Shown here: positions 1-47,897 of the stretch, one piece after another
Layout of the letters: each line of letters begins with the position of its first letter
Position numbering within the stretch: position 1 is the first letter of the stretch
Assembly: GCA_947448865.1 (NCBI GenBank)
Contig: CANFOW010000012.1
Coordinates: forward strand, 1 to 47,897
Direction: 5' to 3'
DNA length: 47,897 nt
Source of the DNA: Actinomycetota bacterium
GTDB lineage: Bacteria > Actinomycetota > Actinomycetes > S36-B12 > UBA5976
Position numbers and translations under genes: made by a program
Notes under the pieces: model-generated
The model's input: the letters and a program-made list of their open reading frames with translations, nothing else
Databases searched by the model: none
Told to the model about the DNA's origin: nothing

Positions 1-1789
<1,789 letters not shown>

Positions 1790-1840
1790 TTATTCCTTTG
1801 TGCCAAACGTCAAGGAACCGTGCGGTTCCTAAGTTTCGGG

Positions 1841-1867
1841 TTATCACTCGGGGGTACCGAGTGCTAA
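1841..1867 (-). promoter_or_regulatory. CIRCE operator 1 (HrcA site) for groL
   Basis: TTATCACTC, nine bases, then GAGTGCTAA: one mismatch to the CIRCE consensus TTAGCACTC-N9-GAGTGCTAA. It lies about 55 bp upstream of the groL start. CIRCE is bound by the heat-shock repressor HrcA. Between it and the ribosome-binding site is a small inverted repeat (AGGAACC/GGTTCCT, 1813-1830). Confidence 0.93.
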
Positions 1868-1875
1868 CACTATTG

Positions 1876-1902
1876 TTGGCACTCTCGGGGCTAGAGTGCA
1901 AA
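1876..1902 (-). promoter_or_regulatory. CIRCE operator 2 for groL
   Basis: TTGGCACTC, nine bases, then GAGTGCAAA: the inner GCACTC-N9-GAGTGC core is perfect. Its centre lies 35 bp from that of the first CIRCE element. Tandem CIRCE sites suggest tight HrcA repression of groL. Confidence 0.88.
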
Positions 1903-1989
1903 TCGAAACGGCCTCACATGTGGGAAAAGCCGATAAATCTGCTGGTTTTCGCAATTGGCGAATTGCTGGCCCAGGAAGCCGCCCGAGGG

Positions 1990-2028
1990 CAAAAAGAACG
2001 AGAGGCCCGGATTTCTCCGAGCCTCTCG
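1990..2028 (-). terminator. Intrinsic terminator of the cold-shock gene
   Basis: On the minus strand a stem of CGAGAGGC paired with GCCTCTCG (1999-2006 and 2021-2028, with further inner pairing of CGGA/TCCG) is followed by TTCTTTTTG. It lies just past the cold-shock gene stop at 2051 and separates that gene from groL. Confidence 0.85.
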
Positions 2029-2050
2029 CAAATTATTCGGTCAATGTGCC

Positions 2051-2254
2051 TTACGCAATTGGACGAACATGCTCGGCCTGTGGACCCTTTGGTCCCTGGC
2101 CGATTTCGAACTCAACGCGCTGGTCCTGCTCAAGTGTCTTGAAACCGTCAACCTCGATGGCTGAGTAGTGAATGAAGACATCTTTATCGGAGCCATCAAC
2201 TTCTACGAAGCCGTAGCCCTTTTCCTGATTGAACCACTTAACTGTGCCTTGCAT
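2051..2254 (-). CDS. Cold-shock protein (CspA family)
   Basis: A 67-residue single cold-shock domain: a five-stranded OB fold that binds single-stranded nucleic acid and acts as an RNA chaperone. RNP1 (KGYGFVEV, 12-19) and RNP2 (DVFIHYSAI, 25-33) are intact, and the length is typical for the family. The ATG at 2252-2254 was chosen over a longer in-frame start because it follows an AAGGAAAGAG ribosome-binding site and gives the canonical MQGTVKWF start. It lies between groL and the sulfur-carrier gene, followed by its own terminator, so it is probably monocistronic. Confidence 0.97.
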
Positions 2255-2592
2255 GGCATCTCTTTCCTTAATGGGTCCAGATGGCGTTTGCCACCTGAGG
2301 TCTTGCTCCCTGCCCACCAAAGTGAGAGTTCGCTTTCTTGCTCGCGAATCTTTGAGTTGTGCTCTTACGAATTGCGCTTACGTCGACCACGTCACACACT
2401 ACGGCACTTTGAGGTCACGATTTACTATTAATTGGCATCAAAAATCGAACACTTTGACAGTTCGGTGGCGCTTAACGCCTACAGGTGAAAGATTATGTGC
2501 GAGGAAACGCAATAAAGCCAATGAATCAGGCGTTTATTGACATCGACACACTTCGTTCGGGGTTCTCCCGCAGCGCAAGGTATTAAAAAGAA
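2255..2592. other. Non-coding interval between csp and the sulfur-carrier gene
   Basis: About 340 bp without a convincing gene. It must hold the leftward csp promoter and 5' untranslated region. A hairpin at 2510-2539 (CAATAAA/TTTATTG with inner GCC/GGC) could end the sulfur-carrier transcript, although no T-run follows. A TTGACA hexamer at 2454-2459 on the plus strand has no good -10 element or gene after it. I see nothing else in this stretch. Confidence 0.5.
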
Positions 2593-2874
2593 TTAACCGC
2601 CAGCAACCGCAGGAACGATCGAAATCGAGGCTCCTTCGGGCAATGCAGACGCTAATCCGTCCAAGAATCGCACATCGTCATCATTTATATAGATGTTGAT
2701 GAAACGACGCAGTTCGCCTGTGTCGGCAACAAGTCGCTGCAAGATTCCAGGTGCGAGCGCCTCAAGGGCATCAAAGGCACCTTGCAGAGTTGCTTCTTGT
2801 GGCTCGAGAGTCACATTCGATTCGCCACCTGTGTAGGTGCGAAGAATTGTTGGGATACGCACGGAGACGCTCAT
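2593..2874 (-). CDS. cysO: CysO/MoaD/ThiS-family sulfur-carrier protein
   Basis: A 93-residue ubiquitin-fold protein ending in Gly-Gly (VAGG). The C-terminal glycine of such proteins is adenylated and converted to a thiocarboxylate that donates sulfur. Length and sequence (NIYINDDDVRF near the middle, PAVAGG at the end) closely match my memory of Mycobacterium CysO, the sulfur donor for CysM. Its ATG overlaps the stop of the upstream threonine-synthase-like gene by 4 bp (ATGA), so the two are translationally coupled. No CysM, MoeZ-type activating enzyme or Mec peptidase is visible nearby. The partner PLP enzyme and the SAM riboswitch suggest a job in homocysteine or methionine synthesis rather than molybdopterin synthesis. 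Confidence 0.9.
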   Translation of the reverse strand: MSVSVRIPTILRTYTGGESNVTLEPQEATLQGAFDALEALAPGILQRLVADTGELRRFINIYINDDDVRFLDGLASALPEGASISIVPAVAGG

Positions 2875-4139
2875 TTGCCACTCGCAATCACTTCAGCTAC
2901 TAAATCAACACTTGGACTAATTGTTGCACTAAAACCGGTGCCACTTGAAATGGCATCGAGAGTCTTCAGGCCTTCACCGGTGTTTACGATGACGGTTTCA
3001 CCTGCAGGATCGAGTTTGCCTTCAGCGAGTAACTTGCGGGTGACAGCTACGGTCACACCGCCTGCAGTCTCGGCGAAGATGCCTTCGGTTTCGGCCAACA
3101 GGCGGATGCCTTCAACAACTTCTTCGTCAGACACATCTCCAATTGCACCATTGGATCGACGTACTGCGTCGAGCGCGTATGGGCCATCGGCTGGATTACC
3201 AATCGCAAGTGACTTCGCAATCGTGTCTGGCTTCACTGGGCGAATCACATCAAGGCCATTTGCAAAAGCTGTCGATACTGGATTGCAACCCGTTGCCTGA
3301 GCACCGAAAACTCGATAATCACGACCGTCAACTAAACCAAGCTTCACAAACTCGCGCCAGCCCTTATCAATCTTGGTCAGCAATGCGCCCGAAGCAACTG
3401 GAATCACAACTTGGTCGGGCAAACGCCAGCCGAGTTGTTCGGCAATTTCATAGCCAACAGTCTTTGAACCTTCGGCATAGTAAGGACGCAGATTAACGTT
3501 GACGAATCCCCAATCGGCGGACACTTCTTCGCCAATCAGTTCGCTGCATAAACGATTCACGTCGTCGTAGTTACCATCAATGCCGATGACGAATCCGTTG
3601 TACGCGGCTGTTGCTTGGATTTTGTTGGACTCAAGATTCGAAGGAACAAGCACAACTGATCGCTGACCCGCACGCGCTGCTGCAGCGGCAACTGCATGAG
3701 CAAGGTTGCCCGTTGATGCGCACGCCAGCGTCGTAAAGCCAAGCTGAATCCCAGCACTTTGAGCTACTGCAACAACGCGATCTTTAAACGAGTGAGTGGG
3801 ATTGCCACTGTCGTCTTTGACCCACAGTGTTCCGGTCATGCCCAGTGCCTTGGCCAAATTGTCGGCGCGATGAAGACGAGTCATACCTGGCGCGAGGTTG
3901 CGTGACTCTGCGACATTGGCAGGCACTGGCAACAGCGCGGCGTAACGCCATAACGAAAGCGGTCCAGCTTCGATCTGCTCACGGGTAATGTCACCGAATT
4001 CGTAGGCAACTTCTAACGGACCGAAGCATTCCCAACAGGAATAGTCAGCACCGAGATTTGCATGCGCGCCACAGGCACGACATACCAAGTGAGTTGCTGC
4101 ACCAAATGATTGACCAACACGGTCTGCGGTAAGAGTCAT
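2871..4139 (-). CDS. thrC: Threonine synthase-family PLP enzyme, possibly a sulfur-carrier-dependent homocysteine synthase (MetM type)
   Basis: A 422-residue fold-type II PLP enzyme. It has an N-terminal zinc ribbon (Cys20, Cys23, Cys35, Cys38), the PLP lysine in HSFKD (Lys119), a phosphate-binding ASTGN loop (141-145) and GEGLKT near the C terminus. Threonine synthase converts O-phosphohomoserine to threonine. The context points elsewhere: it is coupled to a sulfur carrier and sits behind a SAM-I riboswitch, and I remember Streptomyces having this homologue in addition to its hom-thrC-thrB locus. I recall, without being able to check, a report of such an enzyme (MetM) making homocysteine from O-phosphohomoserine with a sulfur carrier. 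The ATG at 4137-4139 was chosen because the longer frame would run through the riboswitch; GAAAGG lies 10 bases upstream. Confidence 0.9.
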   Translation of the reverse strand: MTLTADRVGQSFGAATHLVCRACGAHANLGADYSCWECFGPLEVAYEFGDITREQIEAGPLSLWRYAALLPVPANVAESRNLAPGMTRLHRADNLAKALGMTGTLWVKDDSGNPTHSFKDRVVAVAQSAGIQLGFTTLACASTGNLAHAVAAAAARAGQRSVVLVPSNLESNKIQATAAYNGFVIGIDGNYDDVNRLCSELIGEEVSADWGFVNVNLRPYYAEGSKTVGYEIAEQLGWRLPDQVVIPVASGALLTKIDKGWREFVKLGLVDGRDYRVFGAQATGCNPVSTAFANGLDVIRPVKPDTIAKSLAIGNPADGPYALDAVRRSNGAIGDVSDEEVVEGIRLLAETEGIFAETAGGVTVAVTRKLLAEGKLDPAGETVIVNTGEGLKTLDAISSGTGFSATISPSVDLVAEVIASGK

Positions 4140-4156
4140 TGAATAACGACCTTTCG

Positions 4157-4274
4157 TCATCTTTCTTGGACATGCGAGCATTCCAAGCCGGAATTGGCAC
4201 CGTTTCGTGAGATTGACTCTCACGGTGGTTGCCGGGGCTTCAACGGGCCGGTCCCTCTGCCCCTCTGGATGAGG
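4157..4274 (-). promoter_or_regulatory. SAM-I (S-box) riboswitch upstream of the thrC-like/cysO operon
   Basis: Read on the minus strand, the element has the whole S-box architecture. P1 pairs UCAUC with GAUGA (4268-4272 and 4157-4161). The core AGAGGGACCGGCCC, then GAAGCCCCGGCAACC, follows. P3 is ACCGU/ACGGU closed by GUGAGA/UCUCAC. The conserved GGUGCCAAUUCC comes next, and P4 is CUUGGA/UCCAAG. The P1 3' strand ends two bases before the GAAAGG ribosome-binding site (4150-4155). There is no T-run terminator, so control of translation initiation is likely. The P4 helix and core fit SAM-I rather than SAM-IV. S-boxes normally shut off expression when S-adenosylmethionine is plentiful. Confidence 0.95.
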
Positions 4275-4354
4275 TATTAATCAATCAGGTGTGAACCTAA
4301 TCAATCTGGGAAAACTGTATCAGCCATTTTCGGCATCGTGAAACGGGGGGTTTC

Positions 4355-4738
4355 ATGCGCGATCACACACGCCACCGTGTGAATTGGTTAAACGCCAGCA
4401 CGCCCATCGGGCTGCTCGTAGCTCGAGCACTTGGGCTTGAGCACAAACATATATTCAGTCTTCATTACTTGGTTCGAGGCTACGACCTGAAATTTCCAGC
4501 TGCTGATGCGTTCGTCATTGGCGATGTCATTTTCATTCGTGACGGTGTCGTCATCACGAAGCCGCTATTTGACCACGAGAAGCATCATGCAATCCAATAC
4601 GCCATGTGTGGAGGTGTCTTGATGTGGCCGCTGTATGCACTCGCAAGCAGCTGGTCATGGCTTCGAGCGCGCAATGCGTGGCAACACAACATTTTTGAAG
4701 TCAGCGCCGACTTACGAGCCGGCAATTACATCGTGTGA
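4355..4738 (+). CDS. Small HExxH-motif protein of unknown function
   Basis: I do not recognise a named family. The 127-residue product has HEKHH at 74-78, which fits the zinc-binding HExxH signature. Gln81 follows, then an ExxAD motif at 115-119, an arrangement resembling gluzincin-like domains such as DUF4157 (HExxHxxQ...ExxAD). There is a short hydrophobic stretch (about 86-100) and no signal peptide. The ATG at 4355 follows a run of six G (4345-4350). The gene is divergent from the thrC-like operon and convergent with the LytR_C gene, whose stop lies 8 bp away. Metal binding and peptidase activity are inferences from the motif only. Confidence 0.75.
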   Translation: MRDHTRHRVNWLNASTPIGLLVARALGLEHKHIFSLHYLVRGYDLKFPAADAFVIGDVIFIRDGVVITKPLFDHEKHHAIQYAMCGGVLMWPLYALASSWSWLRARNAWQHNIFEVSADLRAGNYIV

Positions 4739-4745
4739 TTGTTTG

Positions 4746-5198
4746 TTACTTAACGACGACAAATGTCAGGCTCGTTGAGTTCATGCCGGACTGCAGTGGG
4801 GCAATGCCAGCCTTTTGCTGGTCTGCAAGTTTTTGGGCTTGATCCTTAAAACCGTCGGGGTAATAAACAGTGGAAGCCGTCGCAGCTACACCAGTCCAGT
4901 TACCGACTGTTTGAATGACCCATCCGTCGTGCGAAATCGCATCCGCTGTCGTTCGTGCAAGGCCAGGAGTTTGAGTTCCGTTAAGCACGACCACTGTGAG
5001 ATCTGACGTTGGTGCAACTGATTGCGTCGGGTCACTCGTTGGCGACGCTGTTGAGGTTGCGCTAGTCGTTGGACTCGCTGACGCAGGTGATGAATGTAGA
5101 CCCATAAGTTTGAGACCCACAACACCAAGTCCACCAATGGTCACCACAATCACGAATAGCGGGAGAACTACTCGTTTAGTAAAAGATTGTTGGCCCAA
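4746..5198 (-). CDS. LytR_C (LytR/CpsA/Psr C-terminal) domain protein, membrane-anchored
   Basis: A 150-residue protein with a short basic N terminus, one membrane segment (about 9-31), a Ser/Thr/Pro-rich linker (about 36-66) and a LytR_C domain starting near LTVVVLNGT. This domain occurs at the C terminus of LCP cell-wall ligases and also alone; its role is not settled. The start is TTG (5196-5198), 9 bp after the DUF3263 stop and in the same frame as that gene, without a clear ribosome-binding site, so translational coupling is likely. The pairing with DUF3263 recalls the neighbouring mycobacterial genes Rv0430 and Rv0431. Confidence 0.85.
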   Translation of the reverse strand: MGQQSFTKRVVLPLFVIVVTIGGLGVVGLKLMGLHSSPASASPTTSATSTASPTSDPTQSVAPTSDLTVVVLNGTQTPGLARTTADAISHDGWVIQTVGNWTGVAATASTVYYPDGFKDQAQKLADQQKAGIAPLQSGMNSTSLTFVVVK

Positions 5199-5207
5199 CT
5201 CGGGCGC

Positions 5208-5501
5208 CTAATTTAATTCAATACCAAGACGACGCGCTGAGCGTGCACGAGCACGAGCGGCACGCATGCGTTGCAAACGCTTGACGAGCATGGGATCAAA
5301 AGCAAGTGCTTCAGGCAGATCAATTAACGCGTTAAGCACCTGGTAATACCGAGTCGCCGACATATCAAACTGTTCGCGAATAGCTTGTTCCTTTGCGCCA
5401 GCGAATTTCCACCATTGGCGTTCAAATTCGAGGATGCGCTGATCACGTTCAGGTAATCCACCTGAAGTATCTGGAGAGAGTGCGCGCGCAGGTTCAGTCA
5501 C
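5208..5501 (-). CDS. DUF3263 domain protein
   Basis: A 97-residue protein. The conserved part runs from RDQRILEFERQWWKFAG through ATRYYQVLNALIDLPEALAFDPMLVKRL and is followed by an Arg/Ala-rich tail. It is predicted helical and probably a small helix-turn-helix-like DNA-binding protein, but its function is unknown. The GTG start at 5499-5501 has no clear ribosome-binding site. A TAACAT hexamer about 10 bases upstream would suit a leaderless transcript. It is the first gene of a pair with the LytR_C gene. Confidence 0.85.
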   Translation of the reverse strand: MTEPARALSPDTSGGLPERDQRILEFERQWWKFAGAKEQAIREQFDMSATRYYQVLNALIDLPEALAFDPMLVKRLQRMRAARARARSARRLGIELN

Positions 5502-5608
5502 AAGTTCAATGTTACGGCGTGCTCTGTCACGAACACGGCACCACCCCTCTTAAGCGTGTCAAGTCGTGGCGTAGATTGAAACCACATAACTCGAATAGAA
5601 ATGACCAC

Positions 5609-6520
5609 ATGTCGCAGTCCGCATCACGACCCCCGCAATGGTTTGCGCTCTGGGTCGTTCTCAGCGTGATCTGGGGTTTCTCCTTCTTATTCATCAAAGT
5701 TGCTGGCGAATTTCTCGATCCATATCAAACAACTTTCGGTCGCATGGGACTCGGCGCTCTCGCACTCCTTATATATCTGTTTGCAACTGGAAAGCGACCT
5801 ATTGTGCGCGGCCCTGCTGTTGTGCACTTGGGCTTTCTAGGTCTCATTGCGCAAGCTATTCCGTTTACTTTGTTCGCATGGGCGGAGCATTCCATTTCTT
5901 CTATCGCAGCCGGACTAGTGAATTCAACAATGTCGTTGTGGACCGGCGTCTTAGCCATTGCGATTTTGCCCGAAGAACGACTGAACAAGCCGCGCACTAT
6001 TGGACTGGTCCTGGGCTTCCTTGGAATCTTGGTGCTGCTCGGAGTTTGGGCAACAGACTTCCGTGGCAACTGGCTTGCTTACCTGGCGTGCTCATTGTCA
6101 ACAATTGGTTACGCGGTGGCCGCACTGTGGACTCGAAAGTTCGTGTCTCCAATGCACCTTGATCCAATCAGCGCTATCGCAACGCAGCTCAGCCTTGGAA
6201 CCCTCGCATGTGGTGTCGTCATGGCGTTTACATCCTCGACCCCTACACAGTGGCCAGCCAACGGCGTCGCATCGATCGTGCTTCTGGGTGCGCTTGGCAC
6301 AGGCATCGCGTTAGTACTGAACTACATCATCATTCATCGCGCCGGCGCAGTTGCGACCTCGACAGTTACTTATTCGATTCCGATTGTATCCACCTTGGCC
6401 GGCGCATTGGTCTTGCACGAAAAACTTCACTGGTACGAACCGATTGGTGCAGTGATTATTTTGATTGGCATCGCACTTGTTCAGCAGTTATTGCCACGGC
6501 CACAGAAAGTAACGGCGTAA
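5609..6520 (+). CDS. EamA-family (DMT superfamily) transporter
   Basis: A 303-residue integral membrane protein with about ten hydrophobic segments arranged as two EamA repeats, the usual size and layout for drug/metabolite-type permeases such as YdcZ/RhaT relatives. The N-terminal half holds WGFSFLFIKVAGE and the C-terminal half ends in a helix with IGIALVQQLL. The substrate cannot be told from sequence. The start at 5609 was chosen because the longer upstream frame overlaps the divergent DUF3263 gene antisense and looks non-coding. Convergent with lacI; a hairpin spans both stop codons. Confidence 0.9.
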   Translation: MSQSASRPPQWFALWVVLSVIWGFSFLFIKVAGEFLDPYQTTFGRMGLGALALLIYLFATGKRPIVRGPAVVHLGFLGLIAQAIPFTLFAWAEHSISSIAAGLVNSTMSLWTGVLAIAILPEERLNKPRTIGLVLGFLGILVLLGVWATDFRGNWLAYLACSLSTIGYAVAALWTRKFVSPMHLDPISAIATQLSLGTLACGVVMAFTSSTPTQWPANGVASIVLLGALGTGIALVLNYIIIHRAGAVATSTVTYSIPIVSTLAGALVLHEKLHWYEPIGAVIILIGIALVQQLLPRPQKVTA

Positions 6521-6544
6521 ACGCGAATCTCATTCGTGTTTACG
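6516..6544. terminator. Hairpin shared by convergent EamA and lacI genes
   Basis: CGTAAAC-g-CGAAT-ctc-ATTCG-t-GTTTACG is an almost perfect 13-step stem with a 3-base loop. It overlaps the stop codons of both convergent genes (TAA at 6518-6520 and the complement of 6540-6542). No T-run follows on either side, so it may act as a weak bidirectional terminator or protect 3' ends. Confidence 0.6.
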
Positions 6545-7538
6545 AAGATTCCCGCACTACTAAATACGTCGGGTGAATTCGGCTCTCGGGCTCAGCGCCA
6601 GCGATCGCTTCCAAAATTAATTCCGCTGCGGCAATTCCAAGTTGTTCAATGTCTTGGTGAACTGAAGTCAATGCGGGCTTCGAGATTTGAGCAGTCTGGC
6701 TATCGTCGAAACCCACTACTGAAACGTCATCTGGTACTCGCAGGCCACGCTCTTCGAGTACTGAAATTGCGGCCACCGCCATCAAATCATTGGCGGCAAA
6801 AAGACCGTCAATTGTTTCCCCCGAATCAAGCAGACTGATCATCCCGCGTCGACCACTCTCAAATGAATAGTCGCCGATCGCAATGAGATTCGGGTTGACT
6901 TGCAGGCCTTGCGACTCCAAGCCCTTCTTGTATCCAGAAAGTCGCTGTTGAGCAGCACTTGCAAAAACGTCGCCCGTGATTGTTGCAATATTTCGACGGC
7001 CTTGTGCGATGAGATATTCTGTCGCCTTTTGTGCGCCACCGAATTGATCGGAGTCAACATAAATAAGTCGCTCTGGTCGCTGCGGTGTACCTGTAACGAC
7101 GATGGGAAGACCTTGGTCGGCCAATTCATAGAGAAGTTCTTCTCTGTGCACCTGGAAGAAAATCGCGCCGTCAATCTGCTTAGGTGACAGCGACGCAGCA
7201 ACTGTGTGGTCATAAGTGGCAAGGTCAGTCACCATAAGTAACGACTGAACGCCATGCGCCAATAATTTCCCGCTAATGCCTTTTGTAACTAGCGCCCAAA
7301 ATGGATCTTCGAAAACTGTCAGGTTGTTGTCGATGATGACGGCAACAAGACCCGTTTTACCGGAGGCTAAGGAACGAGCTCCGCGATTTGGTGAGTAACC
7401 CAATTCAGCAACGGCTCGGCGAACGGCATCAGCACGTTCCTGAGAGACTCGTGTATCTCCATTTAGGACACGCGAAACTGTGGCTGGACTTACACCCGAA
7501 GATTCAGCAATTTCCGCCAGAGTGACCTGTCTAGTCAT
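6540..7538 (-). CDS. LacI-family transcriptional regulator of the beta-glucan operon
   Basis: A 332-residue LacI/GalR repressor. The helix-turn-helix is VTLAEIAESSGVSPATVSRVL (about 5-25), the hinge helix SPNRGARSLASGKT follows (about 49-62), and a periplasmic-binding-protein-like sugar domain fills the rest, with the usual VGFDDSQ near residue 275. The ATG follows a strong AAGGAGG site. It is the last gene of the leftward transporter-GH1 operon, 10 bp after GH1. It is the obvious candidate to bind the TGAAAGCGCTTTCA palindromes at 12225-12349 and 16482-16495, with a beta-glucoside or beta-1,3-oligosaccharide as likely inducer (inference). Confidence 0.93.
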   Translation of the reverse strand: MTRQVTLAEIAESSGVSPATVSRVLNGDTRVSQERADAVRRAVAELGYSPNRGARSLASGKTGLVAVIIDNNLTVFEDPFWALVTKGISGKLLAHGVQSLLMVTDLATYDHTVAASLSPKQIDGAIFFQVHREELLYELADQGLPIVVTGTPQRPERLIYVDSDQFGGAQKATEYLIAQGRRNIATITGDVFASAAQQRLSGYKKGLESQGLQVNPNLIAIGDYSFESGRRGMISLLDSGETIDGLFAANDLMAVAAISVLEERGLRVPDDVSVVGFDDSQTAQISKPALTSVHQDIEQLGIAAAELILEAIAGAEPESRIHPTYLVVRESS

Positions 7539-7548
7539 CGCTACCTCC

Positions 7549-8961
7549 TTACGCTGTAGTCGATACCAATCGTGTAAACAACTCTACTCCGCGACTGATA
7601 GCGAATTGTCGATACTCAAACGCACTGCGCTTAAGTATCCGTTCCTGTGTTGCGAAATCGATATACACGATTCCAAATCTCTTGGCGTAACCTTCAGCCC
7701 ACTCAAAATTGTCAAGCAAAGACCACGCGAAGTACCCGGCAACAGGAACTCCCGAATCTAATGCTCGAGCAACAGAAGTTAAGTGATTGGTTAAATAAGC
7801 AACACGACGTAAATCGTTGACGTTCCCGTTTTCGTCAGGACCTTCGTCATACGCAGCACCGTTTTCCGTGATGTACAGTTTCGGAATTTCTGGCCAGTCG
7901 TTGTGCACGCGAATGAGCAAATCTCCGAGACCTTCTGGTGTAACTGGCCAACCCATGTCAGTGAGTGAATCTAAGTAACGAGTAGGCAGTTGTGTGCTCG
8001 CGCGAATGTCGAATGGGAATGGTCCCGTTGCGCCAACAGGTCCGTCTTCATCGCGAGGTAGCGCGAGAAATGAATCACTGTAGTAATTGATACCTAAGAA
8101 GTCCGGCGCAGCAAGTAAAAGTGTTGAGTCATTCTCAAGCATGACGTCGTCGAGTAGTTTTCCATAAACCTTGACAACATTGCTTGGATAAGAACCAGTC
8201 AGAAACGCTTGAATCCACCAACGATTCAAGTGCGCATCCATCAAGTCTTTGAGTTCATTGACTTCGGGGCTAGATGCGCCATCAATCACGTAATTTGTCA
8301 TATTCAACGTAATGCCGACCTGCGCAGTGGGATCAATTGATTTGATAACACGAGTTGCCTCGGCATGAGCAAGCGCCGTGTGGTGTGCCGATGCCACAGA
8401 TGCTGCGAGATCTTTACGTCCCGGAGCATGCACGCCAATCTGGTATCCAAGCCACGTCGAGCACCATGGCTCATTCAAAGTCACCCAGGTATGAACGCGA
8501 TCACCGAAAGCTTGAACACATGCTTGGGTGTATTCCTTGAATGCTGCAACAGCTTCACGACTTTCCCAGCCGCCACGGTCTTCGAGGTATTGCGGGAGAT
8601 CCCAGTGGTACAACGTGACAATGGGTTCAATTCCTGCTGCAACGATTTCATCAATGAGGTCGTTATAAAACTTAAAGCCAGCTTCGTTGCGTTGCCCACG
8701 AGCTTGCGGGAATAACCGTGGCCATGCAATTGAAAATCGGTAAGCGTTCAAACCAAGATCTTTAATTATTTTGATGTCATCCGCAAAGCGGTGGTAGTGA
8801 TCGCATGCAACATCCCCAGTGTCGCCATTCACTACTTTGCCTGGGGTTTTACTAAATGTGTCCCAAATGCTTGGACCACGGCCATCTTCCGTGGCAGCAC
8901 CTTCAATTTGGTAACTAGCAGTGGCTGATCCCCATAGGAAATCTTCCGGAAATATTTTCAT
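7549..8961 (-). CDS. GH1 beta-glucosidase
   Basis: A 470-residue glycoside hydrolase family 1 enzyme, full length. The acid/base Glu lies in TLNEP (Glu164) and the nucleophile in ITENG (Glu366). The N-terminal LWGSATASYQIEGA is the family signature. There is no signal peptide, so it acts in the cytoplasm on imported beta-glucosides, releasing glucose. Its ATG overlaps the stop of the upstream permease (TGATG) and is preceded by GAAGGG. With the ABC importer and the secreted GH16 it completes a route from polymer outside to glucose inside. Confidence 0.97.
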   Translation of the reverse strand: MKIFPEDFLWGSATASYQIEGAATEDGRGPSIWDTFSKTPGKVVNGDTGDVACDHYHRFADDIKIIKDLGLNAYRFSIAWPRLFPQARGQRNEAGFKFYNDLIDEIVAAGIEPIVTLYHWDLPQYLEDRGGWESREAVAAFKEYTQACVQAFGDRVHTWVTLNEPWCSTWLGYQIGVHAPGRKDLAASVASAHHTALAHAEATRVIKSIDPTAQVGITLNMTNYVIDGASSPEVNELKDLMDAHLNRWWIQAFLTGSYPSNVVKVYGKLLDDVMLENDSTLLLAAPDFLGINYYSDSFLALPRDEDGPVGATGPFPFDIRASTQLPTRYLDSLTDMGWPVTPEGLGDLLIRVHNDWPEIPKLYITENGAAYDEGPDENGNVNDLRRVAYLTNHLTSVARALDSGVPVAGYFAWSLLDNFEWAEGYAKRFGIVYIDFATQERILKRSAFEYRQFAISRGVELFTRLVSTTA

Positions 8962-9872
8962 CAGCCCTTCACGGCTCCATCCATAACACCAGCGACAAGT
9001 CGCTTACCAACAAAAATGAAGAGCACGAGCAACGGCGCAGTGGCCATAAAGGCGCCACCCATATTGAGCGCGTAATCAATTACGTAGCTCGACTGTAGTT
9101 GATTGATCGCGACCTGAACTGTGAACTTTTCTGGTGAGTTCATAACCAACAGCGGCCACAAGAAGTCATTCCATGTTGCCAAGAATGAAAAGAGTCCGAG
9201 AACAAAGGCACTTGATCGCACTACCGGCACAATGATGGATCGATAAATGCGAAAGACCGACGCACCGTCAATACGAGCTGCCTCTAAAAGTTCATTTGGA
9301 ATTTGTGCATCGATAACTTGTCTCATCCAAAACACTCCGAATGCACTCACCAGAGCTGGGATGATGAGCGCTTTAAAGTTATCAATCCAGTTCAACTTGC
9401 TCATCATCATGTACATCGGAATAACACCAAGTTGACTCGGCAACATCATTGTGCCGACAACGAAGATGAGCATCCATTTCTTGCCGGGGAATTCCATTTT
9501 CGCAAATGCAAAGCCTGCTAATGAGCTGAAGAAAACCTGAGATACCGCAATGATGATGGCAACCATAAACGTGTTGAGCAACGAACGATTAAACGGAACG
9601 GCTTCGTAAACCGCCGACATCATCTGAGGGAAATGAGTTCCTGGTTTGAGTGATGGTGGAATTTTCGAAATTTCATCCGAACCATTGGAAGCCACTACGA
9701 ACATCCAGTAAAACGGAAACGCAGAAATGAATGTCATAACGCCGAGTGCCACATACGTGAATGGCGATATCTTGCGACGTCGACGACGCTTTACTGAAGT
9801 TACTGCGTTGTCAGTGCTCACGATTTCTGCATTTTTCTCATCGCGGCGACTCGAGGAATGCTTTCCACTCAT
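8961..9872 (-). CDS. Sugar ABC transporter permease, MalG/second-permease type
   Basis: A 303-residue inner-membrane subunit with a long basic cytoplasmic N terminus (KRRRRRK, about 29-35) and six membrane segments. It carries the EAA motif for the ATPase (ELLEAARIDGASVFRIYRSI, roughly 197-216). This is the carbohydrate CUT1 family. The ATG overlaps the stop of the first permease by 4 bp. No ATPase gene is in the operon; the MsiK-type ATPase at 19.1 kb is the likely partner. Confidence 0.95.
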   Translation of the reverse strand: MSGKHSSSRRDEKNAEIVSTDNAVTSVKRRRRRKISPFTYVALGVMTFISAFPFYWMFVVASNGSDEISKIPPSLKPGTHFPQMMSAVYEAVPFNRSLLNTFMVAIIIAVSQVFFSSLAGFAFAKMEFPGKKWMLIFVVGTMMLPSQLGVIPMYMMMSKLNWIDNFKALIIPALVSAFGVFWMRQVIDAQIPNELLEAARIDGASVFRIYRSIIVPVVRSSAFVLGLFSFLATWNDFLWPLLVMNSPEKFTVQVAINQLQSSYVIDYALNMGGAFMATAPLLVLFIFVGKRLVAGVMDGAVKG

Positions 9873-10849
9873 TTCGTACCATCCGTTGCAATCCGTCGAC
9901 CAATGAGATAGTTCAAAACTGAAATCGCAATGATGATGACTGTCATGGCAATACCAATGACAGCGCCGTATCCATACCGTTGATTGAAGAACGCTTGCTC
10001 AAATAGATACAAAGTCAACGTCGAGAACTGTCGGCTGTCTCCACCGGTCATGCCGCCGCCATACAACATCGGCTCTGCGAATACTTGGAGTCCACCAATC
10101 GTTCCCATAATCATCATGAAGATGATGGTGTTGCGAAGCTGCGGAATCGTGACATAGCGGAATTGCTGCCAACGGTTCGCGCCATCGAGCGAAGCAGATT
10201 CGTACAGCTCGCGCGGGATCGCCTGCATAGATGCGAGGAATATCAGTGAGTTGTAGCCAAACCAACGCCAGTTAATCATGGTCGCGATGGCGATATGGCT
10301 GGCAAGTTGATTGCCCACCCAATCGATGTGGTGATAACCCAGCCACGTAATCGCGAGGTTAATCATTCCGAAGTCATAACCAAACAGCTGCTGGAAAACA
10401 ATCGCGACGGCCAACACCGAGGTGATGTTTGGCACGAGTAAGACCGTGCGCCAGAACACTTTTGCACGAAGGTTGGGATTCGCTAACAGTGTGGCAATTC
10501 CCAGTGCCAACGTCATCTGAGGAACGGTCGAAATAAACCAGATGCTAAATGTGTTGCGCAGGGCTTGCCAGAAATATGTGTCAGACCACAACTCTTTGAA
10601 ATTGGCGAAGCCAATATATTCAGGCGCGCCGCCAAGTGCATCCCAATTAAAGAATGCGACGTACGTCGTAAAAAGAATCGGGATGAGACCAAACGCTAGG
10701 AAGACAATGAAGAACGGTGAAACAAAAAGCATGCCCCAGCGATCTTGACGACGCATGGGTGCGATTTTCTTTCGTGGCTTCTTATCGATTGGTGCATTAC
10801 TCGACTTGAACTTAATTCGGGATTTACTAGGAACTGCTTGAGCGGACAT
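9869..10849 (-). CDS. Sugar ABC transporter permease, MalF/first-permease type
   Basis: A 326-residue CUT1 permease. A basic N-terminal tail (to about residue 38) precedes six membrane segments. The EAA loop ELYESASLDGANRWQQFRYV lies near residue 220. It is the second gene of the beta-glucan importer operon, starting 70 bp after the binding-protein gene, with a strong GGAGGTGAAG site before the ATG. An inverted repeat in the 70-bp gap may let the binding-protein message accumulate above the permease message. Confidence 0.95.
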   Translation of the reverse strand: MSAQAVPSKSRIKFKSSNAPIDKKPRKKIAPMRRQDRWGMLFVSPFFIVFLAFGLIPILFTTYVAFFNWDALGGAPEYIGFANFKELWSDTYFWQALRNTFSIWFISTVPQMTLALGIATLLANPNLRAKVFWRTVLLVPNITSVLAVAIVFQQLFGYDFGMINLAITWLGYHHIDWVGNQLASHIAIATMINWRWFGYNSLIFLASMQAIPRELYESASLDGANRWQQFRYVTIPQLRNTIIFMMIMGTIGGLQVFAEPMLYGGGMTGGDSRQFSTLTLYLFEQAFFNQRYGYGAVIGIAMTVIIIAISVLNYLIGRRIATDGTK

Positions 10850-10880
10850 TCTTCACCTCCTCATCTTTGAATTTCGGTTG

Positions 10881-10910
10881 TGACCTGGCCAGGTAAATCC
10901 GGACAGGTCA
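10881..10910 (-). other. Intercistronic inverted repeat between binding-protein and permease genes
   Basis: TGACCTG (10881-10887) and CAGGTCA (10904-10910) form a 7-bp stem with partial inner pairing. It lies in the only sizeable gap of the operon. Such hairpins downstream of binding-protein genes often stabilise that message or dampen read-through into the permeases. No T-run follows. Confidence 0.5.
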
Positions 10911-10919
10911 ACTCGCAAA

Positions 10920-12197
10920 TTACTGGCCGATGGATTTCTTAATGTCGGTCAATGCTTGCGTCCATGCCGCACTCGAGGATTGTTTACCGAGCATCACGCG
11001 AGAGATCGCCTGACCAAACGTTGTGTCGATAATGCGATCTTTTTTACCCGTTGGAATATTGTGAACACCGGTAACGCTGGCCACATAGATGGAACCAATA
11101 GGAGCGTTGTTGAAGAACGAATCTTTGTATCCAGTGACTGAACTGTTGTCATACAAAGACTCAATCGTCGGGAATTGTCCGTAGCTCTTGAATACCGTCA
11201 GTTGTTGAGCGGGTGCCAAGTACCAGCGAATGAAATCCCAAGCTGCTTGTGGGTTCTTGGCATTTTTTGGAATCGCTAGCTGGCTTCCTCCGATGTTGCC
11301 GTAGCTACCTGGAGCTTTGGCCACATCCCACTTGCCTGATGTCCTCGGTGCTTGTTGCTTGATGTAATCGAGCATCCACGCTGGTGCAAGGACAACTGCG
11401 AACGTTCCGCGTTGCAGTCCAGTTCCCCAACCGCTCGAGAACTGACCAGTCTTAGTTCCGATGCCACCTTCGTATTTGCCTGGCGCATTACCCGATGTAA
11501 CAGCTTGTGCTGCGGTGTTGAATGCGCTCGAGACTGAACCATTAGTCCGGTAGACCAACGATCCACCAGATGTGTAGTAACGCTGGGTTCCTTGATTCAA
11601 CGCAGCAGCAAACACAGTGCCAGCGGTGTCGATAAAGGCTTTTCCCGTATTTTTTTTATAGTTAACGCCAGTCTGAATAAATTGGCTCCATGTCGGCCAC
11701 AACTTCGCGACGTCAGTGCGATTCGTTGGCAAACCTGCAGCAGCAAAAAGATCGCGACGATAAGCAACCGCTAGGCCACCAACGTCTGTTGGAATGCCAA
11801 TCACTTTTCCTGCAGGTGAAACACCTTGCGACCAGCGCCAGCCAAGGAAGTCGTTTTTGATTGTGCTAGCCGATGGAGTCATCGTGTTGAGATCTTTGAA
11901 GTAGGCATCGTAGTTGCGGAACTCACCGATGTAGGAAACTTCGAGAGCTGCGATGTCCGGCACTGATGTTGTGCGCAACGCATTGCGAAGATTTTGATGA
12001 TTGGAATCCATGTCACTCTTTTTGATTTTGATCGTGACTGTTGGATTCGCAGCCTTGTAGGCGTTGAGAAGTTTTGTTTGGAAAACGTTTCCGTAGGACC
12101 ACACCGTCAAAGTCACGGGTGCTGCATTTGCCGGAGCAGCTACTCCGGCACCGAGTGCCACCATGAGTGAAATGAGTAGAGCGATTCTGCGCTTCAT
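10920..12197 (-). CDS. Extracellular sugar-binding protein of the beta-glucan ABC importer
   Basis: A 425-residue CUT1 solute-binding protein (SBP family 1). A basic start and hydrophobic core lead to an ANA|AP-type signal peptidase I site near residue 25; no lipobox cysteine is present. The mature part begins TLTVWSYGNV as in other sugar-binding proteins. The ATG at 12195-12197 follows TTAGGAG, whereas the longer frame would include the operator region. It is the first gene of the importer-GH1-lacI operon, and its leader carries the palindrome at 12225-12238. Ligand inferred from context: laminari- or other beta-gluco-oligosaccharides. Confidence 0.93.
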   Translation of the reverse strand: MKRRIALLISLMVALGAGVAAPANAAPVTLTVWSYGNVFQTKLLNAYKAANPTVTIKIKKSDMDSNHQNLRNALRTTSVPDIAALEVSYIGEFRNYDAYFKDLNTMTPSASTIKNDFLGWRWSQGVSPAGKVIGIPTDVGGLAVAYRRDLFAAAGLPTNRTDVAKLWPTWSQFIQTGVNYKKNTGKAFIDTAGTVFAAALNQGTQRYYTSGGSLVYRTNGSVSSAFNTAAQAVTSGNAPGKYEGGIGTKTGQFSSGWGTGLQRGTFAVVLAPAWMLDYIKQQAPRTSGKWDVAKAPGSYGNIGGSQLAIPKNAKNPQAAWDFIRWYLAPAQQLTVFKSYGQFPTIESLYDNSSVTGYKDSFFNNAPIGSIYVASVTGVHNIPTGKKDRIIDTTFGQAISRVMLGKQSSSAAWTQALTDIKKSIGQ

Positions 12198-12224
12198 TGT
12201 GTGTCTCCTAAATCGGGCTAACAA

Positions 12225-12238
12225 TGAAAGCACTTTCA
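12225..12238. promoter_or_regulatory. LacI-type operator 1 (TGAAAGCACTTTCA)
   Basis: A palindrome with a central CA instead of CG, 27 bp upstream of the binding-protein start. A repressor bound here would block leftward transcription. It matches the two perfect copies at 12312-12349. Confidence 0.8.
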
Positions 12239-12311
12239 TGTGATGTCGTGAGGTGGCTCCGCAGAGTGGTTGTGCGCCCACTAATTAGAGCCACCTACTT
12301 GACAAAAAGCG

Positions 12312-12325
12312 TGAAAGCGCTTTCA
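12312..12325. promoter_or_regulatory. LacI-type operator 2 (TGAAAGCGCTTTCA)
   Basis: A perfect 14-bp palindrome centred on CG, typical of LacI-family sites. It lies in the 320-bp divergent region between the importer operon and the GH16 gene, just after a TTGACA hexamer (12299-12304, plus strand) that could be a -35 element. Confidence 0.88.
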
Positions 12326-12335
12326 TTAGGACTAG

Positions 12336-12349
12336 TGAAAGCGCTTTCA
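12336..12349. promoter_or_regulatory. LacI-type operator 3 (TGAAAGCGCTTTCA)
   Basis: A second perfect copy, extended to GTGAAAGCGCTTTCAC (12335-12350). Its centre is 24 bp from that of operator 2, so two dimers or one tetramer could bind cooperatively and control both divergent promoters. The rest of the 12198-12517 interval is A+T-rich promoter-like DNA with no gene. Confidence 0.88.
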
Positions 12350-12517
12350 CATGAAAACGCAACCGCTAACTGTAATTCCGTTATCTATTCGTTATAAATA
12401 GATTCGGCATTCAGGTTTGAGAAATTGCCCAAAAGGCATTCTCCAACAAGCGGAAATGCAATTTTCTTGAGAAAGTTGTTGGGATTTTCCCATCACAGTC
12501 GACGCATAGGAGACATC

Positions 12518-13501
12518 ATGCGAGCTAGTCGAGTAACGAGACTTGTAGTCGCTGGTGTATGCGCGACTACGGTCTGCATCGGAGGAACCATGTCCGCTAG
12601 TGAAGCGAGTTCGTCTAAGTTCACCAAGACCAAATTGTTGTGGTCCGAAAACTTCTCAGGCAAAGCTGCTGCAACCGTTCCCACCGTTGAAACCTACGCG
12701 GAACAAATGATGGATGGGCCAAAGACAGCGAGTGGTAAAACGCGCACGACTTACTGGGCTGCAGATCAAGGCGATGGTTCCGGCAGTGGTGGAGGCGCGG
12801 GTTGGGGCAATAACGAAAAGGAGTACTACATCGACGAGATGCTTTCTCGTGATGGACATGGAAACTTAGCAGTGACCGCGACTCAGACTTCTTTGCATCC
12901 TGAACTTGCTCCGTTGGGCTGGGAAGACCACATTGAATGGGGTTATTTATCCGGGAAAATCAACACGGCTGGAAAGCTCGGATTCAAGTACGGCTACATT
13001 GAGGCTCGGATTAAGGCACCAGCAGGCAACGGCACGTGGCCAGCATTCTGGCTACTCGGTGCCAACGTTCATCATGGCGTTGACTGGCCACAGTGCGGCG
13101 AAATCGACATCATGGAAAACATTGGTCGCGATCCCATGACGGTTATGGGAACCATTCATGGACCCGGTTACTCAGGTGGGGATGGGCCTACATCGAATGC
13201 GTACGCAGACGCTCCGGTCTCTGATGCTTTCCACAAATACGCGGTCCTATGGCTACCAAATAAAATCCAATGGTTTTTTGATGGACAGCTTTACCAAACG
13301 CTCACTCCGACAAGTGCTGGCGTCAATGGGGAATGGGTGTTCAACAAGGAATTCTTCATGATTATCAACGTCGCGATGGGTGGCAACCTTGGTGGCGAAC
13401 TTGACCCAAGTGTTGAATCAACAACGATGTTGGTCGATTACGTGAAGTACTACAAAGTTAAAGTTGGCTCAAAAACTTACGGAACTTTGTACAAGCACTA
13501 A
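12518..13501 (+). CDS. Secreted GH16 endo-beta-1,3-glucanase (laminarinase-like)
   Basis: A 327-residue GH16 enzyme with an N-terminal signal peptide (about 1-30). The catalytic motif EIDIME is intact at 195-200 (nucleophile Glu195, Asp197, acid/base Glu200), and GTIHGPGYSGG downstream is typical of bacterial laminarinases. The ATG at 12518 follows ATAGGAGAC; the longer frame has no such site. It is divergent from the importer operon and shares the operator region. The enzyme should cut beta-1,3- or mixed beta-glucan outside the cell, feeding the ABC importer and GH1. Specificity (laminarin versus lichenan) cannot be fixed from sequence. Confidence 0.94.
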   Translation: MRASRVTRLVVAGVCATTVCIGGTMSASEASSSKFTKTKLLWSENFSGKAAATVPTVETYAEQMMDGPKTASGKTRTTYWAADQGDGSGSGGGAGWGNNEKEYYIDEMLSRDGHGNLAVTATQTSLHPELAPLGWEDHIEWGYLSGKINTAGKLGFKYGYIEARIKAPAGNGTWPAFWLLGANVHHGVDWPQCGEIDIMENIGRDPMTVMGTIHGPGYSGGDGPTSNAYADAPVSDAFHKYAVLWLPNKIQWFFDGQLYQTLTPTSAGVNGEWVFNKEFFMIINVAMGGNLGGELDPSVESTTMLVDYVKYYKVKVGSKTYGTLYKH

Positions 13502-13507
13502 AGATTT

Positions 13508-13529
13508 CCCGCACGCAAAATTCTGCGGG
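13508..13529 (+). terminator. Weak hairpin after the GH16 gene
   Basis: CCCGCA and TGCGGG form a 6-bp stem around a 10-base loop, starting 7 bp after the GH16 stop. No clear T-run follows, so termination is uncertain. Confidence 0.4.
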
Positions 13530-13632
13530 TGGGTTAGATTAATACAAATCGTGTGTGCGCATGATCAGGCTAGGTCTGCTCAAGCATGCGCTCTTTCCTT
13601 TTCATGTCACACCTGAATGAAACGGGTATGTC

Positions 13633-16236
13633 ATGAAGCGTCACTTCGCCTCAACAGCAATCGCCAGTATTGGACTCATTGTGAGCGGGCTCGCAAGTGC
13701 GCCGGCGTCAATGGCAACCGTTGAATGGGTGCCAGCACCGACTCTCAAAGCGGTGGCGACGACCGCAACAAACAACACGTGCACTGACGCACTTAGTGCA
13801 GCAGGAAACTGCGCATACGACTGGATGAGTGCGCTTAACTCAGTTGAAGGTGACGGAGTATTTCAGCAAGACCGTCGTGAGTTCAATCTCGCGCAAGCAA
13901 AGATGACTGCGTCTGAATCGCAACATCAAATTACTTGGGTGCGCACAGATACCCGTACTGTTTCAGTTCGCTATGACTGCACAAAACAGCAAGGTGATGA
14001 CATCGCAGTTCCTTCGGATGCAACCATGACTGCCCGTCGCACGGCCTGTGCAAGCAAAACTGTGCAATTTGAAATTGATTCAAGTGGTGTGCCCGAGGAT
14101 CGGGTAATCACTACGGCGAATGGCGAGACGCTGACCGGAGCGTCCGATTCGATTTATCACGTGACTGCAACGACGAATGCGTACGGCAAAGCAGAAGTCA
14201 CGTTCACAGTTGCGGATGTAAATTCTGATCCCGCTGCTGGTGACGACCCCGAAACCACAACTGACACAGGTCTTCGCGAAGATGACGGTATCGCAATCAA
14301 AGTGATGAACTACGACAAAGCAACGTCACAAACTGCGTGCACAGACGCAACATGTTCGAATCAGATTGTGCTGATGTGGCAAGATGCTGGCTACTTCCCA
14401 CAGGTTCACATGCTCAATCAGGACAACTCACCTGCGTACAACAAATGTGGCGGACTCAAATGGGCCATGGATGAAACCTGGTACTGGAGCGTATTCAAGA
14501 AGTCCTGGCTTGGGGAGTACGCCTGCGTTTATTCAAAGTCATACCTCGCGGGAAGCACAATCACGATTCCTTATCACGTCACTGATATCTGGGGACAGGC
14601 GATTGCAGGAGCTCCTGTCGACTTTATTCACCCGCCGCAATATTGCAACGGTGGTGGAACGGTCGCGTGTACGTGGACCAACATGGATGACCATAAATAC
14701 ACGGATGCGAATGGCTACGTCAGCTTCTCACTTCAAAATACAAATACACCTGCACAAATGTGTGCGAATGTCGGATTGAATGGTGAAGACGAACTTCTTC
14801 CGAAGATTCAACAGCGTCGCACTAACTGCGGTATGGGTGCAGATTTCTACGCAACGTTGAACCAATCTCCAGAGTCGTTCGACTTATTTTGGCCTCAGAT
14901 TGTCAACTCGATGACAATCCCTGCTTCGTCCTTTAGTTTCAAAGTCACCAAGCGCGGGGCGCTCAACGTCACACCGAATACGACCCTGACTCCTGGCCTT
15001 GTTGCAGCAAATGGAGGAAGTGCACTTCCTATCGATATTGCTGGTACGTCAACAAACGACAACGTCGTTGTAACCGTTACCAAGCCATTGGCTGAACCGG
15101 GGAAGCGTTTTGAATATTTCACAAATGACAACCCAGATACTTCGTGTTTTGTACCAGTGCGAAAGTCAAATGGCGCAATCAAATCATGGAAGAAGATTTC
15201 TAAAACTTGTCAGATGAAACAAAGTCTTTACGCACCTGACGTCACAATCAGCGCAACCAACGGAGGCTACGCAGTACGTGTGTGCAACGACGGTTTAAAT
15301 GTTGATGTGTGCCATAACCAATACAACTTGCCTCTTGCAAGCGAAGTAAAAGATGTGTCGCAAATGAATGCAGTTGAAACATTCTCACTTCAATATGCAT
15401 CATCGTTTGTATTGATGGGCACTCGTGACGGTACAACAACCTTCACAATTACTGTTGGTAATCAGAGTTACCAAGTGTCACAGACCTACGCAAAGAAAGA
15501 CATCACGACAGTAAGAAACATCGAAGCGCCCGAAGCAAGCGTTGTTGGCGCTGTTGGCCAGACCCGAAATGTCACCTTCAAAGTTGCAGATCGTTACGGA
15601 AACGGATTCGCAGGAATTCCTGTCACAGTTACTCAAACAGGCGGATCATTTGCATCTGACCAAACAGGTGTAACGGATTTGGGTTCAGGCAGTTCGAAGG
15701 TGGATCTCATTTCGGATGCTGACGGCAATGTCACGGTCAAGACTGCAGCTCCTGCGGCGGGCACGACCAACGGAACCCAAACAATTACTGCGGTTGCTTC
15801 GAATCCTGATGGTGTCACGACTCAGTTAGGTGAAGGTGCGCTAACAAATCCAACTGTTCCTGCATCGGTCACTTCCGTGCAAACAGTTGTTCGCTGGGGT
15901 GACATAGTTCCACTAACAAGCCCAACACTCACAGGCACCGCAAAAACCAACAAGTTTGTAACGGTGGTGCCTGGAACATGGCAAGCATTCCCGGCAGTGA
16001 CGTATTCATACACGTGGTACGCGTGTACGACCAAGGCGCTTGTCGCTTCAACGACTGTGCCAGGTACGTGCACACTTATTGCTGCTGCTTCAGGATCACC
16101 GCTGAAACTCATTAAGGCGACGATGACAACGCCGTTCAACAAGAAGTACTTGCGCGTACTTGAAACAGTGCATAGTGCCGGAGGACCAGATCAGTCGATA
16201 CTCTCGGCGAGTTTGGCTAAGGCAATCGCAAAGTAG
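13633..16236 (+). CDS. Large secreted multidomain protein of unknown function with Ig-like modules
   Basis: An 867-residue exported protein. The signal peptide spans about 1-28 (cleavage near SMA|T). The N-terminal two thirds are Cys-rich and not recognised. Residues about 631-722 resemble a bacterial Ig-like (Big_1/invasin-type) module: VTFKVADRYGNGFAGIPVTV followed by a glycine-rich stretch and DADGNVTV. The last 110 residues (about 757-867) hold a GTAK...GTW...YTWYAC...CTLIAAASGS unit shared with the protein at 16625-18763. No catalytic motif is seen. The ATG at 13633 was chosen over one at 13628 that closes at once (ATGTCATGA). It follows GH16 by 131 bp and has its own strong terminator. 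Adhesin or polysaccharide-binding roles are guesses. Confidence 0.85.
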   Translation: MKRHFASTAIASIGLIVSGLASAPASMATVEWVPAPTLKAVATTATNNTCTDALSAAGNCAYDWMSALNSVEGDGVFQQDRREFNLAQAKMTASESQHQITWVRTDTRTVSVRYDCTKQQGDDIAVPSDATMTARRTACASKTVQFEIDSSGVPEDRVITTANGETLTGASDSIYHVTATTNAYGKAEVTFTVADVNSDPAAGDDPETTTDTGLREDDGIAIKVMNYDKATSQTACTDATCSNQIVLMWQDAGYFPQVHMLNQDNSPAYNKCGGLKWAMDETWYWSVFKKSWLGEYACVYSKSYLAGSTITIPYHVTDIWGQAIAGAPVDFIHPPQYCNGGGTVACTWTNMDDHKYTDANGYVSFSLQNTNTPAQMCANVGLNGEDELLPKIQQRRTNCGMGADFYATLNQSPESFDLFWPQIVNSMTIPASSFSFKVTKRGALNVTPNTTLTPGLVAANGGSALPIDIAGTSTNDNVVVTVTKPLAEPGKRFEYFTNDNPDTSCFVPVRKSNGAIKSWKKISKTCQMKQSLYAPDVTISATNGGYAVRVCNDGLNVDVCHNQYNLPLASEVKDVSQMNAVETFSLQYASSFVLMGTRDGTTTFTITVGNQSYQVSQTYAKKDITTVRNIEAPEASVVGAVGQTRNVTFKVADRYGNGFAGIPVTVTQTGGSFASDQTGVTDLGSGSSKVDLISDADGNVTVKTAAPAAGTTNGTQTITAVASNPDGVTTQLGEGALTNPTVPASVTSVQTVVRWGDIVPLTSPTLTGTAKTNKFVTVVPGTWQAFPAVTYSYTWYACTTKALVASTTVPGTCTLIAAASGSPLKLIKATMTTPFNKKYLRVLETVHSAGGPDQSILSASLAKAIAK

Positions 16237-16252
16237 GACACATTCCAATCAC

Positions 16253-16293
16253 ATTCGGGGAGTTCAGGTTTCTGGACTCCCCGAATCTTTTTC
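16253..16293 (+). terminator. Strong intrinsic terminator
   Basis: A 15-step stem (16253-16267 with 16272-16286; ATTCGGGGAGT pairs with ACTCCCCGAAT) with a GTTT loop is followed by CTTTTTC. It ends the transcript of the secreted protein at 13633-16236. The remainder of 16294-16624 carries the operator at 16482 and the promoter region of the next gene, and no gene. Confidence 0.93.
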
Positions 16294-16481
16294 ATCGATC
16301 GGCTATTTCGGCAATCCTGTCCTCATTGAGCTCAGCACCCACAGTCCCCAGAAGCTCTCCCGGCCCGCCATTTGCCCATGATTCCCAATGAAATTTCATG
16401 TTTACCCACGCGTTGCGAGTAAGCACAGGTCAAGGCCCCCAGCCATAAATAACGTTTTCATAACGGAAACCATGATTTTTA

Positions 16482-16495
16482 TGAGAGCGCTTTCA
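16482..16495. promoter_or_regulatory. LacI-type operator 4 (TGAGAGCGCTTTCA)
   Basis: One mismatch to the perfect palindromes at 12312 and 12336. It lies 130 bp upstream of the secreted protein at 16625, suggesting that gene belongs to the same beta-glucan regulon. Confidence 0.75.
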
Positions 16496-16624
16496 CAAAT
16501 GTTCATCTGCCCATAACCTGCTCTTACGTGTGTGCGCACGTGACCTGTAACTTGTGGTTTTTTAGCGTGCCTACGTTTAGGAACCTCCAGTTACTTCTCA
16601 CAAGTCTCTGTGGAGGGATCACAC

Positions 16625-18763
16625 ATGAAAGTAAACACATCGTGGGCGCGCAAGCTCCTCACGTCTGCTAGTTCGCTAGCACTTGGAATTTCTGGCGTTG
16701 TTGGAGTCACATCCCCAGCGCATGCATACACCCAGTCAGTCACCACGACGTTTGAGTCGGATGATTCGAGTGGTTACACCACGGATGCGTTTTGTGGCAT
16801 TCAGTGGGGTGTGTGGAAACCTACCGATGCAGAGTTTGTCGCTGGCGTTGATTGGACCACTGGCCCTAACTGGAACATTGGTTCGGCATCTGCTGGCTCA
16901 CAAACTGGCAAGGTATTGCGTTTTGTCAAGCCTCAGGCAGCTGCGGGATACGCCGGCATTGTGCTTCAGAACCGTACCGATGGAACCGTACTTTCTGATG
17001 GCCACATGAGCATGTCACTTGATTTCATGTCGTACACCGGAACCAGTGTCCCAGTACAACTGAAAGTCACCGACGCTTCAGATAACAACGCCATCATTGC
17101 GCAAGCAACCAGTAGCAGTTCTGCATCAACCTGGTCAACGTTGAATTTCGATTTCTCTAACCCACTGTCGGGTAGTTACGACTCATCGGTGACCTACTCA
17201 AAGATTGTGCTCATCGCTGACCCAACTAACTCCAACGCTGGAACTGGACACGATGACTGGGGCATTGCATGTGGACAAGCAACAACAGCACTCGCATCCA
17301 CAAGCAAGCTCTACAACGCCGACAACCTCGCATTCGACCTGACTCAGGTATCAATTCCAAAGAATGATCCTTGGGTACAGAACTTTGAAGACGGCACAAA
17401 CTACATCGCATCCGGTACGGGTAACGATTTCGGTTGTGATCCTCGCCAGTCTGCGCTGCAGTGTGGTGCAGGGTATGAACAGTCTTCAATCGTTACTAAT
17501 GCTCCAGTCGGATTCGGTGGAACTAAGGCGCTGAAGATTGTGCGCGGTGGCTTGGAATGGGCTGGGTCCACATTCCTGAAGTCGCGTGGCAATTACAACC
17601 TAATCGCACCAGGCAATTTTGTTGTGACTGCTGACGTCTATGCGCCAGTAGCTGGCAAGACAATTCGAATCAAGGTAGAAAACACGCTCAGTAGCTCTAC
17701 ATCTGTATCAGCAGCTTCAACTGAAACAACTGTTACCGGATGGCACACCTACACATTCGATTTCTCGAGCCCAGTTGAAGGTGCTTTTAATCCAGCAAGT
17801 GTCTACGACAAGGCAAGTGTCTTCATGAACTTCGGTGCTGTCGGCGATGCCGCTGGCGCTACCGGTTCAATTTGGTACATGGACAACGTGACATTCGCAC
17901 CTGTTGTGTTGTCACCACCTGCTCCTCGTACCGCGCCAGCACTCTTGGCAACGTTTGAGACAAGCGATACATCGGGTTACCTGTTAGGCAACTTTGGTAA
18001 CTCATCCTCGGTTGTTGAAAATGCTCCAGCAGGTGGCAACGGTGGAAAGGCTCTCACGTTCTCATACGCCGCGGGTGCTCCTTTCTATGCAGGTATCACG
18101 TTGTTTGACTTCTCCACGGGGACATTCAAGGTGACCGATTCGAGTCACACGACAGTCTCGATGAGCGTCTACTCTGCTTCGGATGCAAGCTTCCTGATTC
18201 GCGGAAAGATTGAAGTTGGCGCTGCAGGAGCTATCTCAGATATTTCTGTTCATAAGGGCTGGCAGCGAGTGACATTCGATTTTGCATCGGATGGAACCTA
18301 CAACCCAGCTGATCAGGAGTACACGAAGTTCTCGCTCTTCCCAGACTTCGTGGACGGAGTCACGGCTAACAAGGCATCTGCGCTGACCATTGCAATTGAT
18401 GACGTCACAATCAACGGTGCAACTGCTCCAAGCTATGGAGCAGCTCCGAAGGTTGGAACATCGACGAGCAAGAAGCCATATGTCACTGGTACTGCTAAGT
18501 CAGGCAAGAAGCTGACTGCGAAGGCAGGAACCTGGTCAGGCAAGGCAACCATCACGAAGACTTACCAGTGGTACGCATGTAATGCGTCGAAGTCTCGCGC
18601 TGCAACAGTGCCTGTTGCGTGTACCGCAATTGCGGGTGCAACTGGCTCAACCTTTACCTTGACGGCAGCTCAAAAGGGCTCGTACGTTTCGGTCAAGGTA
18701 ACGGCTACCAACCTTGCGGGAACTGCGAGCTACTTCGCAAAGACCACAAGCAAGGTCAAGTAA
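16625..18763 (+). CDS. Secreted protein with three carbohydrate-binding-like modules
   Basis: A 712-residue exported protein. The signal peptide ends AHA|Y near residue 34. Three related beta-rich modules follow (about 40-240, 250-430, 440-600). Each opens with an FE-type strand (TTFESDDSSGY, QNFEDGTNY, ATFETSDTSGY) and contains a 'W..YTFDFSSP'-like strand, as in jelly-roll carbohydrate-binding modules. The C-terminal unit (about 605-712; YQWYACN, CTAIAGATGS) is shared with the 867-residue protein upstream. No catalytic residues are recognised. The ATG at 16625 follows GGAGGG, which lies inside the longer frame, so the shorter start is right. The upstream operator ties it to the glucan locus; a polysaccharide-capture role is inferred. 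Confidence 0.85.
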   Translation: MKVNTSWARKLLTSASSLALGISGVVGVTSPAHAYTQSVTTTFESDDSSGYTTDAFCGIQWGVWKPTDAEFVAGVDWTTGPNWNIGSASAGSQTGKVLRFVKPQAAAGYAGIVLQNRTDGTVLSDGHMSMSLDFMSYTGTSVPVQLKVTDASDNNAIIAQATSSSSASTWSTLNFDFSNPLSGSYDSSVTYSKIVLIADPTNSNAGTGHDDWGIACGQATTALASTSKLYNADNLAFDLTQVSIPKNDPWVQNFEDGTNYIASGTGNDFGCDPRQSALQCGAGYEQSSIVTNAPVGFGGTKALKIVRGGLEWAGSTFLKSRGNYNLIAPGNFVVTADVYAPVAGKTIRIKVENTLSSSTSVSAASTETTVTGWHTYTFDFSSPVEGAFNPASVYDKASVFMNFGAVGDAAGATGSIWYMDNVTFAPVVLSPPAPRTAPALLATFETSDTSGYLLGNFGNSSSVVENAPAGGNGGKALTFSYAAGAPFYAGITLFDFSTGTFKVTDSSHTTVSMSVYSASDASFLIRGKIEVGAAGAISDISVHKGWQRVTFDFASDGTYNPADQEYTKFSLFPDFVDGVTANKASALTIAIDDVTINGATAPSYGAAPKVGTSTSKKPYVTGTAKSGKKLTAKAGTWSGKATITKTYQWYACNASKSRAATVPVACTAIAGATGSTFTLTAAQKGSYVSVKVTATNLAGTASYFAKTTSKVK

Positions 18764-18775
18764 GTCCAAATAAAT

Positions 18776-18810
18776 AAGAAAGCCCCTGGGAAACCAGGGG
18801 CTTTCTTATT
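18776..18810 (+). terminator. Strong intrinsic terminator
   Basis: A 14-bp perfect stem (AAGAAAGCCCCTGG with CCAGGGGCTTTCTT) with a GAAA loop, just after the stop at 18763. The A/T-rich stem ends would let it act in both directions, so it can also end the leftward tRNA transcript. Confidence 0.93.
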
Positions 18811-18811
18811 G

Positions 18812-18886
18812 TGGAGCCCCCTATCCGATTTGAACGGATGACCCTCGCTTTACAAGAGCGATGCTCTACCACTGAGCTAAGGGGGC
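18812..18886 (-). tRNA. tRNA-Thr (anticodon UGU)
   Basis: A complete cloverleaf on the minus strand: acceptor GCCCCCT/AGGGGGC, D arm GCTC/GAGC, anticodon stem TCGCT/AGCGA around CTTGTAA, T arm ATCCG/CGGAT around TTCAAAT, discriminator T and an encoded CCA. The anticodon TGT reads ACA threonine codons. Confidence 0.96.
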
Positions 18887-19110
18887 ACGGATTTAAGCAC
18901 GCTTAAACCGTCCCCTAAGTCTAGGAAAATATCCCCAAATGCCCAAACCGTAATTGCGTTACATGCGTTATATCTGCAATTCCCATTGCTCTAGATACTG
19001 CTGAAATGGCAGACTAGAGGGGTTGCCACATGGTGACACTTGGGGCTGAAAAGCCGCAAGACCTTTACAACGGATCGTCCGACACGTGCCTGTCGGTGAA
19101 GGAGAAAATA
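18887..19110 (+). promoter_or_regulatory. Promoter region of the MsiK-type ATPase gene
   Basis: The interval holds no gene. A direct repeat TGCGTTA (18955-18961 and 18964-18970) lies inside an inverted AATTGC/GCAATT pair (18953 to 18980). I cannot assign a -35/-10 pair with confidence. No LacI-type palindrome like those of the glucan operon is present, so the ATPase may be expressed independently of that regulon. Confidence 0.35.
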
Positions 19111-20199
19111 ATGGCTACTGTCGTTTTTTCGCAAGCCACCCGAACATATCCGGGTTCCACAGTCCCAGCCGTCAATGCCCTTGACTTAGAAATCGCCGAT
19201 GGCGAATTTCTTGTTCTTGTTGGCCCATCAGGCTGTGGCAAGTCCACATCGCTGCGCATGCTCGCTGGCCTTGAAGAAGTGAACTCAGGTTCCATCTTCA
19301 TCGGCGATCGTGAAGTTACTGATGTTGCACCTAAAGATCGTGACATCGCGATGGTGTTCCAGAACTACGCGTTGTACCCACACATGAGCGTTGCCGAAAA
19401 TATGGGCTTCGCACTCAAGATCGCTGGCGTCAGCAAGGACGAAATTAATAAGCGCGTAGTTGAAGCTGCGAAGATTCTCGACCTTGAGCCATACCTTGAT
19501 CGCAAGCCGAAGAATCTTTCCGGTGGTCAACGTCAGCGCGTGGCTATGGGTCGTGCAATCGTGCGTAACCCACAGGTCTTCTTGATGGACGAACCACTGT
19601 CAAACTTGGATGCGAAGTTACGTGTTCAGACTCGTACCCAAATTGCTTCACTGCAGCAACGTCTCGGCGTCACAACTGTGTACGTCACGCACGACCAGAC
19701 CGAAGCTATGACCATGGGTGATCGTGTTGCGGTCATGAAAGATGGCTTCTTGCAACAATGCGATACACCACAAGCGCTATACGACCGTCCAGTCAACGCT
19801 TTCGTTGCAGGATTCATCGGATCCCCTGCAATGAATCTGATTGATGTTCGCATCGATAGCGAAGGCGCTGTACTTGGTGACGCACATGTACCGCTTGGAC
19901 AAGATGTGCTTGGAGCTGCGCGAAGTGCAGGACTAGACACAATCACATTGGGCTTCCGTCCAGAAGACACTGTCGTTGGTACTGAAGGCTTTGCAATGCA
20001 TGTCAACATCGTGGAAAGCCTTGGCGCCGATGGTTACATCTACGGCGACATCACCAATGCAAACGGTGAAGTCAACCAGGTCACAATCCGAACTGATGGA
20101 CGCAACATTCCGCGCAAGGGTGAAAATGTTCGCCTGCAAGTCACTGGTGGCCACACGCACGCGTTCAACCCAGCAACGGGTCTTCGCCTAGGCAACTAG
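19111..20199 (+). CDS. msiK: MsiK/UgpC-type ATP-binding subunit for sugar ABC importers
   Basis: A 362-residue CUT1 ATPase: Walker [10 protein letters not shown] (38-46), signature LSGGQRQ (136-142), Walker B FLMDEP (157-162), switch His194, and a C-terminal regulatory TOBE-type domain. In Streptomyces one such ATPase (MsiK) energises several sugar importers. The glucan operon here lacks its own ATPase, which makes this gene the natural partner. The ATG at 19111 follows GAAGGAGA; the longer frame has an atypical N terminus. The downstream DUF4032 gene is the same neighbour as I remember beside Streptomyces msiK. Confidence 0.93.
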   Translation: MATVVFSQATRTYPGSTVPAVNALDLEIADGEFLVLVGPSGCGKSTSLRMLAGLEEVNSGSIFIGDREVTDVAPKDRDIAMVFQNYALYPHMSVAENMGFALKIAGVSKDEINKRVVEAAKILDLEPYLDRKPKNLSGGQRQRVAMGRAIVRNPQVFLMDEPLSNLDAKLRVQTRTQIASLQQRLGVTTVYVTHDQTEAMTMGDRVAVMKDGFLQQCDTPQALYDRPVNAFVAGFIGSPAMNLIDVRIDSEGAVLGDAHVPLGQDVLGAARSAGLDTITLGFRPEDTVVGTEGFAMHVNIVESLGADGYIYGDITNANGEVNQVTIRTDGRNIPRKGENVRLQVTGGHTHAFNPATGLRLGN

Positions 20200-20210
20200 T
20201 TTGAACCCAG

Positions 20211-20244
20211 TGAAAGGACCCAGCCAATCGGTTGGGTCCTTTCA
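20211..20244 (+). terminator. Terminator or attenuator between msiK and the DUF4032 gene
   Basis: A 12-bp perfect stem (TGAAAGGACCCA with TGGGTCCTTTCA) is followed by TCTTTC. The DUF4032 ribosome-binding site begins 9 bp later, so the hairpin may terminate most msiK transcripts while letting some through. Confidence 0.75.
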
Positions 20245-20264
20245 TCTTTCACGAAGGACAACGC

Positions 20265-21569
20265 ATGGCATTTGAAGTAACGGCAGCTCTCACTGACACT
20301 GACCTGTTGTTTCTGCCATGGGCGACTCCGCTGGCAGATTGGTCAGAAGAAACGACCGTTGCGTTACCAAAAGGCATCAGTCGTCACATCGTGAAGTTTG
20401 TTCGGCTGCATGGAATCGTGTACGCAATCAAGGAAACCCAACAGCCTATTGCTGAGCGTGAATATGATTTGCTGCAAAAACTTGTGCGACGTGGTGTGCC
20501 ATGTGTGGAGCCCGTAGGCGTTATCACGGGACGTGTTTCAGATTCAGGCGAGGAACTTCCCGCAGCACTTATGACTCGTCACTTGGAATTCTCGTTGCCC
20601 TATCGAGCACTTTTCTCGAGTACTTTGCGACCCGATACCGCAGAGCGCTTGCTAGATGCGCTGGCTGTGTTGCTCGTACGGCTTCATCTTGTTGGTTTCA
20701 GTTGGGGTGACTGTTCGTTGTCGAATACCTTGTTCCGACGAGACGCCGGTTCGTTTGCTGCCTACCTCGTGGATGCCGAAACCGGCGATTTCCAACCACG
20801 ACTTAGTGATGGGCAACGCGAGTACGACGTCGAGCTTGCAGTGACAAACGCAACGGGCGAACTTATGGATTTGCAGTCTGCTGACTTACTTCACGAGTCA
20901 CTTGATGCCATTGAGACTGGCAAAAAGATTCGTGCCCGATACAACTGGCTATGGAACGAAATCACGTCACCGCTCATTATGGCTTCCAATGAGCGTTACA
21001 AACTTGATGAACGAATCCGCAAACTCAACAACATGGGTTACGACGTCGCTGAGATGCTCACAACCACACCATTGCACCCAAGCGACAATGACATTCGGAT
21101 TGTTATGACTCCCAAAGTCGTAGACGCTGGGCACCACGCTCGACGATTGATCCGCTTGACTGGATTAGATGTTGAAGAAAACCAAGCACGACGATTACTT
21201 AACGACCTTGATCAGTTTCGATTAGAAATTGGCCTTTCTACTAGTGACGAAGAGCTCGCTGCTCATAAATGGGTGACTGAATGCTTTGAACCAATTCTTG
21301 CGATGGTGCCTCGTTCTTTGCGAGGCAAGATAGAGCCAGCCGAGATGTATCACGAAGTGCTGCAACATAGATGGTTCATGTCAGAAAAAGCAGGACATGA
21401 TGTTGGTCGTTTGCCGGCGACAGAGAATTACGTCAGGACTGTGCTCGTAGTGAAACCGGATGAACGCGCCATCATTGGGACTGCAACGGACGAAGTACTC
21501 GAGAACACTCAGGAAATGCGACTAGTTTTTCCAGAAGATCTTCCCGACATTGATGTGAGAAGTAACTAA
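20265..21569 (+). CDS. DUF4032 protein with kinase-like (Kdo/WaaP-type) N-terminal domain
   Basis: A 434-residue cytoplasmic protein. The N-terminal half looks like a lipopolysaccharide-kinase/protein-kinase-like fold: LVRLHLVGFSWGDCSLSNTL contains the HxxGxxWGDxSxxN catalytic-loop pattern, followed by AYLVDAETGDF, comparable to the metal-binding DFG-like aspartate. The C-terminal half is the DUF4032 region. No substrate is known to me. The ATG at 20265 follows GAAGGA; the longer frame overlaps the hairpin. It overlaps the convergent rlmB gene by 4 bp. Confidence 0.88.
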   Translation: MAFEVTAALTDTDLLFLPWATPLADWSEETTVALPKGISRHIVKFVRLHGIVYAIKETQQPIAEREYDLLQKLVRRGVPCVEPVGVITGRVSDSGEELPAALMTRHLEFSLPYRALFSSTLRPDTAERLLDALAVLLVRLHLVGFSWGDCSLSNTLFRRDAGSFAAYLVDAETGDFQPRLSDGQREYDVELAVTNATGELMDLQSADLLHESLDAIETGKKIRARYNWLWNEITSPLIMASNERYKLDERIRKLNNMGYDVAEMLTTTPLHPSDNDIRIVMTPKVVDAGHHARRLIRLTGLDVEENQARRLLNDLDQFRLEIGLSTSDEELAAHKWVTECFEPILAMVPRSLRGKIEPAEMYHEVLQHRWFMSEKAGHDVGRLPATENYVRTVLVVKPDERAIIGTATDEVLENTQEMRLVFPEDLPDIDVRSN

Positions 21570-22528
21570 CTGCGAAGTTTGGCGATCTCGTACATTGCGA
21601 TACCGGCTGCAACACCTGCGTTGAGTGACTCGGTTTCGTCATACATGGGAATCGAGATAACCATGTCGCACGTATCACGCACTAAGCGAGACATGCCGCT
21701 TTGTTCGCCGCCAACGACCAACACAATCGGACCACTGGCAATTGCAGGATCAAACGCATGTAGCTCAACATCGCCGTCGGCATCGAGTCCAACAACGACA
21801 CAGCCTTCTTTGCGGTAAGCCACAAGTGTGCGGGTGATGTTCACAGCACGAGCGACGGGAACCCGGGATGCTGCGCCAGCGGAAGTTTTCCAGGCAGACG
21901 CAGTCATGCCTGCGGCACGACGCTCTGGGATCAGCACTCCGTCAGCACCAAACGCTGCAGACGAACGAATCACAGCTCCGAGGTTGCGTGGATCGGTCAC
22001 TCCATCAAGTGCTACGAAAAATGGTGCATCCGATGCGTCGAAGGCGTCGAATAGAAGGTCTTCTGGATCGGCATATTGGTAAGGCGGAATACGAGCAGCA
22101 ACACCTTGGTGAACTGCGCCATCAGTCATGCGATCAAGTTCGCCACGTGGTGATTCGAGCAATGCGATGCCCTTGTCACTTGCGAGCTGAATGATTTCCT
22201 TGAGGCGATCATCGTTCTCAATATATTGCTGAACGTACACTGCTGCGGCTGGAATGTCTGCGCGTAAAACTTCGAGCACAGAGTTACGCCCTGCTACCCA
22301 CTCAATGCCGTCACGATCACGTGGTCGGCTTACTTTGGCCGACGTGCGCTTTGCTGCTGCTCGTTCCGAAAGTTTCTTTCGCTTCGCAGCTGGGTGGTAA
22401 TCGCGATCAGTTGCCTTAGGTGTTGGACCGCGACCTTCGAGTTTTTGCTTACCTCGTCCGCCTGAACCTACGAGCGGTGCTTTACCGCCTTTGCGCACAG
22501 CGCCTTTACGTTTTGAATTGCCGGCCAT
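21566..22528 (-). CDS. rlmB: 23S rRNA (guanosine-2'-O)-methyltransferase RlmB-like (SpoU family)
   Basis: A 320-residue SPOUT methyltransferase. A basic N-terminal extension (to about residue 75) precedes a substrate-binding domain and the catalytic SpoU domain with DGVTDPRNLGAVIRSSAAFG, VGGEQSGMSR and the knot motif IPMYDETESLNAGVAAGI. It methylates the 2'-hydroxyl of a guanosine in 23S rRNA using S-adenosylmethionine. The ATG at 22526-22528 shares one base with the cysS stop (TAATG) and has GGAGAAG before it. The cysS-rlmB pair is a common actinobacterial arrangement. Confidence 0.93.
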   Translation of the reverse strand: MAGNSKRKGAVRKGGKAPLVGSGGRGKQKLEGRGPTPKATDRDYHPAAKRKKLSERAAAKRTSAKVSRPRDRDGIEWVAGRNSVLEVLRADIPAAAVYVQQYIENDDRLKEIIQLASDKGIALLESPRGELDRMTDGAVHQGVAARIPPYQYADPEDLLFDAFDASDAPFFVALDGVTDPRNLGAVIRSSAAFGADGVLIPERRAAGMTASAWKTSAGAASRVPVARAVNITRTLVAYRKEGCVVVGLDADGDVELHAFDPAIASGPIVLVVGGEQSGMSRLVRDTCDMVISIPMYDETESLNAGVAAGIAMYEIAKLRS

Positions 22529-23922
22529 TACTTCTCCAAAGTCCAACGCACGCCGTCAGCGCCGTCTTCTAAAGCAATGCCTAATGACCGAAGTTCATCA
22601 CGAATCGCGTCTGCTTGCTGAAAATTCTTTTCTTGCTTTGCTTGAGTGCGAGCAGAAATTTCGCGGGAAACGAAATGCTCAAGAACACTTTCAATCTTTT
22701 CTGTCGACACACTCGCGTATTGTGTCCACATGTCGGCTAATGGGTCAACACCCAGAATATCCAGCATGACTCGCACATCTGCAAGTTGCTGAGCAATCTC
22801 AGACACTTTTGCGTTGTTCGCAAGCAACGTATTGCCGGCAGTCACCGATTCGTGTAACACCGCTAACGCAGCAGGCACATTTAGGTCATCATTGAGTGCA
22901 TCTGCGAAAGCCGAAGGGATGGAACCTGCATGATGTTGAGGTGCGATTTCGCTGGCTCGTCGAACAAAGTTTTCGATGCGTTGATAAGCAACCGCAGATT
23001 CTTGCAATGAAGCGTCACCAAACTCGAGGTTGCTGCGATAGTGAGCACTGGCTAAGTACCAACGCAGTTCAATCGGACGCACGCGCTTGACAACTTCCAT
23101 GACCACGAGTGAGTTACCCAACGACTTGCTCATTTTTTCGCCAGCCGTTGTTACCCACGCATTGTGTAGCCAGAAGTTTGCGAAGTCCCCGCCAGATGCT
23201 TTGGACTGCGCGACTTCGTTTTCGTGATGTGGAAAAACAAGGTCAAGTCCGCCGCCGTGAATATCAAAGGCCGTACCTAAATATGCTTGCGCCATCGCCG
23301 AGCACTCTAAGTGCCAACCAGGTCGCCCATCGCCCCACGGTGTTGGCCATGACGGTTCACCGGGTTTTGTTGACTTCCACAAAGCAAAATCTCGTGGGTC
23401 TTTTTTGCGGGATTCTTGTGCCGAGTCTGCGGCAGGAAGTAAGTCATCTATTTTCTGGCCGGACAATTTTCCGTAGTCGGCAAATGATCGCACATCGAAG
23501 TACACATCGGCATCGACAGCATAGGCATGACCACGTTCAATGAGTCGTTCCATCAAGGTGATCATCTGTGTGATGTGACCAGTGGCGCGCGGCTCAACCG
23601 TCGGAGGCGTGCAACCCAAAATTCGGTAAGCCTCTTGGAATTCGCGTTCATAATGTGCAGCGACTGCCCACCATGGTCGGTTTTCAGACTGCTCTTTTGC
23701 CAGAATCTTGTCATCTATATCGGTGACATTACGAACCAAAGTAACTTCGAATCCCGAGCTTCGTAGCCAGCGTGCGAGCACATCGAAAGCGACACCTGAG
23801 CGAATATGGCCAACATGGGGTGAAGATTGCACGGTGGCACCACACACATACATCGATACCTTGCCCGGTACCAGTGGTGTGAAATCGCGTATCGCACGCG
23901 TCGCAGTGTCATAAAGGCGCAC
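22528..23922 (-). CDS. cysS: Cysteinyl-tRNA synthetase
   Basis: A 464-residue class I synthetase that charges tRNA-Cys. The zinc cysteine Cys27 (MYVCGATVQ), the HIGH-type motif HVGH (36-39) and KMSKS (in GEKMSKSLGN, about residue 265) are all present. The protein is full length with a DALR-type C-terminal end. The GTG start at 23920-23922 has no clear ribosome-binding site, but a TAGTCT hexamer lies 7-12 bases upstream, which suits a leaderless transcript. First gene of the cysS-rlmB pair; divergent from rpiB. Confidence 0.97.
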   Translation of the reverse strand: MRLYDTATRAIRDFTPLVPGKVSMYVCGATVQSSPHVGHIRSGVAFDVLARWLRSSGFEVTLVRNVTDIDDKILAKEQSENRPWWAVAAHYEREFQEAYRILGCTPPTVEPRATGHITQMITLMERLIERGHAYAVDADVYFDVRSFADYGKLSGQKIDDLLPAADSAQESRKKDPRDFALWKSTKPGEPSWPTPWGDGRPGWHLECSAMAQAYLGTAFDIHGGGLDLVFPHHENEVAQSKASGGDFANFWLHNAWVTTAGEKMSKSLGNSLVVMEVVKRVRPIELRWYLASAHYRSNLEFGDASLQESAVAYQRIENFVRRASEIAPQHHAGSIPSAFADALNDDLNVPAALAVLHESVTAGNTLLANNAKVSEIAQQLADVRVMLDILGVDPLADMWTQYASVSTEKIESVLEHFVSREISARTQAKQEKNFQQADAIRDELRSLGIALEDGADGVRWTLEK

Positions 23923-24028
23923 GAGACAAGACTACTTAAGAAATTGACGCCTACGAAATGCTGTTGTTTGCGTTCCTGCCTAGGTGGCTAGGCGATAATT
24001 GAGCAATATCACCGCTCAAAGGATGGCC

Positions 24029-24484
24029 ATGAAGATAGCAATCGGAAGCGATCACGCTGGATTTAATCTCAAAGAGAACCTGCGGATCTGGCTGCTCGAA
24101 CAAGGTCATGATGTGCAGGATTTCGGGACCCATTCCGATGAACGCACCGACTACCCAAAGTACGGTCAGGCTGTCGGTCTAAGCGTGGCACACGGAGAGT
24201 CGGACTTTGGCGTGCTTGTGTGCGGTTCAGGCCAAGGCATCTGTATGGCGGCCAACAAGGTTGCAGGCGTGCGGGGCGGCGTTATTCGCGACGAACAAGA
24301 CGCATTGATGACGCGCGCTCATAATGATGCGAATGTCGCATGCTTTGGTGAACGAATAACCACACCAAGTGTGGCAATTGAAGCATTAGCAATGTTTCTA
24401 CGCACCGAGTTCGAAGGCGGTCGTCACGAGACGCGCGTTGAACAATTAGGCGTTATTGATTCAGGTGACTCACTACAGAGTTAG
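24029..24484 (+). CDS. rpiB: Ribose-5-phosphate isomerase B
   Basis: A 151-residue RpiB of the usual length, interconverting ribose 5-phosphate and ribulose 5-phosphate in the pentose phosphate pathway. The N-terminal IAIGSDHAGF, catalytic Cys65 in VCGSGQGI and the HND pattern in RAHNDANVACFG are intact. Of three possible starts the ATG at 24029 is best, with AAAGG six bases before it; the ATG at 24023 overlaps that site and a further TTG lies at 23999. Divergent from cysS. Confidence 0.95.
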   Translation: MKIAIGSDHAGFNLKENLRIWLLEQGHDVQDFGTHSDERTDYPKYGQAVGLSVAHGESDFGVLVCGSGQGICMAANKVAGVRGGVIRDEQDALMTRAHNDANVACFGERITTPSVAIEALAMFLRTEFEGGRHETRVEQLGVIDSGDSLQS

Positions 24485-24522
24485 TCCTATGGAATTCGAA
24501 TAGGAATCTGACTCACGTCTCG

Positions 24523-24870
24523 TCAGCTAAGAAATCTGTGAAGTTCAGATGGAATCTCGGGCGCAGTGAAAACCCATGATGCGAATTCGCCTTCCCGAAA
24601 CGAAATAACAAAACCTGGATTCTTTTTATAGACGGCGCAAAAGTTTTTTGAATGACGCATACGCCATGTACCTAAAGCAACAACCCAAGGAATTCCCGTT
24701 CCTGGTGCACGGAATCCATGTATCTCGGGGGCCAACCATAGATTCGGATACGCAGTTATTTCGACTATGTCAGTCACTCGCGCTTGTGGTGAGCGATGCA
24801 GGGCGAAGACGATTTCAGTTCGTGTAAGCACGAGCGTCATGGTGTCTTTGTTTACATCAACATGTGCCAT
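24523..24870 (-). CDS. Small protein, possibly PH-like domain, unknown function
   Basis: A 115-residue soluble protein with alternating beta-strand pattern (TLVLTRTEIVFAL, ITAYPNLWLA, GFVISFREGEFASWVFT) and no signal or membrane segment. The strand order followed by a short C-terminal helix resembles bacterial PH-like domains, but I cannot name the family. The ATG at 24868-24870 is preceded by GGACC. It is convergent with rpiB and about 115 bp downstream of a small membrane-protein gene on the same strand. Confidence 0.6.
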   Translation of the reverse strand: MAHVDVNKDTMTLVLTRTEIVFALHRSPQARVTDIVEITAYPNLWLAPEIHGFRAPGTGIPWVVALGTWRMRHSKNFCAVYKKNPGFVISFREGEFASWVFTAPEIPSELHRFLS

Positions 24871-24984
24871 TATTTGCGGTCCTTAGAATTTGGAATTCTA
24901 TTTTCATTTTATGCGCCTAAAACTTAAAAAGATGCGTTGACTTGATAGTTCAGAGAATCAATGACCTGCATGCAGAAAGAATTG

Positions 24985-25371
24985 CTATTTTTCTCGAGCA
25001 AACTTCACAGCAAGCGCGGCCATCACGAGTACGAAAGTTCCAAACCCGATCCACACGACGGGGGACACATGACGAGCTGTGGCAATAACGTAAACATCTG
25101 GGGCAATGAAACATCCACTGGCGATTGCGAAATATTTGGCAAACATTGGCGACTTATCAAGCCACGAAAAGGCAGCCTTGGCTGAATAGATGGCATATGG
25201 AATGGTCGTAACCAAATCAACAATGAGATATCCATAAGCACTCGTCCCATGGGTCCCAAATACGTGACCGATGATGACGGCCCGCGTGACAGACCAGACA
25301 AGCGAAATCGCAATCCACCCCAGAGTGTAATTGCGCCTCACCGCCGAATTTCGCCAATCAGGAAGCCTCAT
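24985..25371 (-). CDS. Small integral membrane protein, unknown function
   Basis: A 128-residue protein with four hydrophobic segments (about 15-35, 43-62, 76-93, 100-122). The N terminus is basic (MRLPDWRNSAVRR) and the end is FAREK. I recognise no family. It is divergent from the phosphatidylcholine-synthase-like gene, with only 56 bp between starts, so both must be driven from a compact region. Confidence 0.65.
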   Translation of the reverse strand: MRLPDWRNSAVRRNYTLGWIAISLVWSVTRAVIIGHVFGTHGTSAYGYLIVDLVTTIPYAIYSAKAAFSWLDKSPMFAKYFAIASGCFIAPDVYVIATARHVSPVVWIGFGTFVLVMAALAVKFAREK

Positions 25372-25427
25372 TTAATTACCGTACCGTCTAGGTCGCACAG
25401 CTTCGTCGATACACATACCCTTGAGAC

Positions 25428-26150
25428 ATGGCCCTTCCTCAACGTACGAAACGCGCTGGCTATGCGATCCATACCCTCACCGCCAGCGGCGCAGTCATGG
25501 GGATGCTCGCACTGCAATCCATTTTCAATGACGATGTTCGAAGCGCCCTCATTTGGCTCATCGTCTCGCAAGTACTAGATGGCCTTGACGGCCCAGTCGC
25601 ACGAAAGTTCGACGTTGTTATTCACGCACCCAGAATTGACGGACACGTACTCGACCTTGTCGTCGACTACGTTACCTGCGTGGTTGTCCCCATTGCGTTC
25701 ATGATCCACTTCAAGATGCTGCCTGCGCACTTCGAGATTGCACTCGCTGGACTAACTTTTATGTTTTCCGCGTTATGGTTTGCACGCACGGATTTAGAAA
25801 CAGAAGATTCATGGTTTAACGGGTTCCCGGCTGCTTGGAACTTGGCCGTTCCCTCGTTATACGTTGCGCACGCAACCTCAACACAAGTTGCAATCGTCAT
25901 TTTCGTGTTGTGTGTTTCCCAACTAACTACATTCCAATTTCCACATATTGTTAAAGCCAAGTGGATGCGCAATGTCACATTGCCGTTTGGAATTATTTAT
26001 TTAATTGACTTGGCGTACATTTCGTTTTCATACAACAACAATTCTGGAATTCAACTTGGTCAAGTAACAGGTTCAATTCTTTTTAGCTTCCCGATTTATG
26101 CTCTCGGTCTTGGGGCTATTCGTACTTTTCGTATGCGAAAGAGTGCATAA
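25428..26150 (+). CDS. pcs: CDP-alcohol phosphatidyltransferase, phosphatidylcholine synthase-like
   Basis: A 240-residue membrane enzyme with about eight hydrophobic segments. The catalytic aspartate motif runs DG(x)2DG(x)2AR(x)12G(x)3D(x)3D (residues 51-80: Asp54, Gly55, Ala58, Arg59, Gly72, Asp76, Asp80). The x12 spacing and the first DG are the pattern I know for phosphatidylcholine synthase, which joins choline to CDP-diacylglycerol; ordinary members have x8. Choline specificity is an inference from that spacing. The gene overlaps the convergent ABC gene by 35 bp. Confidence 0.83.
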   Translation: MALPQRTKRAGYAIHTLTASGAVMGMLALQSIFNDDVRSALIWLIVSQVLDGLDGPVARKFDVVIHAPRIDGHVLDLVVDYVTCVVVPIAFMIHFKMLPAHFEIALAGLTFMFSALWFARTDLETEDSWFNGFPAAWNLAVPSLYVAHATSTQVAIVIFVLCVSQLTTFQFPHIVKAKWMRNVTLPFGIIYLIDLAYISFSYNNNSGIQLGQVTGSILFSFPIYALGLGAIRTFRMRKSA

Positions 26151-27471
26151 CTAGATTTACTCGCTCCGGCTTAGTCGAAAGCTCTACGACGTCGTGACAA
26201 CATTCAATTAGCATCTGGTCACTTGTTGATACAACAATTGTTCGGTTCGCTTGATTGAGTAACACATCACACACCAATTCACGATTTTCTTCATCTAGTG
26301 AATTTGTTGGATCGTCAATTAACAAAATGTCAGACGTACTGGACAGCGCAAGCGCTACAAGTGACTTCTGTCTTTGACCGCCAGACAACTTATTCATAGC
26401 TCTATCCGCAAAGTTCTCCAGGCCAAGTGACTCAACAAACTCTTCGAGAGCACCGGCCTCGCGCACTGAGAGGTGTTCACCAACATGGTCGATAAAAAGC
26501 GTCATTGAGCCAGTGACATCTAAAGTTCCTGAGATAACAGGCATCTGACCGCTAAGAGTTTTCAGCAACGTGGTTTTACCTGAACCGGCTAATCCGGTAA
26601 TTGCGGTTAAGGAATTCTCACGAATACTCAATGTGCATTCGCGTAGGGCGGGGATTCCACCGAAACCACTCACCAGGTCATGGGCTTTTACGACAACAAC
26701 ATCGCTCGGATCTTGTCGATTATTCAATTCGGCCGTGGTGTCTGCTCGCGTGAGTTCCGTTAAACGAAGATCATCACCATTGTCAGCAATGCGAGTTAAA
26801 CCCGGCAGCTGCAATCCTGCATTGCGAGAAAGCTTCATCCAGCCATGTCGGTCAATAATGGATCTTTCAGATTCCCCTGGAAGCCACTGCTCACTTATTC
26901 GACCGTCACTCAATCGGACAATGCGATCTGCAAATTTTTCCGCAGCGAAGTCGTGGGTCACAAGAACAAGCGTGATTTTGTTTTCACGACAATACTCAGT
27001 CACCCGTTGATAAAGAATGTCGGACTCTGCGGTCGATAGTGAAGCGGCGGGCTCATCGGCAAGCAGGATGTGTGGTCGAGACGTCAGCACTGCGGCCACT
27101 GAAATGAGTTGGCTAGTTCCGCGACTCAACTCCGACATGCGTATCTGGGCCAGGCCCGTGAGGTCCCACTCCGCCAAAATTGCTTGAGAATTTTGACCTG
27201 AGAGATTGAGATACTCGGCAACAGTCAATTCGTGAAGAATGTTTCCATGCTGACGGACCAGTCGAATAGTCCCAGACACCGTGACTTTGCCGGCTGAGGG
27301 TTTAAGTGCCCCCGCCAAAATCTCAACTAACGTACTTTTGCCTGAACCATTCGGGCCACGCACGATACAAATTTCACCAGCGGCCACCGAGAAATTGAGT
27401 CCACGTAGCGCGGGAACCATCCCTGAAGGACTCGGATATAGATGCAAGACGTCGTGTAAATCAATTGTCAT
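26116..27471 (-). CDS. Fused double-domain ABC ATPase with one degenerate site
   Basis: A 451-residue protein with two nucleotide-binding domains. Domain 1 has Walker A GPNGSGKST (39-47), Walker B ILLADE (135-140) and switch His173, but a degenerate signature LSRGTSQ (115-121). Domain 2 has Walker A GLAGSGKTT (293-301) and a perfect LSGGQRQ (362-368), but Asp387 replaces the catalytic Glu and Ser417 the switch His. One composite site should be competent and the other not. The ATG at 27469-27471 overlaps the upstream permease gene by 11 bp, so the two proteins form one transporter. Substrate unknown; a LolD/MacB-like export or envelope role is likely. Confidence 0.9.
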   Translation of the reverse strand: MTIDLHDVLHLYPSPSGMVPALRGLNFSVAAGEICIVRGPNGSGKSTLVEILAGALKPSAGKVTVSGTIRLVRQHGNILHELTVAEYLNLSGQNSQAILAEWDLTGLAQIRMSELSRGTSQLISVAAVLTSRPHILLADEPAASLSTAESDILYQRVTEYCRENKITLVLVTHDFAAEKFADRIVRLSDGRISEQWLPGESERSIIDRHGWMKLSRNAGLQLPGLTRIADNGDDLRLTELTRADTTAELNNRQDPSDVVVVKAHDLVSGFGGIPALRECTLSIRENSLTAITGLAGSGKTTLLKTLSGQMPVISGTLDVTGSMTLFIDHVGEHLSVREAGALEEFVESLGLENFADRAMNKLSGGQRQKSLVALALSSTSDILLIDDPTNSLDEENRELVCDVLLNQANRTIVVSTSDQMLIECCHDVVELSTKPERVNLVMHSFAYEKYE

Positions 27472-30064
27472 GACGCGACCTGCCTGAGTACACGCCAACT
27501 AAAGACGTAGCAAGAAGTACGAGAAAAATCATTCCAAGCAATGGCCACGAGAACTGCGCCATGACTGAAGGAATTGCATCTAGCCCAGCCCACGTGACTG
27601 TCTCACTCGACACCAGTATCGATGTGACCAGATAACTTAAAGCCACGGCCAACACAATATGAATTGAAAATATCGCAGAAAGCACTCGTGTAATTGATTG
27701 ATGCACAAAAGCTGGTGAACTTCCGCGACCGGACCATTCCAAAATTCTGGAATTTTTTCGAATAGTACGCGAGCCAGATCGAGCAAAAAAGAGTACTAAC
27801 ACAATGAGGATTCCAGATACGCCGTAATACAGCTCACGAGTTTTCAGACGAGTTGCATCACTAAGAAATTCTTGATGCAACTGATTGCGATTAACAACTT
27901 TTAGTCCTGCGAATTTATTCGATTGAGTTGGAACATTTCCTGCAATCCAAAGTTGAGTGGAACGAATCATCTCGGGACGTGTGCTTGCCAGATAATTGTT
28001 CAGAGCGGCTTGGTCAACTACGGCAAACTTTTGCGGGGCATTTGGAAATATAGTTGCGACACCAACAACTTGAAGTTGGATTGGTTGCTCTGCTGTGATG
28101 TTAACGACTAACGAGTCGCCAACTTTTGCAAGTCCGTTGCTCACAATCGCGCGAAGAGGTGTGGTGTGAATCTGTGCCGGAAAATAAATCGATCCAGATG
28201 TGAGCCGAATATTGGTGTTAACTTTTTGGCCACCAGGGAATTCAAACGAAACAAGACCTGACGGTAAAGCAATCGCATGCTTGCCTTCCCCTACTGCGTG
28301 TTGGCTTCGTTCAAGATCTTTAGAAGTCTGGGAAATCTCCACACCCAAAATCCGAGTGTGACTCGAAATGACGCTGCTCGACGACATACGACGGGATTCA
28401 TTATTGGCATCCAATACCCACACACCGAGTTCCATTCGAGCAGGTACGTGCTGCACCACAAGTGGCTGGTCTAGCCCCAAGATGGGCAACGCTTGGTTAT
28501 CGTCAAGCAGTTGCTGGAGTTGCGCTTGGGTTGGACCACCAATGTCAGACACATTCGAAAGGTCAGCTTGATTGGGTAGACCCACTAATTGGACATTCTC
28601 AACGCTGTATCCGCGACCACTCGAAGTTGCCGGAATGGTTTCGATCGGAAAGACATTTCCAAACTTTCTAAAGTCATCTAAAGAATTGTTTTGAAATACT
28701 CCCGTGGTAAAACCCGACACAGCTGATTGCAGGGGTGACACATATGTAATGTGTTGGCTTTCTTGCTGATCAAGGGCGTGCGCTGTGACCAACCAGCTTG
28801 TGATAACAGCAGTGCATACTGCAATGAGTAGCGAGTTTCGCGTTGTCTCGGGACGACGACTTGTCGCAAGTGAAAGAGGTTTAGTCCACGTGCGGGTAAG
28901 TACTCTTTGCGCAAGCACAGCAACTACGACAGCCACCAGGGTTGCAACTAGTCCGGGCTCTTGGGTTTTTATTGCCGCGCTGGTTGCTACAAGTGTCAGT
29001 GCAATGACTGCAAGTCGCATATTTCCACTCAGGACTACAGCAACAAGAATTCCGGCAACTAAAGCGAAGCCGAACATAAAACCTGCGGCAGCCGGAGAAA
29101 TGAAAATCCACGCCACGGCAATAAGAAGTCCAGGTAGCACGCTCACCCCTGCGCTTAGCCACGCAAGCGGTGCAGCAGAACTGCCGCGTATCTGATTCCA
29201 GACAGCGGATACCTGTTGATGTGATTCCCGCGCATTACCACTCAAGAAGATGACGACGGCAGCAAATAGGAAAGCACACAGTGCAAGCATTCGATTGAGG
29301 CGCTGGGTAGCTGACTGTGATTGCGCCACGGCCTGAGCAATGGGTTGCTCCGGAAAATGGAGGATCAGATGTGCCGAGTAAAGAGAAAATTGATTGGAGA
29401 TTTCTCGCATTTCCGCCAGACTTTTTTGCGGTCCGAATTGCGCAAGATGCTCTTCATTAACGGGTGCAGTCCACACTAATGTGCGAGATAAATCTGTAAT
29501 GCTGGGAAACGCGAGTAATCCCTGAATATCTGAGGTGACATAAACAGAAACACCATCTTGAATCGTGAGGTCTGAGATTGCTGACGTGTTTATTTCGGCT
29601 GGACCGAGTTTGTTAAACACATGTGGAAGCGCGATGTCACTGCCCGATAACAATGAAATTGCACAATCATTCGGATCACACCAACTCGAAGCTGACATAC
29701 CTGCACGAGTTAGGTACTTTTCATCGACTCCAACTAATTGAAAAGTTTGCCCGATCGCATTCGATATCGGGCGATAGGTAACAAAAAACATCGGGTTGTC
29801 TACACCAAGACGTGCTAGAGAACTTCTTACTTGCCTATCAAGCGAATCTTGCGGCGTCGTAGCCAGGTCACCATCGAAAGTTGCGGTGAGATTTGCTTGC
29901 GTTAGTTGCGCTCCCGCCAATTCATGGGCAACAGCTGTGTTTTGTATCGAGTTACTAGTCGCGAATACACTCGCAATAATCGCCACGAAGATGCAAACAA
30001 CAATCGAGACTGAACCGAGTTGACTTGTTCTGCGCACATACCGCTTAAGAACTAGCGCCAACAT
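27461..30064 (-). CDS. Large FtsX/MacB-type ABC permease
   Basis: An 867-residue membrane protein. A first membrane segment (about 18-38) is followed by a long extracytoplasmic region (about 40-255), a central set of segments (about 256-420), a second extracytoplasmic domain (about 440-750) and a C-terminal set (about 755-860). This duplicated layout is that of FtsX-family permeases, which usually transmit mechanical force or export lipoproteins and peptides instead of importing. It is translationally coupled to the asymmetric double ATPase. The start ATG at 30062-30064 begins with a short basic stretch. Substrate unknown. Confidence 0.82.
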   Translation of the reverse strand: MLALVLKRYVRRTSQLGSVSIVVCIFVAIIASVFATSNSIQNTAVAHELAGAQLTQANLTATFDGDLATTPQDSLDRQVRSSLARLGVDNPMFFVTYRPISNAIGQTFQLVGVDEKYLTRAGMSASSWCDPNDCAISLLSGSDIALPHVFNKLGPAEINTSAISDLTIQDGVSVYVTSDIQGLLAFPSITDLSRTLVWTAPVNEEHLAQFGPQKSLAEMREISNQFSLYSAHLILHFPEQPIAQAVAQSQSATQRLNRMLALCAFLFAAVVIFLSGNARESHQQVSAVWNQIRGSSAAPLAWLSAGVSVLPGLLIAVAWIFISPAAAGFMFGFALVAGILVAVVLSGNMRLAVIALTLVATSAAIKTQEPGLVATLVAVVVAVLAQRVLTRTWTKPLSLATSRRPETTRNSLLIAVCTAVITSWLVTAHALDQQESQHITYVSPLQSAVSGFTTGVFQNNSLDDFRKFGNVFPIETIPATSSGRGYSVENVQLVGLPNQADLSNVSDIGGPTQAQLQQLLDDNQALPILGLDQPLVVQHVPARMELGVWVLDANNESRRMSSSSVISSHTRILGVEISQTSKDLERSQHAVGEGKHAIALPSGLVSFEFPGGQKVNTNIRLTSGSIYFPAQIHTTPLRAIVSNGLAKVGDSLVVNITAEQPIQLQVVGVATIFPNAPQKFAVVDQAALNNYLASTRPEMIRSTQLWIAGNVPTQSNKFAGLKVVNRNQLHQEFLSDATRLKTRELYYGVSGILIVLVLFFARSGSRTIRKNSRILEWSGRGSSPAFVHQSITRVLSAIFSIHIVLAVALSYLVTSILVSSETVTWAGLDAIPSVMAQFSWPLLGMIFLVLLATSLVGVYSGRSRHDN

Positions 30065-30112
30065 TTGCTTATGTTACCAATGCCAACTGAAACGCAACAG
30101 ACAACAAATGTG

Positions 30113-30589
30113 TTATCGACTAATTAAGGCGGTAGCTATCGCAGCAATACCTTCGCCTCTACCAGTCAGGCCCAAGCCATCCGAGGTCGTGCCAGCTACT
30201 GAAATCGGTGCGCCACCAAGCGCCCGAGATAATGCGTCTTGCGCTTGCGAGCGACGTGGGCCGATTTTCGGAGAATTAGCAATCACTTGGACTGACCCAT
30301 TCACTACAGTCCAGCCATTCGAAGTGAGCAAGCCATGCACTTCACGTAACAACGTTTCGCCAGATGCATTAGCTATCTCGGGACGATCGACGCCAAAGAC
30401 GGAACCTAAGTCACCTAGGCCAGCCGCAGAAAGCAATGCGTCACAGAGCGCGTGAGCTGCAACGTCACCATCGGAGTGTCCTGCACAACCGCGTGTTTCA
30501 TCTGGCCATTCCAGGCCCGCTAAAAACATCGGGCGTCCGGCTTCAAGTGGATGCACGTCGACACCGTTGCCAACTCGCAAATCGGTCAT
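30113..30589 (-). CDS. ispF: 2-C-methyl-D-erythritol 2,4-cyclodiphosphate synthase
   Basis: A 158-residue MEP-pathway enzyme that cyclises CDP-methylerythritol 2-phosphate. Metal ligands lie in VDVHPL (Asp11, His13) and in [13 protein letters not shown]; the C-terminal [18 protein letters not shown] is typical. Its ATG overlaps the ispD stop by 4 bp (ATGA), forming the carD-ispD-ispF operon. Confidence 0.97.
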
Positions 30590-31272
30590 TGCACTTCTCC
30601 TAAGAAACCTAAAGCAATTTCAAAATCATCCGGCGTTGTAATTTTCAGTGACCGTTCATCGCCCAGAACTGTGAGCACGGGAATCCCCAAAGTTTCCATG
30701 AGACCGGCGTCGTCAGTGGCAATGTGAGTTGGATCTGAATATGCGGCTGCAAGTGCTTGGCGTGTGAAGCCTTGCGGTGTTTGCACCCGACGCAATGTCG
30801 CGCGATCAATAGTTTCAATAACCATTCCCAATTCATCAACACGTTTAATTGTGTCCACGACCGGCAATACCGGAATGACGGCTTGCGCGCCTGAGTGCAA
30901 CGCAGTCACGATGTCTTGACTTACGCGGGTAGGAACCAGTGGTCGAGCCGCATCATGAATAAGCACAATCTGAATATCGTCAGACAAAATGGCTAGTGCA
31001 TTGGCTACTGAATCTTGCCGACTTGAACCGCCAGCGACTACGTGGACTTCACAATCAATACTTGCTAAAGAGTCACTCGCATGTTGAAGTAAGTCTGCTG
31101 GCGCTGAGACAACAATGACGTCAGCAACAACGCTCATCGCTAGCGCAGATCGAGTAAGCAGTGAAATGCCGTCTAGCTCAATAAAAGCTTTTGGAGTGTC
31201 CGACCCGAAGCGCACACCAGAACCAGCAGCGGGAATTATTGCCGCCACTCGGCCAGGAGCGGCATGAGACAT
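30586..31272 (-). CDS. ispD: 2-C-methyl-D-erythritol 4-phosphate cytidylyltransferase
   Basis: A 228-residue nucleotidyltransferase of the MEP isoprenoid pathway. The CTP-binding [17 protein letters not shown] lies at the N terminus, HDAARPLV in the middle and [10 protein letters not shown] near the C terminus. It starts one base into the carD stop (TAATG), so it is coupled to carD upstream and ispF downstream. Confidence 0.97.
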
Positions 31273-31754
31273 TAGGAAGCCAAAACCTCGTCAAGGATTT
31301 CTTCGGCGCGAACTTCGTTCGTTCGTTCTGCCAAAGCAATCTCGCTGATGAGTTGCACACGAGCACGATGAAGCATGCTCTTTTCACCGGTTGATAACGG
31401 CTTCTTTTGGGCACGACGCCACAGGTCGCGAACAACTTCAGCAACCTTAATAACATCGCCTGAAGAAAGCTTTTCAGTATTGGCCTTGAAGCGGCGGGAC
31501 CAGTTTGCAGGATCTTCCACATACGGCATACGAAGAACGCCGAATACCTTTTCGAGTCCTTCTTGGCTCGTGACGTCACGAACGCCAACAAGTTCCAGAT
31601 TGTCGGAAGGCACGCGCACGGTCAGGTCGGACTGGTGAACCTTAAGAACGAGATATTCCTTTTCCTCGCCCTTGATGACGCGCTTTTCCTTAGAAATGAT
31701 GTCTGCAGCGCCATGATGTGGGTACACCACGGTTTCTCCGACTTTGTAAGCCAT
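31272..31754 (-). CDS. carD: CarD-family RNA polymerase-binding transcription regulator
   Basis: A 160-residue CarD: an N-terminal Tudor-like RNA polymerase beta-subunit-binding domain (about 1-60) and a helical DNA-binding domain. The conserved tryptophan that wedges into the promoter bubble is present (Trp85 in DPANWSRRF). CarD stabilises open complexes at rRNA and many other promoters in actinomycetes. The ATG follows GAGGAA. It heads the carD-ispD-ispF operon. Confidence 0.97.
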
Positions 31755-31972
31755 GTATTTAGTTCCTCGCGTTAACGTCGAAACCCAATTCTACCACGAG
31801 CCCAGACATTGTTTGACCAAAAAAACCGCTAATCTATTGGCTTTTTGCCTGGTCTTTGATGTGTCACTGAAATGCGCTTTAACTCACGCCACCTTGTTTA
31901 TCGGGTCAAAGTCAATCCCAAGTAGAGTGATTTCCACACACATCAGCACTATGTCTAGGGGTCGGAATTCAC

Positions 31973-32533
31973 ATGCGTCGCTCATCACTCATCGCTGCTC
32001 TCGCGGTTAGTTCTGCCTTAGTTCTCAGCGGATGTGCAATTGGTTTTAACTCCCCTACCCAACTTCAAGGCAATTCTGGAAACGGCCAGTCTGCCAAAGC
32101 GGGATCGCTCGAAGTGCGCGCCGCCTCAATAGTTGTTGATCCGAAGAACCCGAACGTGGGAACGATTATCGCCACAATTTTGAACAACAGCGAAGACAAA
32201 ACAAATGCCGTTGTGGGAATCGCCGCAACAAGTGACTTAGCTGCACTATCAAGTGGGGCCATTTACCTGCAAACTAAATCAGCTACACAAATCGGTTACA
32301 ACTCAACGAATTCCATTGTGCTCAGTAGCCCCACAGGAACTTTAACGCCTGGAAAATTCATAACGCTGCAATTTAAGTTTCAGGACAACGATCCAATAAC
32401 AGTGTCGGTTCTGATTAGCACAAATGAGGGACCATTCAGCGGTGTCATCATTCCTGAGTTACCACAGCCGACACCGACTCCAGTGACGACAGACAGTGCA
32501 ACACCTGCACCTAGTGCGTCCCCCTCGGCTTAA
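31973..32533 (+). CDS. Putative lipoprotein, unknown function
   Basis: A 186-residue exported lipoprotein: signal peptide with lipobox LSGC (Cys21), then a beta-rich domain (about 45-155) and a Thr/Pro/Ser-rich tail. The domain pattern (VDPKNPNVGTIIATILNNS) resembles PCuAC-like/DUF461 copper-chaperone folds, but the Met/His copper ligands are not visible, so I leave the function open. It is divergent from carD and convergent with the response-regulator gene; both stop codons share the palindrome TTAA (32530-32533). Confidence 0.8.
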   Translation: MRRSSLIAALAVSSALVLSGCAIGFNSPTQLQGNSGNGQSAKAGSLEVRAASIVVDPKNPNVGTIIATILNNSEDKTNAVVGIAATSDLAALSSGAIYLQTKSATQIGYNSTNSIVLSSPTGTLTPGKFITLQFKFQDNDPITVSVLISTNEGPFSGVIIPELPQPTPTPVTTDSATPAPSASPSA

Positions 32534-33216
32534 GACTTATAGCGGTAACCAACACCGCGCACGGTGATTATGTGAACGGGTTCTCCTGGATCAGATTCAA
32601 TCTTGGACCGTAAGCGCTTGATGTGAACGTCAAGTGTTTTTCCATCGCCTACATAATCCGAACCCCACACGCGATCAAGTAATTGAGTCCGCGTGAGTAC
32701 TCTGCCTTCGTTGCGAATCAATAGCGCGAGCAATTCGAATTCTTTTAGCGGTAATGCGATTTCAACGCCGCGAGCACGAACAGTGTGTCGTTGCAAATCT
32801 ATGTGGATAGGTCCACTTTCGATAATTGATTCCGGCAACTCTTCTTCGGTCCCTGTTGTTCCCCGTCGTAATACGGCGCGAATTCGAGCAACCAGCTCAC
32901 GAGTAGAAAACGGCTTAGTCACATAGTCGTCTGCGCCCATCTCAAGACCCAGAACTTTGTCAATCTCCGAATCCTTGGCGGTCAGCATGATGATTGGGGT
33001 ATCGCTGGTTTGGCGAATAATTCGGCAGACCTCAGTGCCCGAAAGCTCAGGCATCATTATGTCTAACAAGACGATGTCTGGTTCAACAGATTCGAATTGT
33101 CGAAGACCTTCTAAACCATTCGACGCCAACGTAATGTCATAGCCTTCACGTGTTAATAGATATGACAACGTGTCGCGAAAGGTTTCTTCGTCTTCAACGA
33201 CAAGTACCCGTGTCAT
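32530..33216 (-). CDS. regX3: OmpR-family response regulator, PhoP/RegX3-like
   Basis: A 228-residue response regulator. The receiver has the phosphoacceptor Asp52 (VLLDIMMPELSG), LTAKD and VTKPF. The winged-helix DNA-binding domain ends in VHIITVRGVGYRYKS. Position beside phoU, together with PHO-box-like repeats upstream of phoU and pst, identifies it as the phosphate-starvation regulator (RegX3 in mycobacteria, PhoP in Streptomyces). The start ATG at 33214-33216 follows AGGTGG. The expected sensor kinase (SenX3/PhoR) is not next to it. Confidence 0.93.
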   Translation of the reverse strand: MTRVLVVEDEETFRDTLSYLLTREGYDITLASNGLEGLRQFESVEPDIVLLDIMMPELSGTEVCRIIRQTSDTPIIMLTAKDSEIDKVLGLEMGADDYVTKPFSTRELVARIRAVLRRGTTGTEEELPESIIESGPIHIDLQRHTVRARGVEIALPLKEFELLALLIRNEGRVLTRTQLLDRVWGSDYVGDGKTLDVHIKRLRSKIESDPGEPVHIITVRGVGYRYKS

Positions 33217-33354
33217 GAAGAATTCCACCTAACCGAAAGAATAAAAACCGATTTTCGAACGTCAAACCGCCAAAGTTCCCGGACCATGCGGCTACACGTT
33301 CGTATCAGTAAAGGCTAGAAGGCAATTTCGACAGGAGGCGCGCGCGAAAGGCAA

Positions 33355-33376
33355 TTTCACGCAATGTTCACCCATT
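33355..33376 (+). promoter_or_regulatory. PHO-box-like direct repeat upstream of phoU
   Basis: Two adjacent 11-bp units, TTTCACGCAAT (33355-33365) and GTTCACCCATT (33366-33376), match the actinobacterial PhoP box built of GTTCACC-type direct repeats. It lies 85 bp upstream of phoU, in the gap between the regulator and phoU. A further GTTTACC stands at 33430-33436. Confidence 0.75.
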
Positions 33377-33461
33377 CCACGTGAATTGTTTGCAGATTAG
33401 ACGGCGCGCGTTACGAGTTGTTTCAGTTTGTTTACCCGGTCCGTAGCGTATTCTGGAGGAC

Positions 33462-34109
33462 ATGCGCGAGGATTACTCACTTCAACTGGACAATCTCACA
33501 CGTGACCTGATCACGATGACCAAATTGGTACAAACCGCGATGGCTGACGCCACAGAGGCGTTGTTGACAGATAACGTCACTATCGCCCAAAAAGTCATCG
33601 ACAATGACCGAACGCTTAACGAACTGAACGCCGAGATTGAAACTCGATGTATCCAAATCACCGCACTTCAAGCCCCAGTGGCAACAGACCTTCGGTTTGT
33701 CGTCGGTGCAATTCGTATTGCAACGTCTCTCGAGCGCATGGGAGATCTCGCGTCACACGTCGCCAAGCAAGTCCGCTTGCGTTTTCCAAACTCGTCTATA
33801 CCAGTGGAATTGCATCCAACATTTGAAAAGATGGGAGCTGCTGCAAACAAAATCGTTGCGGCAACTGCTCACGTCATTGAATTTCGCGACACTGGACTGG
33901 CATCGGAAATTAAGGACTTTGACGACGAGTTAGATTCTCTACATAGAAAATTGTTCACCGCAGTTCTTGCGTCTAACTGGTCACATGGGGTGGAAGCGGC
34001 AATCGACGTCACCTTGCTATCTCGGTTCTACGAGAGATTTGGTGACCACGCAGTTACAGTGGCGCGTCGCATTACGCACATTGTTACTGGCGAACCTTAC
34101 GCAAAATAA
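33462..34109 (+). CDS. phoU: Phosphate signalling protein PhoU
   Basis: A 215-residue all-helical protein with two PhoU three-helix repeats; the metal-binding motifs (ExxxD type) recur in each half (IRIATSLERMGDLASHVAKQ and LLSRFYERFGDHAVTVARR). PhoU dampens phosphate uptake and the phosphate two-component system when phosphate is ample. The ATG follows TGGAGGA. It is divergent from the response-regulator gene and upstream of mshA. Confidence 0.96.
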   Translation: MREDYSLQLDNLTRDLITMTKLVQTAMADATEALLTDNVTIAQKVIDNDRTLNELNAEIETRCIQITALQAPVATDLRFVVGAIRIATSLERMGDLASHVAKQVRLRFPNSSIPVELHPTFEKMGAAANKIVAATAHVIEFRDTGLASEIKDFDDELDSLHRKLFTAVLASNWSHGVEAAIDVTLLSRFYERFGDHAVTVARRITHIVTGEPYAK

Positions 34110-34163
34110 GCACTTTTTGCCGCTAAGTATCGCAATCGCGAGGATTCGCTAAGTTAGTCATTA

Positions 34164-35429
34164 ATGACTTCATTAGAGCGCATCGCAATTCTTTCAGTGC
34201 ACACCTCACCGTTGCACCAACCTGGCACGGGTGATTCTGGTGGCATGAATGTTTACATTGCAGAAACTGCGAAACGCATTGCAGCTCGTGGCATCGAAGT
34301 TGAAATATTTACGCGTGCGACCAGCCCCGACGACTTAGATAACACGTCTTTGGCTGATGGAGTTCTCGTCCGTCACATCTCGGCTGGGCCATTTGAAGGG
34401 CTACGTAAAGAAGATTTGCCGGCACAGTTGTGTGCTGTCACAGCCGGAGTGCTCAGAGCAGAAGCTGCCAAGCCTGAAGGCTTTTACGATTTACTGCACT
34501 CGCACTATTGGCTTTCAGGACAAGTTGGTTGGATTGCGCAAGAACGCTGGCATGTTCCGCTAGTGCACACGATGCACACCATGGCCCGCGTTAAAAACTT
34601 ACAACTTGCCGATGGTGACTCTCCCGAGCCAGCGATTCGCGAAATCGGCGAAGAGCAGGTTGTGCAAGCAGCAGATCGGCTTGTGGCTAATACTCAAGCC
34701 GAGGCGCTAGAACTTATTAATTTGTATGGCGCGCAACCTGAGCGAGTTCGAGTTGTTCATCCAGGTGTAGATCTCGAGTCATTTGCACCAGGAGATTCTG
34801 GGATCGCTCGGGATGCACTCGGAATACATCACGACGCCATCGTGCTGCTCTTCGTAGGCCGGATTCAGCCGTTAAAAGCACCCGATGTGTTAATCAAAGC
34901 AGCAGCCGAGTTGTTGCATGATCATCCAGATTTGCGCAGCCGCCTGCTTGTTGTGATTTGTGGCGGACCGTCGGGATCAGGACTTGAGCAGCCCGATGCA
35001 CTCATCACATTGGCACACGAGCTCGGGCTAACCGAAAACGTCCGATTCGAACCACCTGCTAATCGCTCACGCCTCGTCACGCTTTTTAGAGCAGCAACGG
35101 TCTGTGTAGTGCCTTCGCATAGCGAGTCATTTGGACTCGTGGCTCTAGAAGCGCAGGCGTGTGGGACACCTGTTGTAGCTGCCCGAGTAGGCGGACTTCC
35201 CACAGCAGTGCGCGAGAGTGTGAGTGGAGTGCTGGTTGACAGACATGACCCTCAACATTGGGGCAAGGTCTTGTTCAATACCTTCATGGACGAGGCGCTC
35301 TTATCCACGTTGTCACACGGAGCTGTCGAGCATGCCCGCAGCTTCAGTTGGAATGCTACGACCGATGCCTTAATAGAGGTTTATGAAGAAGCTGTTGCAT
35401 CATCAACAGCACGGTCGACACGCTCATGA
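34164..35429 (+). CDS. mshA: D-inositol-3-phosphate glycosyltransferase MshA
   Basis: A 421-residue GT4 glycosyltransferase that catalyses the first step of mycothiol synthesis, joining UDP-GlcNAc to inositol 3-phosphate. The N-terminal [19 protein letters not shown] is the family hallmark. [13 protein letters not shown] and the [19 protein letters not shown] region form the sugar-nucleotide site. Mycothiol is confined to actinobacteria, which supports the lineage. It overlaps the next gene by 4 bp (ATGA). Confidence 0.96.
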
Positions 35430-35911
35430 CGTGCCGCGAAGACGTCATTGACTTTCTGACAACCAACAACATTGCGTATGAAACTGAGGGCGAGTCATTT
35501 GTCGTTGCCACAGTTCCAGGTGTCGCAAGACACAACATCACCGTTGCGTTGTCATGTGGCGATAAGTATTTGCGTGTGGAATCTTTCATCGCACGCAATC
35601 CTGATGAGAACCACCAATCTGTTTATCGCTGGTTGCTGGAGCAAAACATCAAAATGTTTATTGTGCGATATGCAGTAGACCATCTTGGAGACATCTACCT
35701 GACCGGGTCTATGCCAAGTGGCTCAGTCAATGCCACAATGCTCGACGACTTATTCGGCGCAATAGTCACAGCAGCTGATGGCTCCTTCAACACTCTTCTT
35801 GAGCTCGGATTTCGTTCAGCAATCGAACGTGAATGGGCCTGGCGCACAAGTTCTGGATTGAGCACCGAGAACCTTGCTGCCTTTACGCACCTTTTTAACG
35901 AAGCGACTTAG
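35426..35911 (+). CDS. YbjN-domain protein
   Basis: A 161-residue cytoplasmic protein of the YbjN/type III secretion chaperone-like fold: an alpha-beta N-terminal half ([20 protein letters not shown]) and a helical C-terminal half. In actinobacteria it regularly lies between mshA and gpm genes, as here. Function is unknown. It is coupled to mshA by a 4-bp overlap and followed 20 bp later by gpmA. Confidence 0.88.
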
Positions 35912-35931
35912 TACTGCTCTAAACTTTTGGT

Positions 35932-36681
35932 ATGACTACGCATACTTTGATTTTGGTTCGCCACGGCGAAAGTGAATGGAATGAAAAGAATCTCTTCACT
36001 GGCTGGGTTGATGTGGACCTCAATGCAAAGGGCCTTGGCGAAGCCGCCCGCGCTGGGCAGCTCCTGAAAGAGCACGGGATGCTTCCTGATGTGTTGCACA
36101 CGTCCTTACTTCGCCGAGCGATTAAAACCGCAAACATTGCATTAGATGTAGCAGATCGCCATTGGATTCCTGTAAATCGTTCATGGCGTCTCAACGAGCG
36201 TCACTACGGCGCACTCCAAGGCAAGGACAAGGCACAGACTCTCGCTGAATACGGTGAGGAGCAATTCATGCTGTGGCGTCGCTCGTACGACACTCCACCT
36301 CCGGCAATTGACGCGAACGACCCATACGCCCAGACACACGACCCTCGGTATGCCGATTTGGGTTCGGCGCTTCCTGCCACCGAGTGCCTTGCTGATGTCG
36401 TAACGCGCATGCTGCCTTATTGGGAGTCTGCAATCATTCCTGATCTTCGCGCGGGTAAGACGGTCATGGTGGCTGCACACGGCAATTCACTTCGCGCGCT
36501 GGTCAAGCATCTCGACGGAATCAGCGACGCAGACATTGCAGGGCTGAACATTCCCACAGGTATTCCTCTGGTTTATTCACTTACCGAAGATTTCAAGCCT
36601 GTTGTAGCTGGCGGACAGTACCTCGATCCCGAGGCAGCCCGTGAGGCTGCAGCCGCCGTGGCTAACCAAGGTAAGAAGTAG
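35932..36681 (+). CDS. gpmA: 2,3-bisphosphoglycerate-dependent phosphoglycerate mutase
   Basis: A 249-residue glycolytic mutase interconverting 3- and 2-phosphoglycerate. The phosphohistidine is His11 in [33 protein letters not shown] and the second catalytic histidine in [15 protein letters not shown] are present. It follows the YbjN gene by 20 bp and overlaps the convergent methyltransferase gene by 20 bp. Confidence 0.97.
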
Positions 36682-37468
36682 GGCTCACTGTTTCCCATGG
36701 CACGGTGACTTCCCCGAGTCGCCAGCGAGCCTTGGTGTCGCGTATCGGAACTCCTCTGGCAACCATCGTTTCAATAGCTGCGACAAATCGTTGACGAGCA
36801 CCAAATGGAATCAAATTAGCGTGGCTAAGCCAAGCTCGGTCGAACTCGTGCAGAAAGTCATAAATCTTTTCGCCTGGAACATTGCGATGAATAAGTGCCT
36901 TAGGCAGACGAGGCGCAATATCTGACGGCATCTCAAGTGACCCGACATGAAAAGACAGAGTTAAAGATTCAGGAACATCGTGTCCTGCGCGCACACTAAC
37001 CCAAGTGCTGCGGCGACCAATTTCATCGCAGGTACCTTCAACGAGAAAACCATCCGGCGCTAAACGTGAAGTCATGGTCGCCCACGACTGACGCACCTGA
37101 CTTTCGTCATACTGCCTAAGCACATTTGCTGCGCGAATCACAATTGGTTTGCGATTGCTATCTAACGGAACCTCAAAGCCACCGAACCGAAAACTTAAAC
37201 CCGCTTTAACGAGTGACTGTGCCTGTGTTACTCGTTCAGGATCAATTTCAATTCCCACAACTTCACAATCCGGTCGCACATGTTTGACGAGTCGATCAAA
37301 AAGTTCAAGCGTGGTGATTGGAGATTGGCCATAGCCGAGATCAACAATGAGTGGATCCGGAGTTGCGCGAATAGTTGGGCATACCGCAAACAAAATCCAA
37401 CGGTCCATGCGACGAAGTCGATTGGGATTTGTTGTGCCTCGCGTGATGTCACCGATGACGCGAGCCAT
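36662..37468 (-). CDS. Class I SAM-dependent methyltransferase, unknown substrate
   Basis: A 268-residue protein. Motif I is [17 protein letters not shown], and [15 protein letters not shown] carries the acidic residue that binds the ribose of S-adenosylmethionine. The N terminus ([20 protein letters not shown]) is a conserved feature of a family found near gpm genes in actinobacteria. The substrate is unknown. It starts 2 bp after the DUF2516 stop (37471), so the two form an operon. Confidence 0.88.
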
Positions 37469-37470
37469 TG

Positions 37471-37752
37471 TTACCGCCGATTCTTCATTTCATTTAATTT
37501 CGGAAGGATGTCAACAAGATAAACAGCACACGCAACTAGCCCAATAAGTCCAGTTAAACCCCAACTGCCGAAGAATATGTGGCACAGAACGGCAAGCCCA
37601 GAGATGACTAACCACGTTGATTTTGTTTGTCGATCAAGAAATGGGAATGCTGCTTCTGGTTGTCGAATAATGCTCGCAAACGCGAAAATTTTGAGAAAGA
37701 GGGTTAGAAATCCGACGAAGTCCCAGATCACACTTACTGATGTTTCAAGCAT
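37471..37752 (-). CDS. DUF2516 family membrane protein
   Basis: A 93-residue protein with about three hydrophobic segments and the pattern RQPEAAFPFLDRQTKSTWL that marks DUF2516. It ends in a basic tail (MKNRR). Function is unknown; it is widespread in actinobacteria beside this methyltransferase. First gene of the pair; its ATG is at 37750-37752. Confidence 0.85.
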   Translation of the reverse strand: MLETSVSVIWDFVGFLTLFLKIFAFASIIRQPEAAFPFLDRQTKSTWLVISGLAVLCHIFFGSWGLTGLIGLVACAVYLVDILPKLNEMKNRR

Positions 37753-37833
37753 GTTCTCAGCCTATGCGAATTGGAACAGACCGTGACGAGCTTTCACTCT
37801 TGCCCAATTGATTTGGTTTCGAATCGCAATGAG

Positions 37834-37878
37834 AAAACACTTGAGGGCACCGGCCACACAGCCGATGCCCTCAAAGTG
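37834..37878 (-). terminator. Intrinsic terminator of the long PstS-like gene
   Basis: TTGAGGGCA (37841-37849) pairs with TGCCCTCAA (37866-37874), extended by CAC/GTG. On the minus strand the stem is followed by TTTTCTC. It lies immediately after the stop at 37888. Confidence 0.88.
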
Positions 37879-37887
37879 CTCTTTAAT

Positions 37888-40446
37888 TTATTTCTTCTTG
37901 ATTGCCTTGAGGCTTGCCACGTATGGCTTTGCAGTAACGTTCTTGGCAACCGCATTGAAGGATGGGCTTTCAGCAAGTGCTACCTGCAGTTTCAGCGTTC
38001 CCTTCTTTGTGATCTTGATCAGAGTGACGCCACTTACAACAATCTTGGTGTACTTCGCAGTACCCGTGATTGTCCATGTTTGAGCGCCAGCGCCTGCAGG
38101 AACCGTGATGATGTTGTTAAGGGCAATTGTGTTACCCGTCTTCACGATTTTTGCATTTGCAGCCTGATTCCAAACAACAACTGGTGTTGCCTTGCCAACA
38201 GTGACTGTACGTGCAGCGTTCGAAGCAGCCGTCGTATTGGTGGCAGCTACATCCACGCTGATAGTGACTGTTCCTGGTGTGGAAACGATGACACTCTGAC
38301 GGTCTGTCGAGACAGATGCTGATGCACTGCCGCCGATAACCGAGAGATTCACAGTTGCACCAATTGCACTTGGAGTCCCAAGCGATGCCGCCGTGATCAC
38401 GTATGCCGAACCATCAGCAGCAAGAGTTCCAACAGTTGCGTTCGCTTCTGGAGTCCAGTTGAACGAAGCCACTCCACCATTGAGAACGAACGAACGAGTC
38501 GCAGTACCAACGGATGCGGATGATGTTTCTGCAACCGATACAGTCACGCTGATTGTTCCAGGTGCTGTAACGGACAGAGTGTGACCATTAACTGTTGCAG
38601 TTGCCGAACCATTTGCAGAGGTATCCACAGAGTAGGTAGCGGTTGCATCGGTTCCAGTGATGTTGACCAACTGTGAGAGATCGTAATCGTACGAACCTGC
38701 TTGGTTGAAGATCACGTCTTCAGCGGCTGCAGTCCATGCAATTACTGGAGTGGTCTTTGGTACAGCAACATTGAATGTCGATGTATTCAAAGCGGCCGAG
38801 GCATTACCCTGACGATCCGAACCGAAGCCAGACTCAGCAACGAATCGAACTGTTGTACCACCAGTAAGAGGTGACGTTGGTACTACCTTGATGGTGTTGA
38901 TGACTGCTGCAGCGTAAGGTGCACTTGCATTTCCCGCACAGCTAACAGCAGTTCCCAGCATGTTGTAGCAGGTGTAAGTCGCGCCTACGTAGCTACCAAC
39001 TGGATCACCGTTTCCGTCGGTGTACTTGATACCCAACTTGGCAGTGTTTACGGACGTTACGGCATCAAAGCTGAGGTTGAAAATGCCACCCGCTTCGGTG
39101 CCGTTTGAACCGGTTCCATCGACCTTTGTCACACCAACAGTTGGACCGCTTGTATCCTTCTGGATTGCTGTTGTGATTTCCTGTACTCGGCAGTAACTAT
39201 CAGCAAAGCCACCCACGGTGTCAGCTGCATAGTTATTGAAGTACGAGCCGCCAGTCGTACCCTTCGGTAGTGGCACAAAACCTTCATTAACGATCGCACG
39301 TTCACGCAATGTCTTGTACGTTTCGCCAGTAATACGATCCTTAATCGCACCAATGGTTTCTGAGCACAAGAATCCTTCTGGGCCAAGGTACTTCAAGATC
39401 TGAGCACTTGGGTAACGAAGGACGTTGTATACGGTACGCGCCAATGGGAAAGCACCGGAAGATGCAATCAGGTTGGCAGGTGTAGGAGCGATGTCGTCAA
39501 TTTTGCCAAGTGCATCTGATGCACTTGGGTAAATCGCTGCAACAGAGTTGCCTGAGTAGTTATCTGTTCCAGTGAGGTTTGCCATTTGCTTGTAACGACC
39601 AACAGACATGAAGTAAATCGCGCTGTCTTCGTTACTATCGGCGAAAATCTTTGCCGGGTTGTTTTCCTGGCCGGTAGAAATCGCGTTGCTAGTGACAGTG
39701 ACGTTTACGCCGGTTGATCCCCTCCAGAAATCAACTGTGCCTGAACCAGCTTGTGCGGTGTACACCTTGATAGCCGTTGCTGGAAGGTTGTTGATTACGT
39801 TGCCCGAAGAATCCTTCGCGAAACCATTGAGCTGCGACCATGTGGTGTACGTACCGCTGTAAATCTTGCCCAAGTCAGACTTGGAAATGCTTGCGATAGA
39901 CGCAGTAATTGTGGCAGCGCCACCCTGAGTCTTTGTTGCATGCCACCATGACACAGCATCCTTTGCATAACCGACGTACATCAAGTCGGTGCACTTTGGA
40001 GCTGAAGTTGAATTGGCGCCAGACGAGCGAGCGAAGTCAACGTTGCGGACATCTGCTTTGCCTTGGTTGCAGAGTTCAGCGGCACCATTACCTGAACCAA
40101 CTGGGTAACTCTCAACAATCGTGTCGTGAGTCGCGTTAACCCATGGGTAAGTTGCGATGTCGTTACCGGTCGCGAGAGCTGCAGGATCACAGGAGCCGTT
40201 CTTTGGCTGGCCAGTAACCCAGATTGAGGCACAGCCGTTTGCGCCTGCATAAAGTTTGTCGATTGCTTTCATCATGTCGTACGTGGTGTCAGAGCCAGAG
40301 CCGATATAGATCTTGCCCATATCTGGAGTTGGCGGTGCGGTCACGTCTGCATATGCAGGAGTAAAACCTGCGAGTACTACGCCGAGCGTAAGTGCTCCAG
40401 CAACGGCGCGACCTGCGCGACGTCCCAGAGAATTCAGGATGTTCAT
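37888..40446 (-). CDS. Long secreted PstS-like phosphate-binding protein with Ig-like tail
   Basis: An 852-residue exported protein. The signal peptide ends AYA|D near residue 34, without a lipobox. Residues about 44-440 form a PstS-like binding domain: IGSGSDTTYDMM, then YTAQAGSGTVDFW, which matches the phosphate loop SGT of PstS. The remaining half (about 440-850) is beta-rich Ig-like repeats with few charges, ending in a lysine tail (AIKKK). Ordinary PstS is under 400 residues, so the tail is exceptional. It is the last of three leftward genes divergent from pstC and may be transcribed separately, since 138 bp precede it. Confidence 0.87.
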   Translation of the reverse strand: MNILNSLGRRAGRAVAGALTLGVVLAGFTPAYADVTAPPTPDMGKIYIGSGSDTTYDMMKAIDKLYAGANGCASIWVTGQPKNGSCDPAALATGNDIATYPWVNATHDTIVESYPVGSGNGAAELCNQGKADVRNVDFARSSGANSTSAPKCTDLMYVGYAKDAVSWWHATKTQGGAATITASIASISKSDLGKIYSGTYTTWSQLNGFAKDSSGNVINNLPATAIKVYTAQAGSGTVDFWRGSTGVNVTVTSNAISTGQENNPAKIFADSNEDSAIYFMSVGRYKQMANLTGTDNYSGNSVAAIYPSASDALGKIDDIAPTPANLIASSGAFPLARTVYNVLRYPSAQILKYLGPEGFLCSETIGAIKDRITGETYKTLRERAIVNEGFVPLPKGTTGGSYFNNYAADTVGGFADSYCRVQEITTAIQKDTSGPTVGVTKVDGTGSNGTEAGGIFNLSFDAVTSVNTAKLGIKYTDGNGDPVGSYVGATYTCYNMLGTAVSCAGNASAPYAAAVINTIKVVPTSPLTGGTTVRFVAESGFGSDRQGNASAALNTSTFNVAVPKTTPVIAWTAAAEDVIFNQAGSYDYDLSQLVNITGTDATATYSVDTSANGSATATVNGHTLSVTAPGTISVTVSVAETSSASVGTATRSFVLNGGVASFNWTPEANATVGTLAADGSAYVITAASLGTPSAIGATVNLSVIGGSASASVSTDRQSVIVSTPGTVTISVDVAATNTTAASNAARTVTVGKATPVVVWNQAANAKIVKTGNTIALNNIITVPAGAGAQTWTITGTAKYTKIVVSGVTLIKITKKGTLKLQVALAESPSFNAVAKNVTAKPYVASLKAIKKK

Positions 40447-40584
40447 TCAGATGCCTCTTTCGAAGACGCTGGGTGACTCCCAGCTGACAACTTCAGTAAA
40501 GATGACTAAGGCAACTAACAAGTGTGGCGGTGCTAGATAGTAGATAAAGGTTGAGTGAACTTTAGATTAATCCGCAATTAGCAA

Positions 40585-41484
40585 TTAGAGCGTGGCGGGC
40601 AGATACGCATCTATGACCAACGCGAGTCCAACAACAAGGGCGCCTACCACTGGTGCAAGCACTAGCCAGGTGATCATCGCGCTAAAACGACGACGTGTAT
40701 ATGGAATAGCCACGATTGACACCAGAAGAATCTGGATGAGGATTAAAAGCTCAGCAAGGTGGTCGCCGCGATTTGTCACTGCGTTATTACGAGGCGTAGC
40801 AGGAAATGGCTTTCCGACAAGCTCAGCTAATACGGTCACTTTGGAAACTGCCAACACAGGTGGGTTGGATGTCACCAGCATGAGCATATTCGCTGGCAAC
40901 TTATCTGCAGGAGTCGTATTCGCGATTACCTTGTACGTCGCATTGCCTTCCACGGTCGTAACCACGATTTCCGAGCCGACAGCCACGGAATCCAGTTTGG
41001 CCATTGGAGCACCGAAACTACTTCGGCGACCGATAATTATCGACAATCCAGCTTGGCCAGGTAAAACAGTTCCGGGGACATGTGCGAGTCCTTTGCGAGT
41101 GATCTCGGCAGTGGAGCCCTCAACAGCAATCTGTGTCAGTCCGATACTTTGAATACTGACTTGAGCAACCGCAGATCCAATTGCTGGTGCCGTATCTGGC
41201 AGAGGACTAAGTCCTGGTTGACCAAATGCAGAAGCAGCAGTTGCAAGCGTTCTGGAAAATTCATTGCGTAATTGTCCTTGAGCACGTTGCTCTACGAAGA
41301 ATCCGCCTACGAATTCAAATGTCAAGATAGCCAATAGCAAGATGCCAGCAAGCAGCACCGCTAATTGGTTTCGCGGATATGCTTCCAATCGCGATGACAA
41401 CCCAGTTGACAGTGTTGTTTCGTGACCTGATGCACCAGACACTCGACGAACTCCATCCCCTGTGTGATTGACGGTTAAAGTCAC
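40585..41484 (-). CDS. Sortase-fold membrane protein lacking the catalytic triad
   Basis: A 299-residue protein. A first membrane helix (about 40-62), a sortase-like domain (about 105-225) and two C-terminal membrane segments (about 238-258 and 270-295) are seen. The core follows class E/F sortases: HVPGTVLPGQAG, FGAPMAKLDSV, YKVIANT, VTVLAELVG. The catalytic His of the usual IAGHR motif is Arg153 (IIGRR), the Cys of the usual TLTTC motif is Ser206 (MLVTSNP) and the Arg is Lys215. Transpeptidation therefore seems impossible. It overlaps the upstream PstS-like gene by 4 bp. It may bind or present a partner protein. Confidence 0.85.
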   Translation of the reverse strand: MTLTVNHTGDGVRRVSGASGHETTLSTGLSSRLEAYPRNQLAVLLAGILLLAILTFEFVGGFFVEQRAQGQLRNEFSRTLATAASAFGQPGLSPLPDTAPAIGSAVAQVSIQSIGLTQIAVEGSTAEITRKGLAHVPGTVLPGQAGLSIIIGRRSSFGAPMAKLDSVAVGSEIVVTTVEGNATYKVIANTTPADKLPANMLMLVTSNPPVLAVSKVTVLAELVGKPFPATPRNNAVTNRGDHLAELLILIQILLVSIVAIPYTRRRFSAMITWLVLAPVVGALVVGLALVIDAYLPATL

Positions 41485-43394
41485 TTCTTCTTACCCCAAC
41501 TTAGTTGCCAAGCTCCGAATACGGTTGCACCAATACCTGCAACGAGTAGCAACAATAGCCAGGTGACGGAGAAAGATTCTTTAACAGAAACGTTTTGAGC
41601 GAAGATTGAAATCGGCGCAACTACGGGCTCGGAGGTCACGATGCCGCCACCAGTATCGCCGCCAGAGCCAGTATCAGTCGTGAAGCCGTCCCCACCGAAT
41701 CCACCTGATGAGCCTGAACCGGATGATGAACTTGGTGTTGGCGTCGGAGTCGGCTGAATTGTGAACTTGGTCAGTGAATCTTCAATTACTGCTTTCTGTG
41801 CAGTAGAGAGCGCAATGTAGCCAGGAGCCAGCACTTCTTGATTTTTCACGAACTTTAACCATGCAGTAGTGCTAGCAACTTGTTCGGTGGTCAGAGATGA
41901 ATCTGTAGGTAGTTCGGCAAACACCGTAAATGGCAATGGATATGCCGTGAGGTCTGTTGGCGAAACGTCGGCCTCTAAGGTTCCCTGGCCAGAATCTGTC
42001 ATGAGAGCAATTCCCTTGGCAACTGACTCTGGGGTGCTCGCAACGAACGTTGCTGTTGACGAATCATTTGTCGTGCCTATTGCAACTGTGGGTAAACCGT
42101 AGTACGCGGCAGTCGCAGCGTCCATCACGCCAATCCATCCCATGACGCCATCGAGATCATCACTTTGGGACAGTACGTTTGAAACTGCGACAGGTGTCGT
42201 TTTGAGATCCAGACCTTGAGCTGCGGGATAAAACTCAGTTGGTTGATCTATTTTGAAATTGTTTCCGCCACCCCAGAGGGCATCTTTCGCGCGTTCAATA
42301 AAGAACCGAGTCAAAAGGTAGTTAAGGGATGACTGATCCGCGCGACCAATTACTTGAACGTTGTTCGGGAGAACGTGTCCGCTATTCAAGGTGGCGATTT
42401 CTTTCGCATGAAGATCCGAGACTTGGTAACTGCTCCACGAAAGTGTTTGTCCAGTGAAAACCCAGGCAAGCATTGCCGGAGTGAGCTTCAAGTCCTCAAT
42501 ACGTTGATGGGTTTCCTTATCACGCATGTTGTATGCGAACACTAGGGAACTGTTTGCAACAGGTGCAAAAGTATGCGGGCGCTTTGTGGAATTGAGGAAG
42601 CAAGCTTCATCAGCTGGACCTGGTGTTTCAGTCAGCGCAAACGACCGCAGACCGCAGAGGAAGTCTTGTCTACCGCCCGCGTCACCTTTAGTGGCCACGT
42701 AGTCCAGCGTCGTATTTGTCGGCGCAGGACACACACCGACTTGCCAGTCGGGCATTCCAACAATCACTGCACCGGTTCCACCGCCGCTGAGGACCGTTTG
42801 GCCGGTTTGTGGACACGAGTTTGGATCTGCAGAAAAGACCAAACGTTGCAAGCCATACGCCACTCCCGGTGTACGTAACTGCTCTCGTGTCATAACTGCC
42901 AGGAAGCAATCCTTGGTTGGACCGCAAATCATATTCGAGTCACCTGGGACTGAGTTACCAGTCCCGATAGTGACCATCACAGGGAAATAAGCCAGACCGC
43001 TGCCATTCAAATCGCTTGCTAGTGGCGAAAGACCTGATCCACAGTCCACATTGGTCACAGGTTCGGTATTCGCAAGATCTGGTTGCTCAGCAGTGGCATT
43101 CACGTGAGCGCACTGACGTAAATAAACGTTTTCCCCGGGTTGGAATCCGGTCCAACGCACTGTAATTACCTGCGAATCACGCAGACCGGTGGAAACACTG
43201 AAAGTGACTTGTGGAGTTCCACTTGCTCGACCAATTGAAGGAAAAACTGCAAGTCCCAAAATAATGGTCACCAGACCAGCTAAAAACGTCGTAACTGCAC
43301 GTCTTGCTGACCCACGTGTGGTGGTGTTTTTCAAGGTGTGACTCCCGAGCAGAAAAGGAGGATTTTCTCCATGATTTAACTGTGCGGTTGACAC
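41481..43394 (-). CDS. Membrane-anchored PstS-like protein with N-terminal Ig-like domain
   Basis: A 637-residue exported protein. After the signal segment (about 32-57) comes an Ig-like/neocarzinostatin-like domain (VTFSVSTGLRDSQVITVRW, about 63-185). A PstS-like binding domain follows (about 275-545); IGRADQSSLNYLLTRFF takes the place of the phosphate loop, with SGT changed to QSS. A Gly/Ser/Thr linker (about 550-595) leads to a C-terminal membrane helix (about 611-630) and KKK. The GTG start (43394) has a weak ribosome-binding site; a TTG at 43334 with GGGAG seven bases upstream gives a more normal signal peptide. It is divergent from pstC, coupled to the sortase-like gene. Confidence 0.85.
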   Translation of the reverse strand: MSTAQLNHGENPPFLLGSHTLKNTTTRGSARRAVTTFLAGLVTIILGLAVFPSIGRASGTPQVTFSVSTGLRDSQVITVRWTGFQPGENVYLRQCAHVNATAEQPDLANTEPVTNVDCGSGLSPLASDLNGSGLAYFPVMVTIGTGNSVPGDSNMICGPTKDCFLAVMTREQLRTPGVAYGLQRLVFSADPNSCPQTGQTVLSGGGTGAVIVGMPDWQVGVCPAPTNTTLDYVATKGDAGGRQDFLCGLRSFALTETPGPADEACFLNSTKRPHTFAPVANSSLVFAYNMRDKETHQRIEDLKLTPAMLAWVFTGQTLSWSSYQVSDLHAKEIATLNSGHVLPNNVQVIGRADQSSLNYLLTRFFIERAKDALWGGGNNFKIDQPTEFYPAAQGLDLKTTPVAVSNVLSQSDDLDGVMGWIGVMDAATAAYYGLPTVAIGTTNDSSTATFVASTPESVAKGIALMTDSGQGTLEADVSPTDLTAYPLPFTVFAELPTDSSLTTEQVASTTAWLKFVKNQEVLAPGYIALSTAQKAVIEDSLTKFTIQPTPTPTPSSSSGSGSSGGFGGDGFTTDTGSGGDTGGGIVTSEPVVAPISIFAQNVSVKESFSVTWLLLLLVAGIGATVFGAWQLSWGKKK

Positions 43395-43433
43395 CTACCT
43401 AGGGTCAACTCAGAATGGGCCATTTTGCCTACT

Positions 43434-43455
43434 GTTCACCTATATGTCACACATT
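43434..43455 (+). promoter_or_regulatory. PHO-box-like direct repeat upstream of pstC
   Basis: GTTCACCTATA (43434-43444) and TGTCACACATT (43445-43455) are adjacent 11-bp units with a shared TCAC core, like PhoP boxes in actinobacteria. The site lies in the 163-bp divergent region between the PstS-like gene and pstC and could control both. Confidence 0.7.
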
Positions 43456-43557
43456 GGATAGGTACACGTGCGATTCACTTTGCCTAGCTAGGCAACAATA
43501 AACTCAAGAGATTCGAACGATGTTCGCCGCGGCGCACTTAATGTACATGGAGCCAAG

Positions 43558-44598
43558 TTGTCTGACTCAAACAAGTCTTCGTTCCTTGCTGATTCAAGTG
43601 AGCAAGATTCTCAAAATTCTATTGAGCAAAGTGTCACCTCATCGGACGACAACCCACGAAGTGTGGCTCAATCACGTACGAGATCAGATCGCATTTACCG
43701 AGGAACTGCAACTGGTGCGGGAGTCACAACACTTGCACTTCTTGTCGTGATTGGTGGATTCCTACTCATTCGAGCCAGTGAGGCACTTCGATACACCGGG
43801 CTGTCATTTTTCACTGGAACACAATGGCAACCGCAGGCAACACCAGCAAAATTTGGAATCTTGGCGGTGCTGTATTGGACCGTGATCATCGCAATCATCG
43901 CCTTAGCAATTGCAATTCCGCTAGCTATCGGAATTGCCTTGTTCTTGACAGACTTTGCGCCACGAAAACTTCGCAAACCACTCACAGCCTTAGTGGATCT
44001 TTTGGCCGCGATTCCAAGTTTGATTTACGGACTATGGGGGCTTTTCGTACTGCAGCCGCTGCTCGTACCGTTTGCTGAATTCCTCAATACAAACCTGTCG
44101 CGATTTCCTTTTTTCCGAGTAACCGAGCCGAATTTCACGGGTTCTGCGTTCGTTGCTGGAACCATTGTTTCGCTGATGGTTTTACCAATTACTGCATCCA
44201 TCGTTCGAGAAGTTTTTAGCCAGGCACCCATGGGAGAACGTGAAGCCGCGCTTGCGCTTGGATCAACACGGTGGGACATGATTCGAACTGTTGTGTTTCC
44301 ATTTGGCCGTGGAGGAATCATCGGTGGCTCAATGCTCGGCCTTGGGCGCGCACTTGGTGAAACGATTGCTGTGGCGCTGATCATCAGCCCGGTATTCACT
44401 GTCAGCCCACACGTACTTCAAACAGGCGCCAATTCCGTTGCAGCTCTCATCGCACTTAAGTTTGGTGAAGCGAGCGGTCTTTCATTGTCCGCTCTGATGG
44501 CAGCCGGTCTTGCACTCTTTATCTTGACGCTTTTCGTTAACTTCCTTGCTTCGTTTGTTGTTGCCCGATCACGCTCAGGTGCAGGAGTTGACATCTAA
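43558..44598 (+). CDS. pstC: Phosphate ABC transporter permease PstC
   Basis: A 346-residue permease: a hydrophilic, Ser/Asp-rich cytoplasmic N terminus (about 1-45), then six membrane segments. The ATPase-contact loop EREAALALGSTRWDMIRTVVFP precedes GRALGETIAVALI, both typical of PstC. The TTG start at 43558 has GGAG five bases upstream; no in-frame ATG with a better site is seen. It overlaps pstA by one base (TAATG). Confidence 0.96.
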   Translation: MSDSNKSSFLADSSEQDSQNSIEQSVTSSDDNPRSVAQSRTRSDRIYRGTATGAGVTTLALLVVIGGFLLIRASEALRYTGLSFFTGTQWQPQATPAKFGILAVLYWTVIIAIIALAIAIPLAIGIALFLTDFAPRKLRKPLTALVDLLAAIPSLIYGLWGLFVLQPLLVPFAEFLNTNLSRFPFFRVTEPNFTGSAFVAGTIVSLMVLPITASIVREVFSQAPMGEREAALALGSTRWDMIRTVVFPFGRGGIIGGSMLGLGRALGETIAVALIISPVFTVSPHVLQTGANSVAALIALKFGEASGLSLSALMAAGLALFILTLFVNFLASFVVARSRSGAGVDI

Positions 44599-45665
44599 TG
44601 AGTACAGAAGTTTCAGAGGAACTAGTTGAAGTACGTCGTACCGGTAAAGGTATGCATCCCGATGAAATCATGTTGCTTATTGGAAGCGCTGTATCAGCAT
44701 GGGCATGTACCTGGTTAGCAGTAATTCAGCTTTCCCCTATTCGCAATAAGCCCGCAATTTTTCTCATCTGGTACCTGCTCTTCGTCTTGATTTATCGGCT
44801 CGTGGTCAGCCAGCATTCAGGAAGACTTGCTGCGCGTGACCGCACTGCAACAGTCATCATTTTGTCGGGCGCCGCAATTGTTTTCGCTCCACTAGCTTTC
44901 ATCGTGAGTTACATCCTGATCAAAGGTGTGGGCAGTCTCAACAAGGCGTTCTTTACCCAGGATCTTTCGGTCACTGGAACACTTGACCTTGGTGGCGGTG
45001 CCTCGCACGCGATTGTGGGAACACTTGAGCAGATCGCTATTGCGGCGCTCATTTCAGTCCCGCTGGGCATGTTGACTGCGGTGTTCCTCAATGAAGTTCG
45101 AGGACCACTGCGTCGTCCAGTTCGCATGTTTGTCGATGCAATGTCCGGCGTGCCTTCTATCGTGGCGGGTCTATTTATTTTCGCCGTGTGGATTGTTCAA
45201 TTCCACAAAGAATTTTCTGGCTTCGCAGCCGCACTCGCGCTATCAGTGTTGATGTTGCCAAGTATCACTCGCACCTCAGAAGAAGTCCTGCGCCTAGTGC
45301 CTGGTGGCTTACGTGAGGCTTCTTTGGCACTTGGTTCCACTGAGTGGCGCACGACTTGGTCAGTCGTACTTCCAACTGCCAGAGCAGGTCTGATTACGTC
45401 AGTCGTTCTCGGTATTGCTCGCGCAGTCGGTGAAACAGCTCCACTCATCATGACGAGTTTTGGAAGCAGTGCAATGAACGGAAATCCATTCCATGGTTCA
45501 CAATCGTCACTGCCACTCTTTGTGTACACATTGATCCGCAACCCATTCCCTGAGCAGCAAGCACGTGCTTGGTCAGGCGCCCTTGTCCTTATTGTTCTAG
45601 TTCTTGTTCTATTCACGCTGGCGCGCATCATCGGTGCTCGTCAAACCGGAAGCCGGAGGAAGTAA
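44598..45665 (+). CDS. pstA: Phosphate ABC transporter permease PstA
   Basis: A 355-residue permease. Two extra N-terminal membrane segments (about 25-70) precede the conserved six. The contact loop [21 protein letters not shown] and [15 protein letters not shown] are PstA signatures. It is longer than the usual 290-300 residues because of the N-terminal extension. It is coupled to both neighbours by TAATG overlaps. Confidence 0.96.
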
Positions 45666-46501
45666 TGTCCACTCCCTATCAGTCAGCAAATCTGAGTCAT
45701 GACGATTCGCGTCTCGGATTTGATGAGCGTAATCGCGGTGCCTTGGTAGCCGAAGATGTCAGTTGCTGGTTTGGTCCCCGCAAGGTACTTGATCGCGTAT
45801 CGCTGGTCATGCGACCAAAGGAAGTGACTGCACTCATCGGACCATCAGGTTGTGGAAAGTCGACTTTCTTACGCACGCTAAACCGCATGCATGAGCTCAT
45901 TCCTGGTGCTTCTTTAGCGGGCCGAGTGATGCTCGATGGCCATGACATTTACGATCCAGTTTTGCGTGCAACAGACACCCGTCGCCGAATTGGAATGGTT
46001 TTCCAAAAACCAAACCCATTCCCAGCAATGAGCATCGCCGATAACGTTCTGTCAGGTTTGAAGCTTTCCGGTATGAAAGCTTCAAATAAAGATGAAATCG
46101 TAGAAACGTCTCTGCGCCGTGCAGGATTGTGGAACGAAGTCGCAAATCGACTTAAAGAACCCGGTGGCGGTCTATCTGGTGGACAGCAGCAGCGCCTCTG
46201 TATCGCTCGCTCCTTGGCAGTTGAGCCGGAAGTCCTTTTGATGGATGAGCCATGTTCGGCACTTGACCCTACTTCTACTCGCCGAATTGAAGAAACAATT
46301 CTCGAGCTCAAAGAACGAGTAACAATCGTCATCGTTACTCACAACATGCAGCAAGCACAACGAGTCTCAGATCAATGTGCCTTCTTCCTGGCAGCTGAAA
46401 ACCAACCAGGGCACATTGTTGAATCTGGAGCAACCACCAAAATCTTTACGACCCCATCAGACTCACGCACCGAAGACTATGTAACTGGAAGGTTCGGATA
46501 A
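45665..46501 (+). CDS. pstB: Phosphate ABC transporter ATP-binding protein PstB
   Basis: A 278-residue ATPase: Walker [10 protein letters not shown] (59-67), FQKPNPFP Q-loop region typical of PstB, signature LSGGQQQR (about 163-170), Walker [13 protein letters not shown] and switch VTHNMQQA. The ATG at 45665 overlaps the pstA stop and follows GGAGGAAG. The N-terminal 25 residues are a hydrophilic extension. Confidence 0.97.
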
Positions 46502-46504
46502 ATC

Positions 46505-47897
46505 ATGCGTCGCACAGCCGCTGCCATCATCGCGCTCACACTTGGGCTTGCCCCACTGGCGCTTGCAGGAACGTCTGCTCAAGCAACTACCAACACCCCG
46601 ATCGAGGGTGCAGGTTCAACATGGAGTCAGATTGCCGTTGACCAATGGCGTGCTGACGTAAAAACGCGCCAAAACCTCAAGGTGAATTTCACAGGTACTG
46701 GCTCAAGTGCTGGTCGCGCGCTCTACTACCAAGGCAAGATTGATTTCGCAGTTTCAGAAATTCCTTTTCTTCCTGATGAAGTTGCAATCCTGCAAGCTGG
46801 ACAAAAATCGTTCCAGTACCTACCAATCGTCGCGGGTGGAACATCGTTGATGTACAACCTCAAGGATGTCGCTGGACGCCAAGTAACAAACCTTCAGCTT
46901 TCACCAAACACAATCGCTGGAATCTTCACTGGTACCATCACAAACTGGTCGGATGACAAAATCACCGCTGACAATGGCGGGAAGGCATTTCCAAGTAAGT
47001 CAATCGTGCCGGTAGTTCGCTCTGATGGTTCGGGAACCTCAGCTCAGTTCACTGCGTTTCTGGCGTCAAAAGTTCCTTCGGTATGGGGTCCATTCGCAAC
47101 AGCAAATGGTCGATCAAAAACATCAGGAACATCTGATTACCCGATTTTTAGTAATGCGGTTGCACAATCTGGTTCTGATGGTGTTGCCAACTATGTAGCG
47201 AATCGGTCTACGGGCGTAGGTTCGATTGGTTACGTTGAAACTGGATACGCACTGCAGCGTGGTTTCCCCGTCGCTGCAGTTAAGAATGCGAGTGGTCACT
47301 ACACATTGCCAACTCCAGCAAATGTATCCACCGCGTTGAAGGCAGCGAAATTAAATGCCGATAAAACACAAGTACTCACGGGCGTCTACAACAACTCGGA
47401 TGCGACCGCCTATCCAATTTCAAGCTATTCATACATGATCACGCCGACATCGGGCTTCAATCCCGATAAGGGGCTGACGTTGTCAAAGTTCATGCTGTAC
47501 TTCGCTTGTGATGGCCAACAGAAGGCTAGCGTCCTTGGCTATGCACCGTTGTCACCAAACTTGGTACAGGTTGTATTCGATGCAATTCGAAACATTCCTG
47601 GTCACGTTGACATCCCTGACAAAGCCACAAAGGAAAATTGCAACAACCCGACTTTCAGCGGGTCACTCGGTGCCGGCGCGAACAGTGCAGGCAATTCATC
47701 CGGTGGCGGTACGACAACTGACGGCACAACCGGCGGTACGACAACTGACGGCACAACCGGCGGTACGACAACTGACGGCACTACTGGTGGCACAGGCGGT
47801 ACTACGACGTCAGGGGATGGCTCAACTCAGTCAATAACTCCTGTGAACGTAACGCTCGAGTCAAAGGGTGCCAGCATTGCTTCTCCAGCACTAGCAC
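46505..47897 (+). CDS. pstS: Phosphate-binding protein PstS (3' end beyond window)
   Basis: The open frame continues past the window end; 464 codons are visible. A signal peptide (about 1-26, SAQA|TT) without a lipobox is followed by a canonical PstS domain: GAGSTWSQ at the start, FAVSEIPF, VVRSDGSGTSAQF (phosphate loop) and the C-terminal SPNLVQVVFDAI. After about residue 395 comes a Gly/Thr linker made of three 9-residue repeats. The linker suggests a C-terminal anchor beyond the window, as in the PstS-like protein at 41481-43394. The ATG at 46505 starts 3 bp after the pstB stop. PstS is last in the operon, unlike the usual pstSCAB order. Confidence 0.95.
   Translation, partial: MRRTAAAIIALTLGLAPLALAGTSAQATTNTPIEGAGSTWSQIAVDQWRADVKTRQNLKVNFTGTGSSAGRALYYQGKIDFAVSEIPFLPDEVAILQAGQKSFQYLPIVAGGTSLMYNLKDVAGRQVTNLQLSPNTIAGIFTGTITNWSDDKITADNGGKAFPSKSIVPVVRSDGSGTSAQFTAFLASKVPSVWGPFATANGRSKTSGTSDYPIFSNAVAQSGSDGVANYVANRSTGVGSIGYVETGYALQRGFPVAAVKNASGHYTLPTPANVSTALKAAKLNADKTQVLTGVYNNSDATAYPISSYSYMITPTSGFNPDKGLTLSKFMLYFACDGQQKASVLGYAPLSPNLVQVVFDAIRNIPGHVDIPDKATKENCNNPTFSGSLGAGANSAGNSSGGGTTTDGTTGGTTTDGTTGGTTTDGTTGGTGGTTTSGDGSTQSITPVNVTLESKGASIASPALA
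47708..47788 (+). repeat. 27-bp tandem repeat in the pstS linker, 3 copies
   Basis: Three 27-bp units (47708-47734, 47735-47761, 47762-47788) encode GTTTDGTTG three times; the first two are identical and the third differs at a few silent positions. It forms a flexible extracellular linker. Confidence 0.93.

Follow-up and report, generated by a model that had tools for sequence, protein, structure and literature searches.

Why should a gene of the threonine synthase family stand behind a switch that responds to S-adenosylmethionine (SAM)? This question is raised by one end of the window, i.e., the whole stretch of 47,897 nucleotides analysed here, from an uncultured, Nanopelagicales-like actinobacterium. 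The initial annotation had placed an S-box at 4157-4274, in front of a threonine-synthase-like gene coupled to a CysO-like one, and had assigned the pair to methionine synthesis. Our results make it very probable that the locus is a SAM-I-riboswitch-controlled metM-metO operon making homocysteine, the precursor of methionine.

A covariance scan of the whole window against Rfam identified an S-box of the SAM-I class (RF00162) on the minus strand, at 4275-4154, with 81.8 bits (gathering score 44.4 bits; E 7.2e-18) and a match covering the full length of the model (1-108 of 108). This is the sole riboswitch-class match near the place initially claimed, whose bounds are borne out to within three bases, and the only RF00162 match in the entire 1.75 Mb genome. 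The assignment to SAM-I rather than SAM-IV also held: the scan keeps the best family of each clan, so that SAM-I outscored SAM-IV, for which no match was reported at 4275-4154. The window therefore carries a real SAM-I aptamer at 4154-4275 (-), complete from P1 to P4. In the Rfam alignment, the 5' strand of the P1 helix (ACCUCAUC) lies at 4268-4275 and is kept as (N)CUCAUC among relatives, and the 3' strand (GAUGACGA) lies at 4154-4161, its GAUGA being kept in most relatives inspected. P1 abuts a Shine-Dalgarno-like (SD) purine tract, GAAAGG (4150-4155), the ribosome-binding site, whose location is likewise kept among relatives and with which the 3' strand (4161-4154) shares two bases. From its membership in the SAM-I class, the window RNA would be expected to bind SAM and to repress the genes behind it.

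These genes lie on the same strand. A metM-like gene (2871-4139, -; start codon ATG at 4139-4137) encodes a pyridoxal phosphate (PLP) enzyme of 422 amino acids, assigned to the threonine synthase family by TIGR00260, Pfam PALP, alignment and tree, with a further match to PRK08197 that falls below the cut-off. It is followed by a metO-like gene (2593-2874, -), the start of which overlaps the metM stop by 4 bases (ATGA) and which encodes a CysO-type sulfur carrier of 93 amino acids, with the ThiS/MoaD fold (Pfam ThiS, E 1.4e-13) and a C-terminus reading ...AVAGG. Directly downstream, also on the minus strand, lie a cold-shock-protein-like frame (2051-2320) and a groEL gene (170-1786).

The most direct alternative takes the enzyme for a second threonine synthase, with a riboswitch that balances threonine against methionine. 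The match to TIGR00260, the NCBIfam thrC model, exceeds the cut-off (265.9 bits, cut-off 167.1), and a homologue from Microcystis, which shares 51.6% identity with MetM, is described in PMC12172450 as behaving as a threonine synthase/deaminase, forming threonine from O-phosphohomoserine. Homology alone thus does not fix the function, and the genome around the gene has to be considered. This genome (G000; 1.75 Mb) was assessed through family searches and is 88.4% complete, so that absences from it are provisional. Contig C41 carries a textbook lysA-hom-thrC-thrB-rho stretch; the canonical ThrC context is therefore not that of the window gene but sits on another contig, with another ThrC in a complete hom-thrC-thrB cluster. 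An RNA-family scan of this thrC locus returned no match, i.e., it is without a riboswitch. The two enzymes are paralogues with 35% identity, and in the tree the ThrC of this genome and those of two relatives form one group (100/100) apart from every MetM sequence, including those of Streptomyces. Two features are invariant among 12 aligned MetM proteins: CxxC...CxxC at the N-terminus and the motif NPTHSFKDR, which holds the PLP lysine. The ThrC proteins of the lineage instead read NPTGSFKDR at that site. Moreover, if a threonine synthase were repressed while SAM is high, phosphohomoserine would be saved for methionine at an inopportune moment, and a CysO-type carrier would be useless in threonine synthesis, yet its linkage to the enzyme is conserved. 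Taken together, we regard a second threonine synthase as very unlikely.

The carrier itself suggests another possibility, namely that the pair makes cysteine from O-phosphoserine in the manner of CysM and CysO, and is merely SAM-controlled. In a profile search against the PDB, its best match is 3dwg_C (E 7e-31), named by its depositors as the 9.5 kDa culture filtrate antigen cfp10A and which we take to be M. tuberculosis CysO; the other top solved relative, 4n6e, is also of the ThiS/MoaD family. No other CysK or CysM was found in the genome: the six PALP-family enzymes of this 88.4% complete assembly are MetM, ThrC, an IlvA-like and a diaminopropionate ammonia-lyase-like protein, and two that are TrpB-type judging from sequence, with no CysK, CysM or CBS among them. 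However, the window enzyme groups with threonine synthases and not with cysteine synthases, the activity published for its family is homocysteine synthesis (PMC12172450), and control by SAM suits methionine. We consider it extremely unlikely that cysteine is the product.

A methionine operon, in contrast with a threonine operon, is well supported. Besides the separate hom-thrC-thrB cluster lacking a riboswitch at thrC, neither MetX nor MetY was detected by family searches in the 88.4% complete genome, a MoeZ homologue is present (a protein of contig C33, 712 bits to the MoeZ model, cut-off 647), CysO is the nearest solved relative of the carrier, and in almost every relative SAM-I precedes this pair of genes; the initial placement in methionine synthesis is upheld on each of these points. 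The only other ThiS-family gene of the genome resembles MoaD. One cystathionine gamma-synthase/lyase-like enzyme is encoded on contig C8 and falls below all curated cut-offs shown. For the final step, MetE was not detected in the same 88.4% complete assembly, and two S-methyltransferase-family proteins, one of them closest to the betaine-homocysteine methyltransferase model, could methylate homocysteine.

We thus predict that the window MetM is an O-phosphohomoserine-dependent homocysteine synthase. The MetM of Hasebe and colleagues reportedly uses O-phosphohomoserine and thiocarboxylated MetO, and catalysis by the window pair would follow by homology to that system. MoeZ, encoded elsewhere in the genome, would place sulfur as a thiocarboxylate on the C-terminal Gly-Gly of MetO, a requirement borrowed here from the CysO system, and MetM would then replace the phosphate of O-phosphohomoserine with the MetO-borne sulfur to yield homocysteine. 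When SAM is plentiful, it would bind the aptamer and stabilise P1. As a result metM would no longer be translated and nor, owing to the ATGA overlap, would metO, so that phosphohomoserine would be left to the separate threonine synthase.

The closest known counterpart is the MetM of Streptomyces albulus, a novel homocysteine synthase (Hasebe et al. 2024, doi 10.1128/aem.01247-24, as given in PMC12172450), for which PMC12172450 describes metO as the sulfur carrier gene and a SAM riboswitch upstream of metM. Compared by description, the two systems share a threonine synthase homologue, a neighbouring sulfur carrier and an upstream SAM riboswitch, while they differ in their host, S. albulus as opposed to an uncultured, Nanopelagicales-like bacterium with a 1.75 Mb genome. 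Streptomyces loci of this kind encode proteins with 65-67% identity to the window MetM over about 400 amino acids and carry the same class of riboswitch, but many of their coding regions lie tens to more than 100 bases apart, in contrast with the ATGA overlap of the window pair. The window operon fits the published MetM/MetO system in every feature tested, and its function, published in 2024, is hence not new. It resembles the CysO/CysM/MoeZ system of M. tuberculosis in its CysO-type carrier with terminal GG and in the MoeZ homologue of its genome, but the partner belongs to the threonine synthase family instead of being CysM, and the predicted product is homocysteine, not cysteine. In the methionine route of Wolinella succinogenes studied by Krishnamoorthy and Begley, a MetY-type enzyme is said to act on O-acetylhomoserine, whereas the window enzyme is of another fold and has phosphohomoserine as its predicted substrate. 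Common to both is a sulfur-carrier thiocarboxylate that supplies the sulfur for homocysteine (Krishnamoorthy and Begley 2011, cited in PMC5764234).

An earlier survey of Actinobacteria, from 2005, had described no conserved RNA element in front of operons for methionine or threonine (PMC1262725). Among the sampled actinomycete loci, SAM-I control of metM-metO appears, from sequence, to be near universal. RF00162 was found upstream of metM in 25 of the 26 relatives having metM and readable upstream sequence, in Nonomuraea, and in all 40 named actinomycete loci scanned, which span Nanopelagicales to Streptomyces, Kribbella, Actinomadura, Nocardiopsis, Lentzea and Jiangella; this survey of related genomes supports the initial placement in methionine synthesis. 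The single exception among the 26 is G039 (L026, 1180-1540), whose metM-metO pair has an intact upstream region without recognisable SAM-I in a search at E up to 1. The carrier is kept as well: metO lies beside metM in 27 of the 28 loci fetched from relatives and Nonomuraea, the remaining one being cut by a contig end, and among the 80 named loci fetched from actinobacteria, a carrier gene follows closely downstream of metM in 74 (in at least two of the other six, the contig ends just downstream).

The distribution of the alternative route is less clear-cut. MetY scored above the cut-off in 14 of 40 genomes searched, nearly always with MetX adjoining. Completeness reaches at least 90% in 25 genomes; metM without metX occurs in eleven of them, the reverse in five, both genes in eight and neither in one, so that a strict mutual exclusion of metM and metX can be rejected in favour of a weak trend (Fisher one-sided p = 0.10). 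Four of the eleven genomes with metM but no metX, all more than 90% complete (G031, G034, G036 and G039), yielded no full-length PLP enzyme of Cys/Met metabolism, so that MetM is the one homocysteine synthase candidate they have among the enzyme kinds covered by the search. In a relative without metM (G029), SAM-I occurs at C19:22530-22613 (-) and lies roughly 3 kb upstream of the genome's second MetY-like gene (C19:18353-19600), an arrangement consistent with SAM-I controlling the homocysteine step.

How the aptamer acts on the operon was approached through the leaders. In the leaders measured, the P1 3' strand is separated from the start codon by 14-28 nt (median 22). An intrinsic terminator would not fit into this interval, and transcription termination between aptamer and gene was rejected on this ground. 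Since the aptamer abuts the ribosome-binding site and leaves a terminator no room, control is most likely exerted at translation. In the met operon of Xanthomonas campestris, a riboswitch of the same SAM-I class, likewise in front of methionine genes, exerts control mainly at translation through SD/anti-SD pairing (PMC7270179), whereas no conserved anti-SD helix was found by folding in the 74 leaders examined here. In the window leader, folding with P1 forced pairs GGUCGUU (4151-4145) with AAUGACU (4140-4134), a possible off-state hairpin (4134-4151, -) that conceals the start codon along with the end of the SD; with P1 blocked, the linker pairs with the P1 3' strand and both are exposed, start-codon accessibility in this one leader falling from 0.56 to 0.01 once P1 is forced. 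Over 74 leaders no such drop in SD/start accessibility upon P1 formation was seen (the mean of open minus formed was -0.045, against -0.033 for shuffled sequences). A hairpin 3' of P1 that would sequester the SD locally was rejected as a conserved device, the best stems of 60 distinct tails scoring 10.67 against 10.73 when shuffled. The simple pattern script used for the leaders failed to find one of the P1 strands in 12 leaders out of 103, several of which have the aptamer according to Rfam. The expression platform may differ by lineage, or else the SAM-stiffened aptamer may repress by crowding the ribosome-binding site. A more elaborate proposal combines MetM/MetO as the only homocysteine route of the lineage with a riboswitch working by mimicry, in which AUGACGA of the P1 3' strand and AAUGACU of the start-codon region would compete for the linker GGUCGUUAU, and binding of SAM would release this linker to cover the start codon together with the end of the SD. 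Folding of this kind was seen in the window leader and not in its relatives (74 leaders), and the combination seems to us unlikely.

The metM-metO reading bears on annotation. The window MetM passes the curated threshold set for the general thrC model, and automatic annotation would probably label it "threonine synthase" by default; under that label, genome-based predictions of auxotrophy for such actinobacteria would wrongly list a gap in methionine synthesis. Given its near universality at the sampled metM-metO loci, the SAM-I riboswitch offers a practical marker for distinguishing MetM from a true threonine synthase. It could help to judge homologues of disputed function, such as that of Microcystis, which is reported to lack a SAM riboswitch. 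Elsewhere in the window, an msiK RNA element (RF01747, 54.9 bits) lies at 19054-19110 (+), before a gene for an MsiK-like sugar ABC transporter ATPase (frame 19030-20199).
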